From the IMG/VR virus record IMGVR_UViG_3300023184_005116, positions 1-64,000 of that record: a stretch of DNA of 64,000 nt. One strand, 5' to 3'. The position numbers were made by a program, and so were the translations under genes. The notes below the pieces were generated by a model. That model was not told where the DNA came from and did no database searches. It saw nothing but the letters and a program-made list of their open reading frames with translations. The stretch's first letter is position 1. Every line of letters starts with the position of its first letter. This document shows positions 1-64,000 of this stretch, in pieces. Source of the DNA: a virus.

Positions 1-141
1 GTAGACGGAAATAAATTAGAAAGTAACTATTACGTCCTTTGTAATTTTTTAAGACCTATAAAAGAAAATTATTATACATGTAAGCCTGTAATAGATTTTA
101 TATACGGCTACAATACCTCCTCTGATCTGTTCCTATTATAA
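1..141 (+). CDS. 3' end of an unidentified protein (partial)
   Basis: An open frame runs from the first base to a TAA at 139-141, giving the last 46 residues of a protein that begins outside the window. The visible tail is rich in Tyr, Asn and Leu and has two Cys. I do not recognise it. It ends 45 bases before the fucose synthase gene, and its stop codon lies inside the hairpin of a likely terminator, so it probably belongs to the preceding transcript. Confidence 0.6.
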   Translation, partial: VDGNKLESNYYVLCNFLRPIKENYYTCKPVIDFIYGYNTSSDLFLL

Positions 142-157
142 AAAGGAACTATTTTTT
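129..157 (+). terminator. Rho-independent terminator
   Basis: A perfect 6-bp stem (GTTCCT at 129-134 pairing with AGGAAC at 144-149) closes a 9-base loop and is followed closely by six T at 152-157. The stem overlaps the stop codon of the upstream gene. This is the classic layout of an intrinsic terminator, although the stem is short and AT-containing. It would separate the upstream gene from the sugar operon. Confidence 0.6.
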
Positions 158-186
158 AGTGATTCTCTATAAAAAATAAAGATTTT

Positions 187-1110
187 ATGAAAATTTGTAT
201 TTTTGGATCTACTGGATTAGTAGGATCCAATTTGTATAAAAGATATTTAGAAAAATACCCAGATTCTTATATACTTGCTCCAAAAAGATATAATCTTAAT
301 CTTCATAATAGGGAGGAAACTATAGATTATTTAAAAAGAAATAAACCGGAAGTTGTTTTTTTATGTGCAGCTAAGGTTGGAGGAATAAAAGCAAACAACG
401 ATTTTAAGGCTGATTTCATAACTGACAATCTAAAAATTCAATCTAATGTTATAGAAGGATGTTATTTAGCAGGTATAAAAAAATTAGTATTTCTTGGCTC
501 CTCTTGCATATACCCTAAAGATTGCCAACAACCAATAAAGGAAGAGTATTTAATGACTGGGCCTTTGGAGGAAACAAATGATGCCTATGCTATTGCAAAA
601 ATAGCAGGAATTAAAATGTGTCAGTCTTATAGAAAACAGCACGGATGTGATTTTATATCAGTAATGCCTTCTAATCTTTATGGGCCAGGAGATAATTTTG
701 ATTTGACATCAAGTCACGTATTACCAGCTTTAATAAGAAAATTTCACGAAGCTAAAATAGAGAATAAGCCATTTGTTGAGCTATGGGGAACAGGAAATCC
801 AATGCGTGAGTTTTTGTATGTTGACGATTTAGCTGATGCTCTTATTTTTCTTTCCGAAACCTATTCTGATGAGAAAATAATAAACGTAGGATCTGGAACT
901 GATCTATCAATTAAATTACTAGCTCATTACATTCAAAAAGAGGTAGGGTACACAGGGGAAGTGATTTTTAATGATTCATATCCCGAGGGGACTATGAGAA
1001 AAGTAATGGATTCTTCTAGAATATTTGAGATGGGATGGAGCCCAAAATATTCATTAGAAGATGGAATTAAAAAGACATATTCTTACTATAAAGAAATGTA
1101 TGGAAAATAA
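187..1110 (+). CDS. fcl: GDP-L-fucose synthase
   Basis: This 307-residue protein is a full-length short-chain dehydrogenase of the GDP-fucose synthase type, which turns GDP-4-keto-6-deoxymannose into GDP-L-fucose by epimerisation and NADPH reduction. The NADP-binding GxxGxxG is at residues 7-13. The GSSCIYPK block carries Ser105 and Cys107, the YxxxK pair is Tyr134/Lys138, and His177 sits in a SSHVLPAL block; together these match the catalytic set of the E. coli enzyme. It is followed, with an 11-base overlap, by the dehydratase that supplies its substrate, so the pair forms the complete route from GDP-mannose to GDP-fucose. Host enzymes are presumably bypassed or boosted. Confidence 0.93.
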   Translation: MKICIFGSTGLVGSNLYKRYLEKYPDSYILAPKRYNLNLHNREETIDYLKRNKPEVVFLCAAKVGGIKANNDFKADFITDNLKIQSNVIEGCYLAGIKKLVFLGSSCIYPKDCQQPIKEEYLMTGPLEETNDAYAIAKIAGIKMCQSYRKQHGCDFISVMPSNLYGPGDNFDLTSSHVLPALIRKFHEAKIENKPFVELWGTGNPMREFLYVDDLADALIFLSETYSDEKIINVGSGTDLSIKLLAHYIQKEVGYTGEVIFNDSYPEGTMRKVMDSSRIFEMGWSPKYSLEDGIKKTYSYYKEMYGK

Positions 1111-2128
1111 AAAAAAGTGCATTATAACTGGTATTAACGGACAAGACGGAAGTTATCTTGCCGAATTTCTTCTTGAGAAAGGATATGAAGTTCACGGAAC
1201 TATCAGGAGATCTTCTTCTTTCAATACACACAGAATTGATCATCTTAGAGGTAAATCTAATTTTCATTGGCACTATGCAGATGTCACTGATCCAGTTTCT
1301 ATTAGCAATCTTATTTCTAGTATAAAGCCTGATGAATTTTACAATCTTGCTGCTCAAAGCCACGTAAAGATATCATTTGAAATACCTTATTATACTGGGC
1401 AAGTTGATGCTATAGGCACTTTAAATGTATTAGAAGCAATTAGATCGCATTCACCAAACACTAAACTTTATCAAGCATCCACATCTGAGCTATATGGTAA
1501 AGTACAGGAAATACCACAAAACGAAAACACACCATTTTATCCAAGATCCCCTTACGGAGTAGCAAAACTTTATGGCTTTTGGATAATTAAAAACTATAGA
1601 GAGGCATACAATCTATTTGCATGTAACGGAATCCTATTTAATCACACATCTCCAAGAAGAGGTGAGAATTTTGTTGAGAAAAAAATAGTTGATGCTCTTG
1701 TTGATATTATTCACAGCAAAAAAATAAAAACATTTTCTTTGGGTAATCTAAATTCTCAAAGAGATATAGGACATGCTAGGGAATATGTTGTTGGTATGTG
1801 GAAAATGCTACAACGCGAAACGCCAGAGGATTTTGTTCTTGCAACTGGAGTAACATATACTATTAGATCTATTGTTGAAATGACAGCTTCTATTCTTGGA
1901 GTGCATATAATATGGGAAGGTGAGGGATTAAATGAAGTAGGAAAAAATAAAGAAACAGGGGAAGTTCTTGTTACTATAGATCCTAAATATTTTAGACCTT
2001 CTGAAGTTGATCTTCTAATAGGAAATCCAGAAAAAGCGGAAGAGCTATTAGGATGGAAAGCTGAGATGGATCTTAGTTCAATATTAAGAGAAATGGTTGA
2101 ATCTAAAATTAAAGAGAATGTATACTGA
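1100..2128 (+). CDS. gmd: GDP-mannose 4,6-dehydratase
   Basis: This converts GDP-D-mannose to GDP-4-keto-6-deoxy-D-mannose. I place the start at the ATG at 1100, which gives 342 residues and an N-terminus MENKKKC immediately before the nucleotide-binding TGINGQDGSY motif (Gly11, Gly14, Gly17). An in-frame ATG at 1061 would add 13 residues inside the fucose synthase gene and is less likely. Further family signatures are the STSELYGK block and YPRSPYGVAKLYGFW with the catalytic YxxxK. The start overlaps the preceding stop by 11 bases, as does the next gene, suggesting translational coupling along the operon. Confidence 0.93.
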   Translation: MENKKKCIITGINGQDGSYLAEFLLEKGYEVHGTIRRSSSFNTHRIDHLRGKSNFHWHYADVTDPVSISNLISSIKPDEFYNLAAQSHVKISFEIPYYTGQVDAIGTLNVLEAIRSHSPNTKLYQASTSELYGKVQEIPQNENTPFYPRSPYGVAKLYGFWIIKNYREAYNLFACNGILFNHTSPRRGENFVEKKIVDALVDIIHSKKIKTFSLGNLNSQRDIGHAREYVVGMWKMLQRETPEDFVLATGVTYTIRSIVEMTASILGVHIIWEGEGLNEVGKNKETGEVLVTIDPKYFRPSEVDLLIGNPEKAEELLGWKAEMDLSSILREMVESKIKENVY

Positions 2129-2696
2129 TTTATTATTAAAGGAGATGGAATATCTTTCTAAAATTCCAGTTGACAGAATTTCTGGATTTGTACAAACAAT
2201 TGAAGGATATGCTAAAAATCACACTAGAATAATAACATCAGGTATGGGCAAGGCAGGACAAATAGCTCATACATTTTCTACTACACTAAGCTCAACAGGA
2301 ACACCCTCTTATTTTTTGCACCCAGCAGAAGCTCAACATGGAGATTTGGGACTTATTGGGGAGGACGACATTTTAATTATTTTTTCAAATTCTGGTAAGA
2401 CAAGAGAAGTTCTTGAGCTTATCGATCTTTCTAGAAACCTTAACCCTAATCTTAAAATATTAAGTATAGTTGGTGAATCAAACGAAGAGTTAGATATGAA
2501 AACTAATTTTGTTTTAAAGTTTGGCCCTGTGGAAGAAATCTGTCCTCTTGGATTGACCCCAACAACATCTACAACATGTATGTCAGTAATCTGTGATTTA
2601 ATTGTTGTTGGACTAATGAGAATTAAAGGTTTTACAAAAAATGAATATTCAAAAAGACACCATGGAGGATATCTTGGAAAAAAATCAAAAGACTAA
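2118..2696 (+). CDS. kdsD: Single-domain arabinose-5-phosphate isomerase (SIS domain)
   Basis: The 192-residue product (start at 2118, overlapping the gmd stop by 11 bases) is a bare SIS domain of the KdsD/KpsF type. These enzymes interconvert ribulose 5-phosphate and arabinose 5-phosphate, the first step to KDO. Family marks are SGMGKAG, the STGTP block, HPAEAQHGDLG and FSNSGKT. The C-terminal CBS pair of enterobacterial KdsD is absent; single-domain isomerases are known, for example from Bacteroides fragilis. The gene lies directly before kdsA, which uses its product, and this supports the assignment over other SIS isomerases. A slightly longer form from 2097 is possible. Confidence 0.85.
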   Translation: MYTDLLLKEMEYLSKIPVDRISGFVQTIEGYAKNHTRIITSGMGKAGQIAHTFSTTLSSTGTPSYFLHPAEAQHGDLGLIGEDDILIIFSNSGKTREVLELIDLSRNLNPNLKILSIVGESNEELDMKTNFVLKFGPVEEICPLGLTPTTSTTCMSVICDLIVVGLMRIKGFTKNEYSKRHHGGYLGKKSKD

Positions 2697-3465
2697 AATA
2701 TTAATAGCAGGCCCTTGTGTTATACAATCATACGATCTTTGTTTAGAGATCGCTAATGAAGTAAAAAGAGTATCTGAACTGTATGGATTTAAACCAATAT
2801 TTAAAGCAAGCTACGATAAAGCAAACAGAACATCTGGGGATTCTTATAGAGGACTAGGTATTGAAGATGGCTTATTTATATTAGATAAAGTTAGATTTTC
2901 TACCGGTCTTCCATTTATAACTGATGTTCATTCAGTAGAAGAGGTAAGAATGGTATCTAAGTTTGCAGATTATTTACAGGTACCTGCATTCCTTTGTAGG
3001 CAAACAGATTTAATCGAAGAATGTGCTAAGAGCGGATTAACTACCCTTGTTAAAAAGGGGCAATTTCTTTCTCCCGAATCTTGTAAATTTATAGAAGATA
3101 AATTTTATAAAGCTGGCGGATCTTTAATGATGATTTGTGAAAGGGGTAATTCTTTTGGATATAATGATTTGATAGTAGATGTTACGTCTATTCCTAGATT
3201 AAAAAAATCGTGTAGCAAATCTTTAGTTATTATGGATTGTACTCATAGTTTACAAAAACCCAATGGAGTTTATGGAAAGACCGAAGGAAGATCCGATATG
3301 ATAGAGGAGATGGTTAAGTATGCTTCTATAATGAATTCCGATGGGCTTTTTATAGAAACACATCCTGATCCAAAATCCTCTCCCTCTGATTCTGAAAATA
3401 TGCTGGAACTTTCAAATCTAGACAAGGTATTAAATACATCAAGAAAAATATACGAGTGTGAATAA
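2641..3465 (+). CDS. kdsA: 3-deoxy-D-manno-octulosonate-8-phosphate synthase
   Basis: A 274-residue class I DAHP/KDO8P-type aldolase that condenses arabinose 5-phosphate with phosphoenolpyruvate. Signatures in order are IAGPCVIQS (Cys26), FKASYDKANRTS, TDVHS, LQVPAFLCRQTDL, VKKGQFLSP, CERGNSFGYNDLIVD, DCTHSLQ and IETHPDP. The Cys in the AGPC block is the residue found in metal-dependent enzymes; E. coli KdsA has Asn there. The chosen start overlaps kdsD by 56 bases and has an AAAGG about 11 bases upstream. Met8 at 2662 is an alternative. The phosphatase (KdsC) and CMP-KDO synthetase (KdsB) are not seen in this window. Confidence 0.93.
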   Translation: MNIQKDTMEDILEKNQKTKILIAGPCVIQSYDLCLEIANEVKRVSELYGFKPIFKASYDKANRTSGDSYRGLGIEDGLFILDKVRFSTGLPFITDVHSVEEVRMVSKFADYLQVPAFLCRQTDLIEECAKSGLTTLVKKGQFLSPESCKFIEDKFYKAGGSLMMICERGNSFGYNDLIVDVTSIPRLKKSCSKSLVIMDCTHSLQKPNGVYGKTEGRSDMIEEMVKYASIMNSDGLFIETHPDPKSSPSDSENMLELSNLDKVLNTSRKIYECE

Positions 3466-4183
3466 AAAATGCGATGTTGTTATAATCAGTTACGCAAAGG
3501 ACGATTATTGTAAGGGACTTACTAAGAATTCTATAGAAAGTCTTTTTGCATCAGAGGATAACCCTTATGATTTATTCAATGTAATAGTTGTAGAATCTCA
3601 GGACGGTGTCGTTTGGGAGGAATTATTTCCTAATAGTGTCACAACTATAAAAGCACCAATGCCATATGGATATCATAAATTTTTAAATTATGGTAGGAAG
3701 GAAGGTGATAATGAATGGGTTGCTTTATGTAATAACGATTTAACTTTTACTAAAAGTTGGTTTACTAATATCCTTAAAGCAAATTTAGAAAATCCTGATA
3801 TTATTTCACTATCTCCAATATGTCCAATGACTCAAACTATGTATGGTATAAGTCCTCATACCGGAATACACTTAGGTCATGAAATAAGAAAACATGTGTC
3901 AGGATGGTGTATTGTACATAAAAGAGAGATCTATGATTTAATTGGAGATCTTGATGAAAGATTCTACCATTGGTTTTGTGATAATGATTACGCAATGACA
4001 TTATGGGAAAAAGGAATAAAACATGCATTGGTTACTGACTCTATAGTTATTCACCATGACAAGAATATTGGAAAGACAACGGAGAAGGTTGTTGATAATA
4101 ATGACGAGATGTTTAGGCTAACTTCTGGGTCACAACCTATATTTCTAGATAAGTGGAAAAAATATATGGGAGGTGGCTTATGA
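3458..4183 (+). CDS. Glycosyltransferase family 2 (GT-A)
   Basis: A 241-residue putative glycosyltransferase. The first residues form the VVIISYA strand typical of GT2 enzymes, followed by a VIVVES strand, a WVALCNNDL segment that should supply the metal-binding DxD-type site (here NND, near residue 90), and a later DLDERFYHWFCDNDY block like the catalytic-base region of GT2 proteins. The start is GTG at 3458, inside the last codons of kdsA (8-base overlap), so it is translated as part of the sugar operon. Donor and acceptor cannot be told from sequence; fucose, KDO or another sugar onto host envelope or virion are all possible. Confidence 0.75.
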   Translation: MNKKCDVVIISYAKDDYCKGLTKNSIESLFASEDNPYDLFNVIVVESQDGVVWEELFPNSVTTIKAPMPYGYHKFLNYGRKEGDNEWVALCNNDLTFTKSWFTNILKANLENPDIISLSPICPMTQTMYGISPHTGIHLGHEIRKHVSGWCIVHKREIYDLIGDLDERFYHWFCDNDYAMTLWEKGIKHALVTDSIVIHHDKNIGKTTEKVVDNNDEMFRLTSGSQPIFLDKWKKYMGGGL

Positions 4184-4233
4184 AATTATTCTTTTTATTC
4201 CAATATAATAATCTAAGGACCTATGGAAATTAA
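4180..4233 (+). CDS. Possible 17-residue leader peptide
   Basis: The ATG at 4180 overlaps the TGA of the glycosyltransferase gene (ATGA). It is preceded by GGGAGGTGG, one of the best Shine-Dalgarno-like sequences in a window where these are rare. The frame is short (17 codons), hydrophobic at its start (MKLFFLF) and ends at 4233, overlapping the next gene's start by 11 bases. It could be a coupling peptide that carries ribosomes to the next gene. The purine tract also encodes the C-terminal Gly-Gly-Gly of the transferase, so its likeness to a ribosome site may be chance. Confidence 0.3.
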   Translation: MKLFFLFQYNNLRTYGN

Positions 4234-4483
4234 AAAAGGATTTAAGGCGGTTTTTGAAAAAAAGGGTGGAAGATACCATATTGAAATAACACGACATAAA
4301 GACCCTATAATGGATAACATTCTTATAGTTAATAGCGTAGGGAGTACAAAATACGAGAATACATGGATCATTGAAAAAGATCTTGCTGAATGGGCAGGTT
4401 ATTTTGAAAGTGAAGGATATACTGAAATAAAAATAATCGAAGATGTGGAATCTTCTAAGAAAAATAATAAGAAAAAAACCTAA
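4223..4483 (+). CDS. Small hypothetical protein, 86 aa
   Basis: I do not recognise this protein. It has 86 residues with an alternating beta-alpha look and a highly basic C-terminal tail (SSKKNNKKKT). There is no Cys, signal peptide or membrane segment. Its start overlaps the end of the 17-codon frame before it, and it ends one base before the next gene's start, so it is probably part of the same mRNA as the sugar operon or of the small-gene cluster that follows. Confidence 0.6.
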   Translation: MEIKKGFKAVFEKKGGRYHIEITRHKDPIMDNILIVNSVGSTKYENTWIIEKDLAEWAGYFESEGYTEIKIIEDVESSKKNNKKKT

Positions 4484-4484
4484 A

Positions 4485-5087
4485 ATGGAAAATATAGATG
4501 AACTTGACATAGAGGTTCTAGATAAGGAACTGAGACCTTTTGGCTATAAATGGATGAAAGGTGATAACGACGGTAACGTTTGTGAATACGAAAGTGTATT
4601 TAAAGATGCAACCACTGGCGTTCTTTGGGTTAACTTTAAAGACGGAACCAGAATTAATTACGCTTTAATGGAGGAATATATGATCCAAATAGATCTTAAT
4701 GTCCCCCAACAGGTTCCTATTGCTCTTCCCCCATCAAGCAATAAACAACAATTTTCTAAAATTCAAAATGTTAGAAATGTAATGGTTGCAGAAGAAAGCA
4801 ATGCAACAGTAAGATCCACTAATCCTATAACAACCCTATTAGAAAAACAAAAACCTAATTGGGTAGAAGTGGACATTAAACTTAAATTAAATCTCCCAAC
4901 GAAAAACCTTTATAATGTATTAACTTCATCTTTTGAAGAAGCTGATAAAGAGATAATAGAATTTGTTGTAAGCGATCTTGATTTGGAAATAATTAAAGAA
5001 AGTTTAAGGATAAATATAAGGGATATATATAAAGGTAAAAATGGAAATATTCGAAAAGGCGGAAATGACGTCTCTGCAGAAGAGTAA
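4485..5087 (+). CDS. Hypothetical protein, 200 aa
   Basis: Start chosen at 4485, just after the preceding stop. An in-frame ATG at 4443 would add a basic 14-residue extension overlapping that gene. The N-terminal third (to about residue 65) has aromatic strands such as FGYKWMKGD and GVLWVNFKDG that suggest a small beta domain. A polar linker with a Pro stretch follows (around residues 75-90), and the last 60 residues look helical. I recognise no family and no catalytic motif. Its end overlaps the Nudix gene by 47 bases. Confidence 0.65.
   Translation: MENIDELDIEVLDKELRPFGYKWMKGDNDGNVCEYESVFKDATTGVLWVNFKDGTRINYALMEEYMIQIDLNVPQQVPIALPPSSNKQQFSKIQNVRNVMVAEESNATVRSTNPITTLLEKQKPNWVEVDIKLKLNLPTKNLYNVLTSSFEEADKEIIEFVVSDLDLEIIKESLRINIRDIYKGKNGNIRKGGNDVSAEE
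5021..5034 (+). promoter_or_regulatory. GATATATA-type promoter candidate before the Nudix gene
   Basis: GGATATATATAAAG lies within the end of the upstream gene, seven bases before the Nudix start at 5041. It matches the element seen before several other genes in this window. Because it is inside coding sequence and A/T-rich, the single site is weak evidence; its value is in the repeated pattern. Confidence 0.3.
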
Positions 5088-5601
5088 AAATACTGAGGTA
5101 TTAGAATCTGACGGTAAACTTTTTATACGCCAAATAAACCCTGGTGTTATTATTATGCCTTACACTTTAGATGCTGACGGCAACCCTGAAAAAATTGGTA
5201 TTATTAACGAGGTTCTTGATCAAAGACCTGGAGGAATGTCTGCAACTCTAATAACAGGAACTCCTGATGATAAAGATGCTAATATTTTTCAAACAGCAGT
5301 AAGAGAGCTTGAAGAAGAATCTGGTTTTTTTGTAGATGATTTAAAAAGATGGAATTTCCTAGGAACACTTTTTACATCAAAGATGGTTTCTAATTCTAAT
5401 CCTTGCTTTTCTGTTGATATAACTTCTTTGGTTTCCAAAGAAAAAACAACCGACGGATCTCAAGGAGAGAAAGATAGCAAATTTGAACTTATCTCAATTG
5501 AGGAGTCATTAAACTTAGATGATTGCTTAGTTAGTACCCTTTTTATTAAAACATTTAAAGATTTATTTATTAAAAAAGTAGAAAGTGATGAACTTGCCTA
5601 A
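5041..5601 (+). CDS. Nudix hydrolase
   Basis: A 186-residue Nudix-fold protein, expected to hydrolyse a nucleoside diphosphate linked to another moiety (ADP-ribose, NADH, sugar nucleotides or similar). The Nudix helix is present as REL-EEE-SGF near residue 90, matching the REUxEExGU core. The upstream Glu of the full box (eight residues before the Arg) appears to be Ala, so the box is not perfect. The start at 5041 has AAAGG in good position; Met9 at 5065 is also preceded by a purine tract. T4-like phages often carry Nudix enzymes, but the substrate cannot be assigned here. Confidence 0.8.
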   Translation: MEIFEKAEMTSLQKSKNTEVLESDGKLFIRQINPGVIIMPYTLDADGNPEKIGIINEVLDQRPGGMSATLITGTPDDKDANIFQTAVRELEEESGFFVDDLKRWNFLGTLFTSKMVSNSNPCFSVDITSLVSKEKTTDGSQGEKDSKFELISIEESLNLDDCLVSTLFIKTFKDLFIKKVESDELA

Positions 5602-5773
5602 CAGAAAACAAAGAAGAAAGATGGCCAAGGATATGGGCCTTTTTGGTAAGAATAAACAAAAGAACGAAGGCGGTGAAGTTGCTGAAAGATCTAAGGCTAT
5701 GGGTAAGCTTATTCATTTAAGAAACCTAACAGAGCAAAGAAACAATAATAATAACAAAAACCACATCTCATAA
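5588..5773 (+). CDS. Small basic protein, 61 aa
   Basis: The ATG at 5588 (a GTG lies one codon upstream) overlaps the end of the Nudix gene. The product starts with NRKQRRKMAK, is strongly basic at the N-terminus and ends in an Asn-rich run. It may bind nucleic acid, but that is only a reading of its charge. No known family is recognised. Confidence 0.55.
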   Translation: MNLPNRKQRRKMAKDMGLFGKNKQKNEGGEVAERSKAMGKLIHLRNLTEQRNNNNNKNHIS

Positions 5774-5776
5774 TTA

Positions 5777-6100
5777 GTGTATTTTAAATCTTTCATAGTC
5801 AGTAAAATCGACAAGATTAAAAGTGTACAGATGGATCAGTGTGACCTCTGTCATATTGACGTGAACATGTGGTTTAAAACTAATAGTCTTACCCCCTCTG
5901 ATATGAACGAAATAAGACAGTTCATATTCGAAGAATGGTTTTACAAAAAACTAACAGGATCCAAGAATAAAATATCATCAGGATCAAATCTAGTAATAGT
6001 ATACGATAGTCCAAACGATCTATTTGTCGAGCTACTTAAAAATAAAATCTCAGATATTTTTGAATGTGAGATTTGTGAAGTGGTTTTAATCGATGAATAA
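5777..6100 (+). CDS. Hypothetical protein, 107 aa, GTG start
   Basis: Translation probably starts at GTG 5777, three bases after the preceding stop. The first in-frame ATG, at 5831, would lose 18 residues including the strand YFKSFIVSKI. The protein is acidic, with two CxxC pairs, CDLC near residue 22 and CEIC near residue 98. Unpaired CxxC motifs this far apart could in principle form one zinc site, but spacing and context give no proof. It is the last of the small genes before the tail cluster and has no recognised function. Confidence 0.6.
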   Translation: MYFKSFIVSKIDKIKSVQMDQCDLCHIDVNMWFKTNSLTPSDMNEIRQFIFEEWFYKKLTGSKNKISSGSNLVIVYDSPNDLFVELLKNKISDIFECEICEVVLIDE

Positions 6101-6107
6101 ATAGTCG

Positions 6108-6116
6108 GGTATATAG
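6108..6116 (+). promoter_or_regulatory. GATATATA-type promoter candidate before the baseplate cluster
   Basis: GGTATATAG ends four bases before the ATG at 6120, at the head of the long structural gene cluster. It fits the shared element only loosely and, if it is a -10 box, the transcript would be nearly leaderless. An AATAAATA stretch at 6096-6103 is an alternative T4-like late element. Confidence 0.3.
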
Positions 6117-6119
6117 TAT

Positions 6120-7934
6120 ATGTCTACACCAAACATAAATAATACTGGAACTTCTGCAGGAACTGTTGCAGATTCTACAGTTCAAAGGTTTGCTACTGGG
6201 CTTTATAGCTCAGAAAGTGATAAAGTATATTACACCTACGAGCTAAGCGAACTAAAAGCTTTACCAAAAAGCTTATTTTATGATGCTGCTACATCAGATG
6301 GTGTATATAGCGGTCTTTTTGCTTATTACGTACTAGGAACAGGAAGTGGCGGATCGAAGGTTCCATACCACAAATCAGAAAGCGTTGATCACCTACCTTC
6401 TATAACACCAATAGAATCTAGGAACCCAACTGCTAAAATGATAATAGATACAGTTAGTAAAAAAAGCGGTACTGTTCCTGCTTATTTAGATTCCTCAAGT
6501 TCTTTTAGAGGCCAAATATACAACGTTAAAGATTTTATTTTTTGTAAGCACTATGGAGTAATACCAAATAATAGAATGCTTACTTTAAGAAGATTTGCAT
6601 ATCCTACTTTAGATTCCTTAAGAGTACTGCCAGATAAGCCTGGTGATTTTTTTATTGGCGATAACAAAAAAGTTAAATTTGACCAAGTAAATGTTCCTGG
6701 ACTTGGAAGGGTAAAGGATCAACTAGCAAGAGAAAACTCTTCACTTCCGGTTGCTCAAGCAGTTACATATTTTGGAGAAGGAACAGGCAACAGCTTAAGC
6801 TCTATTCTAAATATTTCTACTGGTTTAATGTTTGCATACGAAACACAAGAACCAACAAAAAGCGAGCAAACTGGTGATCCCGGATTAATGAATTCTCCAT
6901 TTGGAGATTTAATTAAATCTTTTATTCAGAGCGGAAGTAATAATATAGATGTAGATGGTCTTGATAAACTAGCAGGGACTTTTGCTAATCCTACAAAAAA
7001 TATAAATGCTCTAAGAAGAAAGCTATTAGATAGTGCTGTACAAGGGGATGGACCTTTGTCTAAAAAAATATTTGTTAATGTTAATACTGTTAATCAGGTA
7101 ATGACAAGAAAACAAGGATTTTCAGGAGGAACCGAAGCATTTACTTTAAACTTTGAATATAATTTAACCTCTGTTGGACAGATTAATACAAAGCTAATGT
7201 TTTTGGATTTAATGACTAATCTTTTGTCAATAGGAAGCGATTATGGACAATTTCTTGCACCCGAATTAAGACTAGAACAAACTAGCGTTGGTCTTGGATT
7301 CCCTGGCGGATCTAAAGGATATGCAAAATCTATAGTAGATCCTATTGGATACATCAAAGATCAAGTATCAGGAATTTTATCTGAACAAAACGTAAATAGT
7401 CAATTAAGTGCTGAAGGATCCATAAAATCCGATATAGAAGCTGCTACTAATGAGATCAAACAATTTATAGCAGATCCTAAAAAGGGGATAAACAAAAACG
7501 GAAAATTCATGTCATCTATAGCAGTTATGCTTAGTGATTTATTTTTAAAGAAGGTTTATTATCAGCCAATAATGTTAAGTGGATATCCTACCGGTGAATG
7601 GCATTTAGTTGTTGGAAATCCTTTAAATCCTATAGCAATGATAGGTAACTTAGTTTGTACTAATGTTAAGATTAATTTTAACGATGATCTAGGCCCAGAT
7701 GATTTCCCTACAGAAATAAAAGCATCTTTTACGCTTTCCCCTGGAAGGCAAAGACACAGAGGGGATTGGGAATCAATGTTTAATAGAGGTAACGGAAGAT
7801 TATATCTTGGTCAATTAGTTGAATCTACTCAAGGATCTAATGACTTTATTAATACGAGTGGTCTTAAAGTAAACAATGTTACATTGGATCAAAATATATT
7901 AGAAGGTGCTCCTAATAACAATACTGGGCAATAA
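6120..7934 (+). CDS. Baseplate/tail structural protein, 604 aa
   Basis: First gene of the structural cluster. The protein is beta-rich with a Ser/Thr/Gly-rich N-terminus. Its C-terminal third has a GEWHLVVGNPLNP segment followed by strands ending in FTLSPGRQRHRGD and an SMFNRGNGRLYLG block. This pattern of a beta-tube-like domain with a terminal FNRGxGR segment is one I associate with baseplate or tail-tube-cap proteins of large myoviruses, but no T4 counterpart can be named with confidence. It lies immediately upstream of gp53-, gp27- and gp5-like genes, which supports a place in the central baseplate. Confidence 0.6.
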   Translation: MSTPNINNTGTSAGTVADSTVQRFATGLYSSESDKVYYTYELSELKALPKSLFYDAATSDGVYSGLFAYYVLGTGSGGSKVPYHKSESVDHLPSITPIESRNPTAKMIIDTVSKKSGTVPAYLDSSSSFRGQIYNVKDFIFCKHYGVIPNNRMLTLRRFAYPTLDSLRVLPDKPGDFFIGDNKKVKFDQVNVPGLGRVKDQLARENSSLPVAQAVTYFGEGTGNSLSSILNISTGLMFAYETQEPTKSEQTGDPGLMNSPFGDLIKSFIQSGSNNIDVDGLDKLAGTFANPTKNINALRRKLLDSAVQGDGPLSKKIFVNVNTVNQVMTRKQGFSGGTEAFTLNFEYNLTSVGQINTKLMFLDLMTNLLSIGSDYGQFLAPELRLEQTSVGLGFPGGSKGYAKSIVDPIGYIKDQVSGILSEQNVNSQLSAEGSIKSDIEAATNEIKQFIADPKKGINKNGKFMSSIAVMLSDLFLKKVYYQPIMLSGYPTGEWHLVVGNPLNPIAMIGNLVCTNVKINFNDDLGPDDFPTEIKASFTLSPGRQRHRGDWESMFNRGNGRLYLGQLVESTQGSNDFINTSGLKVNNVTLDQNILEGAPNNNTGQ

Positions 7935-7947
7935 ATAATAGAAAAGA

Positions 7948-8553
7948 ATGCTAGGAATAGACATAATAGAAAATAAGCCATTTAGAACAGACCCAAAGAC
8001 ACAGACAAAATCTTTAGATCTTTTATCTCCTTCCTGGGACACTAGAACAATAACTTATAGCTTAAGAAGCATAGCTATTGTTACGGACGAAACTGAAATG
8101 AGACCAGATTTAGTGGCTTTATCTTATATGGGGGATCAAGACGGATTAGGTACATTACTTAAACTAAACAATATATCAAATCCCCTTTCTGTAGCTTCTG
8201 GAGAGGTACTTGCTGTTCCTGGTCAAACTATGATTAAAGATCTTTTTGCTAGTGGGCAAGCAATAACAAACCAAAAACAAAAAGCAAAATCTTTTAGAAA
8301 AGAATTACAAGAAAAAATATCTCAAGTTAGTAAAGAAAGACTTGAATATCTTAATTCAAAAAATATATCAAACCTAGCACAAAATCCATTGCCTCCTAAT
8401 TTATTACAAGAGGGACAGCAACAGATATTAGTAGAGGGGGGAAAACTATTATTCGGTCCTGATATTGGCCAATGTAAAACAAAACCAAGAAAGAACGTTT
8501 CGATTACAGACATTAAAACAAAACTTGCACAGAAAAATATTTTTAGAAGATAA
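7948..8553 (+). CDS. Baseplate wedge protein, gp53-like with LysM-like segment
   Basis: 201 residues. Residues 40-95 form a compact module: two strands, VALSYMGD, then LLKLNNISNP and SGEVLAVPGQ. This is the NxxxNPxxxxxGxxLxVP pattern shared by LysM domains and T4 gp53, a wedge protein that bridges the baseplate periphery to the hub. The rest is helical and Lys/Gln-rich, with a Cys and a basic tail. It ends two bases before the hub-like gene. The assignment rests on this module and on position; an alternative is a LysM adaptor of another contractile-tail type. Confidence 0.55.
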   Translation: MLGIDIIENKPFRTDPKTQTKSLDLLSPSWDTRTITYSLRSIAIVTDETEMRPDLVALSYMGDQDGLGTLLKLNNISNPLSVASGEVLAVPGQTMIKDLFASGQAITNQKQKAKSFRKELQEKISQVSKERLEYLNSKNISNLAQNPLPPNLLQEGQQQILVEGGKLLFGPDIGQCKTKPRKNVSITDIKTKLAQKNIFRR

Positions 8554-8555
8554 TA

Positions 8556-10184
8556 ATGGCAGAATTTAATTTAAGAAAAGCAATATTACAATACAGAAAT
8601 CCTGATATTTTTCTGGATGAACTTTCTGTGGTAGATACTACAGACCAAAAAGGAGATCCGGATGTTAATGATGCTAAAACTGGAAATATACAAAAGAAAT
8701 ACTTTGGTATGTCTGAGCCTTTAATTAGGATCAATAGTATTGTAGTAAAAGGACTTTCTTATTTTAAACTTGATGTTACCGGATTTAAACCTACTGTTAT
8801 TTTTAGATTCCAGACAATAGACGAAAGATTTTTGTTTACCTCTTTTCCAAAGGATGGTGATATTTTTTCTGTTTATATTAGAGCATTTGGTAATATGTTT
8901 AAGCCAATAAGAATGGACTTTATAATTACCGAGGTGGTATCGCCATTTTCAACCTCTTCGTCTCCGCTTAACGAAGAAAATAACTTTGAAGCATCTTCTG
9001 GTAGATTCCAAACCTATACAATAAGAGGCGAAGTAAGAATTCCTAGATTATATAAGCACGTTTCTAAAAGTTTTAAAGGTAATAGTACTGATGCTTTAAT
9101 TAAAATTGCTGAAGACCTTAATCTAGGATATGCTTCAAATGAGGTAAAGACAAATGATGCAATGACTTGGATTTCTCCTAATGAGGATTACGAGACATTA
9201 ATAAAGCATATAACAAATGGTGCTTGGTTAGGCGAGGAAGATTATTTTGATTGCTGGATCGATCAATATTATAATATAAATCTAGTTAATTTAAAAAAGC
9301 AATTTGATGAAAAAAACTCTAAGATAGAAACAATGAGGATGGCTTACGGAGCAGATTATAATAGCGACTTAGCCCCTGGTGCAGATACTAAAGAAGTTGA
9401 ATTTCCTATTGTTTTAACTAATTCTACTAATTATAGCAAATCACCTTTATTTATAACGGGTATGTCAATTGAACAACATGCTGGTGAAATAAACAACGAT
9501 CTTGGATATTTTCAGAAAATACAATTTTATGATGATAAGCTAAAATCAGATAAACCAAAAAACAAATATGTTAATTATGGTATAGAATCTGTAACCAATA
9601 AGGATTTAGGTTCTAGGGATTCATTAAATAAAGGAAGATTGGGCGAGTCCTTATACAAGGAAGAAATAAAAAATACTTACGTAGGGACAGCTTATTTTGA
9701 AAACATCCACGAGAATTTTCATCAAGCACAAGTCCAAAATATTCTTAATAGAAACGATAGTTATAAAATAGTATTAAGTGTTAAAAATAGAGCGTGGACT
9801 CCTTTTCTATATAGAGGACAAACATTTCCCGTTAATATAATGACAGAGGGTAGTTCTACTGTATCAGGGGATTCTAAATATACTGCTGCTAAAGGTGACG
9901 GAACATCTTTGGCTCCAGGACCAGACAAAAGAATACCGAATATATTTCTTTCTGGGAATTATGTTGTACTAGGATTTAATATCGAGTACAATAAAAAAGA
10001 TGGTATGCACCAAACTATGCTTTTAGGTAAGAAACAATGGACACTTAATCCTGGACTTGCATCAGACCCTTCAACTCTTGATCCTAAAGAAGATCCTGCT
10101 GAATTTAATGATCTTGTTCAAAACGCTTCAACCAATTTGCAAAATAATATGGGAGATATTAAAAACAATATCTTTGGAAAATAA
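8556..10184 (+). CDS. Baseplate hub protein, gp27/gpD-like
   Basis: 542 residues. The N-terminal half has strands typical of the hub barrel (for example IRINSIVVKGLSYF and a PTVIFRFQ segment). Around residues 175-245 there is a DALIKIAEDLNLGYA helix followed by MTWISPNEDYETLIKHI, which closely follows the conserved part of gp27/gpD hubs, where the helical domain reads as 'nth domain, low-affinity state' of the cell-puncturing complex. The hub trimer would carry the gp5-like spike encoded two genes downstream. The C-terminal 50 residues are polar and likely disordered. T4 gp27 is shorter (391 residues), so this is an enlarged version. Confidence 0.6.
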   Translation: MAEFNLRKAILQYRNPDIFLDELSVVDTTDQKGDPDVNDAKTGNIQKKYFGMSEPLIRINSIVVKGLSYFKLDVTGFKPTVIFRFQTIDERFLFTSFPKDGDIFSVYIRAFGNMFKPIRMDFIITEVVSPFSTSSSPLNEENNFEASSGRFQTYTIRGEVRIPRLYKHVSKSFKGNSTDALIKIAEDLNLGYASNEVKTNDAMTWISPNEDYETLIKHITNGAWLGEEDYFDCWIDQYYNINLVNLKKQFDEKNSKIETMRMAYGADYNSDLAPGADTKEVEFPIVLTNSTNYSKSPLFITGMSIEQHAGEINNDLGYFQKIQFYDDKLKSDKPKNKYVNYGIESVTNKDLGSRDSLNKGRLGESLYKEEIKNTYVGTAYFENIHENFHQAQVQNILNRNDSYKIVLSVKNRAWTPFLYRGQTFPVNIMTEGSSTVSGDSKYTAAKGDGTSLAPGPDKRIPNIFLSGNYVVLGFNIEYNKKDGMHQTMLLGKKQWTLNPGLASDPSTLDPKEDPAEFNDLVQNASTNLQNNMGDIKNNIFGK

Positions 10185-10193
10185 TTTATAAAA

Positions 10194-12848
10194 ATGGCAG
10201 ATTTTATTTCAGACTTTGGCTCTAATTTAAAAGGAAGTGTAATTCCTAATGGGGATGCTCTGAATAGAAAAATAGATTTCCAAAGAGAGAAATTCTTAAA
10301 GGGAATATCGAGTACAAAACACGGAAAAAAAGAAGATCCTACATACCTTCATTTTAAATTTATATTTGATTTTGGTAATAACTCCATAATGGATCCTGAA
10401 ACGTTCCTTGCACCTTCGCCTCTATTTAGATCTTATAATAGTAAGGATTATGCAGATATTTCTAAAGATATAGAGGATCAAGCAAGAAATGCTCAAAGTA
10501 AAAAAATAAATCCAGCAGATCCTACAGCAGTACAAGGAATAGTAGAAGATCTTAATAAAGGAACAGACAGCGGGTTTACCACAAGCGAGGATTTTTTCTA
10601 CGGGACAAAAGCAAAGATAGACGATAGAGCTAAGTATGGATTTTTCCCTATGCATGCTCCATTAGCTTATATGGGTGCTCAACAATTTGTTTATCAGAGA
10701 TCAAAGAAAAGACAACAAATGCTGCAGGCATTTAAAAAAGGATTGGAGTTTATAAATAAGGAATGCCCTTATTATTTTCAAACTTTAGGCGGGCTTGATA
10801 CTCTTTTAAAAACAGATATAGGTAATTATCAAAAGAAAATGGGTGCTCCTAAAAGAGCAGGTACTTTAACTGTAGATTGTATGGAGTCTATTGATATGAG
10901 AATTTTTGGACTTGCTGAATTATACAGAAAAGCAATGTATGATTACACATATCACAGAATAATGGTTCCTGAGAATCTTAGGAAGTTTAGAATGTGGTTA
11001 GTCGTAACGGAGTTAAGAAATATTCAATTATCTTATGGAATTAATGATATTCTTAATCCCTTTTCTATACCTTCGGTAGCGCAAGCCGCAAATTTTTTAG
11101 ATAGTTTTAATTCACAAACAGGATTATTAAATAATACCCAGGGGTTACTACAAAAATCTACCAATACTGAAAATCCAGGGAGTGATAAATTTGGTACCTA
11201 CGAAATGGGTCCTTACGCATTTGTTTATCAATTTGATCAATGTGAGTTTGATTTTGATGAGACTTTTCCTTCTTATAATTCAATAGATAATAAAGGCGGT
11301 GCAGCTGTTAATACTAAATTTAAAATACACGTCGGAAGAGTAAAAGATTATAAAATACAATTTAACCAATTAGCAGACGTTCTTAAAAAGGATGATAATA
11401 TTCAACAAATGGTTATATCAGATATATGGGGAAATTCTAATTCTGCCTATAACGAATATGACTACTCTAAAACTGATGGTATAGCACCAATAGATCTTAC
11501 CGATAAAGCAAATCCAGCAGAATTTTTTGCTCAGATGGCATCAAACTTTATAAACAACAGTGTAGCCGATTTAAAAAATCAAGGGGTCTCGATGTTACAG
11601 GGAGCAATTTTAGGAAACGCATATGGACTTGGAGGAATTAATGCTGCTCAAGCAGCATCTAGTGTCCAGTCAATAGTTAGTACTATTAAAGGCGGAGTGC
11701 CTAATCCTTTTGCTGACAATACACCTCAAGGACAAGGACTTGGAGGACCAAACGAAAGACAATACCCGGTTGTAAAAGATGACGTTTACCCAGGTGTTCC
11801 TGGAGCTCCTGGGCAAAATTTAGGAAACGTTATAACTAATACCCCAGGAAACAATTCTTTATCAAGTGATGTTTATGCGAATAATCCAGGTACAGATCTT
11901 GGCTTACCTGATAGACAATATCCGGTAGTTCCTCCTGGTGATCAATATGCAGGAGTTCCTGGATCTGATTTAGGAGTACCAGGAAGGGTTTATCCTGTAC
12001 CTAATACAGACGTTTATCCTGATAACCCTGGAGCAGATCTTGGCTTACCTGATAGACAATATCCTATAGTTCCTCCCGGTGATGAATATGCAGGAGTACC
12101 TGGTTCAGATCTTGGAGCTCCAGGAAGAATATACCCAATACCGGGAGGGGATGAATATCCAACAAATCCTAATACCGACCTTGGGCTTCCTGGTAGGCAA
12201 TATCCTGCGGTTCCTCCGAGCGACCAATACTCCGGAGTTCCTGGAGCAGACTTAGGAGTTCCTGGAAGGGTTTATCAAGAACCAGTAGGAGATCAATATC
12301 CGGATGTTCCTGGTGCGGATCTCGGTTTACCAGATAGACAATATCCAGTACCTCCATCGGGGGATGAATATCCAGATGTACCTGGAAAAGACCTAGGTGG
12401 AATAGGAAGAGTATACGAGGAGCCAAAAGGAGATGTTTACCCCGATAATCCAGGAGCAGATCTTGGTTTACCTGATAGACAATATCCTGCACCTCCTGTT
12501 AAAGACGAATATCCTAATGTACCAGGATCAGATCTTGGAGGACTTGGAAGAATATACGATCAACCAAATGAGGATGCTTATAAAGATGTACCTGGTAAAG
12601 ATTTAGGTTTACCTGATAGACAATATAAAGCAGCACCAGTGGAAGATGAATATCCAAATGTTCCCGGATCAGCTTTATCCGAGCCAGGAAGAGTTTACCC
12701 TAGAGTTAATTCTGATGTATATGACAAAGTGCCAGGAACGGATTTAGGTCTTCCTGGAAGAACATATAATAGAGTTATAGGAGATGAATACCAAGATGCT
12801 CCTTCTAATAATAATCAAAATTTAGGAAGGATATATCCTAAGAGTTAA
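10194..12848 (+). CDS. Baseplate/tail protein with proline-rich tandem repeats, 884 aa
   Basis: Residues 1 to about 520 are a folded, aromatic-rich structural region (for example RKFRMWLVVTELRNI and YQFDQCEFDFDE) that I cannot match to a family. It may be related to tube-initiator proteins given the neighbours. Residues 559-884 are fourteen copies of a 23-24 residue unit of the form DxYPxxPGxDLGxPxRxYPxxP. The repeats are charged, proline- and glycine-rich and lack hydrophobic cores, so they may form an extended, flexible arm. The gene sits between the hub and spike genes, suggesting exposure at the baseplate centre. Confidence 0.65.
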   Translation: MADFISDFGSNLKGSVIPNGDALNRKIDFQREKFLKGISSTKHGKKEDPTYLHFKFIFDFGNNSIMDPETFLAPSPLFRSYNSKDYADISKDIEDQARNAQSKKINPADPTAVQGIVEDLNKGTDSGFTTSEDFFYGTKAKIDDRAKYGFFPMHAPLAYMGAQQFVYQRSKKRQQMLQAFKKGLEFINKECPYYFQTLGGLDTLLKTDIGNYQKKMGAPKRAGTLTVDCMESIDMRIFGLAELYRKAMYDYTYHRIMVPENLRKFRMWLVVTELRNIQLSYGINDILNPFSIPSVAQAANFLDSFNSQTGLLNNTQGLLQKSTNTENPGSDKFGTYEMGPYAFVYQFDQCEFDFDETFPSYNSIDNKGGAAVNTKFKIHVGRVKDYKIQFNQLADVLKKDDNIQQMVISDIWGNSNSAYNEYDYSKTDGIAPIDLTDKANPAEFFAQMASNFINNSVADLKNQGVSMLQGAILGNAYGLGGINAAQAASSVQSIVSTIKGGVPNPFADNTPQGQGLGGPNERQYPVVKDDVYPGVPGAPGQNLGNVITNTPGNNSLSSDVYANNPGTDLGLPDRQYPVVPPGDQYAGVPGSDLGVPGRVYPVPNTDVYPDNPGADLGLPDRQYPIVPPGDEYAGVPGSDLGAPGRIYPIPGGDEYPTNPNTDLGLPGRQYPAVPPSDQYSGVPGADLGVPGRVYQEPVGDQYPDVPGADLGLPDRQYPVPPSGDEYPDVPGKDLGGIGRVYEEPKGDVYPDNPGADLGLPDRQYPAPPVKDEYPNVPGSDLGGLGRIYDQPNEDAYKDVPGKDLGLPDRQYKAAPVEDEYPNVPGSALSEPGRVYPRVNSDVYDKVPGTDLGLPGRTYNRVIGDEYQDAPSNNNQNLGRIYPKS
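11868..12845 (+). repeat. Fourteen tandem 23-24 residue repeats in coding sequence
   Basis: The unit consensus is DxYxxxPGxDLGxPxRxYPxxP. Odd copies tend to read DLGLPDRQYP and even copies DLGVPGRVYP or GGxGR(I/V)Y, so the true period is a 47-residue (about 141-base) dimer, AB repeated seven times. Copies differ at synonymous and non-synonymous sites, so this is an old or selected array, not a recent slippage product. An incomplete degenerate unit precedes copy 1. Confidence 0.9.
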
Positions 12849-12883
12849 AGAAACTACATAGATCTAATTTTGTATAATTCAAT

Positions 12884-13744
12884 ATGTCATTAATTACTAG
12901 AAATATATTACAAAGAAGCAATGTTGAATCAGAACATTATCTTGGAGTAGTAGTGGATAATAAAGATCCAGAATTTAGAGGAAGAGCTAAGATAAAAGTT
13001 TTTGGTGTTTTTGATGAATTAGCAGATGAGGATTTACCTTGGTCACATCAAAGATTTGAAATGAGCTACGGTTTAGGTGGCGGGTCTGGAAGGATGTCAG
13101 TACCTAAATTGGGATCTGTAGTACACGTTCAGTTTAATAACGGAAATTATTATAGTCCTGAATATAAAGCAGTACAAGAGCTTTCCCCGGATTTAATTGA
13201 TGAAATAAAAGCTAGCTACGATGGAGCTCATTCTGTCATATATGATGGAATAGAAAGACTTAAAATGTATTACACCGTAGAGAAAGGTCTAGTAATCGAT
13301 TTAAAGGACTCTAAAATCATAATTAGGAATGATAATTCAATACTAATAACACACGCCGATGATTCTGCTTCTATAGAATTAAAGGGCGGAAAAATAACAA
13401 AATATGCGGATCAAGAAATAGAGAATACTGCAGTGACTAGAATTAAGCATTCTTCTGAAGAAGTATGGATGGACGGTAAAACAACCAATCTTGGACACTC
13501 CCCTGTTTTCTCTGCAGTTTGTGCAGAACCTTTATGGGACTTTTTGAAAAAACTTGCAACTGCAGTTGATGCTAAAATGCCCGCAACCCCTAGTGTAAAT
13601 TCAACCTTAGCTTCTAGCTTTGAACAATTAGCAACTAGTCAAACAGTAAGGGTAACAAGGGAAAATACACCAGATTTACCTACAGTACCTGCACAGAATA
13701 ATTTCCCTGTTTCTTTACCAGCAACCGGAGCAACCGGAGGATAA
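12884..13744 (+). CDS. Central spike protein, gp5/VgrG-like without lysozyme domain
   Basis: 286 residues. Residues 15-115 are the OB-fold domain of gp5/gpV spikes: YLGVVVDNKDPEFRGR, AKIKVFG, the DLPWSHQR block, then a Gly-rich loop, PKLGSVVHVQF and the Pro-Glu-Tyr end of the barrel. Residues 130-215 contain repeated short strands with alternating polar/hydrophobic residues, fitting the triple-stranded beta-helix needle. T4 gp5 carries a lysozyme domain between these two parts; here they are joined directly. The Pro/Thr-rich C-terminus could dock a tip protein. It would form the trimeric puncturing needle on the hub. Confidence 0.82.
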   Translation: MSLITRNILQRSNVESEHYLGVVVDNKDPEFRGRAKIKVFGVFDELADEDLPWSHQRFEMSYGLGGGSGRMSVPKLGSVVHVQFNNGNYYSPEYKAVQELSPDLIDEIKASYDGAHSVIYDGIERLKMYYTVEKGLVIDLKDSKIIIRNDNSILITHADDSASIELKGGKITKYADQEIENTAVTRIKHSSEEVWMDGKTTNLGHSPVFSAVCAEPLWDFLKKLATAVDAKMPATPSVNSTLASSFEQLATSQTVRVTRENTPDLPTVPAQNNFPVSLPATGATGG

Positions 13745-13745
13745 G

Positions 13746-16700
13746 ATGGCAGAAAATGATAACATATCGTCTAGGATTGATCAATTACTAGGAAAAGATT
13801 TTTCAAGTCTTAGTACCGACGAAATAGTACAAACTATTACTGGACAGAAGGTGGATATTCCTTACGAGGACCTACAATCTGATGAAGGGTTTAATAAAGA
13901 ACTTGAAAAATCAAATAAAGAAGTAGAAGCACTAATTGCTAGTTTAGAGCCACAAAAGCCACCTATACCTATTTCAAAAATAGAAGATTTATCATGTAGA
14001 TATGAGGGGGATGCTTTATATAGTCACATTATTATAGAATCATTAAAGGCTAATAACAAATCCCTTTATAACGAGATGCTAAATTCTGGAGTTATAGATC
14101 AAAAATCTATAGTTGCTTCTGATCTTGGTGTTAAATCTGGGGCAACGTCTTTAAATAAAAAAGGCAGTATTTCTTCTGATGGAATAACAAAATTTCTTCT
14201 TGAAAAAGATCCTGACTTTTTAGAAAAAACAAACGAATCTATATTTGATAATTTAGATCCTTTAACTGTTGGTAAACCGTCTAATTCAGGATCTAAGAAA
14301 AAAAGAGAATTAAATATTCTTGGTTTTAAGATTCCTCTTGAATTTATAATGTCTGGTAAAAAAATACTGCACGTTAAAATTGGAGGTCCTAAGCTTACTG
14401 TAAAAGAAGCAATTGATAAAATAAACAAGATAACAAAAGAGCAAAATAAAAGCTCTAAACCTTGTGATTTTGACGACCCAAATGATGATAGTATAGGAGC
14501 TAACAAGGAAGCAGACCAAGGAACATCCAGAATAGATGATTATGATTCTAATTTTTATCCAGATGGTGACGATCCTATTTTAGACCAGGACTGCGCTCCA
14601 GGTTTACCTGAAGATCCTATAACTGGTGATGTCATAATTACAAAAGAAGCATTTGACGATTCTGCTTCTGATTTTTGTGATCCACCAGCATATGATTTCT
14701 CTGGATTAAATCCAGATGAGGCAGATCCAGAATCAGCCCCTGTAAATATTGATGCAATACAATCTTGTATAGATTCTGCGTTAGACAAGTCAAAAAAGAT
14801 AGACGACAAGAATAAAGAACTGGCTAGGTGGCAAATGATAGAAAGAAACATTGAAGAAATGTTCTATCATTATGAAATAATTTTTGAATATCAAAAAACT
14901 CTTTCTGATACATGGAGAAATAGAAAAAACTTCCCTGTCGAAGGAGATCCTTTACCAGTTCAAGCAGCATATCAAGCTTTAAGTTATAACGACCAAGAAA
15001 GAGAAATAAACATACAGATAAATTCTGCAGAGCAGGATTTTACAAACAATAAGAATTTATTTTTAGACGCTCATCCGATATTAACAAAAGAGATATTTAA
15101 TTTCAGTGTTTTAGATACTGAAAATTATTCTAGTCTAAGTGACGAGGAACTCAAAACCGTTTTTACTATTAACTCAATATCTGGAAAATCTCCTGTTACA
15201 TATGACGATTCTAAAAAATCTTTTCCTATAGATGAAGGCGTTAAAGATTTCCGTAAAAATATAGATGACATAAGAAATATTTTAATAAAAGGGAATTTTA
15301 TAGAATCTCTTAAATCACAGAGGGATGAAATAATTTCTTTAAAGAAATCAAATCTAGATATTCTAAAAGAAAGAACGGGAAAGGATAGTAATATTAATGA
15401 TCTTGAAAAATCCTTTACCGGAAATTATACGGATCCACTAGATCCTTATGGACAGGGTATAGATCAGATGATTAGAAATAATAGGGTTTTTGAAGACATT
15501 TCTTCTCCAATAGGAGAGGAAAGAAAAGGATATCCTTTTATAACTTCTTTACAAAAATTCTCGGCTAGATTTAAAGAAGTTAATTTTGTAAAATTAAAAG
15601 GTGAACTTAGTTTTGAGCTAAGCTTTATGACTGATTACGGGTTACCTCTTCCTTATAAAACTACTAAAAAACCTGGTAAAATATCAATGAACGGAGCTCC
15701 TTCTGAGCCTTTGATAGATGTTACCGAGCCAGATCAGGAAAAAATTAAAATAGGAAATGAATATGCAGGAAATGGAGGATTGTTATACGGAAATCCTACT
15801 GACTATTTCAACAGCTATCAATTCTTAAAAATAAACAATATTAAAACCGGACAAGATGATGTTGCTAAGTTTTATGATTTTGTAGAAAAAGTTATAAAAA
15901 CTAATGATTCTAAACAAAGTATTGTAAATAAAATAAAAGAGGACAGGGGAATATTATACGGAGAGCTTATAGAAAAATCTGCTTCTACGTGGTTATTTTT
16001 TAGTGCAGAAGAAAGAGGGGATAACGATGCTAGAGATCCTTCCAAGTTAAGACCTTCCAGTTTTGATGCAGAAGGAGAGCCAACTCCTGCTTTTAGTGAT
16101 TTTTGGGGTAACTTTAAAGTAAAATGGGATCAAAAATATAACAGCATAAAAACCCAAATAATAAACCCAGCTGTAGAGGATATTAAATCTAAAGCAAGAG
16201 ATGCTGGTACTGGATTAGGAAATACCCTTCCGTTGTCTGATATTGTAGGAGCAAGGATCTTTGAAAACTATTTTGACATTAAAAAGAAAGTAGAGCAACT
16301 TCAGGATGTTATGCTAATTGCAGCAGAGAAAAGAAAAGAAGCGGAGGATTCTTTATCTCCTTCTGCTCTTGAAAAAAGCTTTTCTGATATAAAATGCGCA
16401 GGAGCAGGTAATGGTACAGACCAGAACGATCCTGAAAACTGCCCTCCTGTATGTTGTGGACCTGCTGGAGCGGATTTTAAATCGGGGGGTAATTATTTAC
16501 TTTCGTCTCCGCCAAGTTCTGATTGTCCTACTATTTTTCAAAAATGTTGGTGGAAGCAATTTTGCAAGGATGTTACTAAGGTTGGACTTCTTCCTTATCC
16601 AAATGGATTACCACCTATAGAAAATACTTCTTATTTTCTTTCGGCTGGGCCAAGTGTTAGACTTGGATTAAAATATTGGCCAGTAGGATATTTACCTCCT

Positions 16701-18878
16701 GCTTTTATACCTATTCCTATACCTAATCCAATTGACGGACTTCCTTATATAAGGATACCACTTCCTATGATATGGACGATCATACCGCCTATTGTTATAC
16801 CTCTTCCACTTAATTTAGGGATACTTGTTATATTTATTCCTTTAATTGGCGGTTTTATGCCAACGCCTTTAGTTTATATAAAAGAGTTTGTAACCGGTAG
16901 TTCTTTATTTCTAACTGGAATTAGAGGACCTAGATTTATACCGAGAAAGTCTGATCCTAAAATAAAAGATCCATTAGAAAAAATTAAACAAGCTCTTTCT
17001 TTCGGTATTCCTGATAAATTAATACCTCTTCCTGGTTTTGGTTTAGATAATATAGATTCGCCAACAAGAATCATAACTGATATACAAAGTAACTTTACAA
17101 AGATATTAGATAGTATACCTCCCCCCGGAGATGTACAAGTATTAAGAGATGCACAAATAAAAGAATCAGGTATAAAAGAAAGCATACTTTCTAAGAAGAA
17201 AGAATACGACAAGAAAGCCGCGTTAATTGATGACCCCAAGCCTGATTTTACAAAAGAAAAGGAGCAACTTGATGCTATAATAAACGAAAGAAAAAATGCC
17301 CTAAAGGGTGTAATAAAAGATTATTTAGATAAAGGTATACCTAATCCTAAGTCGATTTATTTCCCAAAGGATAAAGACAAATTAAAAATAGATATTCCCG
17401 GTATTGTAAAATCCCTTAGAATACTAAAAGAAATGAAAGCAAGTTTTGTCCCTGTTAAATGTGGGGGCGATATTAATTTCAAAGACGAAATAAGAGAAGT
17501 TTTAAAGCTTATTAAAATACCAACACCTCCTAAATATATTTTAGAAAATACAGACGTATCAAATTCAAACAAGATTTTTCTTAAGATTGATAAGGATCCA
17601 AGAACTATGCTTGATGACGAATTTAAAAATCTGGTAAGAGAAATAAGAGCGGTTTCATTAGTTATAACTCACATATTATTAAAGGGAAATAAATTCTCAG
17701 TTACTCGTAAAGTTAGACGTGGTGCTTTTTCTATTATTGATAATTGTGAATATCAAGGGACATTTGCATTTCCTCCTGTTAAGATAACTAATTCTGCACC
17801 AAAGGCTTTAAAGTTTTTAAAAGTGCCTAATCCAATATTACTAGCAATGTATGCTAGAATTATGGAAGGTATGGGTAAGGCAGAATACAGAAGAGAAGAT
17901 TTTGCTAGATACGTTAGATACGACGGAGAGAATCCAATATTGGTAATAAGAGTTAAGGATCTTAAAAAACTTATTGCTAAAAAAATAGGTTTGTCAAGAA
18001 GAGGACCTTTTGATCCAGAAAGACCTTTGGATAGGGAAGAGCCACAAATATCTAAATTCCCGCACCCTGAAAGTCCTTTATGTTGTCTTGAGTCATTAAA
18101 TGGAAGTTTTGGAAATGCAATATCTGCATTTGAAATGCCAACCGTATTTCCTCCAAAACAAGACCAGATTACACAATCTCCTGGTGCTGGCGGAATTATA
18201 CAAATAACAATACCAGGATCTATAATTAAAAGCTTTGTTGTTGATGCTATTGTAAAATCTTTGGATACCGGATTATTGGAAGAAATATTTCCAGAAATTA
18301 ATGATATTAATTCACCGAAGTTTGTAAACCTTCAGCCTGCTGATATACAAAAGATGGTAAGAAATATGATTAGAGATAAGTTTAATCCAAGCTCTCCTGA
18401 TATACCTAATTTTTTAAATATAGCAAAAATACCTGTTTTACCACCGGCTAGACCTACCGATATAATAGAGCAAGCTCTTATTGGTATGGGTGCACCTCCT
18501 CCAGCAAGAATAGTTTATAGTCTTTTCTGGAAGTATTTTAAAGGTGTACCTAAAACGCCCCTATTGGAAAAGATAACTATGCCTGCAATAGAGCTTTCTT
18601 CGACTATTCTTCCTAAGATTCCTTGGCCTTTAACTGTTCTTCTTGGGAGAAACGTTGTAAATTTAATAAACCCCATAGTTATGTCAGACGATCATCCTTC
18701 GTGGAGAAGAATGAGTTTAAAAAATACATACTACGTTGTTTATATAGACGAATTTTTAAGAAGCGCTGCAGACGTTTCTGGACTATTCAAATTCTTTTTG
18801 GGAGCAGCGGATCCAGTTTATCCAATCCCAGAATTGCCCTCAGAATTGCAAAAAGCTTTTAATCTAAAAAAATATTAA
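13746..18878 (+). CDS. Giant baseplate-cluster protein with hydrophobic Pro-rich segment, 1710 aa
   Basis: Starts two bases after the spike gene. The first 900 residues are acidic and mixed, with helical stretches around 340-560 and 600-880. Residues 899-940 hold a Cys cluster (PPVCCGP and KCWWKQFC). Residues about 985-1050 are strikingly hydrophobic and rich in Pro and Ile (PIPIPNP, RIPLPMIW, IIPPIVIPLPL, GILVIFIPLI) and could enter a membrane. A Lys/Glu-rich helical region follows (1110-1200), then an Arg-rich beta/alpha part. I recognise no family. Candidates are the tail tape measure or an injected, membrane-penetrating hub protein; the hydrophobic block fits either. Confidence 0.6.
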   Translation: MAENDNISSRIDQLLGKDFSSLSTDEIVQTITGQKVDIPYEDLQSDEGFNKELEKSNKEVEALIASLEPQKPPIPISKIEDLSCRYEGDALYSHIIIESLKANNKSLYNEMLNSGVIDQKSIVASDLGVKSGATSLNKKGSISSDGITKFLLEKDPDFLEKTNESIFDNLDPLTVGKPSNSGSKKKRELNILGFKIPLEFIMSGKKILHVKIGGPKLTVKEAIDKINKITKEQNKSSKPCDFDDPNDDSIGANKEADQGTSRIDDYDSNFYPDGDDPILDQDCAPGLPEDPITGDVIITKEAFDDSASDFCDPPAYDFSGLNPDEADPESAPVNIDAIQSCIDSALDKSKKIDDKNKELARWQMIERNIEEMFYHYEIIFEYQKTLSDTWRNRKNFPVEGDPLPVQAAYQALSYNDQEREINIQINSAEQDFTNNKNLFLDAHPILTKEIFNFSVLDTENYSSLSDEELKTVFTINSISGKSPVTYDDSKKSFPIDEGVKDFRKNIDDIRNILIKGNFIESLKSQRDEIISLKKSNLDILKERTGKDSNINDLEKSFTGNYTDPLDPYGQGIDQMIRNNRVFEDISSPIGEERKGYPFITSLQKFSARFKEVNFVKLKGELSFELSFMTDYGLPLPYKTTKKPGKISMNGAPSEPLIDVTEPDQEKIKIGNEYAGNGGLLYGNPTDYFNSYQFLKINNIKTGQDDVAKFYDFVEKVIKTNDSKQSIVNKIKEDRGILYGELIEKSASTWLFFSAEERGDNDARDPSKLRPSSFDAEGEPTPAFSDFWGNFKVKWDQKYNSIKTQIINPAVEDIKSKARDAGTGLGNTLPLSDIVGARIFENYFDIKKKVEQLQDVMLIAAEKRKEAEDSLSPSALEKSFSDIKCAGAGNGTDQNDPENCPPVCCGPAGADFKSGGNYLLSSPPSSDCPTIFQKCWWKQFCKDVTKVGLLPYPNGLPPIENTSYFLSAGPSVRLGLKYWPVGYLPPAFIPIPIPNPIDGLPYIRIPLPMIWTIIPPIVIPLPLNLGILVIFIPLIGGFMPTPLVYIKEFVTGSSLFLTGIRGPRFIPRKSDPKIKDPLEKIKQALSFGIPDKLIPLPGFGLDNIDSPTRIITDIQSNFTKILDSIPPPGDVQVLRDAQIKESGIKESILSKKKEYDKKAALIDDPKPDFTKEKEQLDAIINERKNALKGVIKDYLDKGIPNPKSIYFPKDKDKLKIDIPGIVKSLRILKEMKASFVPVKCGGDINFKDEIREVLKLIKIPTPPKYILENTDVSNSNKIFLKIDKDPRTMLDDEFKNLVREIRAVSLVITHILLKGNKFSVTRKVRRGAFSIIDNCEYQGTFAFPPVKITNSAPKALKFLKVPNPILLAMYARIMEGMGKAEYRREDFARYVRYDGENPILVIRVKDLKKLIAKKIGLSRRGPFDPERPLDREEPQISKFPHPESPLCCLESLNGSFGNAISAFEMPTVFPPKQDQITQSPGAGGIIQITIPGSIIKSFVVDAIVKSLDTGLLEEIFPEINDINSPKFVNLQPADIQKMVRNMIRDKFNPSSPDIPNFLNIAKIPVLPPARPTDIIEQALIGMGAPPPARIVYSLFWKYFKGVPKTPLLEKITMPAIELSSTILPKIPWPLTVLLGRNVVNLINPIVMSDDHPSWRRMSLKNTYYVVYIDEFLRSAADVSGLFKFFLGAADPVYPIPELPSELQKAFNLKKY

Positions 18879-18935
18879 AAAGTTGGAAATTTTAATCCAA
18901 TCTCACACTAAAATAGAATACAAACATCAAAGTAA

Positions 18936-20048
18936 ATGAAAACAAAAAATTATACTATCTTTGAGTACGAACCTCAAGAGAGAGAAGAACTAGAAAAAAA
19001 ATACACAAAGTATTTTGATAAAGAAGTTTCTGGCGATTTCCAGGGAAAGGATTTAAAAAATAATTCTTCCGTAAGAGTTAAAATTGTAAAATTTGACAAA
19101 GAAAAAGGAATTGCTTTAGGCGAAACTGCTTTTGGACAATCTATAGTTATTGATACAAACAAAGAGGAAAGAAGTTTAAGAAAACTTGGCTATCCATCTA
19201 TCGATATGGTAGAAGGACAAGTCCTTGAAGTTGTTGTTAATAAAGAACCTTCTGGTGCGTTTAATGGATCTGTATCAGCCGGATATGAAAAAGCTCTTAA
19301 GAAACAACTTCATGATGCTATTAAAACCAACAATACTGCATATATTGTAAAAGTTACTAGCGTATGTAATGGAGGATTTATGGTAGACTTATCAGGAATT
19401 CCGTGTTTCTTACCTGGAAGCTTAGCTGCTGCAAACAGGATTATGAATTTTGCGGATTATGTAGGAAAACAAATAACCGTAATGCTAGAGATGTACGATC
19501 AAAGAAGAGATATCTTTGTAGTATCTTTCAAAAAATATCTTAAAAAGATTATTGATTCTGAGGTACAAAACCTATCTTTTGCTAGTAAGTATGACGGTAT
19601 TGTTACTGGCGCTTCTGGTAGCGGAGTATTTGTTGAGTGGGACAGTATCTTTACTGGTATTATTCCTTTTGACGAATCAAATAAATCTATTACATCTGAA
19701 TTAAAAGCAGGGGATACTGTTACATTCTATGTTACTGATATTAAAAATCCAAACCGTGTAGTTCTTTCCGTAACAGAACCTAATGAAAAATTAAAGAATA
19801 TCCAAGAAATGAAGGATTCTTCTTATGATGTTTTAGGGGAAAATTCTGAATCGAAAATATATAAAGCAGAGATTACCAAAATGAAAACTTTCGGAGCCTT
19901 TGTTAGACTAGAAAACGGCTTAGCAGGATTAATCGAAAAAGAAAAATTGGTAAACTCTATTAAAGAATACGAGGTTGGGCAATTGGTTGATTGCTCGGTC
20001 TTAAGTGTGGATTTATCTACTCTTAAAATACAATTAATGGAAAACTAA
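18936..20048 (+). CDS. Multi-S1-domain RNA-binding protein (ribosomal protein S1-like)
   Basis: 370 residues built mainly of S1 (OB-fold) domains. Three are clear: residues about 134-200 (AYIVKVTSVCNGGFMVDLSG...), 218-281 (KYDGIVTGASGSGVFVEW...) and 308-368 (YKAEITKMKTFGAFVRLENG...). A diverged fourth probably spans 44-120. The arrangement resembles a shortened ribosomal protein S1, which brings mRNA to the 30S subunit. A phage protein of this kind could steer ribosomes to phage mRNAs or bind RNA otherwise. It lies among tail genes but has no structural features. Three of its four domains keep the FGAFV-type strand or a close variant. Confidence 0.85.
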   Translation: MKTKNYTIFEYEPQEREELEKKYTKYFDKEVSGDFQGKDLKNNSSVRVKIVKFDKEKGIALGETAFGQSIVIDTNKEERSLRKLGYPSIDMVEGQVLEVVVNKEPSGAFNGSVSAGYEKALKKQLHDAIKTNNTAYIVKVTSVCNGGFMVDLSGIPCFLPGSLAAANRIMNFADYVGKQITVMLEMYDQRRDIFVVSFKKYLKKIIDSEVQNLSFASKYDGIVTGASGSGVFVEWDSIFTGIIPFDESNKSITSELKAGDTVTFYVTDIKNPNRVVLSVTEPNEKLKNIQEMKDSSYDVLGENSESKIYKAEITKMKTFGAFVRLENGLAGLIEKEKLVNSIKEYEVGQLVDCSVLSVDLSTLKIQLMEN

Positions 20049-20052
20049 TAAA

Positions 20053-21495
20053 TTGGCTAATCCACTTACTAATGATTTCTTTTACTCAGCAAAGATTGGT
20101 TTCGAATTTGAGTTCTACAGCAACTTAAATAGGGATGAAATTGCTGAGAACTTAGGGAAATCTATCGGTAAGAAAATTATCTTATTTAACAAGTATCATT
20201 CCAAATTCGTTCCAACAAAAGACGTATTTAAACTAGAACCAGATTATTCAGGAGGATCCAAGATGGTTGAACTCATCACGGGTCCTCTTCCTTATTTTGA
20301 GTCTATTCCTGTCTTAATTAGGATTCTTAAATGGATAGATTTGAATGGCTATACGGATAAAAGATGTGCTTTTCAATTTGGTGTTAGTATAGACACATCA
20401 ATCTATCCTGAGGTTCCTCCAGTAAGTCAACTTAATATGCTTAAATTTGTATTAGGTTTTGATGAAAATATAGTTTATAAAAGATTTCCTGATAGACAAG
20501 GATCTCTTTATGCTAAATCTATAAAGAGAATTACCCCTTCAAATAAATTTGTAGATCCATCTAATCTTTCTTTTATTGACAAGAACCTTTTTGAAGTTCC
20601 TGTTGAAAAAAACATGGGGATTAATTTTACAAAATTGCAAGACGGGTATTTTGAAGTTAGATATTTAGGAGGAAAAGATTACCAGAAAAAATATTCTTCA
20701 GTAAAAGAAGTAATAGATTATATTATTCTCTATACTTTCCAAACATTACAGTCGAATAATATTTTTACTGATAATGATCTTAAGGTTTTAAAATCCTTCC
20801 TTAATGAAATTTATAAAAGTGCTTCTACCTTTATTGATCCTAATGCTTTTCAGAAGAACTATCCTCACATGAATATAATGGTTGATTTAAGATCTGACCC
20901 ACAGATTCTTAGATCCTTCTTTATTAATATCCGCGAAGTTCTATATGATCTTATTGTTGAAAACGGAATAAAAGACGGATTAGTTAATTATGACAGTACT
21001 CTTGGTAAATTCCAATTAAAGGAAGTTAAAACTAATAGGGCATATCTTTTAAAAGATTATGACATATTAGAATCTGAAATAACTGGTAACCTTTTAAACT
21101 GCAGAATATTTTCCAGTAAGCTGAGTGATTGTTCACTTGAAGACTGCGATTTAATCACCGTTAACGAGGTTTATAGATCAAAGATAATGTATTCAGATAT
21201 AATGTTCAGTAACGCTGTACACGACAGTTATATTGATAATAAGGACAAGGAAATAAACTGCGAGGTTTATGGAGGTGTAATAAGATCTGGATATATTGGA
21301 AATCTTGCTACTATATCTCCGGATACAGAAGTTGTTAAAGATCCATCTGATGATAAAAAAATGAAGGGATCTTCTAAAAAAGCTTTATTTCCCAACAGGA
21401 ATGATGGTGAGACACTTTCGAAACCTGTAAGATTTAAAGATAACAATTCAAAGCCTTCAGGCATACCTGGAGTAAGATTCGATCAAAATAACTAA
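20053..21495 (+). CDS. Amidoligase-like protein (COOH-NH2 ligase) with beta-helix-like C-terminus
   Basis: 480 residues from a TTG start at 20053. Residues 14-21 read KIGFEFEF, like the metal/ATP-binding GxExE strand that opens Amidoligase_2 proteins. It is followed by a VELITGPLPYFES block and a TDKRCAFQFGVSID block, which occupy the places of the family's T-x-P-L and Gly-x-His motifs. Such enzymes belong to the glutamine-synthetase/GCS2 fold and form amide bonds. Residues 335-425 contain short repeated strands (for example NLLNCRIFSSKLSDCSLEDCDL) like a pentapeptide or right-handed beta-helix, then a disordered tail. The usual second His looks replaced by Gln/Phe, so activity is uncertain. 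Confidence 0.6.
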   Translation: MANPLTNDFFYSAKIGFEFEFYSNLNRDEIAENLGKSIGKKIILFNKYHSKFVPTKDVFKLEPDYSGGSKMVELITGPLPYFESIPVLIRILKWIDLNGYTDKRCAFQFGVSIDTSIYPEVPPVSQLNMLKFVLGFDENIVYKRFPDRQGSLYAKSIKRITPSNKFVDPSNLSFIDKNLFEVPVEKNMGINFTKLQDGYFEVRYLGGKDYQKKYSSVKEVIDYIILYTFQTLQSNNIFTDNDLKVLKSFLNEIYKSASTFIDPNAFQKNYPHMNIMVDLRSDPQILRSFFINIREVLYDLIVENGIKDGLVNYDSTLGKFQLKEVKTNRAYLLKDYDILESEITGNLLNCRIFSSKLSDCSLEDCDLITVNEVYRSKIMYSDIMFSNAVHDSYIDNKDKEINCEVYGGVIRSGYIGNLATISPDTEVVKDPSDDKKMKGSSKKALFPNRNDGETLSKPVRFKDNNSKPSGIPGVRFDQNN

Positions 21496-21497
21496 TT

Positions 21498-22277
21498 ATG
21501 ACAGAAGCAGATTTAATCCAGGAAGTAAAAGACGAGATTTCACATTCTTGTTCATTACCTTATAACCTTAATGATCAAGAGATTAAAAGGATTATTAAAA
21601 GAGCTAGAGCTTATTTCTATGACAATTACCAATATGCAGTAGAAGATAGAATATTTGTTTTAGGGAGAGAATTATTTATAACTCCATCTTTTAGAGCTAC
21701 AAGACAAATTCAATTACCACAGTGTGTTGTTTCTGTATACGATGTAAGACAAGTAAACGGAGCGGGATTAATTGGAACACCTGATAAAGATTTTGGTGAT
21801 TCTAAATTATTAGGATCAGAGCTTATGCTTTCTCCTTTTGTTGGTGATAACTTGGTTTACAGAACTGTTTTATATTCTTTCTTTGATCTTGCTAAAGCAT
21901 ATTTATTAGAAAGCTATGCTTTTAATTACAATAAAAATACAAAGAAACTTACTATAAATGGGCGTGACCCAGCAAGATCTAATGGTACTGTAAGTGGTAC
22001 AGACAATAATATTCAAGGCGGTACAGATGTAGGTGTAAGAGCTTATATTGCAATACCGGAAGAAAGCCTTTATGATGATGAGCTTTTTGTAAGGTTTGTA
22101 CTTGCTGAAGCAAAAATTAATATTGGTAGATTACTTGGGACATTTGAATATAATCTTCCTGGTGGTGTAAGAGTTAACTATAACAACATCCAATCTTTAG
22201 GAACAACGGAGAAACAAGAGATTATACAAATGATCAAAGACGAAAACACTCCTTCATACTTCCTACAGTGGAACTAA
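21498..22277 (+). CDS. Virion structural protein, 259 aa (neck or baseplate)
   Basis: Two bases after the amidoligase-like gene. The N-terminal 40 residues are helical and basic (EIKRIIKRARAYFYDNY). A beta-rich middle follows with several Gly/Asn loops, and the C-terminal helix includes FVLAEAKINIGRLLGTFEYNLPGG. The final residues SYFLQWN suggest an exposed hydrophobic tail for docking. No enzyme motif is present. Position just before gp25 and gp6 makes a tail or connector role likely, but I cannot name the T4 equivalent. Confidence 0.55.
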   Translation: MTEADLIQEVKDEISHSCSLPYNLNDQEIKRIIKRARAYFYDNYQYAVEDRIFVLGRELFITPSFRATRQIQLPQCVVSVYDVRQVNGAGLIGTPDKDFGDSKLLGSELMLSPFVGDNLVYRTVLYSFFDLAKAYLLESYAFNYNKNTKKLTINGRDPARSNGTVSGTDNNIQGGTDVGVRAYIAIPEESLYDDELFVRFVLAEAKINIGRLLGTFEYNLPGGVRVNYNNIQSLGTTEKQEIIQMIKDENTPSYFLQWN

Positions 22278-22321
22278 CCTCTTGCATTAATAATCTATCA
22301 AAAACCCCTTTATATTAAAAA

Positions 22322-22332
22322 GGAATATATAG
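22322..22332 (+). promoter_or_regulatory. GATATATA-type promoter candidate before gene 25-like
   Basis: GGAATATATAG ends seven bases before the ATG at 22340, in a 62-base intergenic gap, the longest on this side of the tail cluster. The 14 bases AAAAGGAATATATA recur exactly upstream of the gene at 48269. A weak CCTTT/AAAGG inverted repeat just precedes it. Confidence 0.5.
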
Positions 22333-22339
22333 ATTTAAG

Positions 22340-22711
22340 ATGGCAAGATTTTCCGAAATATATCCTAGAAATCCCGATGACCCAAATTACAAGGTTGGGT
22401 TATTACATACAGATGATGAGGTAGAAATCCTTATTGGTATGATAAAAAATTGTATGATGACTAGACCGGGAGAGGTTTTAGGAGATCCTTACTTTGGTAT
22501 AGATCTAGAAGGACTTCTTTTTGATTTTGGTGTGGACCAAAATACACTCGAAAGGGCTATAAGATTACACTTACTAACGTATGTTCCTCTTTCTAATTCA
22601 AGATATGATGTTGATTTTAAAATAGGGTTTTTAAAAGGACAAACAAGGGATGCTTGCATTATTGATTTCGCCATAAAGGGAAGTCCTATATTAGGTATTA
22701 AAATTTTATAA
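22340..22711 (+). CDS. 25: Baseplate wedge protein gp25-like
   Basis: 123 residues, close to the 132 of T4 gp25. The GPW/gp25 signature is clear: TRPGEVLGDPYFGIDLEGLLFD (residues about 41-62) followed by a helix (LERAIRLHLLTYVP) and two strands. In T4, gp25 sits at the wedge core beside gp6 and helps start sheath assembly. It is followed three bases later by the gp6-like gene, the same pairing as in many contractile tails. It has its own candidate promoter in the gap upstream. Confidence 0.88.
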   Translation: MARFSEIYPRNPDDPNYKVGLLHTDDEVEILIGMIKNCMMTRPGEVLGDPYFGIDLEGLLFDFGVDQNTLERAIRLHLLTYVPLSNSRYDVDFKIGFLKGQTRDACIIDFAIKGSPILGIKIL

Positions 22712-22714
22712 AAA

Positions 22715-24412
22715 ATGGATTTATTACAAAAGAACAAAGCCAAAATATCAGATCTTATAAGTCAAACATTTGATCTTATACAGGCTAGATATTCTATGTC
22801 TAGCCAATTATTTACTGTTGCCTCAGTTTGGGGACAAATTATATTTGTTCTGGATAACCTATCTCAATTTATTCTATACTTTATAGAGGATTCAATAACA
22901 GAGCTTAATATAAATCAGGCAACAAGAGAATCTTCCATTTATGGGCTTGCAACATTAGCTGGACACAATCCAACTAGAGCAATATCTGCAAAAGGTGAAG
23001 CTGTTATTGTATGGAACGGTAAAGGTTACGAAGATATTGGAGGTGGAGCTATATTAGTACCAAACAATGCAGAGATTAAGTGTGTCAATAACGGTAAAGT
23101 ATATTTAATAAAATTAAACCAAGATTATTTAAGATTAAATCTCGATGCTTCTTCAAAAATAATAGCACCTATAATCGAAGGCACATTAAAAAGTAACCAA
23201 TACACAGGAGACGGATCTAAGCTACAAAGCTTTAATATCTCAGCAAGAGGTACTTCGAGTATAGAGAATTTTGAAGTTACAGTTAAGGTAAACGGAGAAG
23301 AGTGGAAAAGATATGATTCTCTTTATGATATTCCAAGAAATTCTAAAGGATATCTTCTTAAAAGTTCTCTTATTTCTGGTATTGATGTTTTCTTTGGTAC
23401 TGTTGATTTTGGGTATCCTCCCCCATCTGGATCTATAATAGAAATTACATATTTAGAATCTGCGGGAGCTTTTGGTAATATTACAGTTGAGGATTCATCT
23501 CAGGTAATTCTAAAATTTGATTCTGATGGTACAGATCTATTTGGTAGAAACGTAACACTACAAGATTATATACAAATCTCTTGTTCAATAGCTCCTCAAA
23601 TGGGTGCAAACCAAGAGCCAATTGACTTAACAAGATTAATAGCACCAAAAACATCTAGAAGTTTTGTTCTTGCTAATCCAACTAATTACATTACATTTTT
23701 TGAAAAATTTGGGCAGTTTTCGATAATTGAAGCATTTACAACTTTTAATGACGAATACTTAGATGATGATAATATTATCTATTTAATCTTGGTACCAGAT
23801 ATCAGTCTTACGTTAAAAAGCAACGAATCTTATTTTGATGTTCCTGTCTCTAGGTTTAAATTAACCAAACCACAGATTGATAGAATTTATCAATTACTTG
23901 ATGAAAGCGGACAAAAAATTGTAACAACTGTTGTTAAAGTTTTAGATCCAACCATAATAAAATATGTTGTAAATATTGCAATTACTATTTTTGAAGGAAA
24001 TGATCCAGATACAATAAAAACACAAATAGTAAATATACTAAGTGACTATTTCTTAAATATTAGAAGAAGAGATAAAATACCAAGATCTGATCTTATTGCA
24101 TCTATAGAAGGTGTAAGCGGTATAGACTCCGTTTCCTTATATTTTGTGGGACAAGAAAACGAAGCTGCTAAAGCTCAAAATTCAAATTCTCCTGAAATAG
24201 GATTCGATGAATTTGGAGATATACTAATAGGAAAAGACGAGATAGTAATTATATCAGGAGGTTGGGAAGATCGAAATGGTATTTATTACGATTATGGCGC
24301 TAGTATGCAAACATTATCTTCAGTAAATATAGACATAAGAGCTATAGTACCGGTAACTTATAATACCAAGGTAAATAACATACTTAAGTCATCAATAAAA
24401 TCAGGAAATTAA
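22715..24412 (+). CDS. 6: Baseplate wedge protein gp6/J-like
   Basis: 565 residues. The N-terminal 100 residues match the baseplate J/gp6 family: a helix with the SVWGQIIFVLDNL block, then FIEDSITELNINQATRESSIYGLATLAGHNPTR and a SAKGEA strand. In T4, gp6 dimers form the inner ring of the baseplate and drive its opening. The C-terminal part, with a RRRDKIPRSDLIASIEGVSGIDSVSLYF stretch, is also typical of J-like proteins. T4 gp6 is 660 residues, so the length is similar. It sits directly after gp25, with which it forms the wedge core. Confidence 0.87.
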   Translation: MDLLQKNKAKISDLISQTFDLIQARYSMSSQLFTVASVWGQIIFVLDNLSQFILYFIEDSITELNINQATRESSIYGLATLAGHNPTRAISAKGEAVIVWNGKGYEDIGGGAILVPNNAEIKCVNNGKVYLIKLNQDYLRLNLDASSKIIAPIIEGTLKSNQYTGDGSKLQSFNISARGTSSIENFEVTVKVNGEEWKRYDSLYDIPRNSKGYLLKSSLISGIDVFFGTVDFGYPPPSGSIIEITYLESAGAFGNITVEDSSQVILKFDSDGTDLFGRNVTLQDYIQISCSIAPQMGANQEPIDLTRLIAPKTSRSFVLANPTNYITFFEKFGQFSIIEAFTTFNDEYLDDDNIIYLILVPDISLTLKSNESYFDVPVSRFKLTKPQIDRIYQLLDESGQKIVTTVVKVLDPTIIKYVVNIAITIFEGNDPDTIKTQIVNILSDYFLNIRRRDKIPRSDLIASIEGVSGIDSVSLYFVGQENEAAKAQNSNSPEIGFDEFGDILIGKDEIVIISGGWEDRNGIYYDYGASMQTLSSVNIDIRAIVPVTYNTKVNNILKSSIKSGN

Positions 24413-24413
24413 A

Positions 24414-24662
24414 ATGGAAGATAAAAAAAGCTGGTACGAGTTTATAAAAGAGCAAAATGATATTAGATCTAATATCGGTTTTGATTACGAAGGAAAAATC
24501 TTTGAAAAAACAATGTCAAACCAAATTTTAAATGGAGACGAAAATAGACTTTTAATTCTTTCTAGTATCGAAAAGGTTGTTCATAGATTATTCGAAACTA
24601 CTAAGTATATCAAGAACTATATAAACTATACAGTTCCAAAAAATAATAAGTACGTAAGATAA
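24414..24662 (+). CDS. Small hypothetical protein, 82 aa
   Basis: Unrecognised. It starts one base after the gp6-like stop and ends one base before the giant tail gene, so it is translated within the tail operon. The protein is predominantly helical by eye (WYEFIKEQND, LLILSSIEKVVHRLFETTKYIKNY), with no Cys and a basic end. It might be a wedge accessory subunit or a chaperone, but nothing in the sequence decides this. Confidence 0.6.
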   Translation: MEDKKSWYEFIKEQNDIRSNIGFDYEGKIFEKTMSNQILNGDENRLLILSSIEKVVHRLFETTKYIKNYINYTVPKNNKYVR

Positions 24663-24663
24663 T

Positions 24664-27600
24664 ATGACAACTCAAAATCTTCTATTTTTTGACAAAAAAG
24701 GCGAGCAATATAATTTTGCTTGGAACGGAAGTTATTGGGAAGGATCTATATTATTCCCTGTAGTTTCTGAAAAACTTTTTGAAGTAGAGCACATCTTTGT
24801 TATTGAGAAATTTCTAGATGGCTTAGGAGAAACTAAATACGGTTTTCCACACAGTTATGGTATAAGTCCAGGATCTCCTATTTGGAGAACAAGATGGGAA
24901 AATGACTATGACGGAAAAACTAACGTCTCTTCCATTATCTATACCTATGAGCTTGGTATAGACACAACACTAGATGCGCCAGTATTGGTCAAAGCTAATA
25001 ATGTTGAATTTTATCCTGAGGTTGTTTCCGGAGATACAATAGCTTCTCCTAGTGGTATTGTTGTAACTAGCGATATTACATCTTCTTCAATGCAGGTTAA
25101 TATTGCACTTACTTCTAACGAAGAGGGAATATACGACAGAACTTTAATATTCGAGGATTATACAGATCCAAATAATCCCGTTACGATATTAAAGGTAAAT
25201 TTACACGGGGAGGTTGAAGGAGAGGATTCAAGATTATCTGTTCTTTTAGATAACTTTGGTAGATCTTTTATGACTACCGATTCTTTTATTGTGAGAGATA
25301 CAGACATTAAAGAACCTTTACCTGATTTTGAAATTATTAATAAGAAAAGAAAGGAGCTTTTGCTTACTGGGGAAAGTATTTTCCCTTATTTAGGATCTTA
25401 TAAATCTCTATTTAATGCAATAAAATTCTTTGGGTATTATGATTTAAGGGTTAAAGAATATTGGTTAAATGTACACACAGATACAGCAACAGTTTTAACC
25501 CCCCTTCAGCAGAATAATAAAATTCTTAAACAATTAGCTGCTCCTACATTAACGGGAGAAAGCTCATTGGAATTAATTAGTAGTCTTTTAAAAGACGAAA
25601 ACGAAGGTAAGTTTAAACATGTAGAAATCTACGGAAAAAGGAAAGACGGAACTTTTGGATTAAAAAAACAATTCGAAGAAGTATTCCCATCTAAGTCATA
25701 TAAAAAGACTTCATTGTTTGGATTATTTTATGATATAAACAGAGAGGTTGAAAATCAAGACGAAGATCAATATGGATATCCTATTGTTGAAGATGCTTTT
25801 CTTTTTAGTCCCGAAGAAGTTCTTTTAAAACTATTTGGATTAAAAGAAAGACTTAAAAGAGATTACCTTCCACTTAATGCTAGAATCGTAGACATTACTG
25901 GTGAGGGTATCTATTTTAATATTTACAAAACAAGAGGATGGGTAGATCAGCTAGGTATAGACGAAGTAAAATCCGGTATAAAAGTAGACTTTAGTGTTTA
26001 TCCTGGTAATGGCTATGTAGAGGATCTTAGACCTTTTTATATAAAACCAAACCAAGATGGATTATTATATCCTGCTGTAAATGGAACTGAATCTGGTATA
26101 AGCTATTACGGAAATACTATAGAACCATATTCTTATTATCAAGAATATCCAGTATCTAATATTCCATTATTAACTCAAGCTATTCAAAGCTTTTATAAAG
26201 ACGTTGAAAACGGAGAGATGCCTAAGTTCTTAGGTGATGGAGATTATGATCCACCTGGATATAAGCTATTCTCTACCGGTGAAGAATTTGTATTTCCTGC
26301 AGGATGCCCAGTTATAATTAAGGACTCCACGTTTACTCTAGCATGGGACGAATTAAGCCGTACTTGGGATTCTTTAGATGCTACAATAACTACCAATCTT
26401 TTATCTGTTGCTAGCTATACAAATACAGTATTACCTAATCCTGGATCTCCTTTACAGTCAGTAAACAGCACAACAAGTATTTCTTTAAATAGTACAATAC
26501 CACAGGTTGTTACTTTAAATATTGGTACAGGAAATGGATGGTTTAGCTCTTCTACTGATGTAGTTTTTGTTAGAATAGAGTCTACATTATCATCTAGTAA
26601 TCTTATGCTAGGATATGTTAATCCTGGAGATTATAATACAGGTACTGGAATTTTAAATGTTCAGGTAATATCTGTAAGAGGCTCTGGTACTTATTCAAGC
26701 TGGAAAGTATCTCCTACCAATCTAACATTCTCTGGGTATAGCTTTGACTACTTTGAAAACTTTGTACACTCCGGAGGATTTTATTCTTGGGCTAGATTAC
26801 CTTATTTAGATTTTTATGAAATTGAATGGACTATTTATAAAGAAGACGAAAGGCCATATTATTTCCAAATTAGAGGAGCTCTTCCTGATTTAGAAACACT
26901 TCCTCATTTTTTACCTTATACAGGAGAATATAATGTTCAGTGTAGAGTTTGGGACACTTTAAATTCAATATCTTTAGGGATAAAAAGAAGTGTAATAAAG
27001 GTAGACAAGAAACAAATAGAATTAAATACAATTACCAGATATAGAGAATCTGAGATTTATGATTGGGATAATATGCCTTTAAAATGGGAAAGTTATCCTT
27101 CTCAATGGATATGGCCGGTAGAGAATACCGACAAGACAATAAGTGTATCAGACTTTATACAGAATTTCCCTGAGTATTCTAATAATTTTAATGAGGGACA
27201 AAGCTGTGAGGTACTTTCAAAAGTTCCTGAGGTTAAAGCTACAGCAATATTTGATCTTGGAGCAAATTCTGTATCAATAATTAATATACAAAGTGCTTTT
27301 GTCTCTGGTGGATATTCTTTTGCTACTGTAACAACAACTACGCCTCATGGATATTCTTCTGGTGATTTTGTTTGGATCTTTGATTCTCTAGGTGCTCCTT
27401 ATGGTAATTTTCCAATAACAGTAACCGGTCCAACTACTTTTGAGATACCACAGATAGTAATAACTCCTATAACTGGAGGATTAATATATGGGGCAGGAAC
27501 AATAAAAGTAATTGCCGATGGCGTTACTATTGCTGAATGTGGTTTCCAGGGAGATTTAACATCTACCGCTAGTACAGTTTATTATCTAATAAACACATCT

Positions 27601-30600
27601 TTAAATCTTCCTAAGTGTAAAGTTATAACATTACTTGATTCCGTTACCCCTGGAAATAAAACATTTACTATACAAGCCCCAAATAACAGCGGAGCTTTAT
27701 GGAACGGGAAAGTTTTAAATGTACAAACAACGGGATGCTTATTTTCAACCCCAATTAATACAACTTTTAGCGGAGGTGTAAACGAAACAGAGGAATACAA
27801 ATTTTATGACTTCAATAATTCCCTTCCGACAAAAGAAATGAAATATTGGGGTACTAAAAGATTATCATGGGATACTTTTGAAGACTTTGAATTCGGTAAA
27901 GCATATGCTCATACTTGGGATATGTTTGATTATCATAATGATTGGCTAGGTGGATTTGATTTATACTCTCTTCAATACGGAGACAGAATAAGGGTTACTA
28001 GTGAAACTGATGGAGTAGTTCTTACTGAAATTAGTTCGCCATCAAATAGCTACCTTGGATTAGGTGAAGCTGCAGAACAATTGAATAGTTCTCAGGACGA
28101 AAACATTAAAAGGTTTAATTACATAGTTAGAGGATTTTCAGATCTTCCTAATAATTTTTATCCTAATCAAAATCTAAACCCTGTTTCTCCAGATTTAAGT
28201 ACGGACCCAGGACCAAAAGATGTTACTACTAGATTTTTTAATGTTCCTTTTTCTGTACCAGGAGCTCAAGTTTCTGGACTTGGGTGGGACGGTGACGGAG
28301 ATATATGGATATCTGGTACAGACGTTATAAGATTTGATGGTCTTAATTATACAACATATGATTCGACAAATAGTGTAATGCCAACTTTAGGAGGACTTAC
28401 TAATTGTATTAAGGTTGATAGAAACGATGTTAAATGGATAGGTGTAGATGGTAGCTATAAACCATTGGTTAGAATAGACGAAAAAGATCCATCTAAAAGC
28501 TATGCTTTTGATGTTACGGATTTTGTTGATAATTCAGGAACTCCTGTATGTGCTAATGTGCCTTCAACCATTTATCAAATAGAAACCAATACACAAAATG
28601 GTGATATATTTGCTTCATTCTATACTTCAGTTTCACCTGGAGAAATTGGATTATTATATTATGATGCTACTGAAAAATCTTGGCATTTATTTAATGCTAA
28701 TAATTCTGATATAACCCCTGGAGTAATTAATACCCTTAAATTAGAACACCATTCTATGAATAGATGGTATTTATGGATAGGGACAAATACAGGTATTTCT
28801 AGATTTGATGGAGTTAGTTTTAAACACTATGATACTTCAAATTCAGGATTACCTAATGATTATGTATATTCTATTGAAATTGATAAGCTTGGACATAAAT
28901 GGATAGGCACTCAAGATGCTATAAGCTATTGGGATGGGACAAGATGGGCAGTTTGGAACAGCTCAACAAATCCTGAACTAGATCCTACAGGACAATATCT
29001 TTCTATTGTAGATTCTGGAAATTCTAATGTTTGGTTTGTCCTAAAAGGATCGGGGATAAGCCTTTGGCACTTTGATGGATATTTCTTTACTAAAGTTGAA
29101 TACCGAAATGATAATGTAACTCCTATTGATCCTACAGCAGCAGGATACGGAAATCAGATTCTTGTAGCTCCTTGGAAAACCGTAAAAAATGGGGAAACAT
29201 TTTTTCCAAAAAGTTTGTTCATAGGAACTCAGGCGGGTGAATTAGGTGTAGTTGATTACATAATTCCCCACATACATGCTACTTCAACAAACCCTGGTAC
29301 TAATGGATGGGATTTCATATACCACGAAACATCTAAGCCACTTCCTTCCATCGAGTACATTCATAATTCAGGTATAGGACAATCTCAATTAGGTTTCAAT
29401 TTTATATTGGGTCCTTTAAATGATAACATCACATTAAATTCAGATTACACAAGACCAGTAATGGCTCATGTTGATAGACACTCATGGTATAAGCCAATTT
29501 GGCAGCGTTATCCGATCGATTATCTCAAAGATCAATTCCCATCATTAAATATTGACGATGTCTTCTTATATGCGCCTTTAAGAGATATTCTAAACGGAAA
29601 AGCAACAAAGGAAAGCTATTGGAGAAATTCACAGATAGAAAGAATTGCTCAGAAAAAATCTAGGGATCTTTTAGAAAATTTTGAATGGGTTGTTACACTA
29701 GGTGATATTTATAGCGACATTGGTGTAAAACTAACAGTAGATAGCGAGGGAGATATAATAGCTCTTGGTAACTTCGAGGGTAGCATCTTTATGGGGGAAA
29801 CCAATAATATTAATCCTATATACTTAAGCGTAGCCGGATCTAACCAAGGGGTTTATTTAGCTAAATATAATAAAGGCGGAGTATTACAATGGGCATATTC
29901 AAGAGAAGACGTAAATGCTTCTGCAGGATCTGTCACAACAGATGCTAACAATAACATATACTTTGTTTGGAATTCTGATAATGGAACAACTGCTGCTATT
30001 AATATACATAAGACCTCGTCTATGTTAACTAATATGAGTGCTTTGTCTATAACAGCTACTACAGGTACTCCTACTATAAATGATATAAAAGTAGACAAAT
30101 ATGAAAACGTTTATATCTGTGGTGAATTTGAAGGCACCATAAATCTAGGAACTTATACATTAACAAATACCGGATCCAGCCCTGCTGCATATTTAGCAAA
30201 AATTGATTCTACATTATCTTTTGTTTGGGCTAAACAATTAGGAGACGGAACAACTAATTATAATTCTGGAAGCTCACTAGCTTTATTAAAAGAGGAATAT
30301 TTATATTTAGCAGGTAAATTTACATCTTCTGTAGATTTTGGAAATACCCAATTAACTGGAGTTGGTACTCCTGATGCCTTTATTGCAAAAATAAATACAG
30401 GAGATGGTAATTGTATCTGGAAAGAATCCCTAGCATCTAGTTCTTCGACTGTCTTTACTTCTATATCTATTTCGGTAGATCCAAAAGGTCATGTATTATT
30501 AACGGGATCGTTTGAAGGAACAATTGGAATCGAAAACCAAACTGTTAGCTCATTCCCTGGAACTACTGATATATTTGTTATTAAACTTCTGTCCACTGGA

Positions 30601-31437
30601 AAATTAATGTGGATGAAAATGTGTGGAGGTAGTTCAGGTGATTTTGCTTATGATATAGAAAGCGACTCGGACGAAAATGTTTATATAACTGGTGCATTCT
30701 CTGATGAAGCTTATTTTTCACCTGATGTGATAAATCCCAGAGGTATAATAGACATTTATTTAACCAAATTTAATAAAGATGGTCAAGTAATAGACATAGT
30801 TACTGCAGGTGGGGCTTTATTGGATGCTGGTTTAGATATTGTTTTAGATGACGAGGAAAATGTTTATATAACTGGATACTTTGAGGGCGATTCAGATTTC
30901 TCTCCTTATATCTCTATACCTGGTACAAATAGTCCTAATGCTTTTATAGGAAAAATTCCAAAGCAAAGATTTAGAGAGGGATATAAAATAGGTTCGGTTC
31001 AATCTTGGTTCGGATCTCATTCTTGGTCATGGAGGGAAGAAAGGTTCTATGATAAAGAATTTGAAATTCCTCTTGCTACCACTATTTTTATTAATCCTAT
31101 TGATTCTTTAATCCCTGGAAAGAAAAATCATGTTTGGACATTGACCGATTCAGAGACAGGAAAAGTTGTAGCTAACATAAGAAAGACTCCTTACTTCATA
31201 TGGACGTTTACAAACCCTGGTTTTTACACCATTTCGTGCTCGCTACAAGACGCAAATGGAAATTCTTATGATGTACAACACAAAGGGAAAATAAGAGTCA
31301 TAGACCACAAAACAGCATTTGCTGGGGATCTTATACCAGATGTAGTCAATCCGGAAGACTTCTTAATTAGAAGCATCTATCAAGATAGAGAAGAAATGGG
31401 GTTTCCCCCACTTAATCGATTTAACGTTACTGCTTAA
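24664..31437 (+). CDS. Giant baseplate/adhesin protein with two beta-propellers and PKD-like domains, 2257 aa
   Basis: The N-terminal 600 residues look like baseplate-attachment domains (for example a SYKSLFNAIKFFGYYDL helix near 245), fitting the gp7 place after gp6. PKD-like immunoglobulin folds are visible near 730-780 and at about 2150-2215 (TFTNPGFYTISCSLQD). Residues about 1200-1540 carry propeller repeats of the two-component-regulator kind (DIWISG, VKWIGVD, LWIGTNTGISRFDG, HKWIGTQDAISYWDG). Residues about 1675-2100 carry a second propeller of SBBP-like repeats (NVYICGEFEGTINLG, NVYITGAFSD, NVYITGYFEGD). Such modules suggest a peripheral receptor-binding or wedge-fibre protein. No enzymatic motif is seen. 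Confidence 0.75.
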   Translation: MTTQNLLFFDKKGEQYNFAWNGSYWEGSILFPVVSEKLFEVEHIFVIEKFLDGLGETKYGFPHSYGISPGSPIWRTRWENDYDGKTNVSSIIYTYELGIDTTLDAPVLVKANNVEFYPEVVSGDTIASPSGIVVTSDITSSSMQVNIALTSNEEGIYDRTLIFEDYTDPNNPVTILKVNLHGEVEGEDSRLSVLLDNFGRSFMTTDSFIVRDTDIKEPLPDFEIINKKRKELLLTGESIFPYLGSYKSLFNAIKFFGYYDLRVKEYWLNVHTDTATVLTPLQQNNKILKQLAAPTLTGESSLELISSLLKDENEGKFKHVEIYGKRKDGTFGLKKQFEEVFPSKSYKKTSLFGLFYDINREVENQDEDQYGYPIVEDAFLFSPEEVLLKLFGLKERLKRDYLPLNARIVDITGEGIYFNIYKTRGWVDQLGIDEVKSGIKVDFSVYPGNGYVEDLRPFYIKPNQDGLLYPAVNGTESGISYYGNTIEPYSYYQEYPVSNIPLLTQAIQSFYKDVENGEMPKFLGDGDYDPPGYKLFSTGEEFVFPAGCPVIIKDSTFTLAWDELSRTWDSLDATITTNLLSVASYTNTVLPNPGSPLQSVNSTTSISLNSTIPQVVTLNIGTGNGWFSSSTDVVFVRIESTLSSSNLMLGYVNPGDYNTGTGILNVQVISVRGSGTYSSWKVSPTNLTFSGYSFDYFENFVHSGGFYSWARLPYLDFYEIEWTIYKEDERPYYFQIRGALPDLETLPHFLPYTGEYNVQCRVWDTLNSISLGIKRSVIKVDKKQIELNTITRYRESEIYDWDNMPLKWESYPSQWIWPVENTDKTISVSDFIQNFPEYSNNFNEGQSCEVLSKVPEVKATAIFDLGANSVSIINIQSAFVSGGYSFATVTTTTPHGYSSGDFVWIFDSLGAPYGNFPITVTGPTTFEIPQIVITPITGGLIYGAGTIKVIADGVTIAECGFQGDLTSTASTVYYLINTSLNLPKCKVITLLDSVTPGNKTFTIQAPNNSGALWNGKVLNVQTTGCLFSTPINTTFSGGVNETEEYKFYDFNNSLPTKEMKYWGTKRLSWDTFEDFEFGKAYAHTWDMFDYHNDWLGGFDLYSLQYGDRIRVTSETDGVVLTEISSPSNSYLGLGEAAEQLNSSQDENIKRFNYIVRGFSDLPNNFYPNQNLNPVSPDLSTDPGPKDVTTRFFNVPFSVPGAQVSGLGWDGDGDIWISGTDVIRFDGLNYTTYDSTNSVMPTLGGLTNCIKVDRNDVKWIGVDGSYKPLVRIDEKDPSKSYAFDVTDFVDNSGTPVCANVPSTIYQIETNTQNGDIFASFYTSVSPGEIGLLYYDATEKSWHLFNANNSDITPGVINTLKLEHHSMNRWYLWIGTNTGISRFDGVSFKHYDTSNSGLPNDYVYSIEIDKLGHKWIGTQDAISYWDGTRWAVWNSSTNPELDPTGQYLSIVDSGNSNVWFVLKGSGISLWHFDGYFFTKVEYRNDNVTPIDPTAAGYGNQILVAPWKTVKNGETFFPKSLFIGTQAGELGVVDYIIPHIHATSTNPGTNGWDFIYHETSKPLPSIEYIHNSGIGQSQLGFNFILGPLNDNITLNSDYTRPVMAHVDRHSWYKPIWQRYPIDYLKDQFPSLNIDDVFLYAPLRDILNGKATKESYWRNSQIERIAQKKSRDLLENFEWVVTLGDIYSDIGVKLTVDSEGDIIALGNFEGSIFMGETNNINPIYLSVAGSNQGVYLAKYNKGGVLQWAYSREDVNASAGSVTTDANNNIYFVWNSDNGTTAAINIHKTSSMLTNMSALSITATTGTPTINDIKVDKYENVYICGEFEGTINLGTYTLTNTGSSPAAYLAKIDSTLSFVWAKQLGDGTTNYNSGSSLALLKEEYLYLAGKFTSSVDFGNTQLTGVGTPDAFIAKINTGDGNCIWKESLASSSSTVFTSISISVDPKGHVLLTGSFEGTIGIENQTVSSFPGTTDIFVIKLLSTGKLMWMKMCGGSSGDFAYDIESDSDENVYITGAFSDEAYFSPDVINPRGIIDIYLTKFNKDGQVIDIVTAGGALLDAGLDIVLDDEENVYITGYFEGDSDFSPYISIPGTNSPNAFIGKIPKQRFREGYKIGSVQSWFGSHSWSWREERFYDKEFEIPLATTIFINPIDSLIPGKKNHVWTLTDSETGKVVANIRKTPYFIWTFTNPGFYTISCSLQDANGNSYDVQHKGKIRVIDHKTAFAGDLIPDVVNPEDFLIRSIYQDREEMGFPPLNRFNVTA

Positions 31438-32109
31438 TTAAATAGTATATTCTCGATAGACATCAAGAATAGCAGGAACAATAGGATGTCTGTGGTTTTT
31501 CTTTAAAGTGATAACTTTAACTCCCTCAACTCTTGCTGAAAGCGTGTTCATGAAATCTAAACCTGATTCTTTCTTGTTTTTTAGATCTATCTGAGATGTG
31601 TCTCCACATATCATCATTTTAGATCCAATACCAAGCCTTCCTAGAACCATTTCCATTTGAGTCATTGTTACGTTTTGGGCTTCGTCAACAATTACACATG
31701 AATTTACTAGAGTTCTACCCCTCATAAAAGGAAAAGGTAAAATTTCAATAATACCGTCACTTAGCAATTTTTCAATTTTGGTTTTTTCATAAACCATTTC
31801 TAAGTTTGCATAAATAGGCGCTAGCCAAGGATCCATTTTCTCTTTTAGATCCCCAGGAAGAAATCCTATATCTTCTTTTGCAACGGTGGGTCTAGTAATA
31901 ACTAGTTTTTCAATTTCCCTATTAAATAACATATCTAAAGCGATCTGAACTGCTAGTAGGGTTTTACCTGAACCAGCTGCTCCTTTAAGAACACTAACAG
32001 GGTTTGCTAGTATAATAGCTTTAGCCTCTTTTTGTTCTTCGTTTAGATTAATCTTAAATTTAATTTGGGTTTTAGGTTTTCTTTTTTGTGTCCATTTGCT
32101 TTCTGTCAT
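31438..32109 (-). CDS. phoH: PhoH-like ATPase
   Basis: 223 residues, the only minus-strand gene in the window. A PhoH-type P-loop NTPase: Walker A is GAAGSGKT (residues 43-50), the RPTVAKEDIGFLPGDLKEK stretch typical of PhoH lies near 73-91, Walker B is VIVDEAQN with Asp142/Glu143, and the ICGDTSQIDL sensor motif follows. PhoH homologues are common in large phages; their role is unsettled, with RNA or phosphate-stress links proposed. Its stop abuts the stop of the opposing 2257-residue gene with no bases between. It is divergently arranged with the fibre gene at 32222 across a 112-base gap. Confidence 0.92.
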   Translation of the reverse strand: MTESKWTQKRKPKTQIKFKINLNEEQKEAKAIILANPVSVLKGAAGSGKTLLAVQIALDMLFNREIEKLVITRPTVAKEDIGFLPGDLKEKMDPWLAPIYANLEMVYEKTKIEKLLSDGIIEILPFPFMRGRTLVNSCVIVDEAQNVTMTQMEMVLGRLGIGSKMMICGDTSQIDLKNKKESGLDFMNTLSARVEGVKVITLKKNHRHPIVPAILDVYREYTI

Positions 32110-32164
32110 AAAGAAACTTATTTTTTTAGGAAACTACTTGTGGATTTACTGTTTAATATATGTC

Positions 32165-32195
32165 CCTGTACTTTTCCTATTGTAACTAGTACAGG
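32165..32195. repeat. 8-bp inverted repeat in divergent promoter region
   Basis: CCTGTACT (32165-32172) is repeated inverted as AGTACAGG (32188-32195) around a 15-base loop, in the 112-base gap between phoH (minus) and the fibre gene (plus). It overlaps the start of a GGATATATAT element. It lacks a T-tract, so an operator for a dimeric regulator, or an RNA hairpin in the phoH leader, fits better than a terminator. Confidence 0.5.
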
Positions 32196-32203
32196 ATATA
32201 TAT
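32194..32203 (+). promoter_or_regulatory. GATATATA-type promoter candidate before fibre genes
   Basis: GGATATATAT lies 18 bases before the ATG at 32222, at the start of the second large structural block, and immediately after the phoH-side gap where transcription must restart on the + strand. It is one of the most convincing sites because it is in a true intergenic region. A related ATATATTA stretch on the opposite strand at about 32154-32161 may serve phoH. Confidence 0.5.
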
Positions 32204-32221
32204 CAAAAAAAGAAAAACCAA

Positions 32222-33136
32222 ATGTCAGTAACAATCACAGAAATCTTAGGAACCGATTCAATTTCCGGATCTAGATTAACAATTAATGCTAATTTTTTAT
32301 TACTAGAAAATTCTTACAACGATCTTGAAAATACTTTTAACATTAATGTATTGACTGGATCGATGGACGTATCTACTGCTTCTAGCGGTCAGATTAAAGC
32401 TAAATCAATGCTTTCTAATAGTATGGTGATGCCTTCCTCTGGATCCCCTACTATTCAAATTTATGGAACTGGAGCAAGTGCAGGATTTGTTATTGCATCT
32501 AATACGGTGTCTGCTGCAACTGGTATTTTTTCAAATACACTACAGGTAAATTCTTTTTCTACGACTGGAGCGGCAACGTTTGGAGCAACTGCTTCTTTCC
32601 AAGGACAGACTAATATTAATGGAGCTCTTACATTTGGTGCTTCCGGTAGCATAGTAAATACAAATAGAAAAGCATCCGTAGGTTCTACTACTGCTTTTCC
32701 AACAGCTCCTGGAGCTGGTGTTACTGGTACTTACTCTTCACCTTATATGTTAACATTAACAGAGAATGTTATTTACATTCAATCTGACTATGTTTCTACT
32801 GCTCCTGCTGATACTGGATTTGATACAGGATTTTTCTTTTATGCTACTACAGGATCTGGAGCTATTGCTTCTGATATCCCTGCAGGATTTACAGTTACAT
32901 TAATCGATGTTGCTACAGCTCCTGGATTATTAGCTACTGGAGTAACTGGACCTGCTTCACAATACTATACAGGATTTAATACTTCAGAAGCACAGTATTC
33001 TTCACCAGTAGCAACAAATGCTAATCCTTATAAATCTACTGTTACTCTTATGTGGGAGCCAAGAATAGATCAAGGGGCTTCTACAGAAAAAGGTTCATGG
33101 GTGGTTGTATCAAGTACTCCTAACTGGACATTCTAA
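32222..33136 (+). CDS. Fibre-like virion protein, 304 aa
   Basis: A Ser/Thr/Gly/Ala-rich protein with short repetitive strands, such as TGIFSNTLQVNSF and TGAATFGATASFQG, of the kind found in trimeric fibre shafts. The C-terminal third (from about residue 160) is more aromatic and may be a small globular tip, ending in WVVVSSTPNWTF. It has no Cys and no enzyme motif. Its first residues (ITEILGTDSISGSRLTINANF) resemble the N-terminus of the collagen-containing fibre at 44483, hinting at a shared attachment role. It begins the second structural block. Confidence 0.6.
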   Translation: MSVTITEILGTDSISGSRLTINANFLLLENSYNDLENTFNINVLTGSMDVSTASSGQIKAKSMLSNSMVMPSSGSPTIQIYGTGASAGFVIASNTVSAATGIFSNTLQVNSFSTTGAATFGATASFQGQTNINGALTFGASGSIVNTNRKASVGSTTAFPTAPGAGVTGTYSSPYMLTLTENVIYIQSDYVSTAPADTGFDTGFFFYATTGSGAIASDIPAGFTVTLIDVATAPGLLATGVTGPASQYYTGFNTSEAQYSSPVATNANPYKSTVTLMWEPRIDQGASTEKGSWVVVSSTPNWTF

Positions 33137-33150
33137 TAAAAATTTTATAA

Positions 33151-35334
33151 ATGGCAAAAACACCATACATACGCCCCATAGCAGTTCAAGGAGGTACATT
33201 TTATACCTTCTCTTCTGCTGCTGAGGACTTAAGCCTTACTTTCAACAACTCACTTAAGAAGTTTAAATTTTCTAAGTATGCTCTTTTAAAGCTTCCAGAG
33301 TTTGGAAGTCCAACATATGGTGAAAATACTTTTCAATTTAATGCGATAGATACAACTTTTCTTGATGCAGCTTATGGTGATTATGTTTTAACAAACCCAA
33401 ATAACCTTAGTCCTTCACCAGAAATTTCATTTCAGAACTATTGCTTAAATTTTGAGTCAACTATATTATCAGATCCAAACTATAATCCTGATCTTAAATT
33501 AAATGTTTCAGAGAGGGTATTTTGGAAATGGGTTAAAGAGCTAGGAGGTGTTAGATACAGATCTGCAAATACGAACGAAGTAGTTACTTCACTTAATCAA
33601 AGTACTACAACAACAGTAGACGGTCTTCCTTATTCAGATAAAAGATGGGTAGAAGAAAATACTTTTTTAAGTGGTAACGGTACACCAACTCCCAGATACG
33701 AAAGAATCGTACAATATATTGGTGAAATTGATGTAGTAAACTCTGTTCAAAATTCGGATAACGCATATTCGGAAGTTTATATACACATTCCTACTGGAGA
33801 TGGTAATACCCCTTATGTTTTATTTAAAACAGTAGCAGACGAAAACTATTATCCTGATAGAACATTTACACATAATCCGCCAGATCCTATTGACACTGAA
33901 TATATTCAAGGGAGAGGAGCTGCTAGTGGAGTTTACGGTCCAAATGGATTACCGAAATTTGCAATATTTGACCAAGACGTTTTAGGAGAACCTGGGGTAA
34001 GCGGAACATCTGCTACTGGTACTTTTTCAACTAACTGGTATGCTCCTAGAGAGACACCAAATTCATATTACACTGACTCTACATTTTTTGATGCAGGTAA
34101 TATGGAATTACAAAAATATGTTGCCGCTACAGGACCTAGCGGATATTCAGTTACTTATAAAAGAAGCAATCTAGACGGAGTTCAAATTGACTTTGATCCT
34201 GCTTCTTATAAAGCTATACAAAACTATGTTGGTATTACAACTATTGAGGAGTGGAACGGTACACCGACTACCACTTCTTTTGAATTTAATACAGTATTGG
34301 TTTATTATGACGTTTACGATCCTAATAATCCAGCAGATTCAGAAACTAATCTTTACGGAATTTTATTCCTTAATGATCCAGAACCATTCTCAACTAATGC
34401 TGCTAAACTTCCTAATTTTAAGAAGTTTAAGCCAGATCCAATTACTAAATTAAACGGTAATTCGTACGGATTTAAAATAAACCTTAAGTTTGATACTGAC
34501 GTAGAAAGTACAGGAGTAGAACAGGCAATTAATGACTATTCTTCTTTCTCTCTTTCTATATTTATGGATGCTGCAACAGTTCTTCAAGATGCTGCAAAAA
34601 ATCTTAATGATAGAACATTAGAGATAATGGCTCTACAAAACGAGGTTGCAGATTTAAAAGATCTTATCATTAATACGGACGATAGCACCGAAATTAAACA
34701 AAGGCTAACCGCAGTAGAAAATTCTTTACAAGCAAACCAAGCTTTATTTGAGAATACGCAAGACATATTAAGTCTTATTGAAAAGAACAGTGACGATATT
34801 CAGAACATACTTCAAAATCAGACTTCTATTAATATGTCATACAATCTTGATCTTCTTAAAGATGGAGACGGTACTACGGTAGATAGAACAACACCAAATA
34901 TTTTAAGAGTTGATGTTACTCAACAAGATTATAACATTGGATCAAATTCAGTTTTTACTATTAATCCTGTATCTGGTAACACAATCTCATTAGAAATCTA
35001 TACTAATTACCTTAAACACAAAAACAACGGTCTTTCAATTACTGCAACAAATGATATTGTTATAAGAATTGATGACAGCTTCAATAAATGGAAAAAAGGA
35101 CAGGTTTTAAGATTAGTTATTGGAGACGATATTGATCTTGGAAACTATTCTCTTGTTATACTTACTGATGTTATGGGAGAATATCCAAAAGGAACACCTT
35201 CAGGAGTTCCATACTCAACAGTAGTAGCAGGATTTACTAATACTTCTTTCAGCGGTGCTTCACACAAACCTATTTTTGATATTGTTTGTACCGACGATGT
35301 AAATCTAATATTTGAAGTAGATCAAATAAAATAA
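33151..35334 (+). CDS. Virion structural protein with internal coiled coil, 727 aa
   Basis: Residues 1-460 are beta-rich and full of Tyr, Pro and Asn, like other fibre or whisker proteins here. Residues about 480-560 form a heptad-like coiled coil (LEIMALQNEVADLKDLI, IKQRLTAVENSL, IEKNSDDIQNIL), which should trimerise or dimerise the chain. The last 160 residues are again beta-rich and end in a compact domain. No known family is recognised. It follows the 304-residue fibre by 14 bases and precedes another very large structural gene by 6 bases, so these are co-expressed. Confidence 0.6.
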   Translation: MAKTPYIRPIAVQGGTFYTFSSAAEDLSLTFNNSLKKFKFSKYALLKLPEFGSPTYGENTFQFNAIDTTFLDAAYGDYVLTNPNNLSPSPEISFQNYCLNFESTILSDPNYNPDLKLNVSERVFWKWVKELGGVRYRSANTNEVVTSLNQSTTTTVDGLPYSDKRWVEENTFLSGNGTPTPRYERIVQYIGEIDVVNSVQNSDNAYSEVYIHIPTGDGNTPYVLFKTVADENYYPDRTFTHNPPDPIDTEYIQGRGAASGVYGPNGLPKFAIFDQDVLGEPGVSGTSATGTFSTNWYAPRETPNSYYTDSTFFDAGNMELQKYVAATGPSGYSVTYKRSNLDGVQIDFDPASYKAIQNYVGITTIEEWNGTPTTTSFEFNTVLVYYDVYDPNNPADSETNLYGILFLNDPEPFSTNAAKLPNFKKFKPDPITKLNGNSYGFKINLKFDTDVESTGVEQAINDYSSFSLSIFMDAATVLQDAAKNLNDRTLEIMALQNEVADLKDLIINTDDSTEIKQRLTAVENSLQANQALFENTQDILSLIEKNSDDIQNILQNQTSINMSYNLDLLKDGDGTTVDRTTPNILRVDVTQQDYNIGSNSVFTINPVSGNTISLEIYTNYLKHKNNGLSITATNDIVIRIDDSFNKWKKGQVLRLVIGDDIDLGNYSLVILTDVMGEYPKGTPSGVPYSTVVAGFTNTSFSGASHKPIFDIVCTDDVNLIFEVDQIK

Positions 35335-35340
35335 TAAGAA

Positions 35341-38300
35341 ATGTCGAATACGAAAAATTCATTCTCATCTTTAATCGCCCAATTTCTAAGATTACAGAAA
35401 AACTCTCTAGAAATTATCAATAAACTGAATGATGTTGCAACTACTGCTAAGGATTCAGTTGAGATTGAATTCTTGATGGATGATAATACATCTGAAAACA
35501 TACAGATTCCTTCATACGGTTTTCTTAAATCTGAAATTAATAGGCTAGATCAAAACATATTAGCTCTTTCAGGGATGGAAGATAATACTGCTAATATTAG
35601 AAAATCTGACGGAACAGTTGCAAAAATATATCAAGCATCGGTTTTAAAAGATCCTAATTCTCCAAGTAGTTTACAAGTACCGTCTACCTTTCAAGCTAGA
35701 AATAACTGGTTTTTTGAATCATTTTTAAACCCTCTTCTTTACATTTCTATTGATGTTGAAAATCAAATCCCTACGAATTCTGAAAGGGTAATGGTTAAAA
35801 GAATTATTGCTAACACTCAATCTGATGTTCAAAGACAATATTTTGATGCTAACATAAAAGGTAAAAATAATATCTCAGATGCAGACCTTATTGCTGCTTT
35901 AGAAAGTCAAGGTATACAATATTTTGTAGATGAGCAAATAAATGAGCTAGAGTTAAGAACAATTAGATATACAGGATCTTTTGGAGTTCTTAGAGTATTT
36001 GACGAAGAAACACAAACTACAGAAAACGGGGTTACTACTACAAATACAACAAGAAAATACAAATTAAATACTTTAAAGTACTCAGATACTTTAGCTACTA
36101 CTTCTAATACCAGGACATTAACAAAGGGAGATCAGATAATTACTTCTGGAGGAACTAAATACGAGATTACATCCATTGATGCAGCTTCTTCTACTATTGT
36201 ACTTAGAAGACTATTTGGATTTGAGCCAGTTAAAATTGGAAATGATTCATTGATAATATTCTCTAATGTCCTATCAAATAAAGCAGTAGATGTTAATGTT
36301 GGTTTTGATGAAAGACAGGGTGTATTTATCAAGTCAATTGACGGAGATTTTAATGTTGCTTCTAGCAACTATAGTCCAGGTATTACATTTTGGTCTAATG
36401 AATTACAAATTAACACATCGGATGGCGTAAAAACTCTTTCTGATTTTTATAATTCAGAGGTTTCGGATTTTGGTAAAACCTTTATTGCTGCAGCTAAGGA
36501 AAAAACAATTCCTGCAGTATACGGGCAAACACCTTCTGCTCCTGTAGTATCAACTGACAATTTTAAAGTTGTACAAGTAAATACACAAATAACAAGTTCT
36601 AAGGAGAACAAAAACTTTAAAGAAAAGATTCAAACAAAAACAACTTTAAAGAACGAAATTACTTCGATTGACAGAGCAATAGATCAAACTAGAAAACAAT
36701 TAGCAGATCTAACTACTACTGCAACAAAGAAAGCTCCAACAGCAGAATTTAAAAAACTTAGTGATAAGATTACCACCCTTTCAAAAGATAAAGGGTCTAA
36801 AACTGATTTGTTATCAACAACAATAACCGATCTAAATAATCTTACTGCTACTACACCAGAATTAACTCAAGCACCTATTTATAGAGTTAGAGGATTTTGG
36901 CCTATACCTGAACCTATAACTGACCCAAAAACAGGAGAGCAAAACATTGTTCAATTTAATGTAAGGTATCGATATCTTTCTTTAACTGGAAATCCTAATA
37001 ATACAACGCAGATTGATTTTGTTGATAACGACGGCGTAAAAAGAGCAGGACAATTTTCTAACTGGGTTCAATTCAAAAGTGATTTAAGAAAAAAAGTTTA
37101 TGACGAAAATACCGGATCTTATACATGGAAGCTTGAAGATGTTAGTGATGCAAATACTGTAAATATTAATCAGCTCGACATTGCTATATCTAAAGGTGAA
37201 AAAGTAGAGATTCAGGTTCAAGCTATATCTGAAGCAGGATGGCCAACAAACCCATTAACCTCTGATTGGTCAACTTCTATTACTGTTGATTTCCCTGCAG
37301 ACCTTTCTGTACAGATTGACAATACGCCATTTATAGCACAAAACCAAAGTGATCAAACCCTAGTACAAATTCAAACAGAGTTACAAGCTAAAGGTTTAGA
37401 TCAGCATCTTTCAACATCTTTTAATTCAGGTGACAAATATTATGCTCATACATCTAGTGTAATTTCATCAGGATTCTTTGATGCTAAAGGTACTGCTATA
37501 GATTTATTTCAAAAGCTAACTCAGATTGATAATGAGCTTCAATCACTAAGAGCATTAATTGCAAAAGCAAAAGGAACTCTTGGAGTTTATGTAAGAAGCG
37601 GAAATACTTCAAACAAAGTAAATCCTGGAAGTACAGTAAATCTTTTTGCTGGGTATTATGATCAGTTAATAGATCTTTCAAATCCTAGCAATAAAGGAAA
37701 AATTGCAACTGTGACTTATTATTTAGAATTAAGAAACGAAGCAGCAACACCTTTAGAATTATCTTCTTTAATCCCTGGAGGTCAAGGAGTACATGCACCG
37801 AATATATTTGGACCTACTGGATCAGACTATAATGAAAACAGAAAGTATGGGAATACTCCTATACAATTATCAGGTTTAGTTGCTTCACAAGTTAATACCA
37901 CTACACCTGGTGACTTTGTACAAGCATTAGGATATCAAAGTGGTAATGCTTATTCTCAATTTGTTTATTCTAGATATAAAAGTGTAGGTTTAGACGAGGA
38001 TCTTTATTATGATCCGGCTACTACATTAGGATGGGTTATTAGTGACGGTACTTCAAGTCTTCCTATAAACAATTATGGTATACTTATGCCATACGATCCG
38101 TCATCTACTACTATTACAGGTGCTGGTAACAATACTAATATTTGGAACGGTAACTATACGGCAGGTGCTCCTGCAGGTAACGGAAATCTTAATGAGTTTT
38201 CTATACACGTATCTCATCCTGCATTAAATGGGGATACGTTTACTGATCTTGAAAGACCTATAGTTTCTGCATCTGGACCAATGGTATATCCTGCATTTAG

Positions 38301-38823
38301 ACACTCTGTTGGATTTGAAGTTGACACAAATACAAATAGCTCTGCACTAGGAAGTACACAAACATTACCTACCCAGCAATTAAAATTCTATCCTGCAACA
38401 GGTGCCACTTTTAGTGCCGACGGATCATACCCTAATAAATTAGGATTTGTTGATGGCGACGAATACTTATGCGGTAAATATTCATGTGGATCTTATTTGT
38501 ATCTTGCACCAACTAATCATACAGCAGTTCAAGTCGAAGGATCAACTCAGCTAGCTAAAAAGACGTTAGAATTTGGACAAGAGAATTCTATAACAATTCC
38601 GATTATCTTCCAAATGAGAGCTCAAGATAAGCTTGGTTATGTTGGAGGATGGAGACAAGCAGGAAGTTTAAAGAATATTACATACAGTAAAAAAATAGGA
38701 ATAGATATACAGGTAAAGAACGAGGATTTATTCTCTTTTGACGTTTTAATATCAGGAAGCTATACTAAGACATCGCTTGTATCTCCTGCTTATTCCCAAA
38801 CTGTAATAACCACTAAGAAATAA
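35341..38823 (+). CDS. Virion structural protein with coiled coil and FN3-like domain, 1160 aa
   Basis: N-terminal helix-rich region (LIAQFLRLQKNSLEIINKL), then beta-rich domains. A charged coiled coil lies at about residues 421-501 (KEKIQTKTTLKNEITSI, RKQLADL), and a fibronectin-III-like domain at about 513-653 (RVRGFWPIPEP, FNVRYRYLS, VEIQVQAISEAGW). The C-terminal 400 residues are Gly/Asn/Ser-rich beta structure. It shares a FGVLR segment (near residue 215) with the N-terminus of the next protein. Probably a long tail fibre or peripheral baseplate protein; no enzymatic site is visible. Confidence 0.6.
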   Translation: MSNTKNSFSSLIAQFLRLQKNSLEIINKLNDVATTAKDSVEIEFLMDDNTSENIQIPSYGFLKSEINRLDQNILALSGMEDNTANIRKSDGTVAKIYQASVLKDPNSPSSLQVPSTFQARNNWFFESFLNPLLYISIDVENQIPTNSERVMVKRIIANTQSDVQRQYFDANIKGKNNISDADLIAALESQGIQYFVDEQINELELRTIRYTGSFGVLRVFDEETQTTENGVTTTNTTRKYKLNTLKYSDTLATTSNTRTLTKGDQIITSGGTKYEITSIDAASSTIVLRRLFGFEPVKIGNDSLIIFSNVLSNKAVDVNVGFDERQGVFIKSIDGDFNVASSNYSPGITFWSNELQINTSDGVKTLSDFYNSEVSDFGKTFIAAAKEKTIPAVYGQTPSAPVVSTDNFKVVQVNTQITSSKENKNFKEKIQTKTTLKNEITSIDRAIDQTRKQLADLTTTATKKAPTAEFKKLSDKITTLSKDKGSKTDLLSTTITDLNNLTATTPELTQAPIYRVRGFWPIPEPITDPKTGEQNIVQFNVRYRYLSLTGNPNNTTQIDFVDNDGVKRAGQFSNWVQFKSDLRKKVYDENTGSYTWKLEDVSDANTVNINQLDIAISKGEKVEIQVQAISEAGWPTNPLTSDWSTSITVDFPADLSVQIDNTPFIAQNQSDQTLVQIQTELQAKGLDQHLSTSFNSGDKYYAHTSSVISSGFFDAKGTAIDLFQKLTQIDNELQSLRALIAKAKGTLGVYVRSGNTSNKVNPGSTVNLFAGYYDQLIDLSNPSNKGKIATVTYYLELRNEAATPLELSSLIPGGQGVHAPNIFGPTGSDYNENRKYGNTPIQLSGLVASQVNTTTPGDFVQALGYQSGNAYSQFVYSRYKSVGLDEDLYYDPATTLGWVISDGTSSLPINNYGILMPYDPSSTTITGAGNNTNIWNGNYTAGAPAGNGNLNEFSIHVSHPALNGDTFTDLERPIVSASGPMVYPAFRHSVGFEVDTNTNSSALGSTQTLPTQQLKFYPATGATFSADGSYPNKLGFVDGDEYLCGKYSCGSYLYLAPTNHTAVQVEGSTQLAKKTLEFGQENSITIPIIFQMRAQDKLGYVGGWRQAGSLKNITYSKKIGIDIQVKNEDLFSFDVLISGSYTKTSLVSPAYSQTVITTKK

Positions 38824-38830
38824 TTGAAAA

Positions 38831-41800
38831 TTGGCAAGAAAGATAATTAAACAGACGGCATCGTTTGGAGTACTCAGAGCGAATCCTAGAATATCAGGTA
38901 ATGTTAAACTTACCATTGATGCTAATAAGGATATCTGGTTAAACTCCATTGACTCTAATGCCGAGATGTCAAACCAGGCTTATAAGGGATTTAGAATTTC
39001 GCCCGAATCTTCTTTTGATAGGGATTTGTATACTTTTTTTAACGAAGGTAAAACGCCTCCTCAGTTTGTTTTTGGATTAGCAGGGGAAGGAGAGCCAGTA
39101 CAAAACCAGATTAATAATTTAGCAAATTCCTACAACTTTATTTACAGTTCGGGGGTAACCCCTCTAGTATCTGATAAGTATTCTGAAGATTTTTCTTATC
39201 TTGCACCTTTGTGGATGGGAGAGGATATACCTGACTATTTTGTAATATTTAGGGTAAATGATCCTATAGATTACCCATACCAAGTTCCTGTTACTTCTAT
39301 ATCTAACGGAGCTAGTTATAAAGTTCTAGAAGACCCTAATGTAGACAAAAATGCTACTGGGTATTTACCATTTATTGTATCGTATAACGCATCCAATTAC
39401 ACAGACGGGAATATCTTTAGCGGAGGAGCTTTAGTCTCGTTTACCGTTGTTCAAGGAAGTGGTACAGTGATTCTTTTAGATCCTTTGTATCATCAAAGTG
39501 ATGTCGAAAATACTTCTTCTCATTTTTATAATAAGATTTTACCAAAAGCTACTGCAGTATCAACATTTGATCTCACTGAAAAATCAAAAATAGGAAAATA
39601 TCTAAGAAAAATTAAAACGACTACTGGATACACAGATAGTCTTATTGATGTTAGATTTGAAGAGAATCAATTAACCAATTACAACGGTGTTAATTATACT
39701 AGAGGCGTATTTGACAAAAAAGGAGATTTTCTTTTAGATTATTTTGAAACCCCAACTTCACAAATAGGGTTTGAAGATTATATGACCGATGGTTTTAGAA
39801 GAAATGGATTAATTAGCTATAAGCTTCTTAATTTAGAATTTCTTTTTAATGACGGTGAATCTAAAAATTATACAATAAATAGATATTTTGGTCTATATGT
39901 AAATGCTGCAGAAGTATCTTCATTAAAGCTAGACGGAAATGCTTTGTATTACGATGGCGGCGCATCGGGAAATACCCCAGTACCTCAAAGAAATGATAAA
40001 GGATATTATTATCAGGAAGGAGCATATTATCAATACAACGATAATGGAGTAAGGCTATTTATAGACCCTATTCAAATAAAAGGGGTAATTCCAACTTCAG
40101 ATGATGTAAATGAATATGAGCGAACAAAACTTTTCTGGATAAAAGATAAAGTTGGTAGTTTTTATTCTTTAAAAAAAGACGAAAACTATCTTACTGCAAT
40201 AGAGATATTACCTACATCTTTATACGGATTACCTGGTACTGAAAATCAATTAGTATTGCAAAATACTGTTGTTAATCTTTCCAATTTTACTGGATCTGAT
40301 GTAAACACCAAAAAACAATATTATGGTAAATCAACAGGAGAAAAAGGAAGAGCATATTCTGTTATAAAAATAGGGGGACAACTTACAAACACAAGCGAGG
40401 ATTCATTTGTATTCTATCATCCTTTAGGAACTTATGGAGTACCTGGAGCTAAGTATGACATTTTAAGAAGCTCTGATATGTCATCTGTAATTGATGAATG
40501 GGGTCCAGGAAGTTATTACTCACAAGACAATGCTTATTATTTTCACCCTTTTGGAACTCCTGAACAAATTGCTACTGCAATAGCTGGACTTTTTAATAGC
40601 TTTAATTATAATTCTTTTGAAGCTTTTGTCTCTGGTGATGAAGTAGTAATAAGAACAAGAGCAGCAGGTTCACAAGAAAATACAAAATACTATATAGATT
40701 TCTATCAGGACTTTTCATTACTTGTAAGAATGCCTGATTTGAGAAGAGGCACTATTCTAATTAACGAAAAAGATGCTTGTGATATAAATCAGAAGCAGTC
40801 GTTTGTCGGAGGGTCTAACTATTCTACAAATAGAGTTAAGGTTAAGAAGGAGGATGCTAATAAAATTATAGTAGGCGAAACCTTTATTGAAACAGTTAAA
40901 AATACTGCAACTGATTCTTTTAGTGGAATACCCGAATATTCACACAAAAGTTCTTCTGTAGTTGTTGGGAAATATAGATTCGTAGATGAATATGCTAAGG
41001 ACCTTGGCGGGGAAATAATAGGATTAAAAGATTTTGAAAATTATGCAACCTTAGAAGTTGCAAACCATACAGAAAAAATATCAATCGGATCTGTAAATAA
41101 AATATCTGCTTTTGATACCTACGATGTACCATTGGGAATATTTTCTTTTTATGGATTAAGAGAAATCGATATGGATTTCTGGTATAGTAATTATGGATAT
41201 ACCCCTACAGAAGAATACTATAAATATTTAGACGTTCAGCCGGACGGAAATACTAAAATAATTCCAAACAGAACTTATTTTGTTTCTTCAGGAAGCGAAA
41301 TAATATACAATTCTAATAATGTTACGGGACCAGATTTTTTCGTTGGTAATCTTGGTGTAGAATCCTATACATTAGTTACAGCATCTACTGGTGCAGAGGC
41401 TAATGTTTATCCCACTATATTTTCGAGAGGAAACCAGACAGGAACAGTAAATACAATAAATTTTGATACTGCATTTTACCCGGATCTTGATGCCTTCCCT
41501 GGATTTTATGGAATACAGGATCTTAAATTTTTTAACGAGCAGACAGGATTAGATACTAAATATTCTAATTTGAATTTTGGTAAACTTTCATCTGAATATG
41601 ATTATACAAAAGATAACTATAATACGGATTTTGCAATAAATAGTAGAGTAAGTCCTTATATAACTAAATGGGTTTATAAAGGAGGAACTGATGTAAGAGG
41701 AAATGGATATAGATTAAATAATAATCTTGCATTTAGCCCGCTTAATTTTTCTCCTAGCTTTTTTAGAAATTCTCAGGATCCGCAATATTTTACTCACGAG

Positions 41801-44440
41801 TGGTATCAATTGCAGACACCTCCATATTCTCTTCCTGAGCATAATATACACAAAGATAAAAGTTATCTTCATGGGGATTTAAACGAGTCGTCAATAAGTG
41901 ATGCAAATCCTGCTAATAGAGATTATTTCTTAGATTATTTTTCAGTAGAAGGAGAAGATTTATATCCATATTTTTCTAATAGCAGTACTATCTTTAATGT
42001 GAATCTAACTGAACGATATTCGGTTTTTGGTTTTAATCAAGGAAGTGGATTATCTGAAACACTTTTTAGAGGGGCAAAGGTTAAAATAAAAAGAAATTTT
42101 ACAGACTACACTCAAAATGAATCTGTAAAGTATTTAAGTGATGATAGATTCTACGAAGATTATAAATTTTCATGCGTCATTGTCCCTGTTTATAATAAAG
42201 AATCTATAATACAGGCTCCGATAAAAATAAAAATCTGGGAGAATAGACAATTCAAAAACATCACGTTTATACTTGAGGTTTTAATGGATGATATGAGAGC
42301 AGCTGACTATGAATTGCCTCTTAATCAACAAGGTATAGATCTTGACTATTTTTTACTTTATTCGTTAAAGGATAAATTAACAAAACAAACTGCAACTGCC
42401 CCTGTAACTTCTTCTTTACCTAGCGGAATTATTGGATTGCCTGCAGTTGGTGACATAAAACTATCTTCTGCTCTAAACATATCTCCTGTCCCTACTTCAT
42501 CTGGAGTATATTCAGTAGTTAATGGTGGAACAATTGGACAGGAGGGTGAAATTTATATAGTGCCAAACCCAGACTATGAAACGGATTTAAGGGAGGAAGT
42601 ACATTTTACATATCTTCCTACAACAACTCCCGGAGCTACTAGCTCTACTGGACCTGGATCATTTTACGGAGTTATTGGATCAACTGGCGGTGGACCTGCA
42701 GGAGCTTACACATTGCCTTTCCCTACTGGTGTTGGACAATCCCTTATAAATTTTACAAACACTCAAACTAATTACATTTTTGATTTTGGAGATATAGGAT
42801 TACCTGGACCTCAAATTATACCTTCTTCTGCTAGTTACGGTACTGTAAAAAACATTCCTATATTTCAAAGAGAAGGCGGAATTGGATATTGGGGAAGTAT
42901 TTTGGAAAAAATATCTTTTGCTAATCTTTCACTTCTAGTTAATACTGGTCATCCTTACATAGAATATAAAACGTTTGTATGGAACGAAACAACACGAACA
43001 ACTGATGTTTTAGATAATCAATTCACAATAGAGTTTATTAAGCCTTCTGCATTAGAACAAAATTCAATTTTAATAACTCAGGAAGATACTGATAAATCTG
43101 CTGAACTATCCCTATTTAATATTGGATATACCTTAAATGAAGCACCAGGTGAAACTGAGCTTTACAGATATAGCGGGGAATACGTTCCTAGCTTTAGAGA
43201 GGTATTAAAATTTGAGAATGTAAAATACGATATGCCAGGATGGATACTTCCTGATGATTATATTATTACCACTATAGTTGAAAAGGATATTTCGTCTAAT
43301 GATTATGAAATTGGATCTAATTATTGTATATCCTTATATGGCGAACCTCAAAAAGAAATAACTCTATTAAGGGGATTAAATTACAAATTTGATGTTAGCG
43401 ATCCAAGCAATACTGGATATCAATTATATTTCTCTACTAATAATATTGGGAACAATTATCCAAATGATGCAATAACTTATAATTATGGCACCTCTGGTAC
43501 ACCTGGAACTCCTGGAGCTTTAATAACAATAGAAATTACTCAAGATTTTCCTGATACTGTCTATTATGTAGCTCAGGGAGGAAAATATATGGGGCAAAAA
43601 ATTAGAATAATTGATCCTATAGAATATGCTTATTGCAGCTTCGGACCTGATAAAGACGATTTCGGATCTGTTAAGAATGTTAATTTTTATAAATATGCTA
43701 ATGAGTGGATTTTTAGAATAAGTAAAGATTCACCTTATAATCCAGTATATAATTTAATTGGAGAAACTCCAGTTGATAAAAGAGATTTATCTCTATTTGA
43801 AAGCTCTTGGGATCCTGGATTTTATAGACAATACAGTGGACCAACAGGATACGTTAGCTTACCTGGTACAAGAAGCATGCAGGAAGTTAAATCATTCTTT
43901 GGTAGTAAAATTATGCAAACTCCCGATTTGGTAACAATTCAAAAACAAATAGTTTATCCTACATCTCTTTCAAATGTGATTGATCTAAATTATGATAATT
44001 ATCCAAACTATGAAATTCTTTGGGAAAACACCTTAACTGAGATTAGAGGTGTGATATTAATGGACAGAATGCTTAATAGATATTTTCTTGAGGATGGAGC
44101 TAAGCAAACTTTCCAACAATTTATTGTTCCTGAATTTGGATTTGGCTCTCTTAGTGATATTAATGACGACTTTAATGAGTATATGAAATTAAATGTAATT
44201 CCTATATTTCAGTCTAAAAATAATGGATCATATCTTAAAAAAATACCGGTTACAAACCCAGCATCTTTAACTACTATAGTTGGAGATTTAGCTGATTACG
44301 AAAAAACAATAAATGGATATTATCAATCCCCCGAAATTAGATTCACTAAAGTTAATGAATTAAGATATGAATTTAAGATAGCAAAAGATCCTTCTTTTAA
44401 TTATTCTCTTGCTTTCTCTATACAGATTGGAAAAATTTAA
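38831..44440 (+). CDS. Giant virion structural protein, 1869 aa, TTG start
   Basis: Starts at TTG 38831, seven bases after the preceding stop; no ATG fits better. The N-terminus (QTASFGVLRANPRISGNVKL) is the sort of conserved start I associate with large virion proteins of T4-like phages of marine or gut Bacteroidota. The whole chain is Tyr-, Asn- and Ser-rich beta structure with few charged helices. At residues about 1510-1595 there is a cupredoxin-like module (LLRGLNYKFDV ... TVYYVAQGGKYMGQKIRI) lacking the copper His/Cys ligands. A Gly/Pro/Thr-rich linker is at about 1260-1310. Function beyond structure is unknown. Confidence 0.65.
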   Translation: MARKIIKQTASFGVLRANPRISGNVKLTIDANKDIWLNSIDSNAEMSNQAYKGFRISPESSFDRDLYTFFNEGKTPPQFVFGLAGEGEPVQNQINNLANSYNFIYSSGVTPLVSDKYSEDFSYLAPLWMGEDIPDYFVIFRVNDPIDYPYQVPVTSISNGASYKVLEDPNVDKNATGYLPFIVSYNASNYTDGNIFSGGALVSFTVVQGSGTVILLDPLYHQSDVENTSSHFYNKILPKATAVSTFDLTEKSKIGKYLRKIKTTTGYTDSLIDVRFEENQLTNYNGVNYTRGVFDKKGDFLLDYFETPTSQIGFEDYMTDGFRRNGLISYKLLNLEFLFNDGESKNYTINRYFGLYVNAAEVSSLKLDGNALYYDGGASGNTPVPQRNDKGYYYQEGAYYQYNDNGVRLFIDPIQIKGVIPTSDDVNEYERTKLFWIKDKVGSFYSLKKDENYLTAIEILPTSLYGLPGTENQLVLQNTVVNLSNFTGSDVNTKKQYYGKSTGEKGRAYSVIKIGGQLTNTSEDSFVFYHPLGTYGVPGAKYDILRSSDMSSVIDEWGPGSYYSQDNAYYFHPFGTPEQIATAIAGLFNSFNYNSFEAFVSGDEVVIRTRAAGSQENTKYYIDFYQDFSLLVRMPDLRRGTILINEKDACDINQKQSFVGGSNYSTNRVKVKKEDANKIIVGETFIETVKNTATDSFSGIPEYSHKSSSVVVGKYRFVDEYAKDLGGEIIGLKDFENYATLEVANHTEKISIGSVNKISAFDTYDVPLGIFSFYGLREIDMDFWYSNYGYTPTEEYYKYLDVQPDGNTKIIPNRTYFVSSGSEIIYNSNNVTGPDFFVGNLGVESYTLVTASTGAEANVYPTIFSRGNQTGTVNTINFDTAFYPDLDAFPGFYGIQDLKFFNEQTGLDTKYSNLNFGKLSSEYDYTKDNYNTDFAINSRVSPYITKWVYKGGTDVRGNGYRLNNNLAFSPLNFSPSFFRNSQDPQYFTHEWYQLQTPPYSLPEHNIHKDKSYLHGDLNESSISDANPANRDYFLDYFSVEGEDLYPYFSNSSTIFNVNLTERYSVFGFNQGSGLSETLFRGAKVKIKRNFTDYTQNESVKYLSDDRFYEDYKFSCVIVPVYNKESIIQAPIKIKIWENRQFKNITFILEVLMDDMRAADYELPLNQQGIDLDYFLLYSLKDKLTKQTATAPVTSSLPSGIIGLPAVGDIKLSSALNISPVPTSSGVYSVVNGGTIGQEGEIYIVPNPDYETDLREEVHFTYLPTTTPGATSSTGPGSFYGVIGSTGGGPAGAYTLPFPTGVGQSLINFTNTQTNYIFDFGDIGLPGPQIIPSSASYGTVKNIPIFQREGGIGYWGSILEKISFANLSLLVNTGHPYIEYKTFVWNETTRTTDVLDNQFTIEFIKPSALEQNSILITQEDTDKSAELSLFNIGYTLNEAPGETELYRYSGEYVPSFREVLKFENVKYDMPGWILPDDYIITTIVEKDISSNDYEIGSNYCISLYGEPQKEITLLRGLNYKFDVSDPSNTGYQLYFSTNNIGNNYPNDAITYNYGTSGTPGTPGALITIEITQDFPDTVYYVAQGGKYMGQKIRIIDPIEYAYCSFGPDKDDFGSVKNVNFYKYANEWIFRISKDSPYNPVYNLIGETPVDKRDLSLFESSWDPGFYRQYSGPTGYVSLPGTRSMQEVKSFFGSKIMQTPDLVTIQKQIVYPTSLSNVIDLNYDNYPNYEILWENTLTEIRGVILMDRMLNRYFLEDGAKQTFQQFIVPEFGFGSLSDINDDFNEYMKLNVIPIFQSKNNGSYLKKIPVTNPASLTTIVGDLADYEKTINGYYQSPEIRFTKVNELRYEFKIAKDPSFNYSLAFSIQIGKI

Positions 44441-44456
44441 GGAAAGGTGAATTTTT

Positions 44457-44468
44457 GATATATATTAG
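44457..44468 (+). promoter_or_regulatory. GATATATA-type promoter candidate before collagen-like fibre
   Basis: GATATATATTAG lies 14 bases before the ATG at 44483, in the 42-base gap after the 1869-residue gene. It is intergenic and matches the shared element well. The preceding TTT of ATTTTTGATATA could form part of the same box. Confidence 0.5.
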
Positions 44469-44482
44469 AACTATAAGTAGAG

Positions 44483-47263
44483 ATGCCACAGATTAACATA
44501 TTAAACGTACTCCAAGGAGATAACCAGTCAACTATAGTTGACAAGCTAAATTATAACTTCGATCAGATTTTAAGTGCTGGTGGAGGACCTCAAGGTCAAC
44601 AAGGATTTATTGGTCCAACTGGTCCAATAGGTCCACAAGGACCTCAAGGTGTACAAGGTATACAAGGACCTTCGGGGACTAAATGGTTTGTACAAGATAC
44701 CTCTCCTGCTTCTGGAGCAATAACAGGAAGCAGCCCGTGGAATTATCCTGCAATTGGTGACTATTGGTTAGATCCGGATTCAGCAAATCAAGAGATCTAT
44801 GTATTTACGGCAACAGGTTGGGTAGACAGCGGATATGGATTAGCAGCGGGAGATATATTTCAAAGATTTACCCCTATTTCTCTAAATGGAGGAGCTACAG
44901 GAAAAGGTATATTTATAGCAGGAACTGCTTCTGATAATAGCGTTATATTATCAGATGCTTCTATTGCAGATTATACTCCAGGAGCTAGTGCTATAGGTAA
45001 TACTAACTATGAAAATTCCAAACTTAAAATTGCTACAGATTTAACAAGACAAAAGCTTATAAGCTTTGGTAGATCTAATTACGATACAACATCAGAAACT
45101 GGATCTGCTAGTAGTTTAAAAAATCCTTCAATTCAATGGACTTCTGTTGCTCCTTCAGGTACAGGAGATTATGATATTACATTTACTAACCCTGCAGGAA
45201 GTATTAATATTTCTTCTAATATGGGTGGTGGATCTGGAGGTATTAATATGTATTCTCAAGAAGAAATTACCGCAGAATCTGCTACTCAAAATATTCAATT
45301 AAAAACTGCTTCAGTTGGTAAAGGTGTTTTTACAGATGTTGCTACTGGTGGTGCTGGATTCTTTGAAGTATCAAATTTAGGCGGTAGCACAGTTAATCAA
45401 AACTACCCCCATTTCTATAGCGATAGTGTAGGTGCAGGTATCGGTGTAGGTACTGGACAATTTAAAAGTACAGGAAATGATGCAAGAAAGCTTTCGGTTT
45501 TAGGTAACGTAAGTATATCAAAAACAGTAGGAAAGCATACAGGAACTTTATTTACAGGGAGTTCTTTACTTCCTGCTAATAATAATAAAGGTAGTTTATA
45601 CGTAGAAGGATTTGTTGGGATAGGAACTACTGATCCTACTGCATATAACGGTTCAACAATACCTCTTAACACTACAGGACCAGCAGAAGCTCAAGGAGCT
45701 TTTCCTCAGCTTTGGGTTAGTTCTCCTAACTACGGTCCTGGATTACAAGTTAAAACAAGACCTTCGTCATCAACGGGAGCACTTTCGCCTCCTAATGTAG
45801 CATCTATAGGAAGAACAGTTATTGGGGATGGGGTATTTGATGCTGCTGCAGTTTCTAGTTCTTTTGATAAAATAAGCGGAACTGGTCCTGATTTTTCTCA
45901 GGAACTTTTCTTAAATTCTGGGTATCTATTTGGAGCAAGAGCAGCTTTAATTAGCTATCAACAAAAGATTTCAAATTCTTTAAATACAACAGGAAATGCT
46001 CCAGTATTTGCAATAACTACTTATAGTCCAACTAGTGTTGGGCCATACTCTCCTGGTATAACATCGGGACTAGTTACAACAATACAAGTTAGAAATTCCA
46101 ATAACCAGTTAGATATAATGTCTAACGGAACTGGAAGTGCTTCACTTAACAATGTTAATATTGGAGCTAGAAATAGTTATTTGTTAAACGTAAAAGCAGG
46201 AACTACTACTGATCCTGGATATGGTAATATTAAAATAGGAAATAATGCAGGGACAAATAATGGAGTCGTTGGTTCATTGCCAGGAAATATTAATTTTTAC
46301 TCTCCAGGAAGCGATGGACCATACAGAAATCATAGTTTAACTGTTTCAGGAATACAAACAATAGGTACTGAGGATCCTTTGTCTAGCTTTTCAGTTTCGA
46401 GCAGTTCCACAGGAGCAGGCGTTTCGAATTATACAAACTTAAAGATTCACAGAAATCTTTATAGTGGAGTCCATTATGCTGCTGGAGGACATCCTGATCC
46501 GTTTAGTTATTTTACAGGACCGAAGGTAAATAATTATCCGAACGGAATAGAAATAACATCAGACATAGGAGATGACTCTGGTACTTCCTTTATTAAGGGA
46601 TTAAACAGGTCTGTTGCTATAGCAGTTTCTGCTAGGAATTTGTTCGAGTCTCGGCCTATTCCTTTTGGTAAAGGTACTGCATTAGCTGCTCCTACTAATG
46701 GATTCTTTGTCAGCGATACTGGACATAACGTTTCTATTGGTGGATTACCACTATATGGAGGTGCAGCATTAGATGTTAGTGCATCTCCAGGAGGTAATGC
46801 TGTTGCAATAAATACTCAAGGTGATTTATCAGTTGTAGGTAATACTGACATTTTGGGAAATCTTGGGGTTACAGGAGACGTATCTATTCTTAATGGAGGA
46901 TTAATTATTCTTAGAAATAGCGTACAGTTTCCACACCCTTTTGTCCCTTTAACTTCTTCCACTGATTGGTTCTTAAGTCCAACAAACGAGCAAAGTGCTC
47001 CTTATGATTGGCCTGCTGTAAATTACGATAGGTATATTACTGTACAAGCAGGTAGCTCTGGTTCAGGGAATGCTAGATATGAATGCTATGCTGAAAATAA
47101 TATAGGATCAGGATCCTATTATCTCCCTGAAAGAAGGGTTATGGATGCTTATAGCTCTGTGTCATTTTTAGTAGCAGCTGGATGTAGATTTAGGGTTGTA
47201 ATAGCAAATACAAGTGGTTTTCAATCGTATATAAGTATTATATCTAAAAAATTCGGTAGATAA
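44483..47263 (+). CDS. Tail fibre with collagen-like repeats, 926 aa
   Basis: A short N-terminal region (residues 1-34) that is likely an attachment domain is followed by eleven Gly-X-Y triplets at residues 35-67, then a long beta-rich shaft and head full of Ser, Gly, Asn and Thr. Collagen-like triplets in phage proteins usually form a trimeric stalk. The C-terminal 60 residues contain WFLSPTNEQ and a RYECYAENN region ending in SIISKKFGR, which may be the receptor-facing tip or a trimer lock. No intramolecular chaperone motif is recognised. It has its own candidate promoter. Confidence 0.78.
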   Translation: MPQINILNVLQGDNQSTIVDKLNYNFDQILSAGGGPQGQQGFIGPTGPIGPQGPQGVQGIQGPSGTKWFVQDTSPASGAITGSSPWNYPAIGDYWLDPDSANQEIYVFTATGWVDSGYGLAAGDIFQRFTPISLNGGATGKGIFIAGTASDNSVILSDASIADYTPGASAIGNTNYENSKLKIATDLTRQKLISFGRSNYDTTSETGSASSLKNPSIQWTSVAPSGTGDYDITFTNPAGSINISSNMGGGSGGINMYSQEEITAESATQNIQLKTASVGKGVFTDVATGGAGFFEVSNLGGSTVNQNYPHFYSDSVGAGIGVGTGQFKSTGNDARKLSVLGNVSISKTVGKHTGTLFTGSSLLPANNNKGSLYVEGFVGIGTTDPTAYNGSTIPLNTTGPAEAQGAFPQLWVSSPNYGPGLQVKTRPSSSTGALSPPNVASIGRTVIGDGVFDAAAVSSSFDKISGTGPDFSQELFLNSGYLFGARAALISYQQKISNSLNTTGNAPVFAITTYSPTSVGPYSPGITSGLVTTIQVRNSNNQLDIMSNGTGSASLNNVNIGARNSYLLNVKAGTTTDPGYGNIKIGNNAGTNNGVVGSLPGNINFYSPGSDGPYRNHSLTVSGIQTIGTEDPLSSFSVSSSSTGAGVSNYTNLKIHRNLYSGVHYAAGGHPDPFSYFTGPKVNNYPNGIEITSDIGDDSGTSFIKGLNRSVAIAVSARNLFESRPIPFGKGTALAAPTNGFFVSDTGHNVSIGGLPLYGGAALDVSASPGGNAVAINTQGDLSVVGNTDILGNLGVTGDVSILNGGLIILRNSVQFPHPFVPLTSSTDWFLSPTNEQSAPYDWPAVNYDRYITVQAGSSGSGNARYECYAENNIGSGSYYLPERRVMDAYSSVSFLVAAGCRFRVVIANTSGFQSYISIISKKFGR
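44585..44683 (+). repeat. Collagen-like Gly-X-Y triplets
   Basis: Eleven consecutive Gly-X-Y triplets encoded at residues 35-67 of the fibre, with Pro, Gln and Ile common at X and Y (GPQ, GPT, GPI, GVQ, GIQ). Codons vary between copies, so the array is not a fresh duplication. Confidence 0.9.
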
Positions 47264-47469
47264 TGACTAAAGAATGGTTTATACAAAAATATGGGGAAAC
47301 CCACGATAATCTTTCTAGATTAGAAAAAGAAATAGAAGGGCATCAAAATAATAAAGATCTTATCTCTAATGATCCTGTAATATTGGAAAATTTAAAAAAA
47401 GAGACTCTATTAGAAATACAAAAATTAAATAATCTTCGAGAATATGAACGAAAAATTTTCAATTACTAA
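47263..47469 (+). CDS. Small helical protein, 68 aa
   Basis: The ATG at 47263 shares its A with the fibre's TAA stop, and the end overlaps the next gene by 26 bases, so it is tightly coupled at both sides. The sequence is helical and charged (LSRLEKEIEGHQNN, LENLKKETLLEIQKLNNL) and could form a short coiled coil. I do not recognise it. Its place between a fibre and a spanin-like gene allows either a fibre assembly or a lysis-related role. Confidence 0.6.
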   Translation: MTKEWFIQKYGETHDNLSRLEKEIEGHQNNKDLISNDPVILENLKKETLLEIQKLNNLREYERKIFNY

Positions 47470-48241
47470 TATCCTAAAAAGAAAGGATATTCTCCTTCTT
47501 GTTGTAGTTGGTATACTTTGCATGTTGCTATTTAGACAGTGCTCTAGCACGTCAAATCTTCAAGCCCAATTAGAGATACAGAATCTTAATTTGGATGCTT
47601 TAAATGACACTGTACGAGTTCAAAAGAACAAGGCTGGTGAGGACATGTTTGTTAAAAAGACATTACTTGCAGATAAAGAAAGTCTAGAGAAATTAAATTC
47701 AGATTTAGCTGTTGAATTGAAAAAAGTAAAAGGGCAAGTAATTGCTTTACAAAAAGTTAAAGCAGAAACTAAAACCGAAATTCAATATGTGCCTACATAT
47801 GTTACTAAATACAACGACGGGAAATATAGTTTAGATTGGAAATTAGACACAACATATTCGGAAGGAAATTATAGAAAGCTTTCTGCTAATAGCTATTTTG
47901 AGATTGATACATTAACGCATATTATAAAACCTGGTAAAACTAAAATAGGAGAAGACGTTTTAGGATTTTCGTTTGTTACCGGACTTAGGGAAAAAGATAA
48001 TGCACTAGAGATCTTTGTAACTCCAAAATATCCTGGTATGACTATTACTAGCATGGAAGGAGCAATAATTGATCCTCAAAAATCAGATGTGTTAAAGAAA
48101 ATGTTTCCTCAGAAAAAATGGTCAATTGGTCCTTTTGTAGGAGTGGGAATTGGAGCGGGAGTTAACTTTATAGGAAAGCCTATAGCTGGACCTGTATTTG
48201 TATTAGGGCTTGGTATTCAATATTCCATAATTAAATTCTAA
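47444..48241 (+). CDS. Membrane-anchored coiled-coil protein, possible spanin
   Basis: 265 residues. Residues 16-33 (ILLLVVVGILCMLLF) are a single N-terminal membrane anchor, preceded by basic residues, so the rest should face the periplasm. Residues 42-105 are a coiled coil (LQAQLEIQNLNLDAL, LEKLNSDLAVELKKVKGQVIAL). The C-terminal 40 residues are glycine-rich with alternating hydrophobic residues and end in Phe, like an outer-membrane strand. That layout, inner-membrane anchor plus periplasmic coil plus a membrane-active end, is what a spanin needs to fuse the two membranes at lysis. No lipobox is present. No holin or endolysin was found nearby. Confidence 0.5.
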   Translation: MNEKFSITNILKRKDILLLVVVGILCMLLFRQCSSTSNLQAQLEIQNLNLDALNDTVRVQKNKAGEDMFVKKTLLADKESLEKLNSDLAVELKKVKGQVIALQKVKAETKTEIQYVPTYVTKYNDGKYSLDWKLDTTYSEGNYRKLSANSYFEIDTLTHIIKPGKTKIGEDVLGFSFVTGLREKDNALEIFVTPKYPGMTITSMEGAIIDPQKSDVLKKMFPQKKWSIGPFVGVGIGAGVNFIGKPIAGPVFVLGLGIQYSIIKF

Positions 48242-48254
48242 GGAGAAATTAAAA

Positions 48255-48264
48255 GGAATATATA
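48255..48264 (+). promoter_or_regulatory. GATATATA-type promoter candidate before gene at 48269
   Basis: GGAATATATA ends four bases before the ATG. The 14-base AAAAGGAATATATA here is identical to the one upstream of the gp25-like gene, some 26 kb away, and is the best pairwise match among the candidate sites. Confidence 0.5.
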
Positions 48265-48268
48265 ACTC

Positions 48269-50614
48269 ATGCCTAATTACACATCAACACAGAGATTTGT
48301 TAAGCTTACTGATTATTTGCTGCTAGAATATGATTATACTACAGCACCAAATCCGGAGGAGTACTTTGTAAACACAGGTCTTCCCGCAGTAGGATTTGAA
48401 AAAATTGTAAATGGATATTTTGACAATTCAGTACAGATCTTAAATAAGCCTGCAGATCAGGCTACCACTACCAATGTAAGGGATCTTAGTGTTGTTCAAA
48501 CGGCAAAAAATAGATTCGTTACGTTAGATATGGATTATCTAACTCAGTATCTAGATTATGATCCAAAATTAACACCCGTTAGTGGTCTTCCTATAGTATT
48601 CCCTTCTAATATTGGAGTTTATTATGACACTATAAAATTTCATATAGTATCAGGATACAATTTTGATAATATTGATGGTGTAATTTTACAGATAAGATTT
48701 CAAGAAAGAACTGGAAAGAAAGCAACAATATTACAACTTCTTGTTACAAAATCTGATGTAGCTCTTCCTATTCTAAATCCTAATCCTATTTATTTAGGTG
48801 GAGCTTTATATGATCATTATGTGGAAGTTAAGATACCTGCTTATGCAAATATGATTGCTCAATTTGAGATTTTAAATGGGCAACCTGCACAAACATATAC
48901 ATTAGGTGCTAAAATTTCATCAGATGGAAATGGATTTTTAAAAGATGCTCCTGTTGAATTTACTTTATACGAGATAACACAAACTGTTCTTAAAGACGGA
49001 TATCAAAACTACATAGCTCAGGTTAGAGCTCAATTAGGTGTTTTTCCTAGAGACAATTATTCTAATCTAGCCGCAGTAATCCAGCAGAATTCTTTTTATA
49101 ACTATCTTGAATATTATCCAACATGGGAAGGTAACTTCTTAGAAGATTTTATAAATGCAGAAGGTACAGTTGGTGTTTCTTATTATGTTATACACGAATT
49201 AGAAGTTAAAGAACAAGTTGGTCTAAGCTATATAACAACATATAATTTTTCAACGACACAAACTCAAGATTATAACTCTCCCTATATTTTTAGACCCGTT
49301 TTAGTTAACCCTTTAACTACATCTTTCATAGTAAACTATACTATGAGATTAGTTAATAAAACTAATCAGAATCAGATTATAAGAAGATCGTCATTTAGTT
49401 CTTTAGATGTAACTAAATACGGAAGAGAGGTTAACAAGATAAATTTAACTACAGGAGCTTATTCTCAGAAGGTATACAATAAAGTTATACAAGCTGCTAA
49501 TATATTATCACCTGTTGGTGTAAGTCCTACTCTTGGTGCTCCTATAGAGAAAAAAATACCGGTTTTCTATAAAGATAATAGTATTTCCGTCACGCAAGAA
49601 AATATCGTTATTGGTAAAGATGGGAATTTAGTTTCTGAAACATCAAGTCCAACTGCAAATACTGCTTATGGTCAAGGAAAAGCTAAAATTCTTGTCGATC
49701 CATTTGATAACTTTTACAAGTTTACAGTTTATAATCTTAAAGGAACTACAACTCCTGAGATTATGGATCTAGGCACTTCACTAACTTATTATATTGTTTT
49801 CTTAGATAAAACTGGACAAAGCGTAAGAGTTGAAAATATTAAAAATAAAACTTCAATATCAAATCCTTCTACTGGACAGGTAGCTTTTAAAGTTGTTGAT
49901 ACTAACTCAAAAAAAATCTTAGGGTTTACTTCTAGAGAATTTTATATAATTTCTAGAACACCAGATGCGGTAGAAACTAAACTTTATTCAGGAACTTGGC
50001 AAAATCAATCCGAATTTACTGCTGGTCTTTCTTCTCAAGCTTCTTCGACAGGACCAACAAAAGGTGTTACCGGAACTGCAACCACAACTACAACAACAGT
50101 TTCTACAACAGCATCAGAAGGAGCAACGAGAGCTTTAACAACAGCTGGAAATCAGATTGTAAATGAAGTTCCACAAACAACAGTAACAAAACCTAGTAGA
50201 CCTTATGTTTTAGGAAGTAGCTCAGTACTTAGTGTTAAGCCTACTTCTCTTTTAAATACAACCGGGGGATTTTCTACTGGTAAAACATCAGCAACTAAGG
50301 TTCCTTTACAAAGTTCAGTACAAGCAAATCTTATAAATATAAACGCATTAGCTGATTCTATAGCAGGAAAAGAATCACAAGGATCTAATCCTCAAAGTGT
50401 TATTAATTATTATTTTACACCTGGATCACCTGGTGCTACTCTATTTAAAGGAATAAAACCAAGTCAGTTCTTAACTGCTGCTTACCAGATACATCCTAAA
50501 ACGTCTAATGGTAACTATGATCCTAAGTATATACAATATTGTAATGCTTTAGATTTTCCAGTAACTAGCGATCCTGAAGGAGCTACAAAAAAAGGATCTA
50601 CAAATAAAAAATAA
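48269..50614 (+). CDS. Virion structural protein, 781 aa
   Basis: Beta-rich protein of the same compositional style as the other fibre and baseplate genes: Tyr-, Asn- and Thr-rich, with few Cys. Residues 590-640 are a low-complexity Thr/Ser tract (for example TATTTTTTVSTTASEG), probably a flexible or glycosylatable linker, followed by a C-terminal domain of about 120 residues (ADSIAGKESQGSNPQSV ... NALDFPVTS). I cannot name a family. It is followed four bases later by a tube-like gene. Confidence 0.6.
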   Translation: MPNYTSTQRFVKLTDYLLLEYDYTTAPNPEEYFVNTGLPAVGFEKIVNGYFDNSVQILNKPADQATTTNVRDLSVVQTAKNRFVTLDMDYLTQYLDYDPKLTPVSGLPIVFPSNIGVYYDTIKFHIVSGYNFDNIDGVILQIRFQERTGKKATILQLLVTKSDVALPILNPNPIYLGGALYDHYVEVKIPAYANMIAQFEILNGQPAQTYTLGAKISSDGNGFLKDAPVEFTLYEITQTVLKDGYQNYIAQVRAQLGVFPRDNYSNLAAVIQQNSFYNYLEYYPTWEGNFLEDFINAEGTVGVSYYVIHELEVKEQVGLSYITTYNFSTTQTQDYNSPYIFRPVLVNPLTTSFIVNYTMRLVNKTNQNQIIRRSSFSSLDVTKYGREVNKINLTTGAYSQKVYNKVIQAANILSPVGVSPTLGAPIEKKIPVFYKDNSISVTQENIVIGKDGNLVSETSSPTANTAYGQGKAKILVDPFDNFYKFTVYNLKGTTTPEIMDLGTSLTYYIVFLDKTGQSVRVENIKNKTSISNPSTGQVAFKVVDTNSKKILGFTSREFYIISRTPDAVETKLYSGTWQNQSEFTAGLSSQASSTGPTKGVTGTATTTTTTVSTTASEGATRALTTAGNQIVNEVPQTTVTKPSRPYVLGSSSVLSVKPTSLLNTTGGFSTGKTSATKVPLQSSVQANLININALADSIAGKESQGSNPQSVINYYFTPGSPGATLFKGIKPSQFLTAAYQIHPKTSNGNYDPKYIQYCNALDFPVTSDPEGATKKGSTNKK

Positions 50615-50617
50615 TAG

Positions 50618-51169
50618 ATGATTTTAAACGCCAGGCAAAATGGTTTTATATTTAATTTTCCTAAGGGGTTTATTGTAGATGCTGTTGTTGAAAAATACCA
50701 GGGGTACATTAAAAGAATGCCTATTCCTTATGATACTGTTAATGATTTTATAAACGCAACTATACAATCTGTAAACTTCCCAACGCTTAGAGCTGTTGAT
50801 AACGTAGAACAGATTAGACCAGGCGGATTCAAACAATCTTACAAAAGTGCAACCACTTTGCAAAATTTGGTTCAAAGAGAATTTACTGTTACATTTAAAC
50901 TTGGAGAAGGATTTATTAATTATTGGGTAATTTACGAGAACATTATTAAGTTTTTGGATTTTAATAATCCAGAGCAATATCTTCCAGACTTTAGACTTTT
51001 ATTATTGGATAATGATGGTATTATTATGGCCAGCATTCTTCTTCAACAACCTATTGTGACGTCACTTTCCGAAATACAGTTGAACTACTCTTCAACTACC
51101 CCGCAGTTTAGCACTTTCTCTGTTGGGTTCAAATGTAATTACGTAGATGTCAAATTGGAAATCGGATAA
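50618..51169 (+). CDS. Tail-tube-fold candidate, 183 aa
   Basis: A compact beta protein whose layout resembles tail-tube or tube-initiator subunits: an N-terminal amphipathic region, strands including IQSVNFPTLRAVDN and REFTVTFKL, a helix (YWVIYENIIKFL), then DFRLLLLDNDG and two final strands ending FSTFSVGFKCNYVDVKLEI. The final F-x-V-x-F strand after a Tyr-Ser-Ser turn is common in the gp19/gp54-like group. Its size is close to T4 gp19 (163). Confidence is limited because these folds diverge strongly. It is the last structural gene before the replication block. Confidence 0.45.
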   Translation: MILNARQNGFIFNFPKGFIVDAVVEKYQGYIKRMPIPYDTVNDFINATIQSVNFPTLRAVDNVEQIRPGGFKQSYKSATTLQNLVQREFTVTFKLGEGFINYWVIYENIIKFLDFNNPEQYLPDFRLLLLDNDGIIMASILLQQPIVTSLSEIQLNYSSTTPQFSTFSVGFKCNYVDVKLEIG

Positions 51170-51845
51170 AAAAATAATTGGTATAGACTTTAGCTTAAAC
51201 TCTCCAGGGTTTGCAATCCTAACTCAATATAATTGTAAATGGATAAGTCTCCACAGAACCACTAACAACATACCAAAGATGCTAGAAAAGGACGGATCAC
51301 CGTTCAAAGTATTTAATGGTATCTCTGAATTCTCTATTAATATAGTTGAGAAAAAAGAATTTAAAGGGGAATACCACGAAAAGGAAAGAGAAAAAATCCT
51401 TAATGCAATTTATTTCTCAGAAAAAGTTTTGGAATTACTAGAACCTTATCTTGATGGGGGAACCTCCGTAGCAATGGAAGGGCTTTCGTTTGGATCTAGT
51501 GGAAATTCTTTAATTGATATTTCTATGACTACTGCTTTAGTTAGAGCAGGCGTTGTTAAAAAAATCGATCCTAATAATTTCTTTGTAATATCTCCAACAA
51601 CTTTAAAGAAATTTGCAGTAAAGGGAAATGCAAAAAAAGACGAGCTCTACCATACAATATTAGAAAAGAAAAGATTTGATGTTAGACTTAAACCATTAAT
51701 GGATGTATTAGAAAAAAATAAAGGTACTTGGATTAAAGGAGTTGGAAAAGTAGAAAATCCTTGTTCTGATATAATTGATGCTACTTGGTTAGCTTTATTT
51801 ATTGAAGAAAATGAAGAGAAACTTTTGAAAGGCTCCACTGTATAA
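51147..51845 (+). CDS. RuvC-like Holliday-junction resolvase/RNase H-fold nuclease
   Basis: 232 residues, starting 23 bases inside the preceding structural gene. The RNase H-fold catalytic carboxylates are visible: Asp14 in IIGIDFSLNSPG, Glu111 in VAMEGLSFG, and Asp208/Asp211 in CSDIIDATWLAL, with a KGNAKKDEL helix before the last pair as in RuvC. It should cleave branched DNA before packaging, taking the place of T4 endonuclease VII (gp49), which is a different fold. The neighbouring gp32, primase, UvsY and UvsW genes support a DNA-processing role. Confidence 0.82.
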   Translation: MSNWKSDKKIIGIDFSLNSPGFAILTQYNCKWISLHRTTNNIPKMLEKDGSPFKVFNGISEFSINIVEKKEFKGEYHEKEREKILNAIYFSEKVLELLEPYLDGGTSVAMEGLSFGSSGNSLIDISMTTALVRAGVVKKIDPNNFFVISPTTLKKFAVKGNAKKDELYHTILEKKRFDVRLKPLMDVLEKNKGTWIKGVGKVENPCSDIIDATWLALFIEENEEKLLKGSTV

Positions 51846-51848
51846 ATA
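51841..51848 (+). promoter_or_regulatory. T4-late-like TATAAATA element before the ssDNA-binding gene
   Basis: TATAAATA, the T4 late promoter core, overlaps the end of the resolvase gene 47 bases before the ATG at 51895. The following 46 bases are nearly all A and T. In such a base composition the match is suggestive only; an ssDNA-binding gene would also be expected to be expressed before late genes. Confidence 0.25.
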
Positions 51849-51894
51849 AAGATTAAGTTCATTAAAAAAACAATTAAAAAAAATTTGAAAAATT

Positions 51895-52851
51895 ATGGAA
51901 GACAATTTTGACATTTTCAACCTGGACAATGAGGCATTTGTAAAACAGGAAGTTAAGAGAGATGAGGACGAGTTTATCTACAAACCGTATCCTGAATTAG
52001 GAAAAGACGGTGTGTATAAATCTTTAATCCGATTCTTACCTAACATCACAAACCCTAAAAAATCTAAAATCCACCAATACTACGTGTGGTTAAAAGATCC
52101 TGTAGACGGAGCAAACTTTAAAGCTCTTTGTCCTTCTACAGTAGGAAAAAAATCAATTTTAAAAGACATTTACTGGAAGCTTAAAAATTCTGCTTCTGCT
52201 AAAGATCAAGAGATTTCTAAAGCTTTCTCAAGAAAAGAAGATTTCTATTCTTTGATTCAAGTAGTAAAAGATCCAAACAAGCCAGAGCTTGAAGGTAAAA
52301 TCATGATCTTGAAATTCGGTAGAAAAGTAAACGATCTTATCGAGCAACAAATTAAACCTGAATTTGGTAATCCGTCAAATCCTTATGATTTATTCGAAGG
52401 TAAAAGTTTTGGATTACAGGTAAGAAAGGTTGGTGAATGGAACAACTACGATCTTTGTCAATTCGTTGGAGATAAAGGACCGGTTATGGTTAATGGATCT
52501 GCAGTTGAAAAAACAGAGGAAAGCAGAGACGCAATCACTAAATATTTAAAATCCGGTCCATTGGATCTTGATAAATATGATTACAAAGATTGGACAGAAG
52601 ACGAAACTGAGAAGATCATGAAGATCATTAGAAACACTATTCCTGACGGAAGAATGATTTCTGAAATCGTTTCAGGAAACTCTGATTCTAAATCTGCTAC
52701 ATCAGCACCTTCAAACAATGTTGATAGTTTCTTCGAGGATGCTAATTCTCGTACTACAACACAATCTGAAGAGCCAGATCAGGAATCAAAACCAGCTAAG
52801 TCAAGTGGTAAAGCCGCTCCTTCTCTAGACGATTTATATAACGATTTATAA
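51895..52851 (+). CDS. 32: Single-stranded DNA-binding protein, gp32-like
   Basis: 318 residues, similar to T4 gp32 (301). It has the three-part plan: an N-terminal segment with acidic/basic patches, an OB core (SLIRFLPN, YVWLKDP, MILKFGRKVNDLIEQQ, YDLFEGKSFGLQVRKVGEW), and an acidic, low-complexity C-terminal tail ending DDLYNDL that would recruit partner proteins. The Cys/His zinc site of T4 gp32 is not evident; only CPST is present. It would coat ssDNA during replication and recombination, working with the UvsY and UvsW proteins encoded downstream. Confidence 0.83.
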   Translation: MEDNFDIFNLDNEAFVKQEVKRDEDEFIYKPYPELGKDGVYKSLIRFLPNITNPKKSKIHQYYVWLKDPVDGANFKALCPSTVGKKSILKDIYWKLKNSASAKDQEISKAFSRKEDFYSLIQVVKDPNKPELEGKIMILKFGRKVNDLIEQQIKPEFGNPSNPYDLFEGKSFGLQVRKVGEWNNYDLCQFVGDKGPVMVNGSAVEKTEESRDAITKYLKSGPLDLDKYDYKDWTEDETEKIMKIIRNTIPDGRMISEIVSGNSDSKSATSAPSNNVDSFFEDANSRTTTQSEEPDQESKPAKSSGKAAPSLDDLYNDL

Positions 52852-52871
52852 TAATCTAAATATGGATCGTA

Positions 52872-53942
52872 ATGGAAACAAAGGAAGCAAGTGGTCTTAC
52901 AGTAGACCGAGTTAAAGGGATAGTACAAGCATCTCTTCTTAAATTCTTCGGAAACGATCCGCATCGTCTTAAGATATACCAAGGGGGCAACAGATTAAAT
53001 TTCTGTTGCCCCTATTGTGGTGATTCTAGGGATCCTAAAAAGAAAAGAGGGAATCTATACTTAGATACACTAACTTATAAATGTTATAACGGAGGTTGCG
53101 GGGTATTTAAGAATCTGAACCAATTAACAAGGGATTTCGATATACAGACAATGCTTAGTTCTGATGAGATCTCGGAAATAACTGAATTATCAAGAAGCTC
53201 TGTAGCAAGAAAGAAAATCCGTAATTCTATTGATTATTTCTTTTCCGAAAATTACAAAGACATTCTAATACCTAGAGATGAGCTAAAAGCTAAACTAGGA
53301 CTTTGGGAGGTTAAAGGAACTTTTGCAGAAAAATGGATTCTTGATAGAAACCATACACCTGATAGTAAATTTTTATGGGATCCAAAAAGAAGAAATCTAT
53401 ATCTTTTAAATCTTTCAGGAGACGAGACTAAGGTTATTGGTTTACAAATGAGGCCAATAGTTAAAAAGGGACATAGCAAATATTTTACATATAAGCTTAG
53501 CGGTATTTATAAAAATCTTATGGGAATAAAAGATCCTGAGATTATTTTAAAAGCCGAAGAGGTTGATCCAATATCTAGTGTATTTGGATTTGCAACTGTG
53601 GACTTAGATGCTATGATTACAACTTTTGAAGGACCATTGGATGCTTGGCTTTGTCCAAATTCAATTGCACTTTGTTCTATTAATAACCCTTTCCCTTTTG
53701 ATGTATTAAATAAGAGGTGGTTCTTAGACGGAGATAAACCAGGAAGAGATAAATCAAGAAATCTTTTAGAAGATGGTGAAAATGTATTTCTTTGGGGAAA
53801 ATTTTTAAAAGAAAATGATTTTCCTGATAGGGAAAAATGGGATCTTAATGATGTTGTAAATTATCTTAGATCAACAGGAAAAAAAATCAAAAGGCTCGAT
53901 AATTATTTTTCCACTGATAAATGGGATATTATAGATATATGA
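52872..53942 (+). CDS. 61: DnaG-type DNA primase, gp61-like
   Basis: 356 residues, close to T4 gp61 (342). An N-terminal zinc ribbon is formed by Cys46/Cys49 (CPYC) and Cys71/Cys76 (YKCYNGGC). The catalytic Toprim region follows: TFEGPLDAWL with Glu253, and WFLDGDKPGRDKS with Asp286 and Asp288. It should make RNA primers on the lagging strand with a DnaB-type helicase, which is not in this window. It begins 20 bases after the ssDNA-binding gene and overlaps the next start by ATGA. Confidence 0.88.
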   Translation: METKEASGLTVDRVKGIVQASLLKFFGNDPHRLKIYQGGNRLNFCCPYCGDSRDPKKKRGNLYLDTLTYKCYNGGCGVFKNLNQLTRDFDIQTMLSSDEISEITELSRSSVARKKIRNSIDYFFSENYKDILIPRDELKAKLGLWEVKGTFAEKWILDRNHTPDSKFLWDPKRRNLYLLNLSGDETKVIGLQMRPIVKKGHSKYFTYKLSGIYKNLMGIKDPEIILKAEEVDPISSVFGFATVDLDAMITTFEGPLDAWLCPNSIALCSINNPFPFDVLNKRWFLDGDKPGRDKSRNLLEDGENVFLWGKFLKENDFPDREKWDLNDVVNYLRSTGKKIKRLDNYFSTDKWDIIDI

Positions 53943-54139
53943 AAAAATCTAGAGCTAAAAATAATAATGGTAAATATAAGTTTCCTGTAGATATAAAAGG
54001 GGACTTTGAATTACCTGATTTTGATCTGTCTTCTAATTATGAGAACAGCAAGGTAAAGAATAAAATAAGCTCTGAAATAAAAGAGGTTATTACAGTAAAA
54101 AATAAAAAGAAAAAATGTCAGAGCAACAAGCTAATATAG
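53939..54139 (+). CDS. Small basic protein, 66 aa
   Basis: Start at 53939 as an ATGA overlap with the primase stop; a longer frame from 53921 lies wholly inside the primase and is less likely. The product is strongly basic at both ends (MKKSRAKNNNGKYK, KNKKKKCQSNK) with an acidic middle (FELPDFDLSSNYE). It overlaps the UvsY start by 25 bases. Possibly a nucleic-acid-binding accessory, but no family is recognised. Confidence 0.55.
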   Translation: MKKSRAKNNNGKYKFPVDIKGDFELPDFDLSSNYENSKVKNKISSEIKEVITVKNKKKKCQSNKLI

Positions 54140-54585
54140 AGGGTAAAATAGATTTTGATAAAAAATTTGGCGAAGAAAGATCTGAGTGGACTGAAAAAAT
54201 TAGATCACTTGCTATTCGTATGAAAAACATTAGAGAGCTTGCTGAAGTACAGGTCGATTTATATTCAAATAGACAGATCATATTAGAATATAATGCTAAA
54301 CTTGGACAAGTTATGACTAAGCTTAATGCTAAATTCAGAAAAGATAAAGCAGATCGTTTAAAGTATTACTCTGAAAATAGCCAGGTGAAATACGGAGCAA
54401 ATGAAAAGAATCCATTGATAGAGGGGGATCTTAGTGAGTTAAAAGAAAGAATGGAAATAGTAGAAACACAGATTTCTTTTCTAAATGAAACTATGAAAAC
54501 TGTAGACCACATGCTTTATGGGGTCCGTTCAAGAATATCTCTTGAAGAGTATATGAGATCGGGAGCGGTCAAAAATAATTATTAA
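54115..54585 (+). CDS. uvsY: UvsY-like recombination mediator
   Basis: 156 residues (T4 UvsY has 137), almost entirely helical. The middle has the family's KADRLKYYSE block, where T4 has a LDYYSG segment, followed after an acidic loop by SELKERMEIVETQISFLNETMKTV and a VRSRISLEEYMRSG ending like the T4 IKSRGFAIKHI region. It lies immediately before uvsW, as in T4 where the two genes are close. UvsY loads the UvsX recombinase onto gp32-coated ssDNA; UvsX is not in the window. Assignment rests on pattern plus synteny. Confidence 0.72.
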   Translation: MSEQQANIEGKIDFDKKFGEERSEWTEKIRSLAIRMKNIRELAEVQVDLYSNRQIILEYNAKLGQVMTKLNAKFRKDKADRLKYYSENSQVKYGANEKNPLIEGDLSELKERMEIVETQISFLNETMKTVDHMLYGVRSRISLEEYMRSGAVKNNY

Positions 54586-54588
54586 TTA

Positions 54589-56115
54589 ATGCTAAAATTC
54601 GTAGTAAGTGAAGATAGGAATTGGTTAAGTTTAGTTGATTATGACGAAGAATTTGAAAGAAAACAAATTGAAATATCATTAACTAAAAAAATACATAACC
54701 ACTTTTTTCACCCCCTTGTTAAAAAGAAACATTGGGATGGAGCTATATGTTTTGTAGATAAGAGATTGCCTATTTGGAGAGTTCCAGTTGGACTTTGGTC
54801 TGAACTTTATCAGATAGGACAAAAATATAAAATAGAGGTGAGAATAGATGGTCTTGAGAACATCATAGACAGTTCTTTAACTCTTGAAAAATTTACTTCG
54901 TGGTGTAACGATTTTTTTGAAGGTAAATCTTTTCAGCCTAGAGATTATCAAATAGAAACAGCATGGAAGATCGTAAGATTTAAACTTTCCGTATCTGAGG
55001 TTGCAACTAGTTCTGGAAAAACTCTCATTGCATTTATGGTTCTTGCATATCTTAAGAAAGTACATAACGTTCAGAAATTCTTAATGGTAGTACCAAATAG
55101 TAACCTTGTAATACAAGGATCTGAGGACTTTGAAGAGTATGGATTAGAAGAATTAGACAATTGTGAGCTTCAGCAAATACACGGATCTAATAAAAAGAAA
55201 ATATCAAGTGGGCTTATGATTGGTACTTATCAATCATTGGTTAAAATGGAGCCTGAATTTTTTGATGGAGTTGAAGCTGTTTTTGTTGACGAATGTCATC
55301 AAGCCCAAAGTGCATCGATTAAAAAGGTAGTTGCCTTGTGTAGGGATTCTAAATGGAGATTTGGATTATCTGGTACTCTAGCTAATAAAGCTACTGCTGA
55401 GTATCTGACAATACAACAATTTCTAGGACCATTAATTATGGAGATATCCCCTAAGTTTTTGTTTGATAACAAATATGCTACTCCAGTATCAATTAAAATT
55501 GTTAAAATGGATTGGCTAGATGATAGTGTAAAAGAAAAACTTGGTACGCTAAAAGAAACAAAAACTGAAATAGAGGGGAATGAAATATTTAATATTGAAA
55601 GAAAGCTTGTTGTAAATTCAGACAAAAGGCTGGATTATGTTCTAAACTTTATACTCAAGACTTCTAAAAATTCATTGGTTCTTTTTCAATCTGTAGGCGA
55701 GGGATACGGTAAAAGACTATACGACGGAATTAGAGAAAAAACTAATGAACGTGAGGTTTATTATATAGACGGAGATACGGATCCTCAGAAAAGAGAAATC
55801 TTTTTGAATAGAATGGAAGAAGGTATTAATAAAATATTGGTAGCATCTTTTGGTACTCTTTCTACAGGAATCAGCGTAAAAAATATCCACAATATATTCC
55901 TTACTGAATCATATAAATCTGAGGTTTTAATCAAGCAAAGCTTAGGAAGGGGAATGAGATTATTTGAAGGGAAAGATAAAGTAAATATTATAGACTTTGT
56001 AGACAACTTTTCTTGGAACGGTAAAGACAATTACCTTATGAAACATTCAAAAGAAAGAATAGAAATATACAAAAAAGAGCATTTTGAATATAAGGTCTAC
56101 GAGATCAAAATTTAA
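54589..56115 (+). CDS. uvsW: UvsW-like recombination DNA-RNA helicase
   Basis: 508 residues, against 503 in T4 UvsW. A superfamily 2 helicase: the Q-like QPRDYQIETAW, Walker A ATSSGKTLIAF (Lys144), the VDECHQAQ DExH box (Asp234-His237), the motif III segment GLSGTL, and C-terminal motifs including VASFGTLSTGISVKN and QSLGRGMRLFEG. The N-terminal 110 residues match the substrate-binding part (HFFHPLVKKKHWDGAICF). In T4 it unwinds R-loops to switch from origin- to recombination-dependent replication and remodels branched DNA. Confidence 0.92.
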   Translation: MLKFVVSEDRNWLSLVDYDEEFERKQIEISLTKKIHNHFFHPLVKKKHWDGAICFVDKRLPIWRVPVGLWSELYQIGQKYKIEVRIDGLENIIDSSLTLEKFTSWCNDFFEGKSFQPRDYQIETAWKIVRFKLSVSEVATSSGKTLIAFMVLAYLKKVHNVQKFLMVVPNSNLVIQGSEDFEEYGLEELDNCELQQIHGSNKKKISSGLMIGTYQSLVKMEPEFFDGVEAVFVDECHQAQSASIKKVVALCRDSKWRFGLSGTLANKATAEYLTIQQFLGPLIMEISPKFLFDNKYATPVSIKIVKMDWLDDSVKEKLGTLKETKTEIEGNEIFNIERKLVVNSDKRLDYVLNFILKTSKNSLVLFQSVGEGYGKRLYDGIREKTNEREVYYIDGDTDPQKREIFLNRMEEGINKILVASFGTLSTGISVKNIHNIFLTESYKSEVLIKQSLGRGMRLFEGKDKVNIIDFVDNFSWNGKDNYLMKHSKERIEIYKKEHFEYKVYEIKI

Positions 56116-56120
56116 TATTT

Positions 56121-56130
56121 GGATATATAA
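56121..56130 (+). promoter_or_regulatory. GATATATA-type promoter candidate before the tagged gene block
   Basis: GGATATATAA, in the 35-base gap after uvsW, 20 bases before the ATG at 56151. It is intergenic and marks the start of the gene run with T4-like capsid-targeting N-termini. Confidence 0.5.
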
Positions 56131-56150
56131 GAAGAAAGAAAAGAATCTAA

Positions 56151-56741
56151 ATGAAAAATATCCAATTATACGAGCATTTTTGTATTAACGAGGCTGAAAA
56201 TGTATTCTTTACTAGACACAATCAACCTGGTAAATACAAAGATAGAGCATCAAAAACATACGGATTAACAGAAAATCCTACGGTATTACAAAAAGCTCAC
56301 AACTTCTTTAGCAAAATGGAAGACCGAATAAACAGCATGGCTGGAATCGGTAGTTCTTTGCAAAAATCAAGAAGATCTGAAAGAGGCGGAGGCCCTGATA
56401 CTGGTGTAGAGGTACTTTTTGGCTTACCTTCTGTTATACCTAACGTACTTAAAAGAGTATTTGGTCCTAGTAAATTTGAGCTTGCTAAAAAAGCACCTGC
56501 TAGCGACGATAACGTAGATTTGGAATTCATGAGACATACTAATGAAGACTTTGCTAAAAATGATCTTCCTAGTATAAGAACTGAAAAACAGCTGGAGGAT
56601 AATATTGCAGATCTTTATCAAAAAGGTAATGTTGCAAAAGGACAGGTTCCTGTTCTAGATGATATAGCAAGAAATAGAGCTACTATGTATTATACTAGAG
56701 AGTTCAACCCAGCCCAACCGGTATTACAAACAAATAACTAA
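56151..56741 (+). CDS. Putative capsid-targeted protein, 196 aa
   Basis: The first 14 residues, MKNIQLYEHFCINE, resemble the T4 capsid-targeting sequence MKTYQEFIAE, with Glu14 at the expected cleavage end (I-N-E). The remaining 180 residues match no family I know. They include a Gly-rich stretch after SRRSERGGG, hydrophobic segments (VLFGLPSVIPNVLKRVFG) and a polar C-terminus. If the leader is cut by a prohead protease, the mature protein would be an internal head protein delivered with DNA. It heads the block 56151-57470 and has a candidate promoter of its own. Confidence 0.55.
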   Translation: MKNIQLYEHFCINEAENVFFTRHNQPGKYKDRASKTYGLTENPTVLQKAHNFFSKMEDRINSMAGIGSSLQKSRRSERGGGPDTGVEVLFGLPSVIPNVLKRVFGPSKFELAKKAPASDDNVDLEFMRHTNEDFAKNDLPSIRTEKQLEDNIADLYQKGNVAKGQVPVLDDIARNRATMYYTREFNPAQPVLQTNN

Positions 56742-56747
56742 TCAAAA

Positions 56748-57470
56748 ATGAAAAAATTCTCTTTAGTAGTAGAAAAGAAAAAACAAGAATTACAAGAAAA
56801 CGAATTGGTAAACGAAAGAAATCTTTACCTAGATTTTTCTAAAAAATATAACAAGGAACATGGTGTTTCTGGTCCTTTTGATAAAAAGTTCAAAGGAGAC
56901 GAAAAAGCTCAAGAGGAGTATATGGGAGGCCTTTCTAAAGCTTGGGCAGAGCACAAAAAGAAAAAAGGAATCAAAAATAAATCTGAAAAGAATTTTGATT
57001 TCAAGAAAAAAATGAACGAGTCCAAAGCATTAGATATGGCTAAAGAAATGATCGGCGACGGTGGAGAACCTAACTATCATTTTGTTACTATGTGTGATGA
57101 TTATCTTTTTGAAAAAGAAGGTGAAATGATAAAATACAGTAAGGACATTTCTTCAGCTCCTCTTAAAATTAAAACTACTCCTGATATGGGAGCTTACACA
57201 TTTGGCCCTTTCATGAATATCGAAGAGTCTAAAATGTTTGCAGAAAGTATTGAACTTGATGAAATCAATGGACCTAGAATGGTAGTTATAGAGGACAGAA
57301 AAGAAGGAGAAGTTTTTTCTAAATATCTTAGCTGTAAGCTTCAACCGGTTTGGGACGAAAACATTAGTGACAGTAGCGCATCTGATGAGGATATGGACGA
57401 CGAAGATGAATTTGAAGATCCTAATTCGGAATATACATACGGTGACGAAACTGAAGACGAAGAAGAATAA
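56748..57470 (+). CDS. Acidic hypothetical protein, 240 aa
   Basis: The first half is Lys/Glu-rich and helical (KKKQELQENEL, DFKKKMNESKALDMAKEMIG). A central aromatic region follows (YHFVTMCDDYLFEKEG, MGAYTFGPFMNIEESK), and the last 40 residues are strongly acidic (DEDMDDEDEFED, DETEDEEE). It begins MKKFSLVVE, which could be a weak form of the N-terminal tag of its neighbours but has no aromatic-E-F core. An acidic tail suggests binding to a basic partner or DNA mimicry, but that is only a guess. It starts six bases after the previous gene. Confidence 0.55.
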   Translation: MKKFSLVVEKKKQELQENELVNERNLYLDFSKKYNKEHGVSGPFDKKFKGDEKAQEEYMGGLSKAWAEHKKKKGIKNKSEKNFDFKKKMNESKALDMAKEMIGDGGEPNYHFVTMCDDYLFEKEGEMIKYSKDISSAPLKIKTTPDMGAYTFGPFMNIEESKMFAESIELDEINGPRMVVIEDRKEGEVFSKYLSCKLQPVWDENISDSSASDEDMDDEDEFEDPNSEYTYGDETEDEEE

Positions 57471-57472
57471 GA

Positions 57473-57916
57473 ATGCTAACACTATCACAAAATCTAGCTC
57501 TTTATCCGCTTTTACAGCACTATATAGGGAGTCAAGTAACCTCTATTATACCAAATCAATCTTATCTCTCTTTTAATACCTTATTAGGTGAAAGGGGAGA
57601 ACTTCGTATGGAAGATAATGGCGATTGGAGAATAATAATAGGAAGTGAAATTATAGATACAATAGAAAGTGATGTTTTTAAAACTCTTATAAGTCCAGAT
57701 GCTAAAATAAAAATAGAGGAATATCTAGATTTACTGAAATCCTTGGGTACTCAGGATAATATAAGCTATCGATCTAGAGTACTTGTTCAACAGATTCTAA
57801 AAGTTTTAGAAGATTATGTTATTAACTCTAATTATGTGCCTAAGAAAATAATAAAAGTTGGGCCTTTTATTGTTTTTAGCCACGAGGGAATAAAATTTAT
57901 AAATTGTTTAAATTAA
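57473..57916 (+). CDS. Hypothetical protein, 147 aa
   Basis: Two bases after the acidic protein. Leu/Ile-rich, with a beta-hairpin-like region (GERGELRMEDNGDWRIIIG) followed by helices (DAKIKIEEYLDLLKSLG, VLVQQILKVLEDYV) and a final strand GPFIVFSHEGIKFI. It has a single Cys, at the C-terminus. I recognise no family and see no membrane segment. It is followed four bases later by the ligase-like fusion, so the two may be co-translated. Confidence 0.6.
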   Translation: MLTLSQNLALYPLLQHYIGSQVTSIIPNQSYLSFNTLLGERGELRMEDNGDWRIIIGSEIIDTIESDVFKTLISPDAKIKIEEYLDLLKSLGTQDNISYRSRVLVQQILKVLEDYVINSNYVPKKIIKVGPFIVFSHEGIKFINCLN

Positions 57917-57920
57917 AAAA

Positions 57921-59897
57921 ATGGCGGGAATAAAGAATCTATCTGAAATATATCAAAAGCAAGGTAAAGATTTCGTTGAAAAACTTTTTAACGACGAAAT
58001 AACAGTGACTGAAAATCTAGATGGGTCCTCATTTTCATTCGAGAAAGATTTTATAGGAGATAATATTTCCTTTTATAAGAAAGACCAAGAAAATCCAATT
58101 ACAAGAGTTGATAGGATATTAATGACGTATTACGAAAAGCCTATTAATTACATAGATGCTTTACCTGATTCGGTAAAGCAGGATATACCTAAAGGATGGA
58201 GATTTGGAATGATATATTTTCCAAACTCTAAACCTGTTAGAATAGAGTATGACAGAGTTCCTAAAAATCACTTAATCCTTACACATATTATTGTAAGAGA
58301 CGAGTTTGGTGATACGGTAAGAACAATACAGGATAAGAAAGAATTAGATATATGGTCAGAAAAAATAGGGGTTGAAAATGCTCCTATATTATTTCAAGGC
58401 AAGCTAAATCAAGATCAGAAGATATGGATTATGGATTTTCTTTCCACTCCACTGATGGATCTTAGAAATAGATTTAAAACAGAAAGCTTTACTAAGTATA
58501 TCATATCTCTTATAAATCCAGGAATAATACAAACAACACTAGGCAGAGATCTAGAAGGACAGATTGATTCAATTATTTTTAGATTTAGTAGTAAAGAAAA
58601 TGAAGAAGAGGTATTAGCCAAAATGGTTGATCCTATATTTTATGAACTTTCTAGAGAAAGAAAACCGGAAAGATCATCATATCTTCCTAATGATGTATAC
58701 TCGTTATGTCTAATTGATATAATGAATTTTATATTAGAGGAAGGAATTGAAAGCTTTCCTGCTGACGGTGAAGAACCAGAAGAAAGGTATATTAACTTTG
58801 TATTCTCTGTTTTTAAAAGATTTATTACTGCTTACGGAGAAAAATATATTGGTGTAGATTTCGATAAACCCGAATATCTTAAGTCAGAAAACTTTGGATT
58901 AAACAAAGAATTTATACAAGATGAAGAAGTACTTTCCAATCTTGAAGAGGACGAAGCTTATACTGATATTTTACAATTAATACTAAACTCATTTAGAAAG
59001 CTAAAAAGAAAACCACATGGTTTTTTTACTGAGGGACTAATTCAAGAGTTTAATCATCTTGTTGAAGAAATAGCAGATTATATAAATGCTAAAAAGAAGG
59101 AGAAAATACAAGAAGCATTAGGAATCCCCACATTTGTTTGGTTTAAAAAAATAGGTACTAAATTTAAGTTAACAGAGGAGGAAGATTTACAATCAGTTAA
59201 TGAAAGTGATGAACATTTAGAATTAATCCTTGAATCTGAATCTAATGATAAAGAAGAAGAGGAAGAAAAAGATACTTCTGAATTTTTCTCATTTAGAGAT
59301 TTTAAAAAAGTTGTTTCCACAAACAAGGAGAAAAAGAAAATTAAAATTCTAAACGAAGAAAAAGAAAAAGTTAATCTTCTTATAGGTAAATTTCAGCCAT
59401 TTAATAATGGTCATCTAAAAATGTGTACACGATTAAAAAAAGAAAATGGCTTACCTGTTTTTCTATGTGTAGTTCATCCTGATGGGGAAGCATCAAAAAA
59501 ATACCCATTCTCTATAGATCTAATTAAAAAATGTATTGGGGCTTTAACTTCGGAGGATCCTAAACTATTTGCAGGGTATAAAATCATACCATCAAATCTT
59601 TTAGAGGATGCTTTGGTATCTATTTGCGAAGAACTTAATCCTGTTTCTGTTTGTGTAGGAGAGCCTGATTTCGAGAATACTATACTTCAAAGAGAATGGA
59701 TTAGAAAAAAATACGATCTTAAAAACCAAGATATAGAAATATTTAAAACACCTAGATGGTCAGATAACGAAAAGGTTAGAGAATGTATCAAAAGTGGAGA
59801 TTTTCAAGGGTTTAAAGGAAGCGTGCCTAAGTCTATTGCAGTTTTATTTAATGAGTTTGTTAAACAATCCAGTGATGATGAAAGCGAAGATATATAA
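57921..59897 (+). CDS. Fusion: degenerate nucleic-acid-ligase-like domain and nucleotidylyltransferase
   Basis: 658 residues in two parts. Residues about 25-215 resemble an ATP-grasp-independent RNA/DNA ligase fold: a motif I-like ENLDGSSF where the catalytic Lys would be Asn32, a motif III-like WRFGMIYFPN with Met instead of Glu, and a motif IV-like LEGQIDSIIFRF. Residues about 484-645 are a nucleotidylyltransferase of the NMNAT/cytidylyltransferase type, with GKFQPFNNGH (residues 489-498) and a C-terminal DNEKVRECIK helix. The joining region is acidic and unstructured (about 435-470). The ligase part looks inactive; the transferase part looks intact. NAD or nucleotide-sugar synthesis are possible roles. 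Confidence 0.7.
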   Translation: MAGIKNLSEIYQKQGKDFVEKLFNDEITVTENLDGSSFSFEKDFIGDNISFYKKDQENPITRVDRILMTYYEKPINYIDALPDSVKQDIPKGWRFGMIYFPNSKPVRIEYDRVPKNHLILTHIIVRDEFGDTVRTIQDKKELDIWSEKIGVENAPILFQGKLNQDQKIWIMDFLSTPLMDLRNRFKTESFTKYIISLINPGIIQTTLGRDLEGQIDSIIFRFSSKENEEEVLAKMVDPIFYELSRERKPERSSYLPNDVYSLCLIDIMNFILEEGIESFPADGEEPEERYINFVFSVFKRFITAYGEKYIGVDFDKPEYLKSENFGLNKEFIQDEEVLSNLEEDEAYTDILQLILNSFRKLKRKPHGFFTEGLIQEFNHLVEEIADYINAKKKEKIQEALGIPTFVWFKKIGTKFKLTEEEDLQSVNESDEHLELILESESNDKEEEEEKDTSEFFSFRDFKKVVSTNKEKKKIKILNEEKEKVNLLIGKFQPFNNGHLKMCTRLKKENGLPVFLCVVHPDGEASKKYPFSIDLIKKCIGALTSEDPKLFAGYKIIPSNLLEDALVSICEELNPVSVCVGEPDFENTILQREWIRKKYDLKNQDIEIFKTPRWSDNEKVRECIKSGDFQGFKGSVPKSIAVLFNEFVKQSSDDESEDI

Positions 59898-59900
59898 ATA
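59889..59900 (+). promoter_or_regulatory. GATATATA/TATAAATA promoter candidate before the metallopeptidase
   Basis: GATATATAAATA contains both the shared GATATATA element and the T4 late core TATAAATA. It overlaps the stop of the fusion gene and ends ten bases before the ATG at 59911, the usual distance for the sites in this window. Confidence 0.5.
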
Positions 59901-59910
59901 AAAAATTAAG

Positions 59911-60600
59911 ATGAGAAGAATTCTTGGTTGGAATGATTTCAAACTATTCGAGCAAGTTTATCTAGATAAGGATGATCCGAAAGGAAATCAAATATCAGAG
60001 CAAGCTTTTAAAAAAATGAGGCTTTGTTGCTTCGATATTATGGGTAAATACCCGTTCTTTAGAAAGCTTCTTTCTGATTTAGTTATTAGAGAAAACAGAA
60101 ATCTAAAATATAGAACAATGGCAACCGATGGTGTTAGTATACACTACGATCCAGGGTTTGTTTTAGCAAAAACTGAGGGAGAAATTATATTTGTAATATG
60201 TCACGAAATAATGCACAACGTATTATTTCACTTTGCTAGAAAAATGCCAGACCCAGATTTATGGAATGCTGCAGCAGACTACGCATTAAATCAATTACTT
60301 GAAGGTGTTGGCGAAATGCCTAAAGAAGGTTTATATCCTGGATGCGGATGGCACCCAGATGATAAAAAATTCGTAAATCTTTCTGCAGAGCAAATATACG
60401 AATGGCTAGTTAAATCTGGATCTAAATCCCCAGAAAAACCGGAGCCAGGAGAAGGTGAGCCAGATTCAGAACTTAAAATAGGTGACATAATTAGAGATAC
60501 TAAAACTAATACCTATGGTGTTGTTAAATCGATAGATGTAGCATCAGGGGAAATAGATTTTGATCCTATTCCAGAATCAGATGTTTCAAAATATTTATAA
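59911..60600 (+). CDS. Zinc metallopeptidase (DUF2201 N-terminal type), capsid-tag-like start
   Basis: 229 residues. The first 14, MRRILGWNDFKLFE, resemble a capsid-targeting leader with a cleavable L-F-E end. Residues 98-102 are HEIMH, the HExxH zinc site, followed by NVLFHFAR and WNAAADYALNQLL, the arrangement of the VWA-associated peptidases in COG3864. The last 70 residues form a Pro/Glu-rich linker and a small beta domain (GDIIRDTKTNTYGVVKSIDVASGEI). The VWA half of this family is encoded next, in the same frame after one TAA stop. It would act on proteins with the MoxR ATPase downstream. Confidence 0.82.
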   Translation: MRRILGWNDFKLFEQVYLDKDDPKGNQISEQAFKKMRLCCFDIMGKYPFFRKLLSDLVIRENRNLKYRTMATDGVSIHYDPGFVLAKTEGEIIFVICHEIMHNVLFHFARKMPDPDLWNAAADYALNQLLEGVGEMPKEGLYPGCGWHPDDKKFVNLSAEQIYEWLVKSGSKSPEKPEPGEGEPDSELKIGDIIRDTKTNTYGVVKSIDVASGEIDFDPIPESDVSKYL

Positions 60601-60603
60601 AAA

Positions 60604-61716
60604 ATGAAAGCTAAAATTACAGACGTTAAGAAAATAGTTAAACCCCAAAATGGCGGAGGTGGGGGTGAATCCCCTAAACCACCTAAAAATACTGAAGCTT
60701 GGGACGAGGATGATGAGGATATGCCAGATGATGATCAAGAAGACGGACCAGATGGTGACGATCAAGGAGATCAAGGAGATCAAGGTGACCAAGGCGATCA
60801 AGGTGACCAAGGAGAAGATGGTAAAGAAAAACCAGGTAAGCCTGGAAAACCAGGAAAAGGCGGGGGAGAAGGAAGGGACTTTGAAGAAATAGATCCAACT
60901 GAACCTGGTGCAACATACGAGGTTACACCTTGGCAAAAACCTTCAGGGCATACTGTAGTAGGTGAAGTACTTCCTACTGGTACATTAGGCGACGCAGAAG
61001 ATGCAAGTGATAAAGATGCAGAAGCTAAAAAAGACCAATGGAAAGCTGCTACAACTGCAGCAGAATCTCAATCGAGAGGTAATATCCCAGGAGGTGTTAG
61101 AGATGCCTTAAAAAGAATGAGAACATCTATTGTTGACTGGAGAAAAGAATTAGAAGTATTTATTGATGATGCTATTTCAAAAAGCAAATATACTTTACCT
61201 TCTAGAAGATTCTTAGGATCAGGAAAAGCTCAATATGGATATAAAAAATACAAAGAGGATTTTGAATGCGTTGTAGTTGCTATCGATACTTCTGGATCTA
61301 TTTCAGATAAAATGGTAGCTCAATTCTTAGCCGAAGTTAAATCAATAGTTGATACTTATTCTCCACAAGATCTTTATATTATATTCTGTCACACAAGTAT
61401 TTATAGAGTAGATCATATACAACCTGGAGATCCTATTGAAGTTGGACAATTAAGAAGCGGCGGTACTGAATTTTATCCTCCTTTTAAATGGACGGAAGAA
61501 AACCTAATGACAAAAGGAATTATGCCTTCTGTATTTATGTACTTTACTGACGGTGAAGCGACATTCCCTAAACCTTCCGAATATGGAATTGGTGAATACG
61601 AAGATAAGTGTATTTGGGTATTACTAACATGGAATGGACAACCATTCCCTAATGAGATTCCTTTTGGGAATAGAATAGATATTACACTTCCCAACAAGGA
61701 AGTTGGATCTATATAA
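60604..61716 (+). CDS. VWA-domain protein, partner of the metallopeptidase
   Basis: 370 residues. The first 95 are an acidic, Gly-rich linker with DQG repeats (residues 53-70) and KPG repeats. A helical region follows, with RGNIPGGVRDALKRM, WRKELEVFIDD and a PSRRFLGSG block typical of DUF2201 proteins. The VWA domain begins at VVVAIDTSGSIS (MIDAS Asp228, Ser230, Ser232), continues with RSGGTEFYPPF supplying the MIDAS Thr, and has a FTDGEATFP strand. VWA domains bind protein partners through the metal and usually work with MoxR AAA+ ATPases. It lies three bases after the peptidase stop and in the same reading frame. Confidence 0.86.
   Translation: MKAKITDVKKIVKPQNGGGGGESPKPPKNTEAWDEDDEDMPDDDQEDGPDGDDQGDQGDQGDQGDQGDQGEDGKEKPGKPGKPGKGGGEGRDFEEIDPTEPGATYEVTPWQKPSGHTVVGEVLPTGTLGDAEDASDKDAEAKKDQWKAATTAAESQSRGNIPGGVRDALKRMRTSIVDWRKELEVFIDDAISKSKYTLPSRRFLGSGKAQYGYKKYKEDFECVVVAIDTSGSISDKMVAQFLAEVKSIVDTYSPQDLYIIFCHTSIYRVDHIQPGDPIEVGQLRSGGTEFYPPFKWTEENLMTKGIMPSVFMYFTDGEATFPKPSEYGIGEYEDKCIWVLLTWNGQPFPNEIPFGNRIDITLPNKEVGSI
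60760..60813 (+). repeat. Six DQG triplets in coding sequence
   Basis: Residues 53-70 of the VWA protein are Asp-Gln-Gly repeated six times, in codons that differ between copies (GATCAAGGA, GACCAAGGC and others). The tract forms part of an acidic flexible linker and may vary in length between relatives through slippage. Confidence 0.8.
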
Positions 61717-61717
61717 T

Positions 61718-61726
61718 GATATATAC
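61718..61726 (+). promoter_or_regulatory. GATATATA-type promoter candidate before the MoxR ATPase
   Basis: GATATATAC lies 21 bases before the ATG at 61748, in the 31-base gap after the VWA gene. It is intergenic and matches the shared element. Confidence 0.45.
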
Positions 61727-61747
61727 AATAGAAAATAAAAATAATCA

Positions 61748-63274
61748 ATGAAACGCATTTACAACTTTAACGAATTTGTCAACGAGGGGTATCTCGATAA
61801 AATAGGATCCACTGTAACTGGATGGATAAAATCTATGAAAGATGCTATTAAATCTGGATTAGTAAAATTAATACCTTCCGGTGCTAAAGCAGGTAAGCCA
61901 ATGGCAACTGCATTTGACCCTGATAAAGGATCAATAGAAGCTCAGCTTTTAGATTTCTTTAAAGGAACACCTTATGCTGAAATGACATCAGAAACAAATG
62001 AAGCTCAAGTTCCTTTAGCTTATCCAAAATCTGAAGACGTTTTAGACGTAAAAGAACCAGAGCTTAAAAAAATGATTAAAACTCGCCTTAAAGCAGTTTT
62101 AAAAGCTGGGGACGAAGATAATATTCAAGGAGTATTAGATGTTAAACCTATTTTTATCTTTGGAGCTCCTGGTATTGGTAAAACACAAATCGTTGCTCAA
62201 GTATGTGATGAATTAGGAAGAGAACTTTACGGTAAGCCTTTAAACTTGGCTTTTGTAGATGGTGAGTTTGCAGAACCAGTAGACTTTGCTGGTGTACCTT
62301 CAGTAGTAGACGTTGAAAATCCTAGTGATGAAAGTCCTTACGGAAAAGGTATTACTAGATCTAACGTATCTGTTAACCTTTTACCTAATGATAACGGTAG
62401 AGATAATATGGGTGGTATTCTTTTCATTGATGAGTTAAACCGTATGCCACAAGAGGTTGTTAAAGTTTTTATGAAGCTTGCACAAAGCAGAAGACTTGGA
62501 CAAACTTATAATATTCCTAATAAATGGTATATTGTAGCTGCTGGTAATAGAGCAGAAGATGATCCAAGAGAAGTTAAGCAAATGGGTACAGCTCTTAGAG
62601 ATCGTTTCTCAGTTGTTAACTTTTTACCTACAGTTGCTGGTCTAAGAAAATATATTGAAGGTGGAAGATTAAAAGATGTTGTTATTCCTGAATTATTAGA
62701 CTTTTTAGAATTCCAACAAGAATATTTCCACAACCTTGATCCTGCTAAACAAATGATTAAATATCCAACTCCTAGAGCTTGGACTGATGCTGCAATTGGA
62801 TTAAAAAGAGTTATGGACGAACTTTCTTCTGAAGGTGTAACTGAATTATCCGATAAAGATATTATTAGTGCATTTCAAGTAGAAGTAGGATATGAAGCTG
62901 CTGCTGCATTCCTAGATTTCTATAAAATTGCTAAAGAAATTCCAGTTAAAGATTTAATGCTTCCGTTCACTAACCCTGATAAAGCACCTCTTCCTGATGA
63001 TAAGAAAGATCCTAAGTCTGGAAGACCTAGAGCTGATTATGCACACGCATTACTTTCTGCTATTATCAGAAAAAGTAAAGATACTACACTTACGGATAAA
63101 GAAGTATGTAACTTTGCTTCTTATCTACAAAGAGTTAACTCTCCAGAATGGGGTAACGCTGCTATTGCAAACCTATTCAAAGAGCATACTTACTTAAGAA
63201 AAGACGCTAAAGCAATTCAATGTATCGCTCCACTAGCTGGTAAATGGGGTGCAGAACTTGGAACGGAATTATAA
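61748..63274 (+). CDS. MoxR-type AAA+ ATPase with capsid-tag-like start
   Basis: 508 residues. The first 13, MKRIYNFNEFVNE, closely resemble the T4 capsid-targeting sequence. The AAA+ module has Walker A GAPGIGKT at residues 139-146, Walker B GILFIDELNRM with Asp228/Glu229, a sensor 1 AAGNRAEDD segment, and an arginine-finger region TALRDRF. The DFAGVPS and LNRMPQEVVKVFMKLAQSR blocks are typical of MoxR relatives that remodel VWA-bound targets. The C-terminal 150 residues are helical. It follows the metallopeptidase and VWA genes, forming a three-gene unit; the ATPase would drive a protein-remodelling or protease assembly. Confidence 0.88.
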   Translation: MKRIYNFNEFVNEGYLDKIGSTVTGWIKSMKDAIKSGLVKLIPSGAKAGKPMATAFDPDKGSIEAQLLDFFKGTPYAEMTSETNEAQVPLAYPKSEDVLDVKEPELKKMIKTRLKAVLKAGDEDNIQGVLDVKPIFIFGAPGIGKTQIVAQVCDELGRELYGKPLNLAFVDGEFAEPVDFAGVPSVVDVENPSDESPYGKGITRSNVSVNLLPNDNGRDNMGGILFIDELNRMPQEVVKVFMKLAQSRRLGQTYNIPNKWYIVAAGNRAEDDPREVKQMGTALRDRFSVVNFLPTVAGLRKYIEGGRLKDVVIPELLDFLEFQQEYFHNLDPAKQMIKYPTPRAWTDAAIGLKRVMDELSSEGVTELSDKDIISAFQVEVGYEAAAAFLDFYKIAKEIPVKDLMLPFTNPDKAPLPDDKKDPKSGRPRADYAHALLSAIIRKSKDTTLTDKEVCNFASYLQRVNSPEWGNAAIANLFKEHTYLRKDAKAIQCIAPLAGKWGAELGTEL

Positions 63275-63279
63275 TTTGA

Positions 63280-63552
63280 ATGAAGAAGTTCAGTAAAATA
63301 CTGGAAGGTCATACCAAAAAGTATGACCTTTCTAATAGTAAGAGACTTCTAGAAGAGGCAAGAGATAGGATTGATTCGGTAAGAAAAGAATTCTCTTCCT
63401 TTGAAGATGCAGATACAACTGAACTAGAGGAAGCTTGGAATCTTATAGATAAATATCATGGTAATGTAGTTAGAGGAGAGATATTTAAGAGAAGAAAAAA
63501 AGATCAATATATCCCTAATACATCAGCTATAGTACCAAATAAAGGAAACTAA
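63280..63552 (+). CDS. Small hypothetical protein, 90 aa
   Basis: Starts five bases after the ATPase stop. MKKFSKILEGHTKKY is a short, basic start that ends I-L-E, a possible but weak version of the tag. The rest is a charged helical hairpin (SKRLLEEARDRIDSVRKEFSSF, TELEEAWNLIDKYHG) with a basic end (RGEIFKRRKKDQ). No family is recognised. It could be an internal head or scaffold-like protein, judged only by its helical, charged composition and position. Confidence 0.55.
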   Translation: MKKFSKILEGHTKKYDLSNSKRLLEEARDRIDSVRKEFSSFEDADTTELEEAWNLIDKYHGNVVRGEIFKRRKKDQYIPNTSAIVPNKGN

Positions 63553-63556
63553 AAAT

Positions 63557-64000
63557 ATGAAACATATAAAATTATTCGAACATTTCTTAAATGAAGATGG
63601 ATATGGAAGAGATTTTTTCGTAAAGGAAAAAGCAGGTAAACTGATGCAATACTTCTTCAAAATAGAAGGTGAGGAAGATGATCTAGGATTTGTAGTTTCT
63701 CTTGGTAAGCTATCAAGAAATACTAATATAGAATCTGCTGAAAATAGTTATGCAGTTCTTTCCGTAGAGCCAATTAAAGAAGCTGTAATGGACGATTATC
63801 TCGTTAAAGACTCTGATTTTAAGTCAAGAGAAGATGATGTGTTTACGCTTACTAAATCGGAGTTTATGCGCTTTTATAAGATAGCTGGAGAGTGTATAAA
63901 AGACTATTTACAAAGCAATCCTAAGGTAACTTTTATATACGACGAAATGCCATTAAATATAGATATGGATTTTGATGATTATAAATCAAATGTTAAGAGT
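63557..64000 (+). CDS. Capsid-tag-like protein, 5' part only (partial)
   Basis: An open frame from ATG 63557 runs off the window end with 148 residues visible. It begins MKHIKLFEHFLNED, the clearest match to the T4 capsid-targeting sequence after the MoxR ATPase, with Glu13 as the likely cleavage residue. The rest is acidic with alternating strands and helices (LGFVVSLGKLSR, YAVLSVEPIKEAV, LTKSEFMRFYKIAGECIKDYL) and no recognised domain. It may be another packaged internal protein. Confidence 0.6.
   Translation, partial: MKHIKLFEHFLNEDGYGRDFFVKEKAGKLMQYFFKIEGEEDDLGFVVSLGKLSRNTNIESAENSYAVLSVEPIKEAVMDDYLVKDSDFKSREDDVFTLTKSEFMRFYKIAGECIKDYLQSNPKVTFIYDEMPLNIDMDFDDYKSNVKS

Follow-up and report, generated by a model that had tools for sequence, protein, structure and literature searches.

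The gene at positions 18936-20048 of the window (the whole stretch of viral DNA that was analyzed, 64,000 nucleotides) encodes a shortened homologue of ribosomal protein bS1, as evident from its sequence, its profile matches, and its fold. Because the homology was found at all three levels, a role resembling that of an initiation factor is our best guess: this four-domain bS1 derivative of the phage on balance probably acts at the bS1 site of the host and favors phage mRNAs. The initial annotation had called the product an S1-like translation factor. The bS1 homology supports this in part, whereas the Shine-Dalgarno (SD)-poor leaders did not hold up as support for it. The gene and the parts of its product are as follows.

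18906-18935, + strand: leader of the S1 gene, A-rich and without a visible SD motif
18936-20048, + strand: S1 protein gene, 370 amino acids with four OB (S1) domains, colinear with OB1-OB4 of bS1
18954-19013, + strand: N-terminal segment, residues 7-26, with F9-E-Y, a helix (13-26), and a conserved Tyr23; proposed to correspond to the N-terminal part by which bS1 is anchored to the ribosome
19068-19271, + strand: OB1, residues 45-112, diverged, with Gly where E. coli bS1 has Lys43
19338-19526, + strand: OB2, residues 135-197, the most conserved domain of the phage family
19407-19436, + strand: OB2 motif FLPGSLAAAN, residues 158-167; in bacterial bS1, other residues come after FLPGS
19587-19769, + strand: OB3, residues 218-278; Phe208 and Arg254 of bS1 kept, Tyr205 replaced by Ser and His219 by Pro
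19857-20042, + strand: OB4, residues 308-369, with Phe at both aromatic positions and Glu in place of His

The ORF begins with ATG, a start backed by the N-terminus MK-x-K-N-[YF], which is conserved across close relatives. Pfam S1 (PF00575) matched with an E value of 1.4e-19 in three significant stretches, and NCBIfam bS1 models spanned the full length (NF000907, residues 3-367, E 2e-24; rpsA, E 1.3e-24). The equivalog cut-offs for 30S ribosomal protein S1 were missed: 86.7 bits were reached versus 577 for TIGR00717, and all rpsA models were far below. A phmmer search of the PDB returned E. coli bS1 as the best match (E 5e-17). The family profile aligned with residues 7-369 of the bS1 chain 9zcd_A, which we term Bacteroidota-type because it is 70-74% identical to Bacteroidales bS1. 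AlphaFold2, run on a 33-sequence alignment, modeled the N-terminal helix and the four OB folds at the residues given above, with a mean pLDDT of 83.5 and a pTM of 0.60. The best fold match in the PDB was 9gut_B, the bS1 of a 30S mRNA-delivery complex (E 4e-22); flexible linkage between the domains kept the TM-scores low (0.3-0.5). The protein was thus found to contain tandem S1/OB domains in bS1 order, with bS1 as its best match. Three clear and one diverged S1 domain had been read from the sequence beforehand; the three Pfam stretches and the four modeled folds agree with that count, OB1 being the diverged one. Public databases name similar proteins "30S ribosomal protein S1." In PHROGs, the protein could not be assigned clearly to any family (best E 0.032), and a search for structured RNA or tRNA within the window found none.

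A tblastn search picked up relatives in Lak megaphages as well as in records of uncultured huge phages. Family members are encoded in Mahaphage records of 634,780, 636,363, 642,428, and 735,411 bases; the Mahaphage clade is predicted to replicate in Bacteroidetes (PMC7162821). The S1 proteins of these 634-735 kb phages were matched with E values of 4e-23 to 8e-14 and share 25-28% identity with the window protein, as a separate lineage. IMG/VR held 42 close loci, and the family profile gave at least 573 pattern-confirmed matches in viral contigs. In a tree of 43 rows, 32 phage rows were split from 11 bS1-side rows with a support of 100/100; the bS1 side is a small sample of ten sequences that stem from bacteria or from bacterial DNA contaminating phage records plus one from a Microcystis phage, the bacterial bS1 sequences having been drawn from plasmid-collection records. 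A phylogeny with Bacteroidota S1 had been called for beforehand, and it placed the phage proteins in a clade of their own, not inside bacterial bS1. Judged from these alignments, they make up a single, deeply diverged, long-conserved phage S1 family with an overall identity to bS1 of about 20%. A recent transfer from a Bacteroidota host was not supported: identity to Bacteroidota bS1 was 0.19-0.20, no higher than to bS1 of other phyla, and the phage clade is separate. A Lak-like S1 gene (L057) was the one match in a bacterial genome; its 3.4-kb contig is filed under a Clostridium MAG and is probably a misbinned phage fragment.

The N-terminal segment carries a motif common to several phage clades and Bacteroidota bS1. 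F-[DNES]-W (F-[DN]-W) was present in 12/12 phage sequences examined (2 Lak and 10 jumbo-clade) and in 4/4 Bacteroidales bS1 versus 0/7 other bS1-side sequences, with a background of 1/587 phage N-termini. FNW was visible at the N-terminus of 9zcd_A in the profile alignment. The common motif could have been inherited, or it could have arisen by convergence toward the same binding site. What the window's clade shows in its place is F-[DE]-Y alone (FEY in the window protein). It is possible that F-[DE]-Y is a relic of F-[DN]-W, but this reading is weak, as F-[DNES]-[WY] turned up in 18/587 background N-termini.

In E. coli, Phe5 and Phe9 of bS1 stack on uS2 and thereby anchor the bS1 N-terminus (PMC10123108). 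These positions are Leu/Tyr in the window protein and mostly Leu/Tyr in the phages and in four Bacteroidales bS1, in a register set by one MAFFT alignment; 9zcd_A seems to differ. In that alignment, the anchor lines up with hydrophobic-x3-Tyr of the phage N-terminal helix, and likewise in the four Bacteroidales bS1. bS1 also contacts uS2 through Lys43, which is Gly in the window's and the jumbo clades and Ser in Lak, and which is kept as Lys in the LR huge phages and LR756500. In two sequences (L083 and L085) the S1 N-terminal helix segment is doubled in tandem, with GYEPEVRELLNEKYTDYFEENF followed by QYKPDEFDTLNNLYEDYYEKNF.

As estimated from mean identities, the peak of constraint has moved to OB2 in phages versus OB3/OB4 in bacteria. 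Values between phages were 0.51 for OB2, 0.45 for OB3, and 0.34 for OB4, and those between bacteria were 0.53 for OB3, 0.46 for OB4, and 0.38 for OB2. The OB2 motif FLPGSLAAAN did not vary over 33 aligned relatives. Tyr205/Phe208/His219 of OB3 and Tyr290/Phe293/His305 of OB4 in E. coli bS1, which we take to be RNA-binding positions of S1 domains, read S/F/P and F/F/E in the window protein, F/F/H and N/L/P in the jumbo clade, and mostly F/F/H and F/L/H in the LR phages. OB3 of Lak has F/F/H, and OB4 is absent there. The weakest case is LR756504 (L049), with S/F/H in OB3 and F/L/S in OB4. Thus, the canonical aromatic pair, or close substitutes, is retained in at least one of OB3 and OB4 in every tabulated clade.

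The leaders of the phage had been described as lacking SD sites, and they were confirmed to be SD-poor. At a duplex threshold of -4.5 kcal/mol, SD was called in 11% of the 81 leaders of the 102,757-base record to which the window belongs versus 6-9% of shuffled leaders; the T4 control gave 60% versus 15-16%. As an argument for a role of S1, the SD-poor setting failed, the same leaders being found in phages whose records gave no match in an S1 search. Seven such S1-less Bacteroidota phages and ten S1-phage data sets did not differ in A-excess (0.113 versus 0.130, p = 0.54) or SD excess (0.014 versus 0.019, p = 0.35), in a small sample that ignores kinship and in which starts may be off because ORFs were called with the first ATG. 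SD use in the S1-less phages was 0-7%, except for 26% in crAss001. SD-poor, A-rich leaders were therefore rejected as a hallmark of S1 phages, and a preference for A-rich over other leaders is not supported so far. Because the leaders are equal, the absence of SD marks the host phylum and not the S1 gene. Bacteroidota are a phylum without SD use and with A/T-rich positions near -13 (PMC3155529), SD use being absent because bS21, bS18, and bS6 sequester the anti-SD (PMC9976891). All S1 phages with host predictions in the literature consulted here infect Bacteroidota, so that the published S1/SD correlation has the same confounder. The comparison is useful as a negative control, showing that the link between phage S1 and SD absence is confounded by host phylum among the phages compared.

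Another initiation protein accompanies S1 in some of these phages. bS21 is encoded by 6/33 S1 records tested, including 4/4 genomes above 630 kb. The bS21-bearing records are LR745206, LR756504, LR756502, LR756501, G006, and G024; the bS21 genes of the five besides G006 are L125-L129. In G006 (245 kb), bS21 lies at L107 1486-1680; its residue 54 is Tyr, which in Bacteroidetes is described as stacking on the anti-SD (PMC9723584). The window's own record, which is probably incomplete at 102,757 bases, was searched for bS21 and gave none. Chen et al. found nine completed bS21 phage genomes to be without other ribosomal protein genes (PMC9723584), and the co-occurrence of S1 and bS21 therefore merits following. 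An initiation role gains plausibility from an in vitro result: with Flavobacterium johnsoniae bS1 added, initiation on an SD-less mRNA rose twofold (PMC9976891).

The window belongs to a T4-like phage, and its S1 gene lies amid baseplate and neck genes, in agreement with the earlier statement that the gene sits among tail genes. Its neighbors are listed below.

12884-13744, + strand: baseplate hub/OB (gp5/gpV-like) protein, upstream neighbor
13746-18878, + strand: 1710-amino acid protein between the baseplate hub and S1, without a Pfam or PHROGs match
20053-21495, + strand: amidoligase-like protein of 480 amino acids (Amidoligase_2, E 0.0022, weak and below the cut-off)
21498-22277, + strand: head-tail adaptor (Ad2-like neck protein), downstream neighbor
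22340-22711, + strand: gp25-like baseplate wedge protein, downstream neighbor
22715-24412, + strand: gp6/Baseplate_J-like baseplate wedge protein, downstream neighbor

Loci whose S1 identity is as low as 39% still show this gene order around S1; the 1710-amino acid gene is unrecognizable in the more distant clades. The amidoligase-like gene adjoins S1 in every locus of the lineage covering that stretch and also in LR756500 (462 kb; 37% identity), where the window gene order is kept with other genes interspersed. The position of S1 in the genome varies among Mahaphages. In LR745206 and LR756502 it comes after homologues of window genes 35341 and 38831, in LR756504 after homologues of 48269 and 50618 (tail tube), and in LR756501 after a 50618 homologue. 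Downstream of S1 in Lak-C1, genes for tRNA-His guanylyltransferase, DnaB helicase, and RNA ligase are recognizable; the genes immediately upstream gave no match. A location among tail genes is conserved within the window's lineage and extends to LR756500, but not to Lak. Elsewhere in the window, two adjoining nucleotide-sugar epimerase-like genes occupy positions 187-2128, the first having a 58% identical counterpart in the 735-kb phage LR756501, and a PhoH-like gene at 31438-32109 is the only large non-overlapping gene on the reverse strand.

If the protein acts in initiation, its N-terminal segment and OB1 would attach it to the host 30S subunit, possibly in a reversible manner, at the place near uS2 where bS1 binds. 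OB2 would sit beside the mRNA exit, OB3/OB4 would grip unstructured 5' leaders, and ribosomes carrying the phage protein would prefer phage mRNAs during infection. Docking on the ribosome is likely; the protein would replace or compete with host bS1, and phage mRNAs, late ones in particular, would benefit. The match to bS1 in profile, sequence, and fold, the single phage clade, the N-terminal motif and helix, the constancy of the neighboring genes, the place of the Lak gene beside genes of RNA/DNA metabolism, and the bS21 genes of some S1 records speak for this role. Against it count the loss of Lys43 and of OB3 Tyr205 and His219 in the window's clade, the reduction of FDW to FEY, the low identity to bS1, leaders equal to those of S1-less phages, and a tail-gene setting that fits a virion role too. 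A more elaborate version, which we consider doubtful, has a phage-specific initiation factor whose Bacteroidota-type N-terminus docks at the bS1 site and whose rebuilt OB2 reprograms mRNA choice, in some phages together with phage bS21, yielding phage-made ribosomes with an altered mRNA-exit platform.

S1 domains are frequent in non-ribosomal RNA-binding proteins, a warning given by Mizuno et al. and Al-Shayeb et al. (PMC7162821). The phage S1 chain might coat or unfold phage transcripts off the ribosome, as an RNA chaperone or in RNase protection or targeting, without stable 30S binding. Loss of the Lys43 contact in the window's clade and Lak would suit such a protein, as would aromatics kept in OB4 (window) or OB3 (Lak and jumbo clade), and host S1 has extraribosomal roles in phage infection, for example with T4 RegB (PMC13157829). 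A pure RNA chaperone would have no need, however, for the N-terminal helix and the Bacteroidota-like FDW kept in several clades, and OB2, the domain most conserved here, is the one that in bS1 is located next to the mRNA exit of the ribosome. We regard action solely off the ribosome as unlikely.

It is less probable still that the shortened S1 merely fills the bS1 site, so that initiation on host mRNAs drops while phage mRNAs gain nothing. Such a competitor could make do with just four of the six domains, an anchor-like segment, and an OB3 or OB4 that is degenerate depending on the clade. But a four-domain bS1 is normal in some bacteria, at least one of OB3/OB4 keeps its aromatics or close substitutes in every tabulated clade, and the structural-gene block suggests late expression, when high phage translation is needed. 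Equally improbable is a virion or tail-assembly protein that uses its OB folds for protein-protein contacts, although two features point that way: S1 invariably lies between the baseplate hub and the neck genes in LR756500 and the window's lineage, and it has structural-gene homologues nearby in the LR Mahaphages. The Lak setting beside tRNA-His guanylyltransferase, DnaB, and RNA ligase genes counts against a virion part, as does the shifting location among Mahaphages. In addition, it is bS1, not the tail OB proteins, that the protein resembles in fold and sequence, and the RNA-contact positions of bS1 are partly retained.

If docking on Bacteroidota ribosomes proves true, the phage S1 would be a natural tool for studying start-codon choice in a phylum without SD pairing, and a case of a virus exchanging a ribosomal protein. 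The initial annotation was right that phage ribosomal-protein homologues had been reported: huge-phage S1 proteins were published in 2020 by Al-Shayeb et al., who described "possible rpS1" S1-domain proteins and proposed an initiation role in SD-poor phages (PMC7162821). Huge-phage S1 chains, the SD-poor link, and an initiation role "on or off the ribosome" are thus already known. A search of the open-access literature found no mention of the F-[DN]-W motif, the OB2 constraint shift, or the host confounder. New points are the F-[DN]-W motif, the constraint peak in OB2, the aromatics in OB3 or OB4 depending on the clade, the Lak setting, and bS21 in 4/4 genomes above 630 kb.

The huge-phage proteins and the window protein share a homologous S1 chain and fall into one clade of the tree. 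SD is rarely used by the phage in both cases, but equally so by S1-less Bacteroidota phages, and the SD correlation was found here to be non-specific to S1. The bS1 of Microcystis phage PhiMa05/MaAM05 (PMC13157829) is also phage-encoded, with 359 amino acids, but it adjoins bL21 and bL27 genes and groups with bacterial bS1 on a long branch, and therefore appears to have been acquired separately. Freshwater Bacteroidetes phages (PMC9723584) likewise encode a protein of the initiation site, bS21, whose gene is found within or close to the late structural genes in Bacteroidota jumbo phages, but bS21 is a protein other than S1. With Bacteroidota bS1 (for example L111-L113 and 9zcd_A), the phage family shares the colinear N-terminal segment through OB4 and, in several clades, F-[DN]-W; it differs in lacking OB5-OB6, in its identity of only about 20%, in its OB2 motif, and in a constraint peak in OB2 instead of OB3/OB4.
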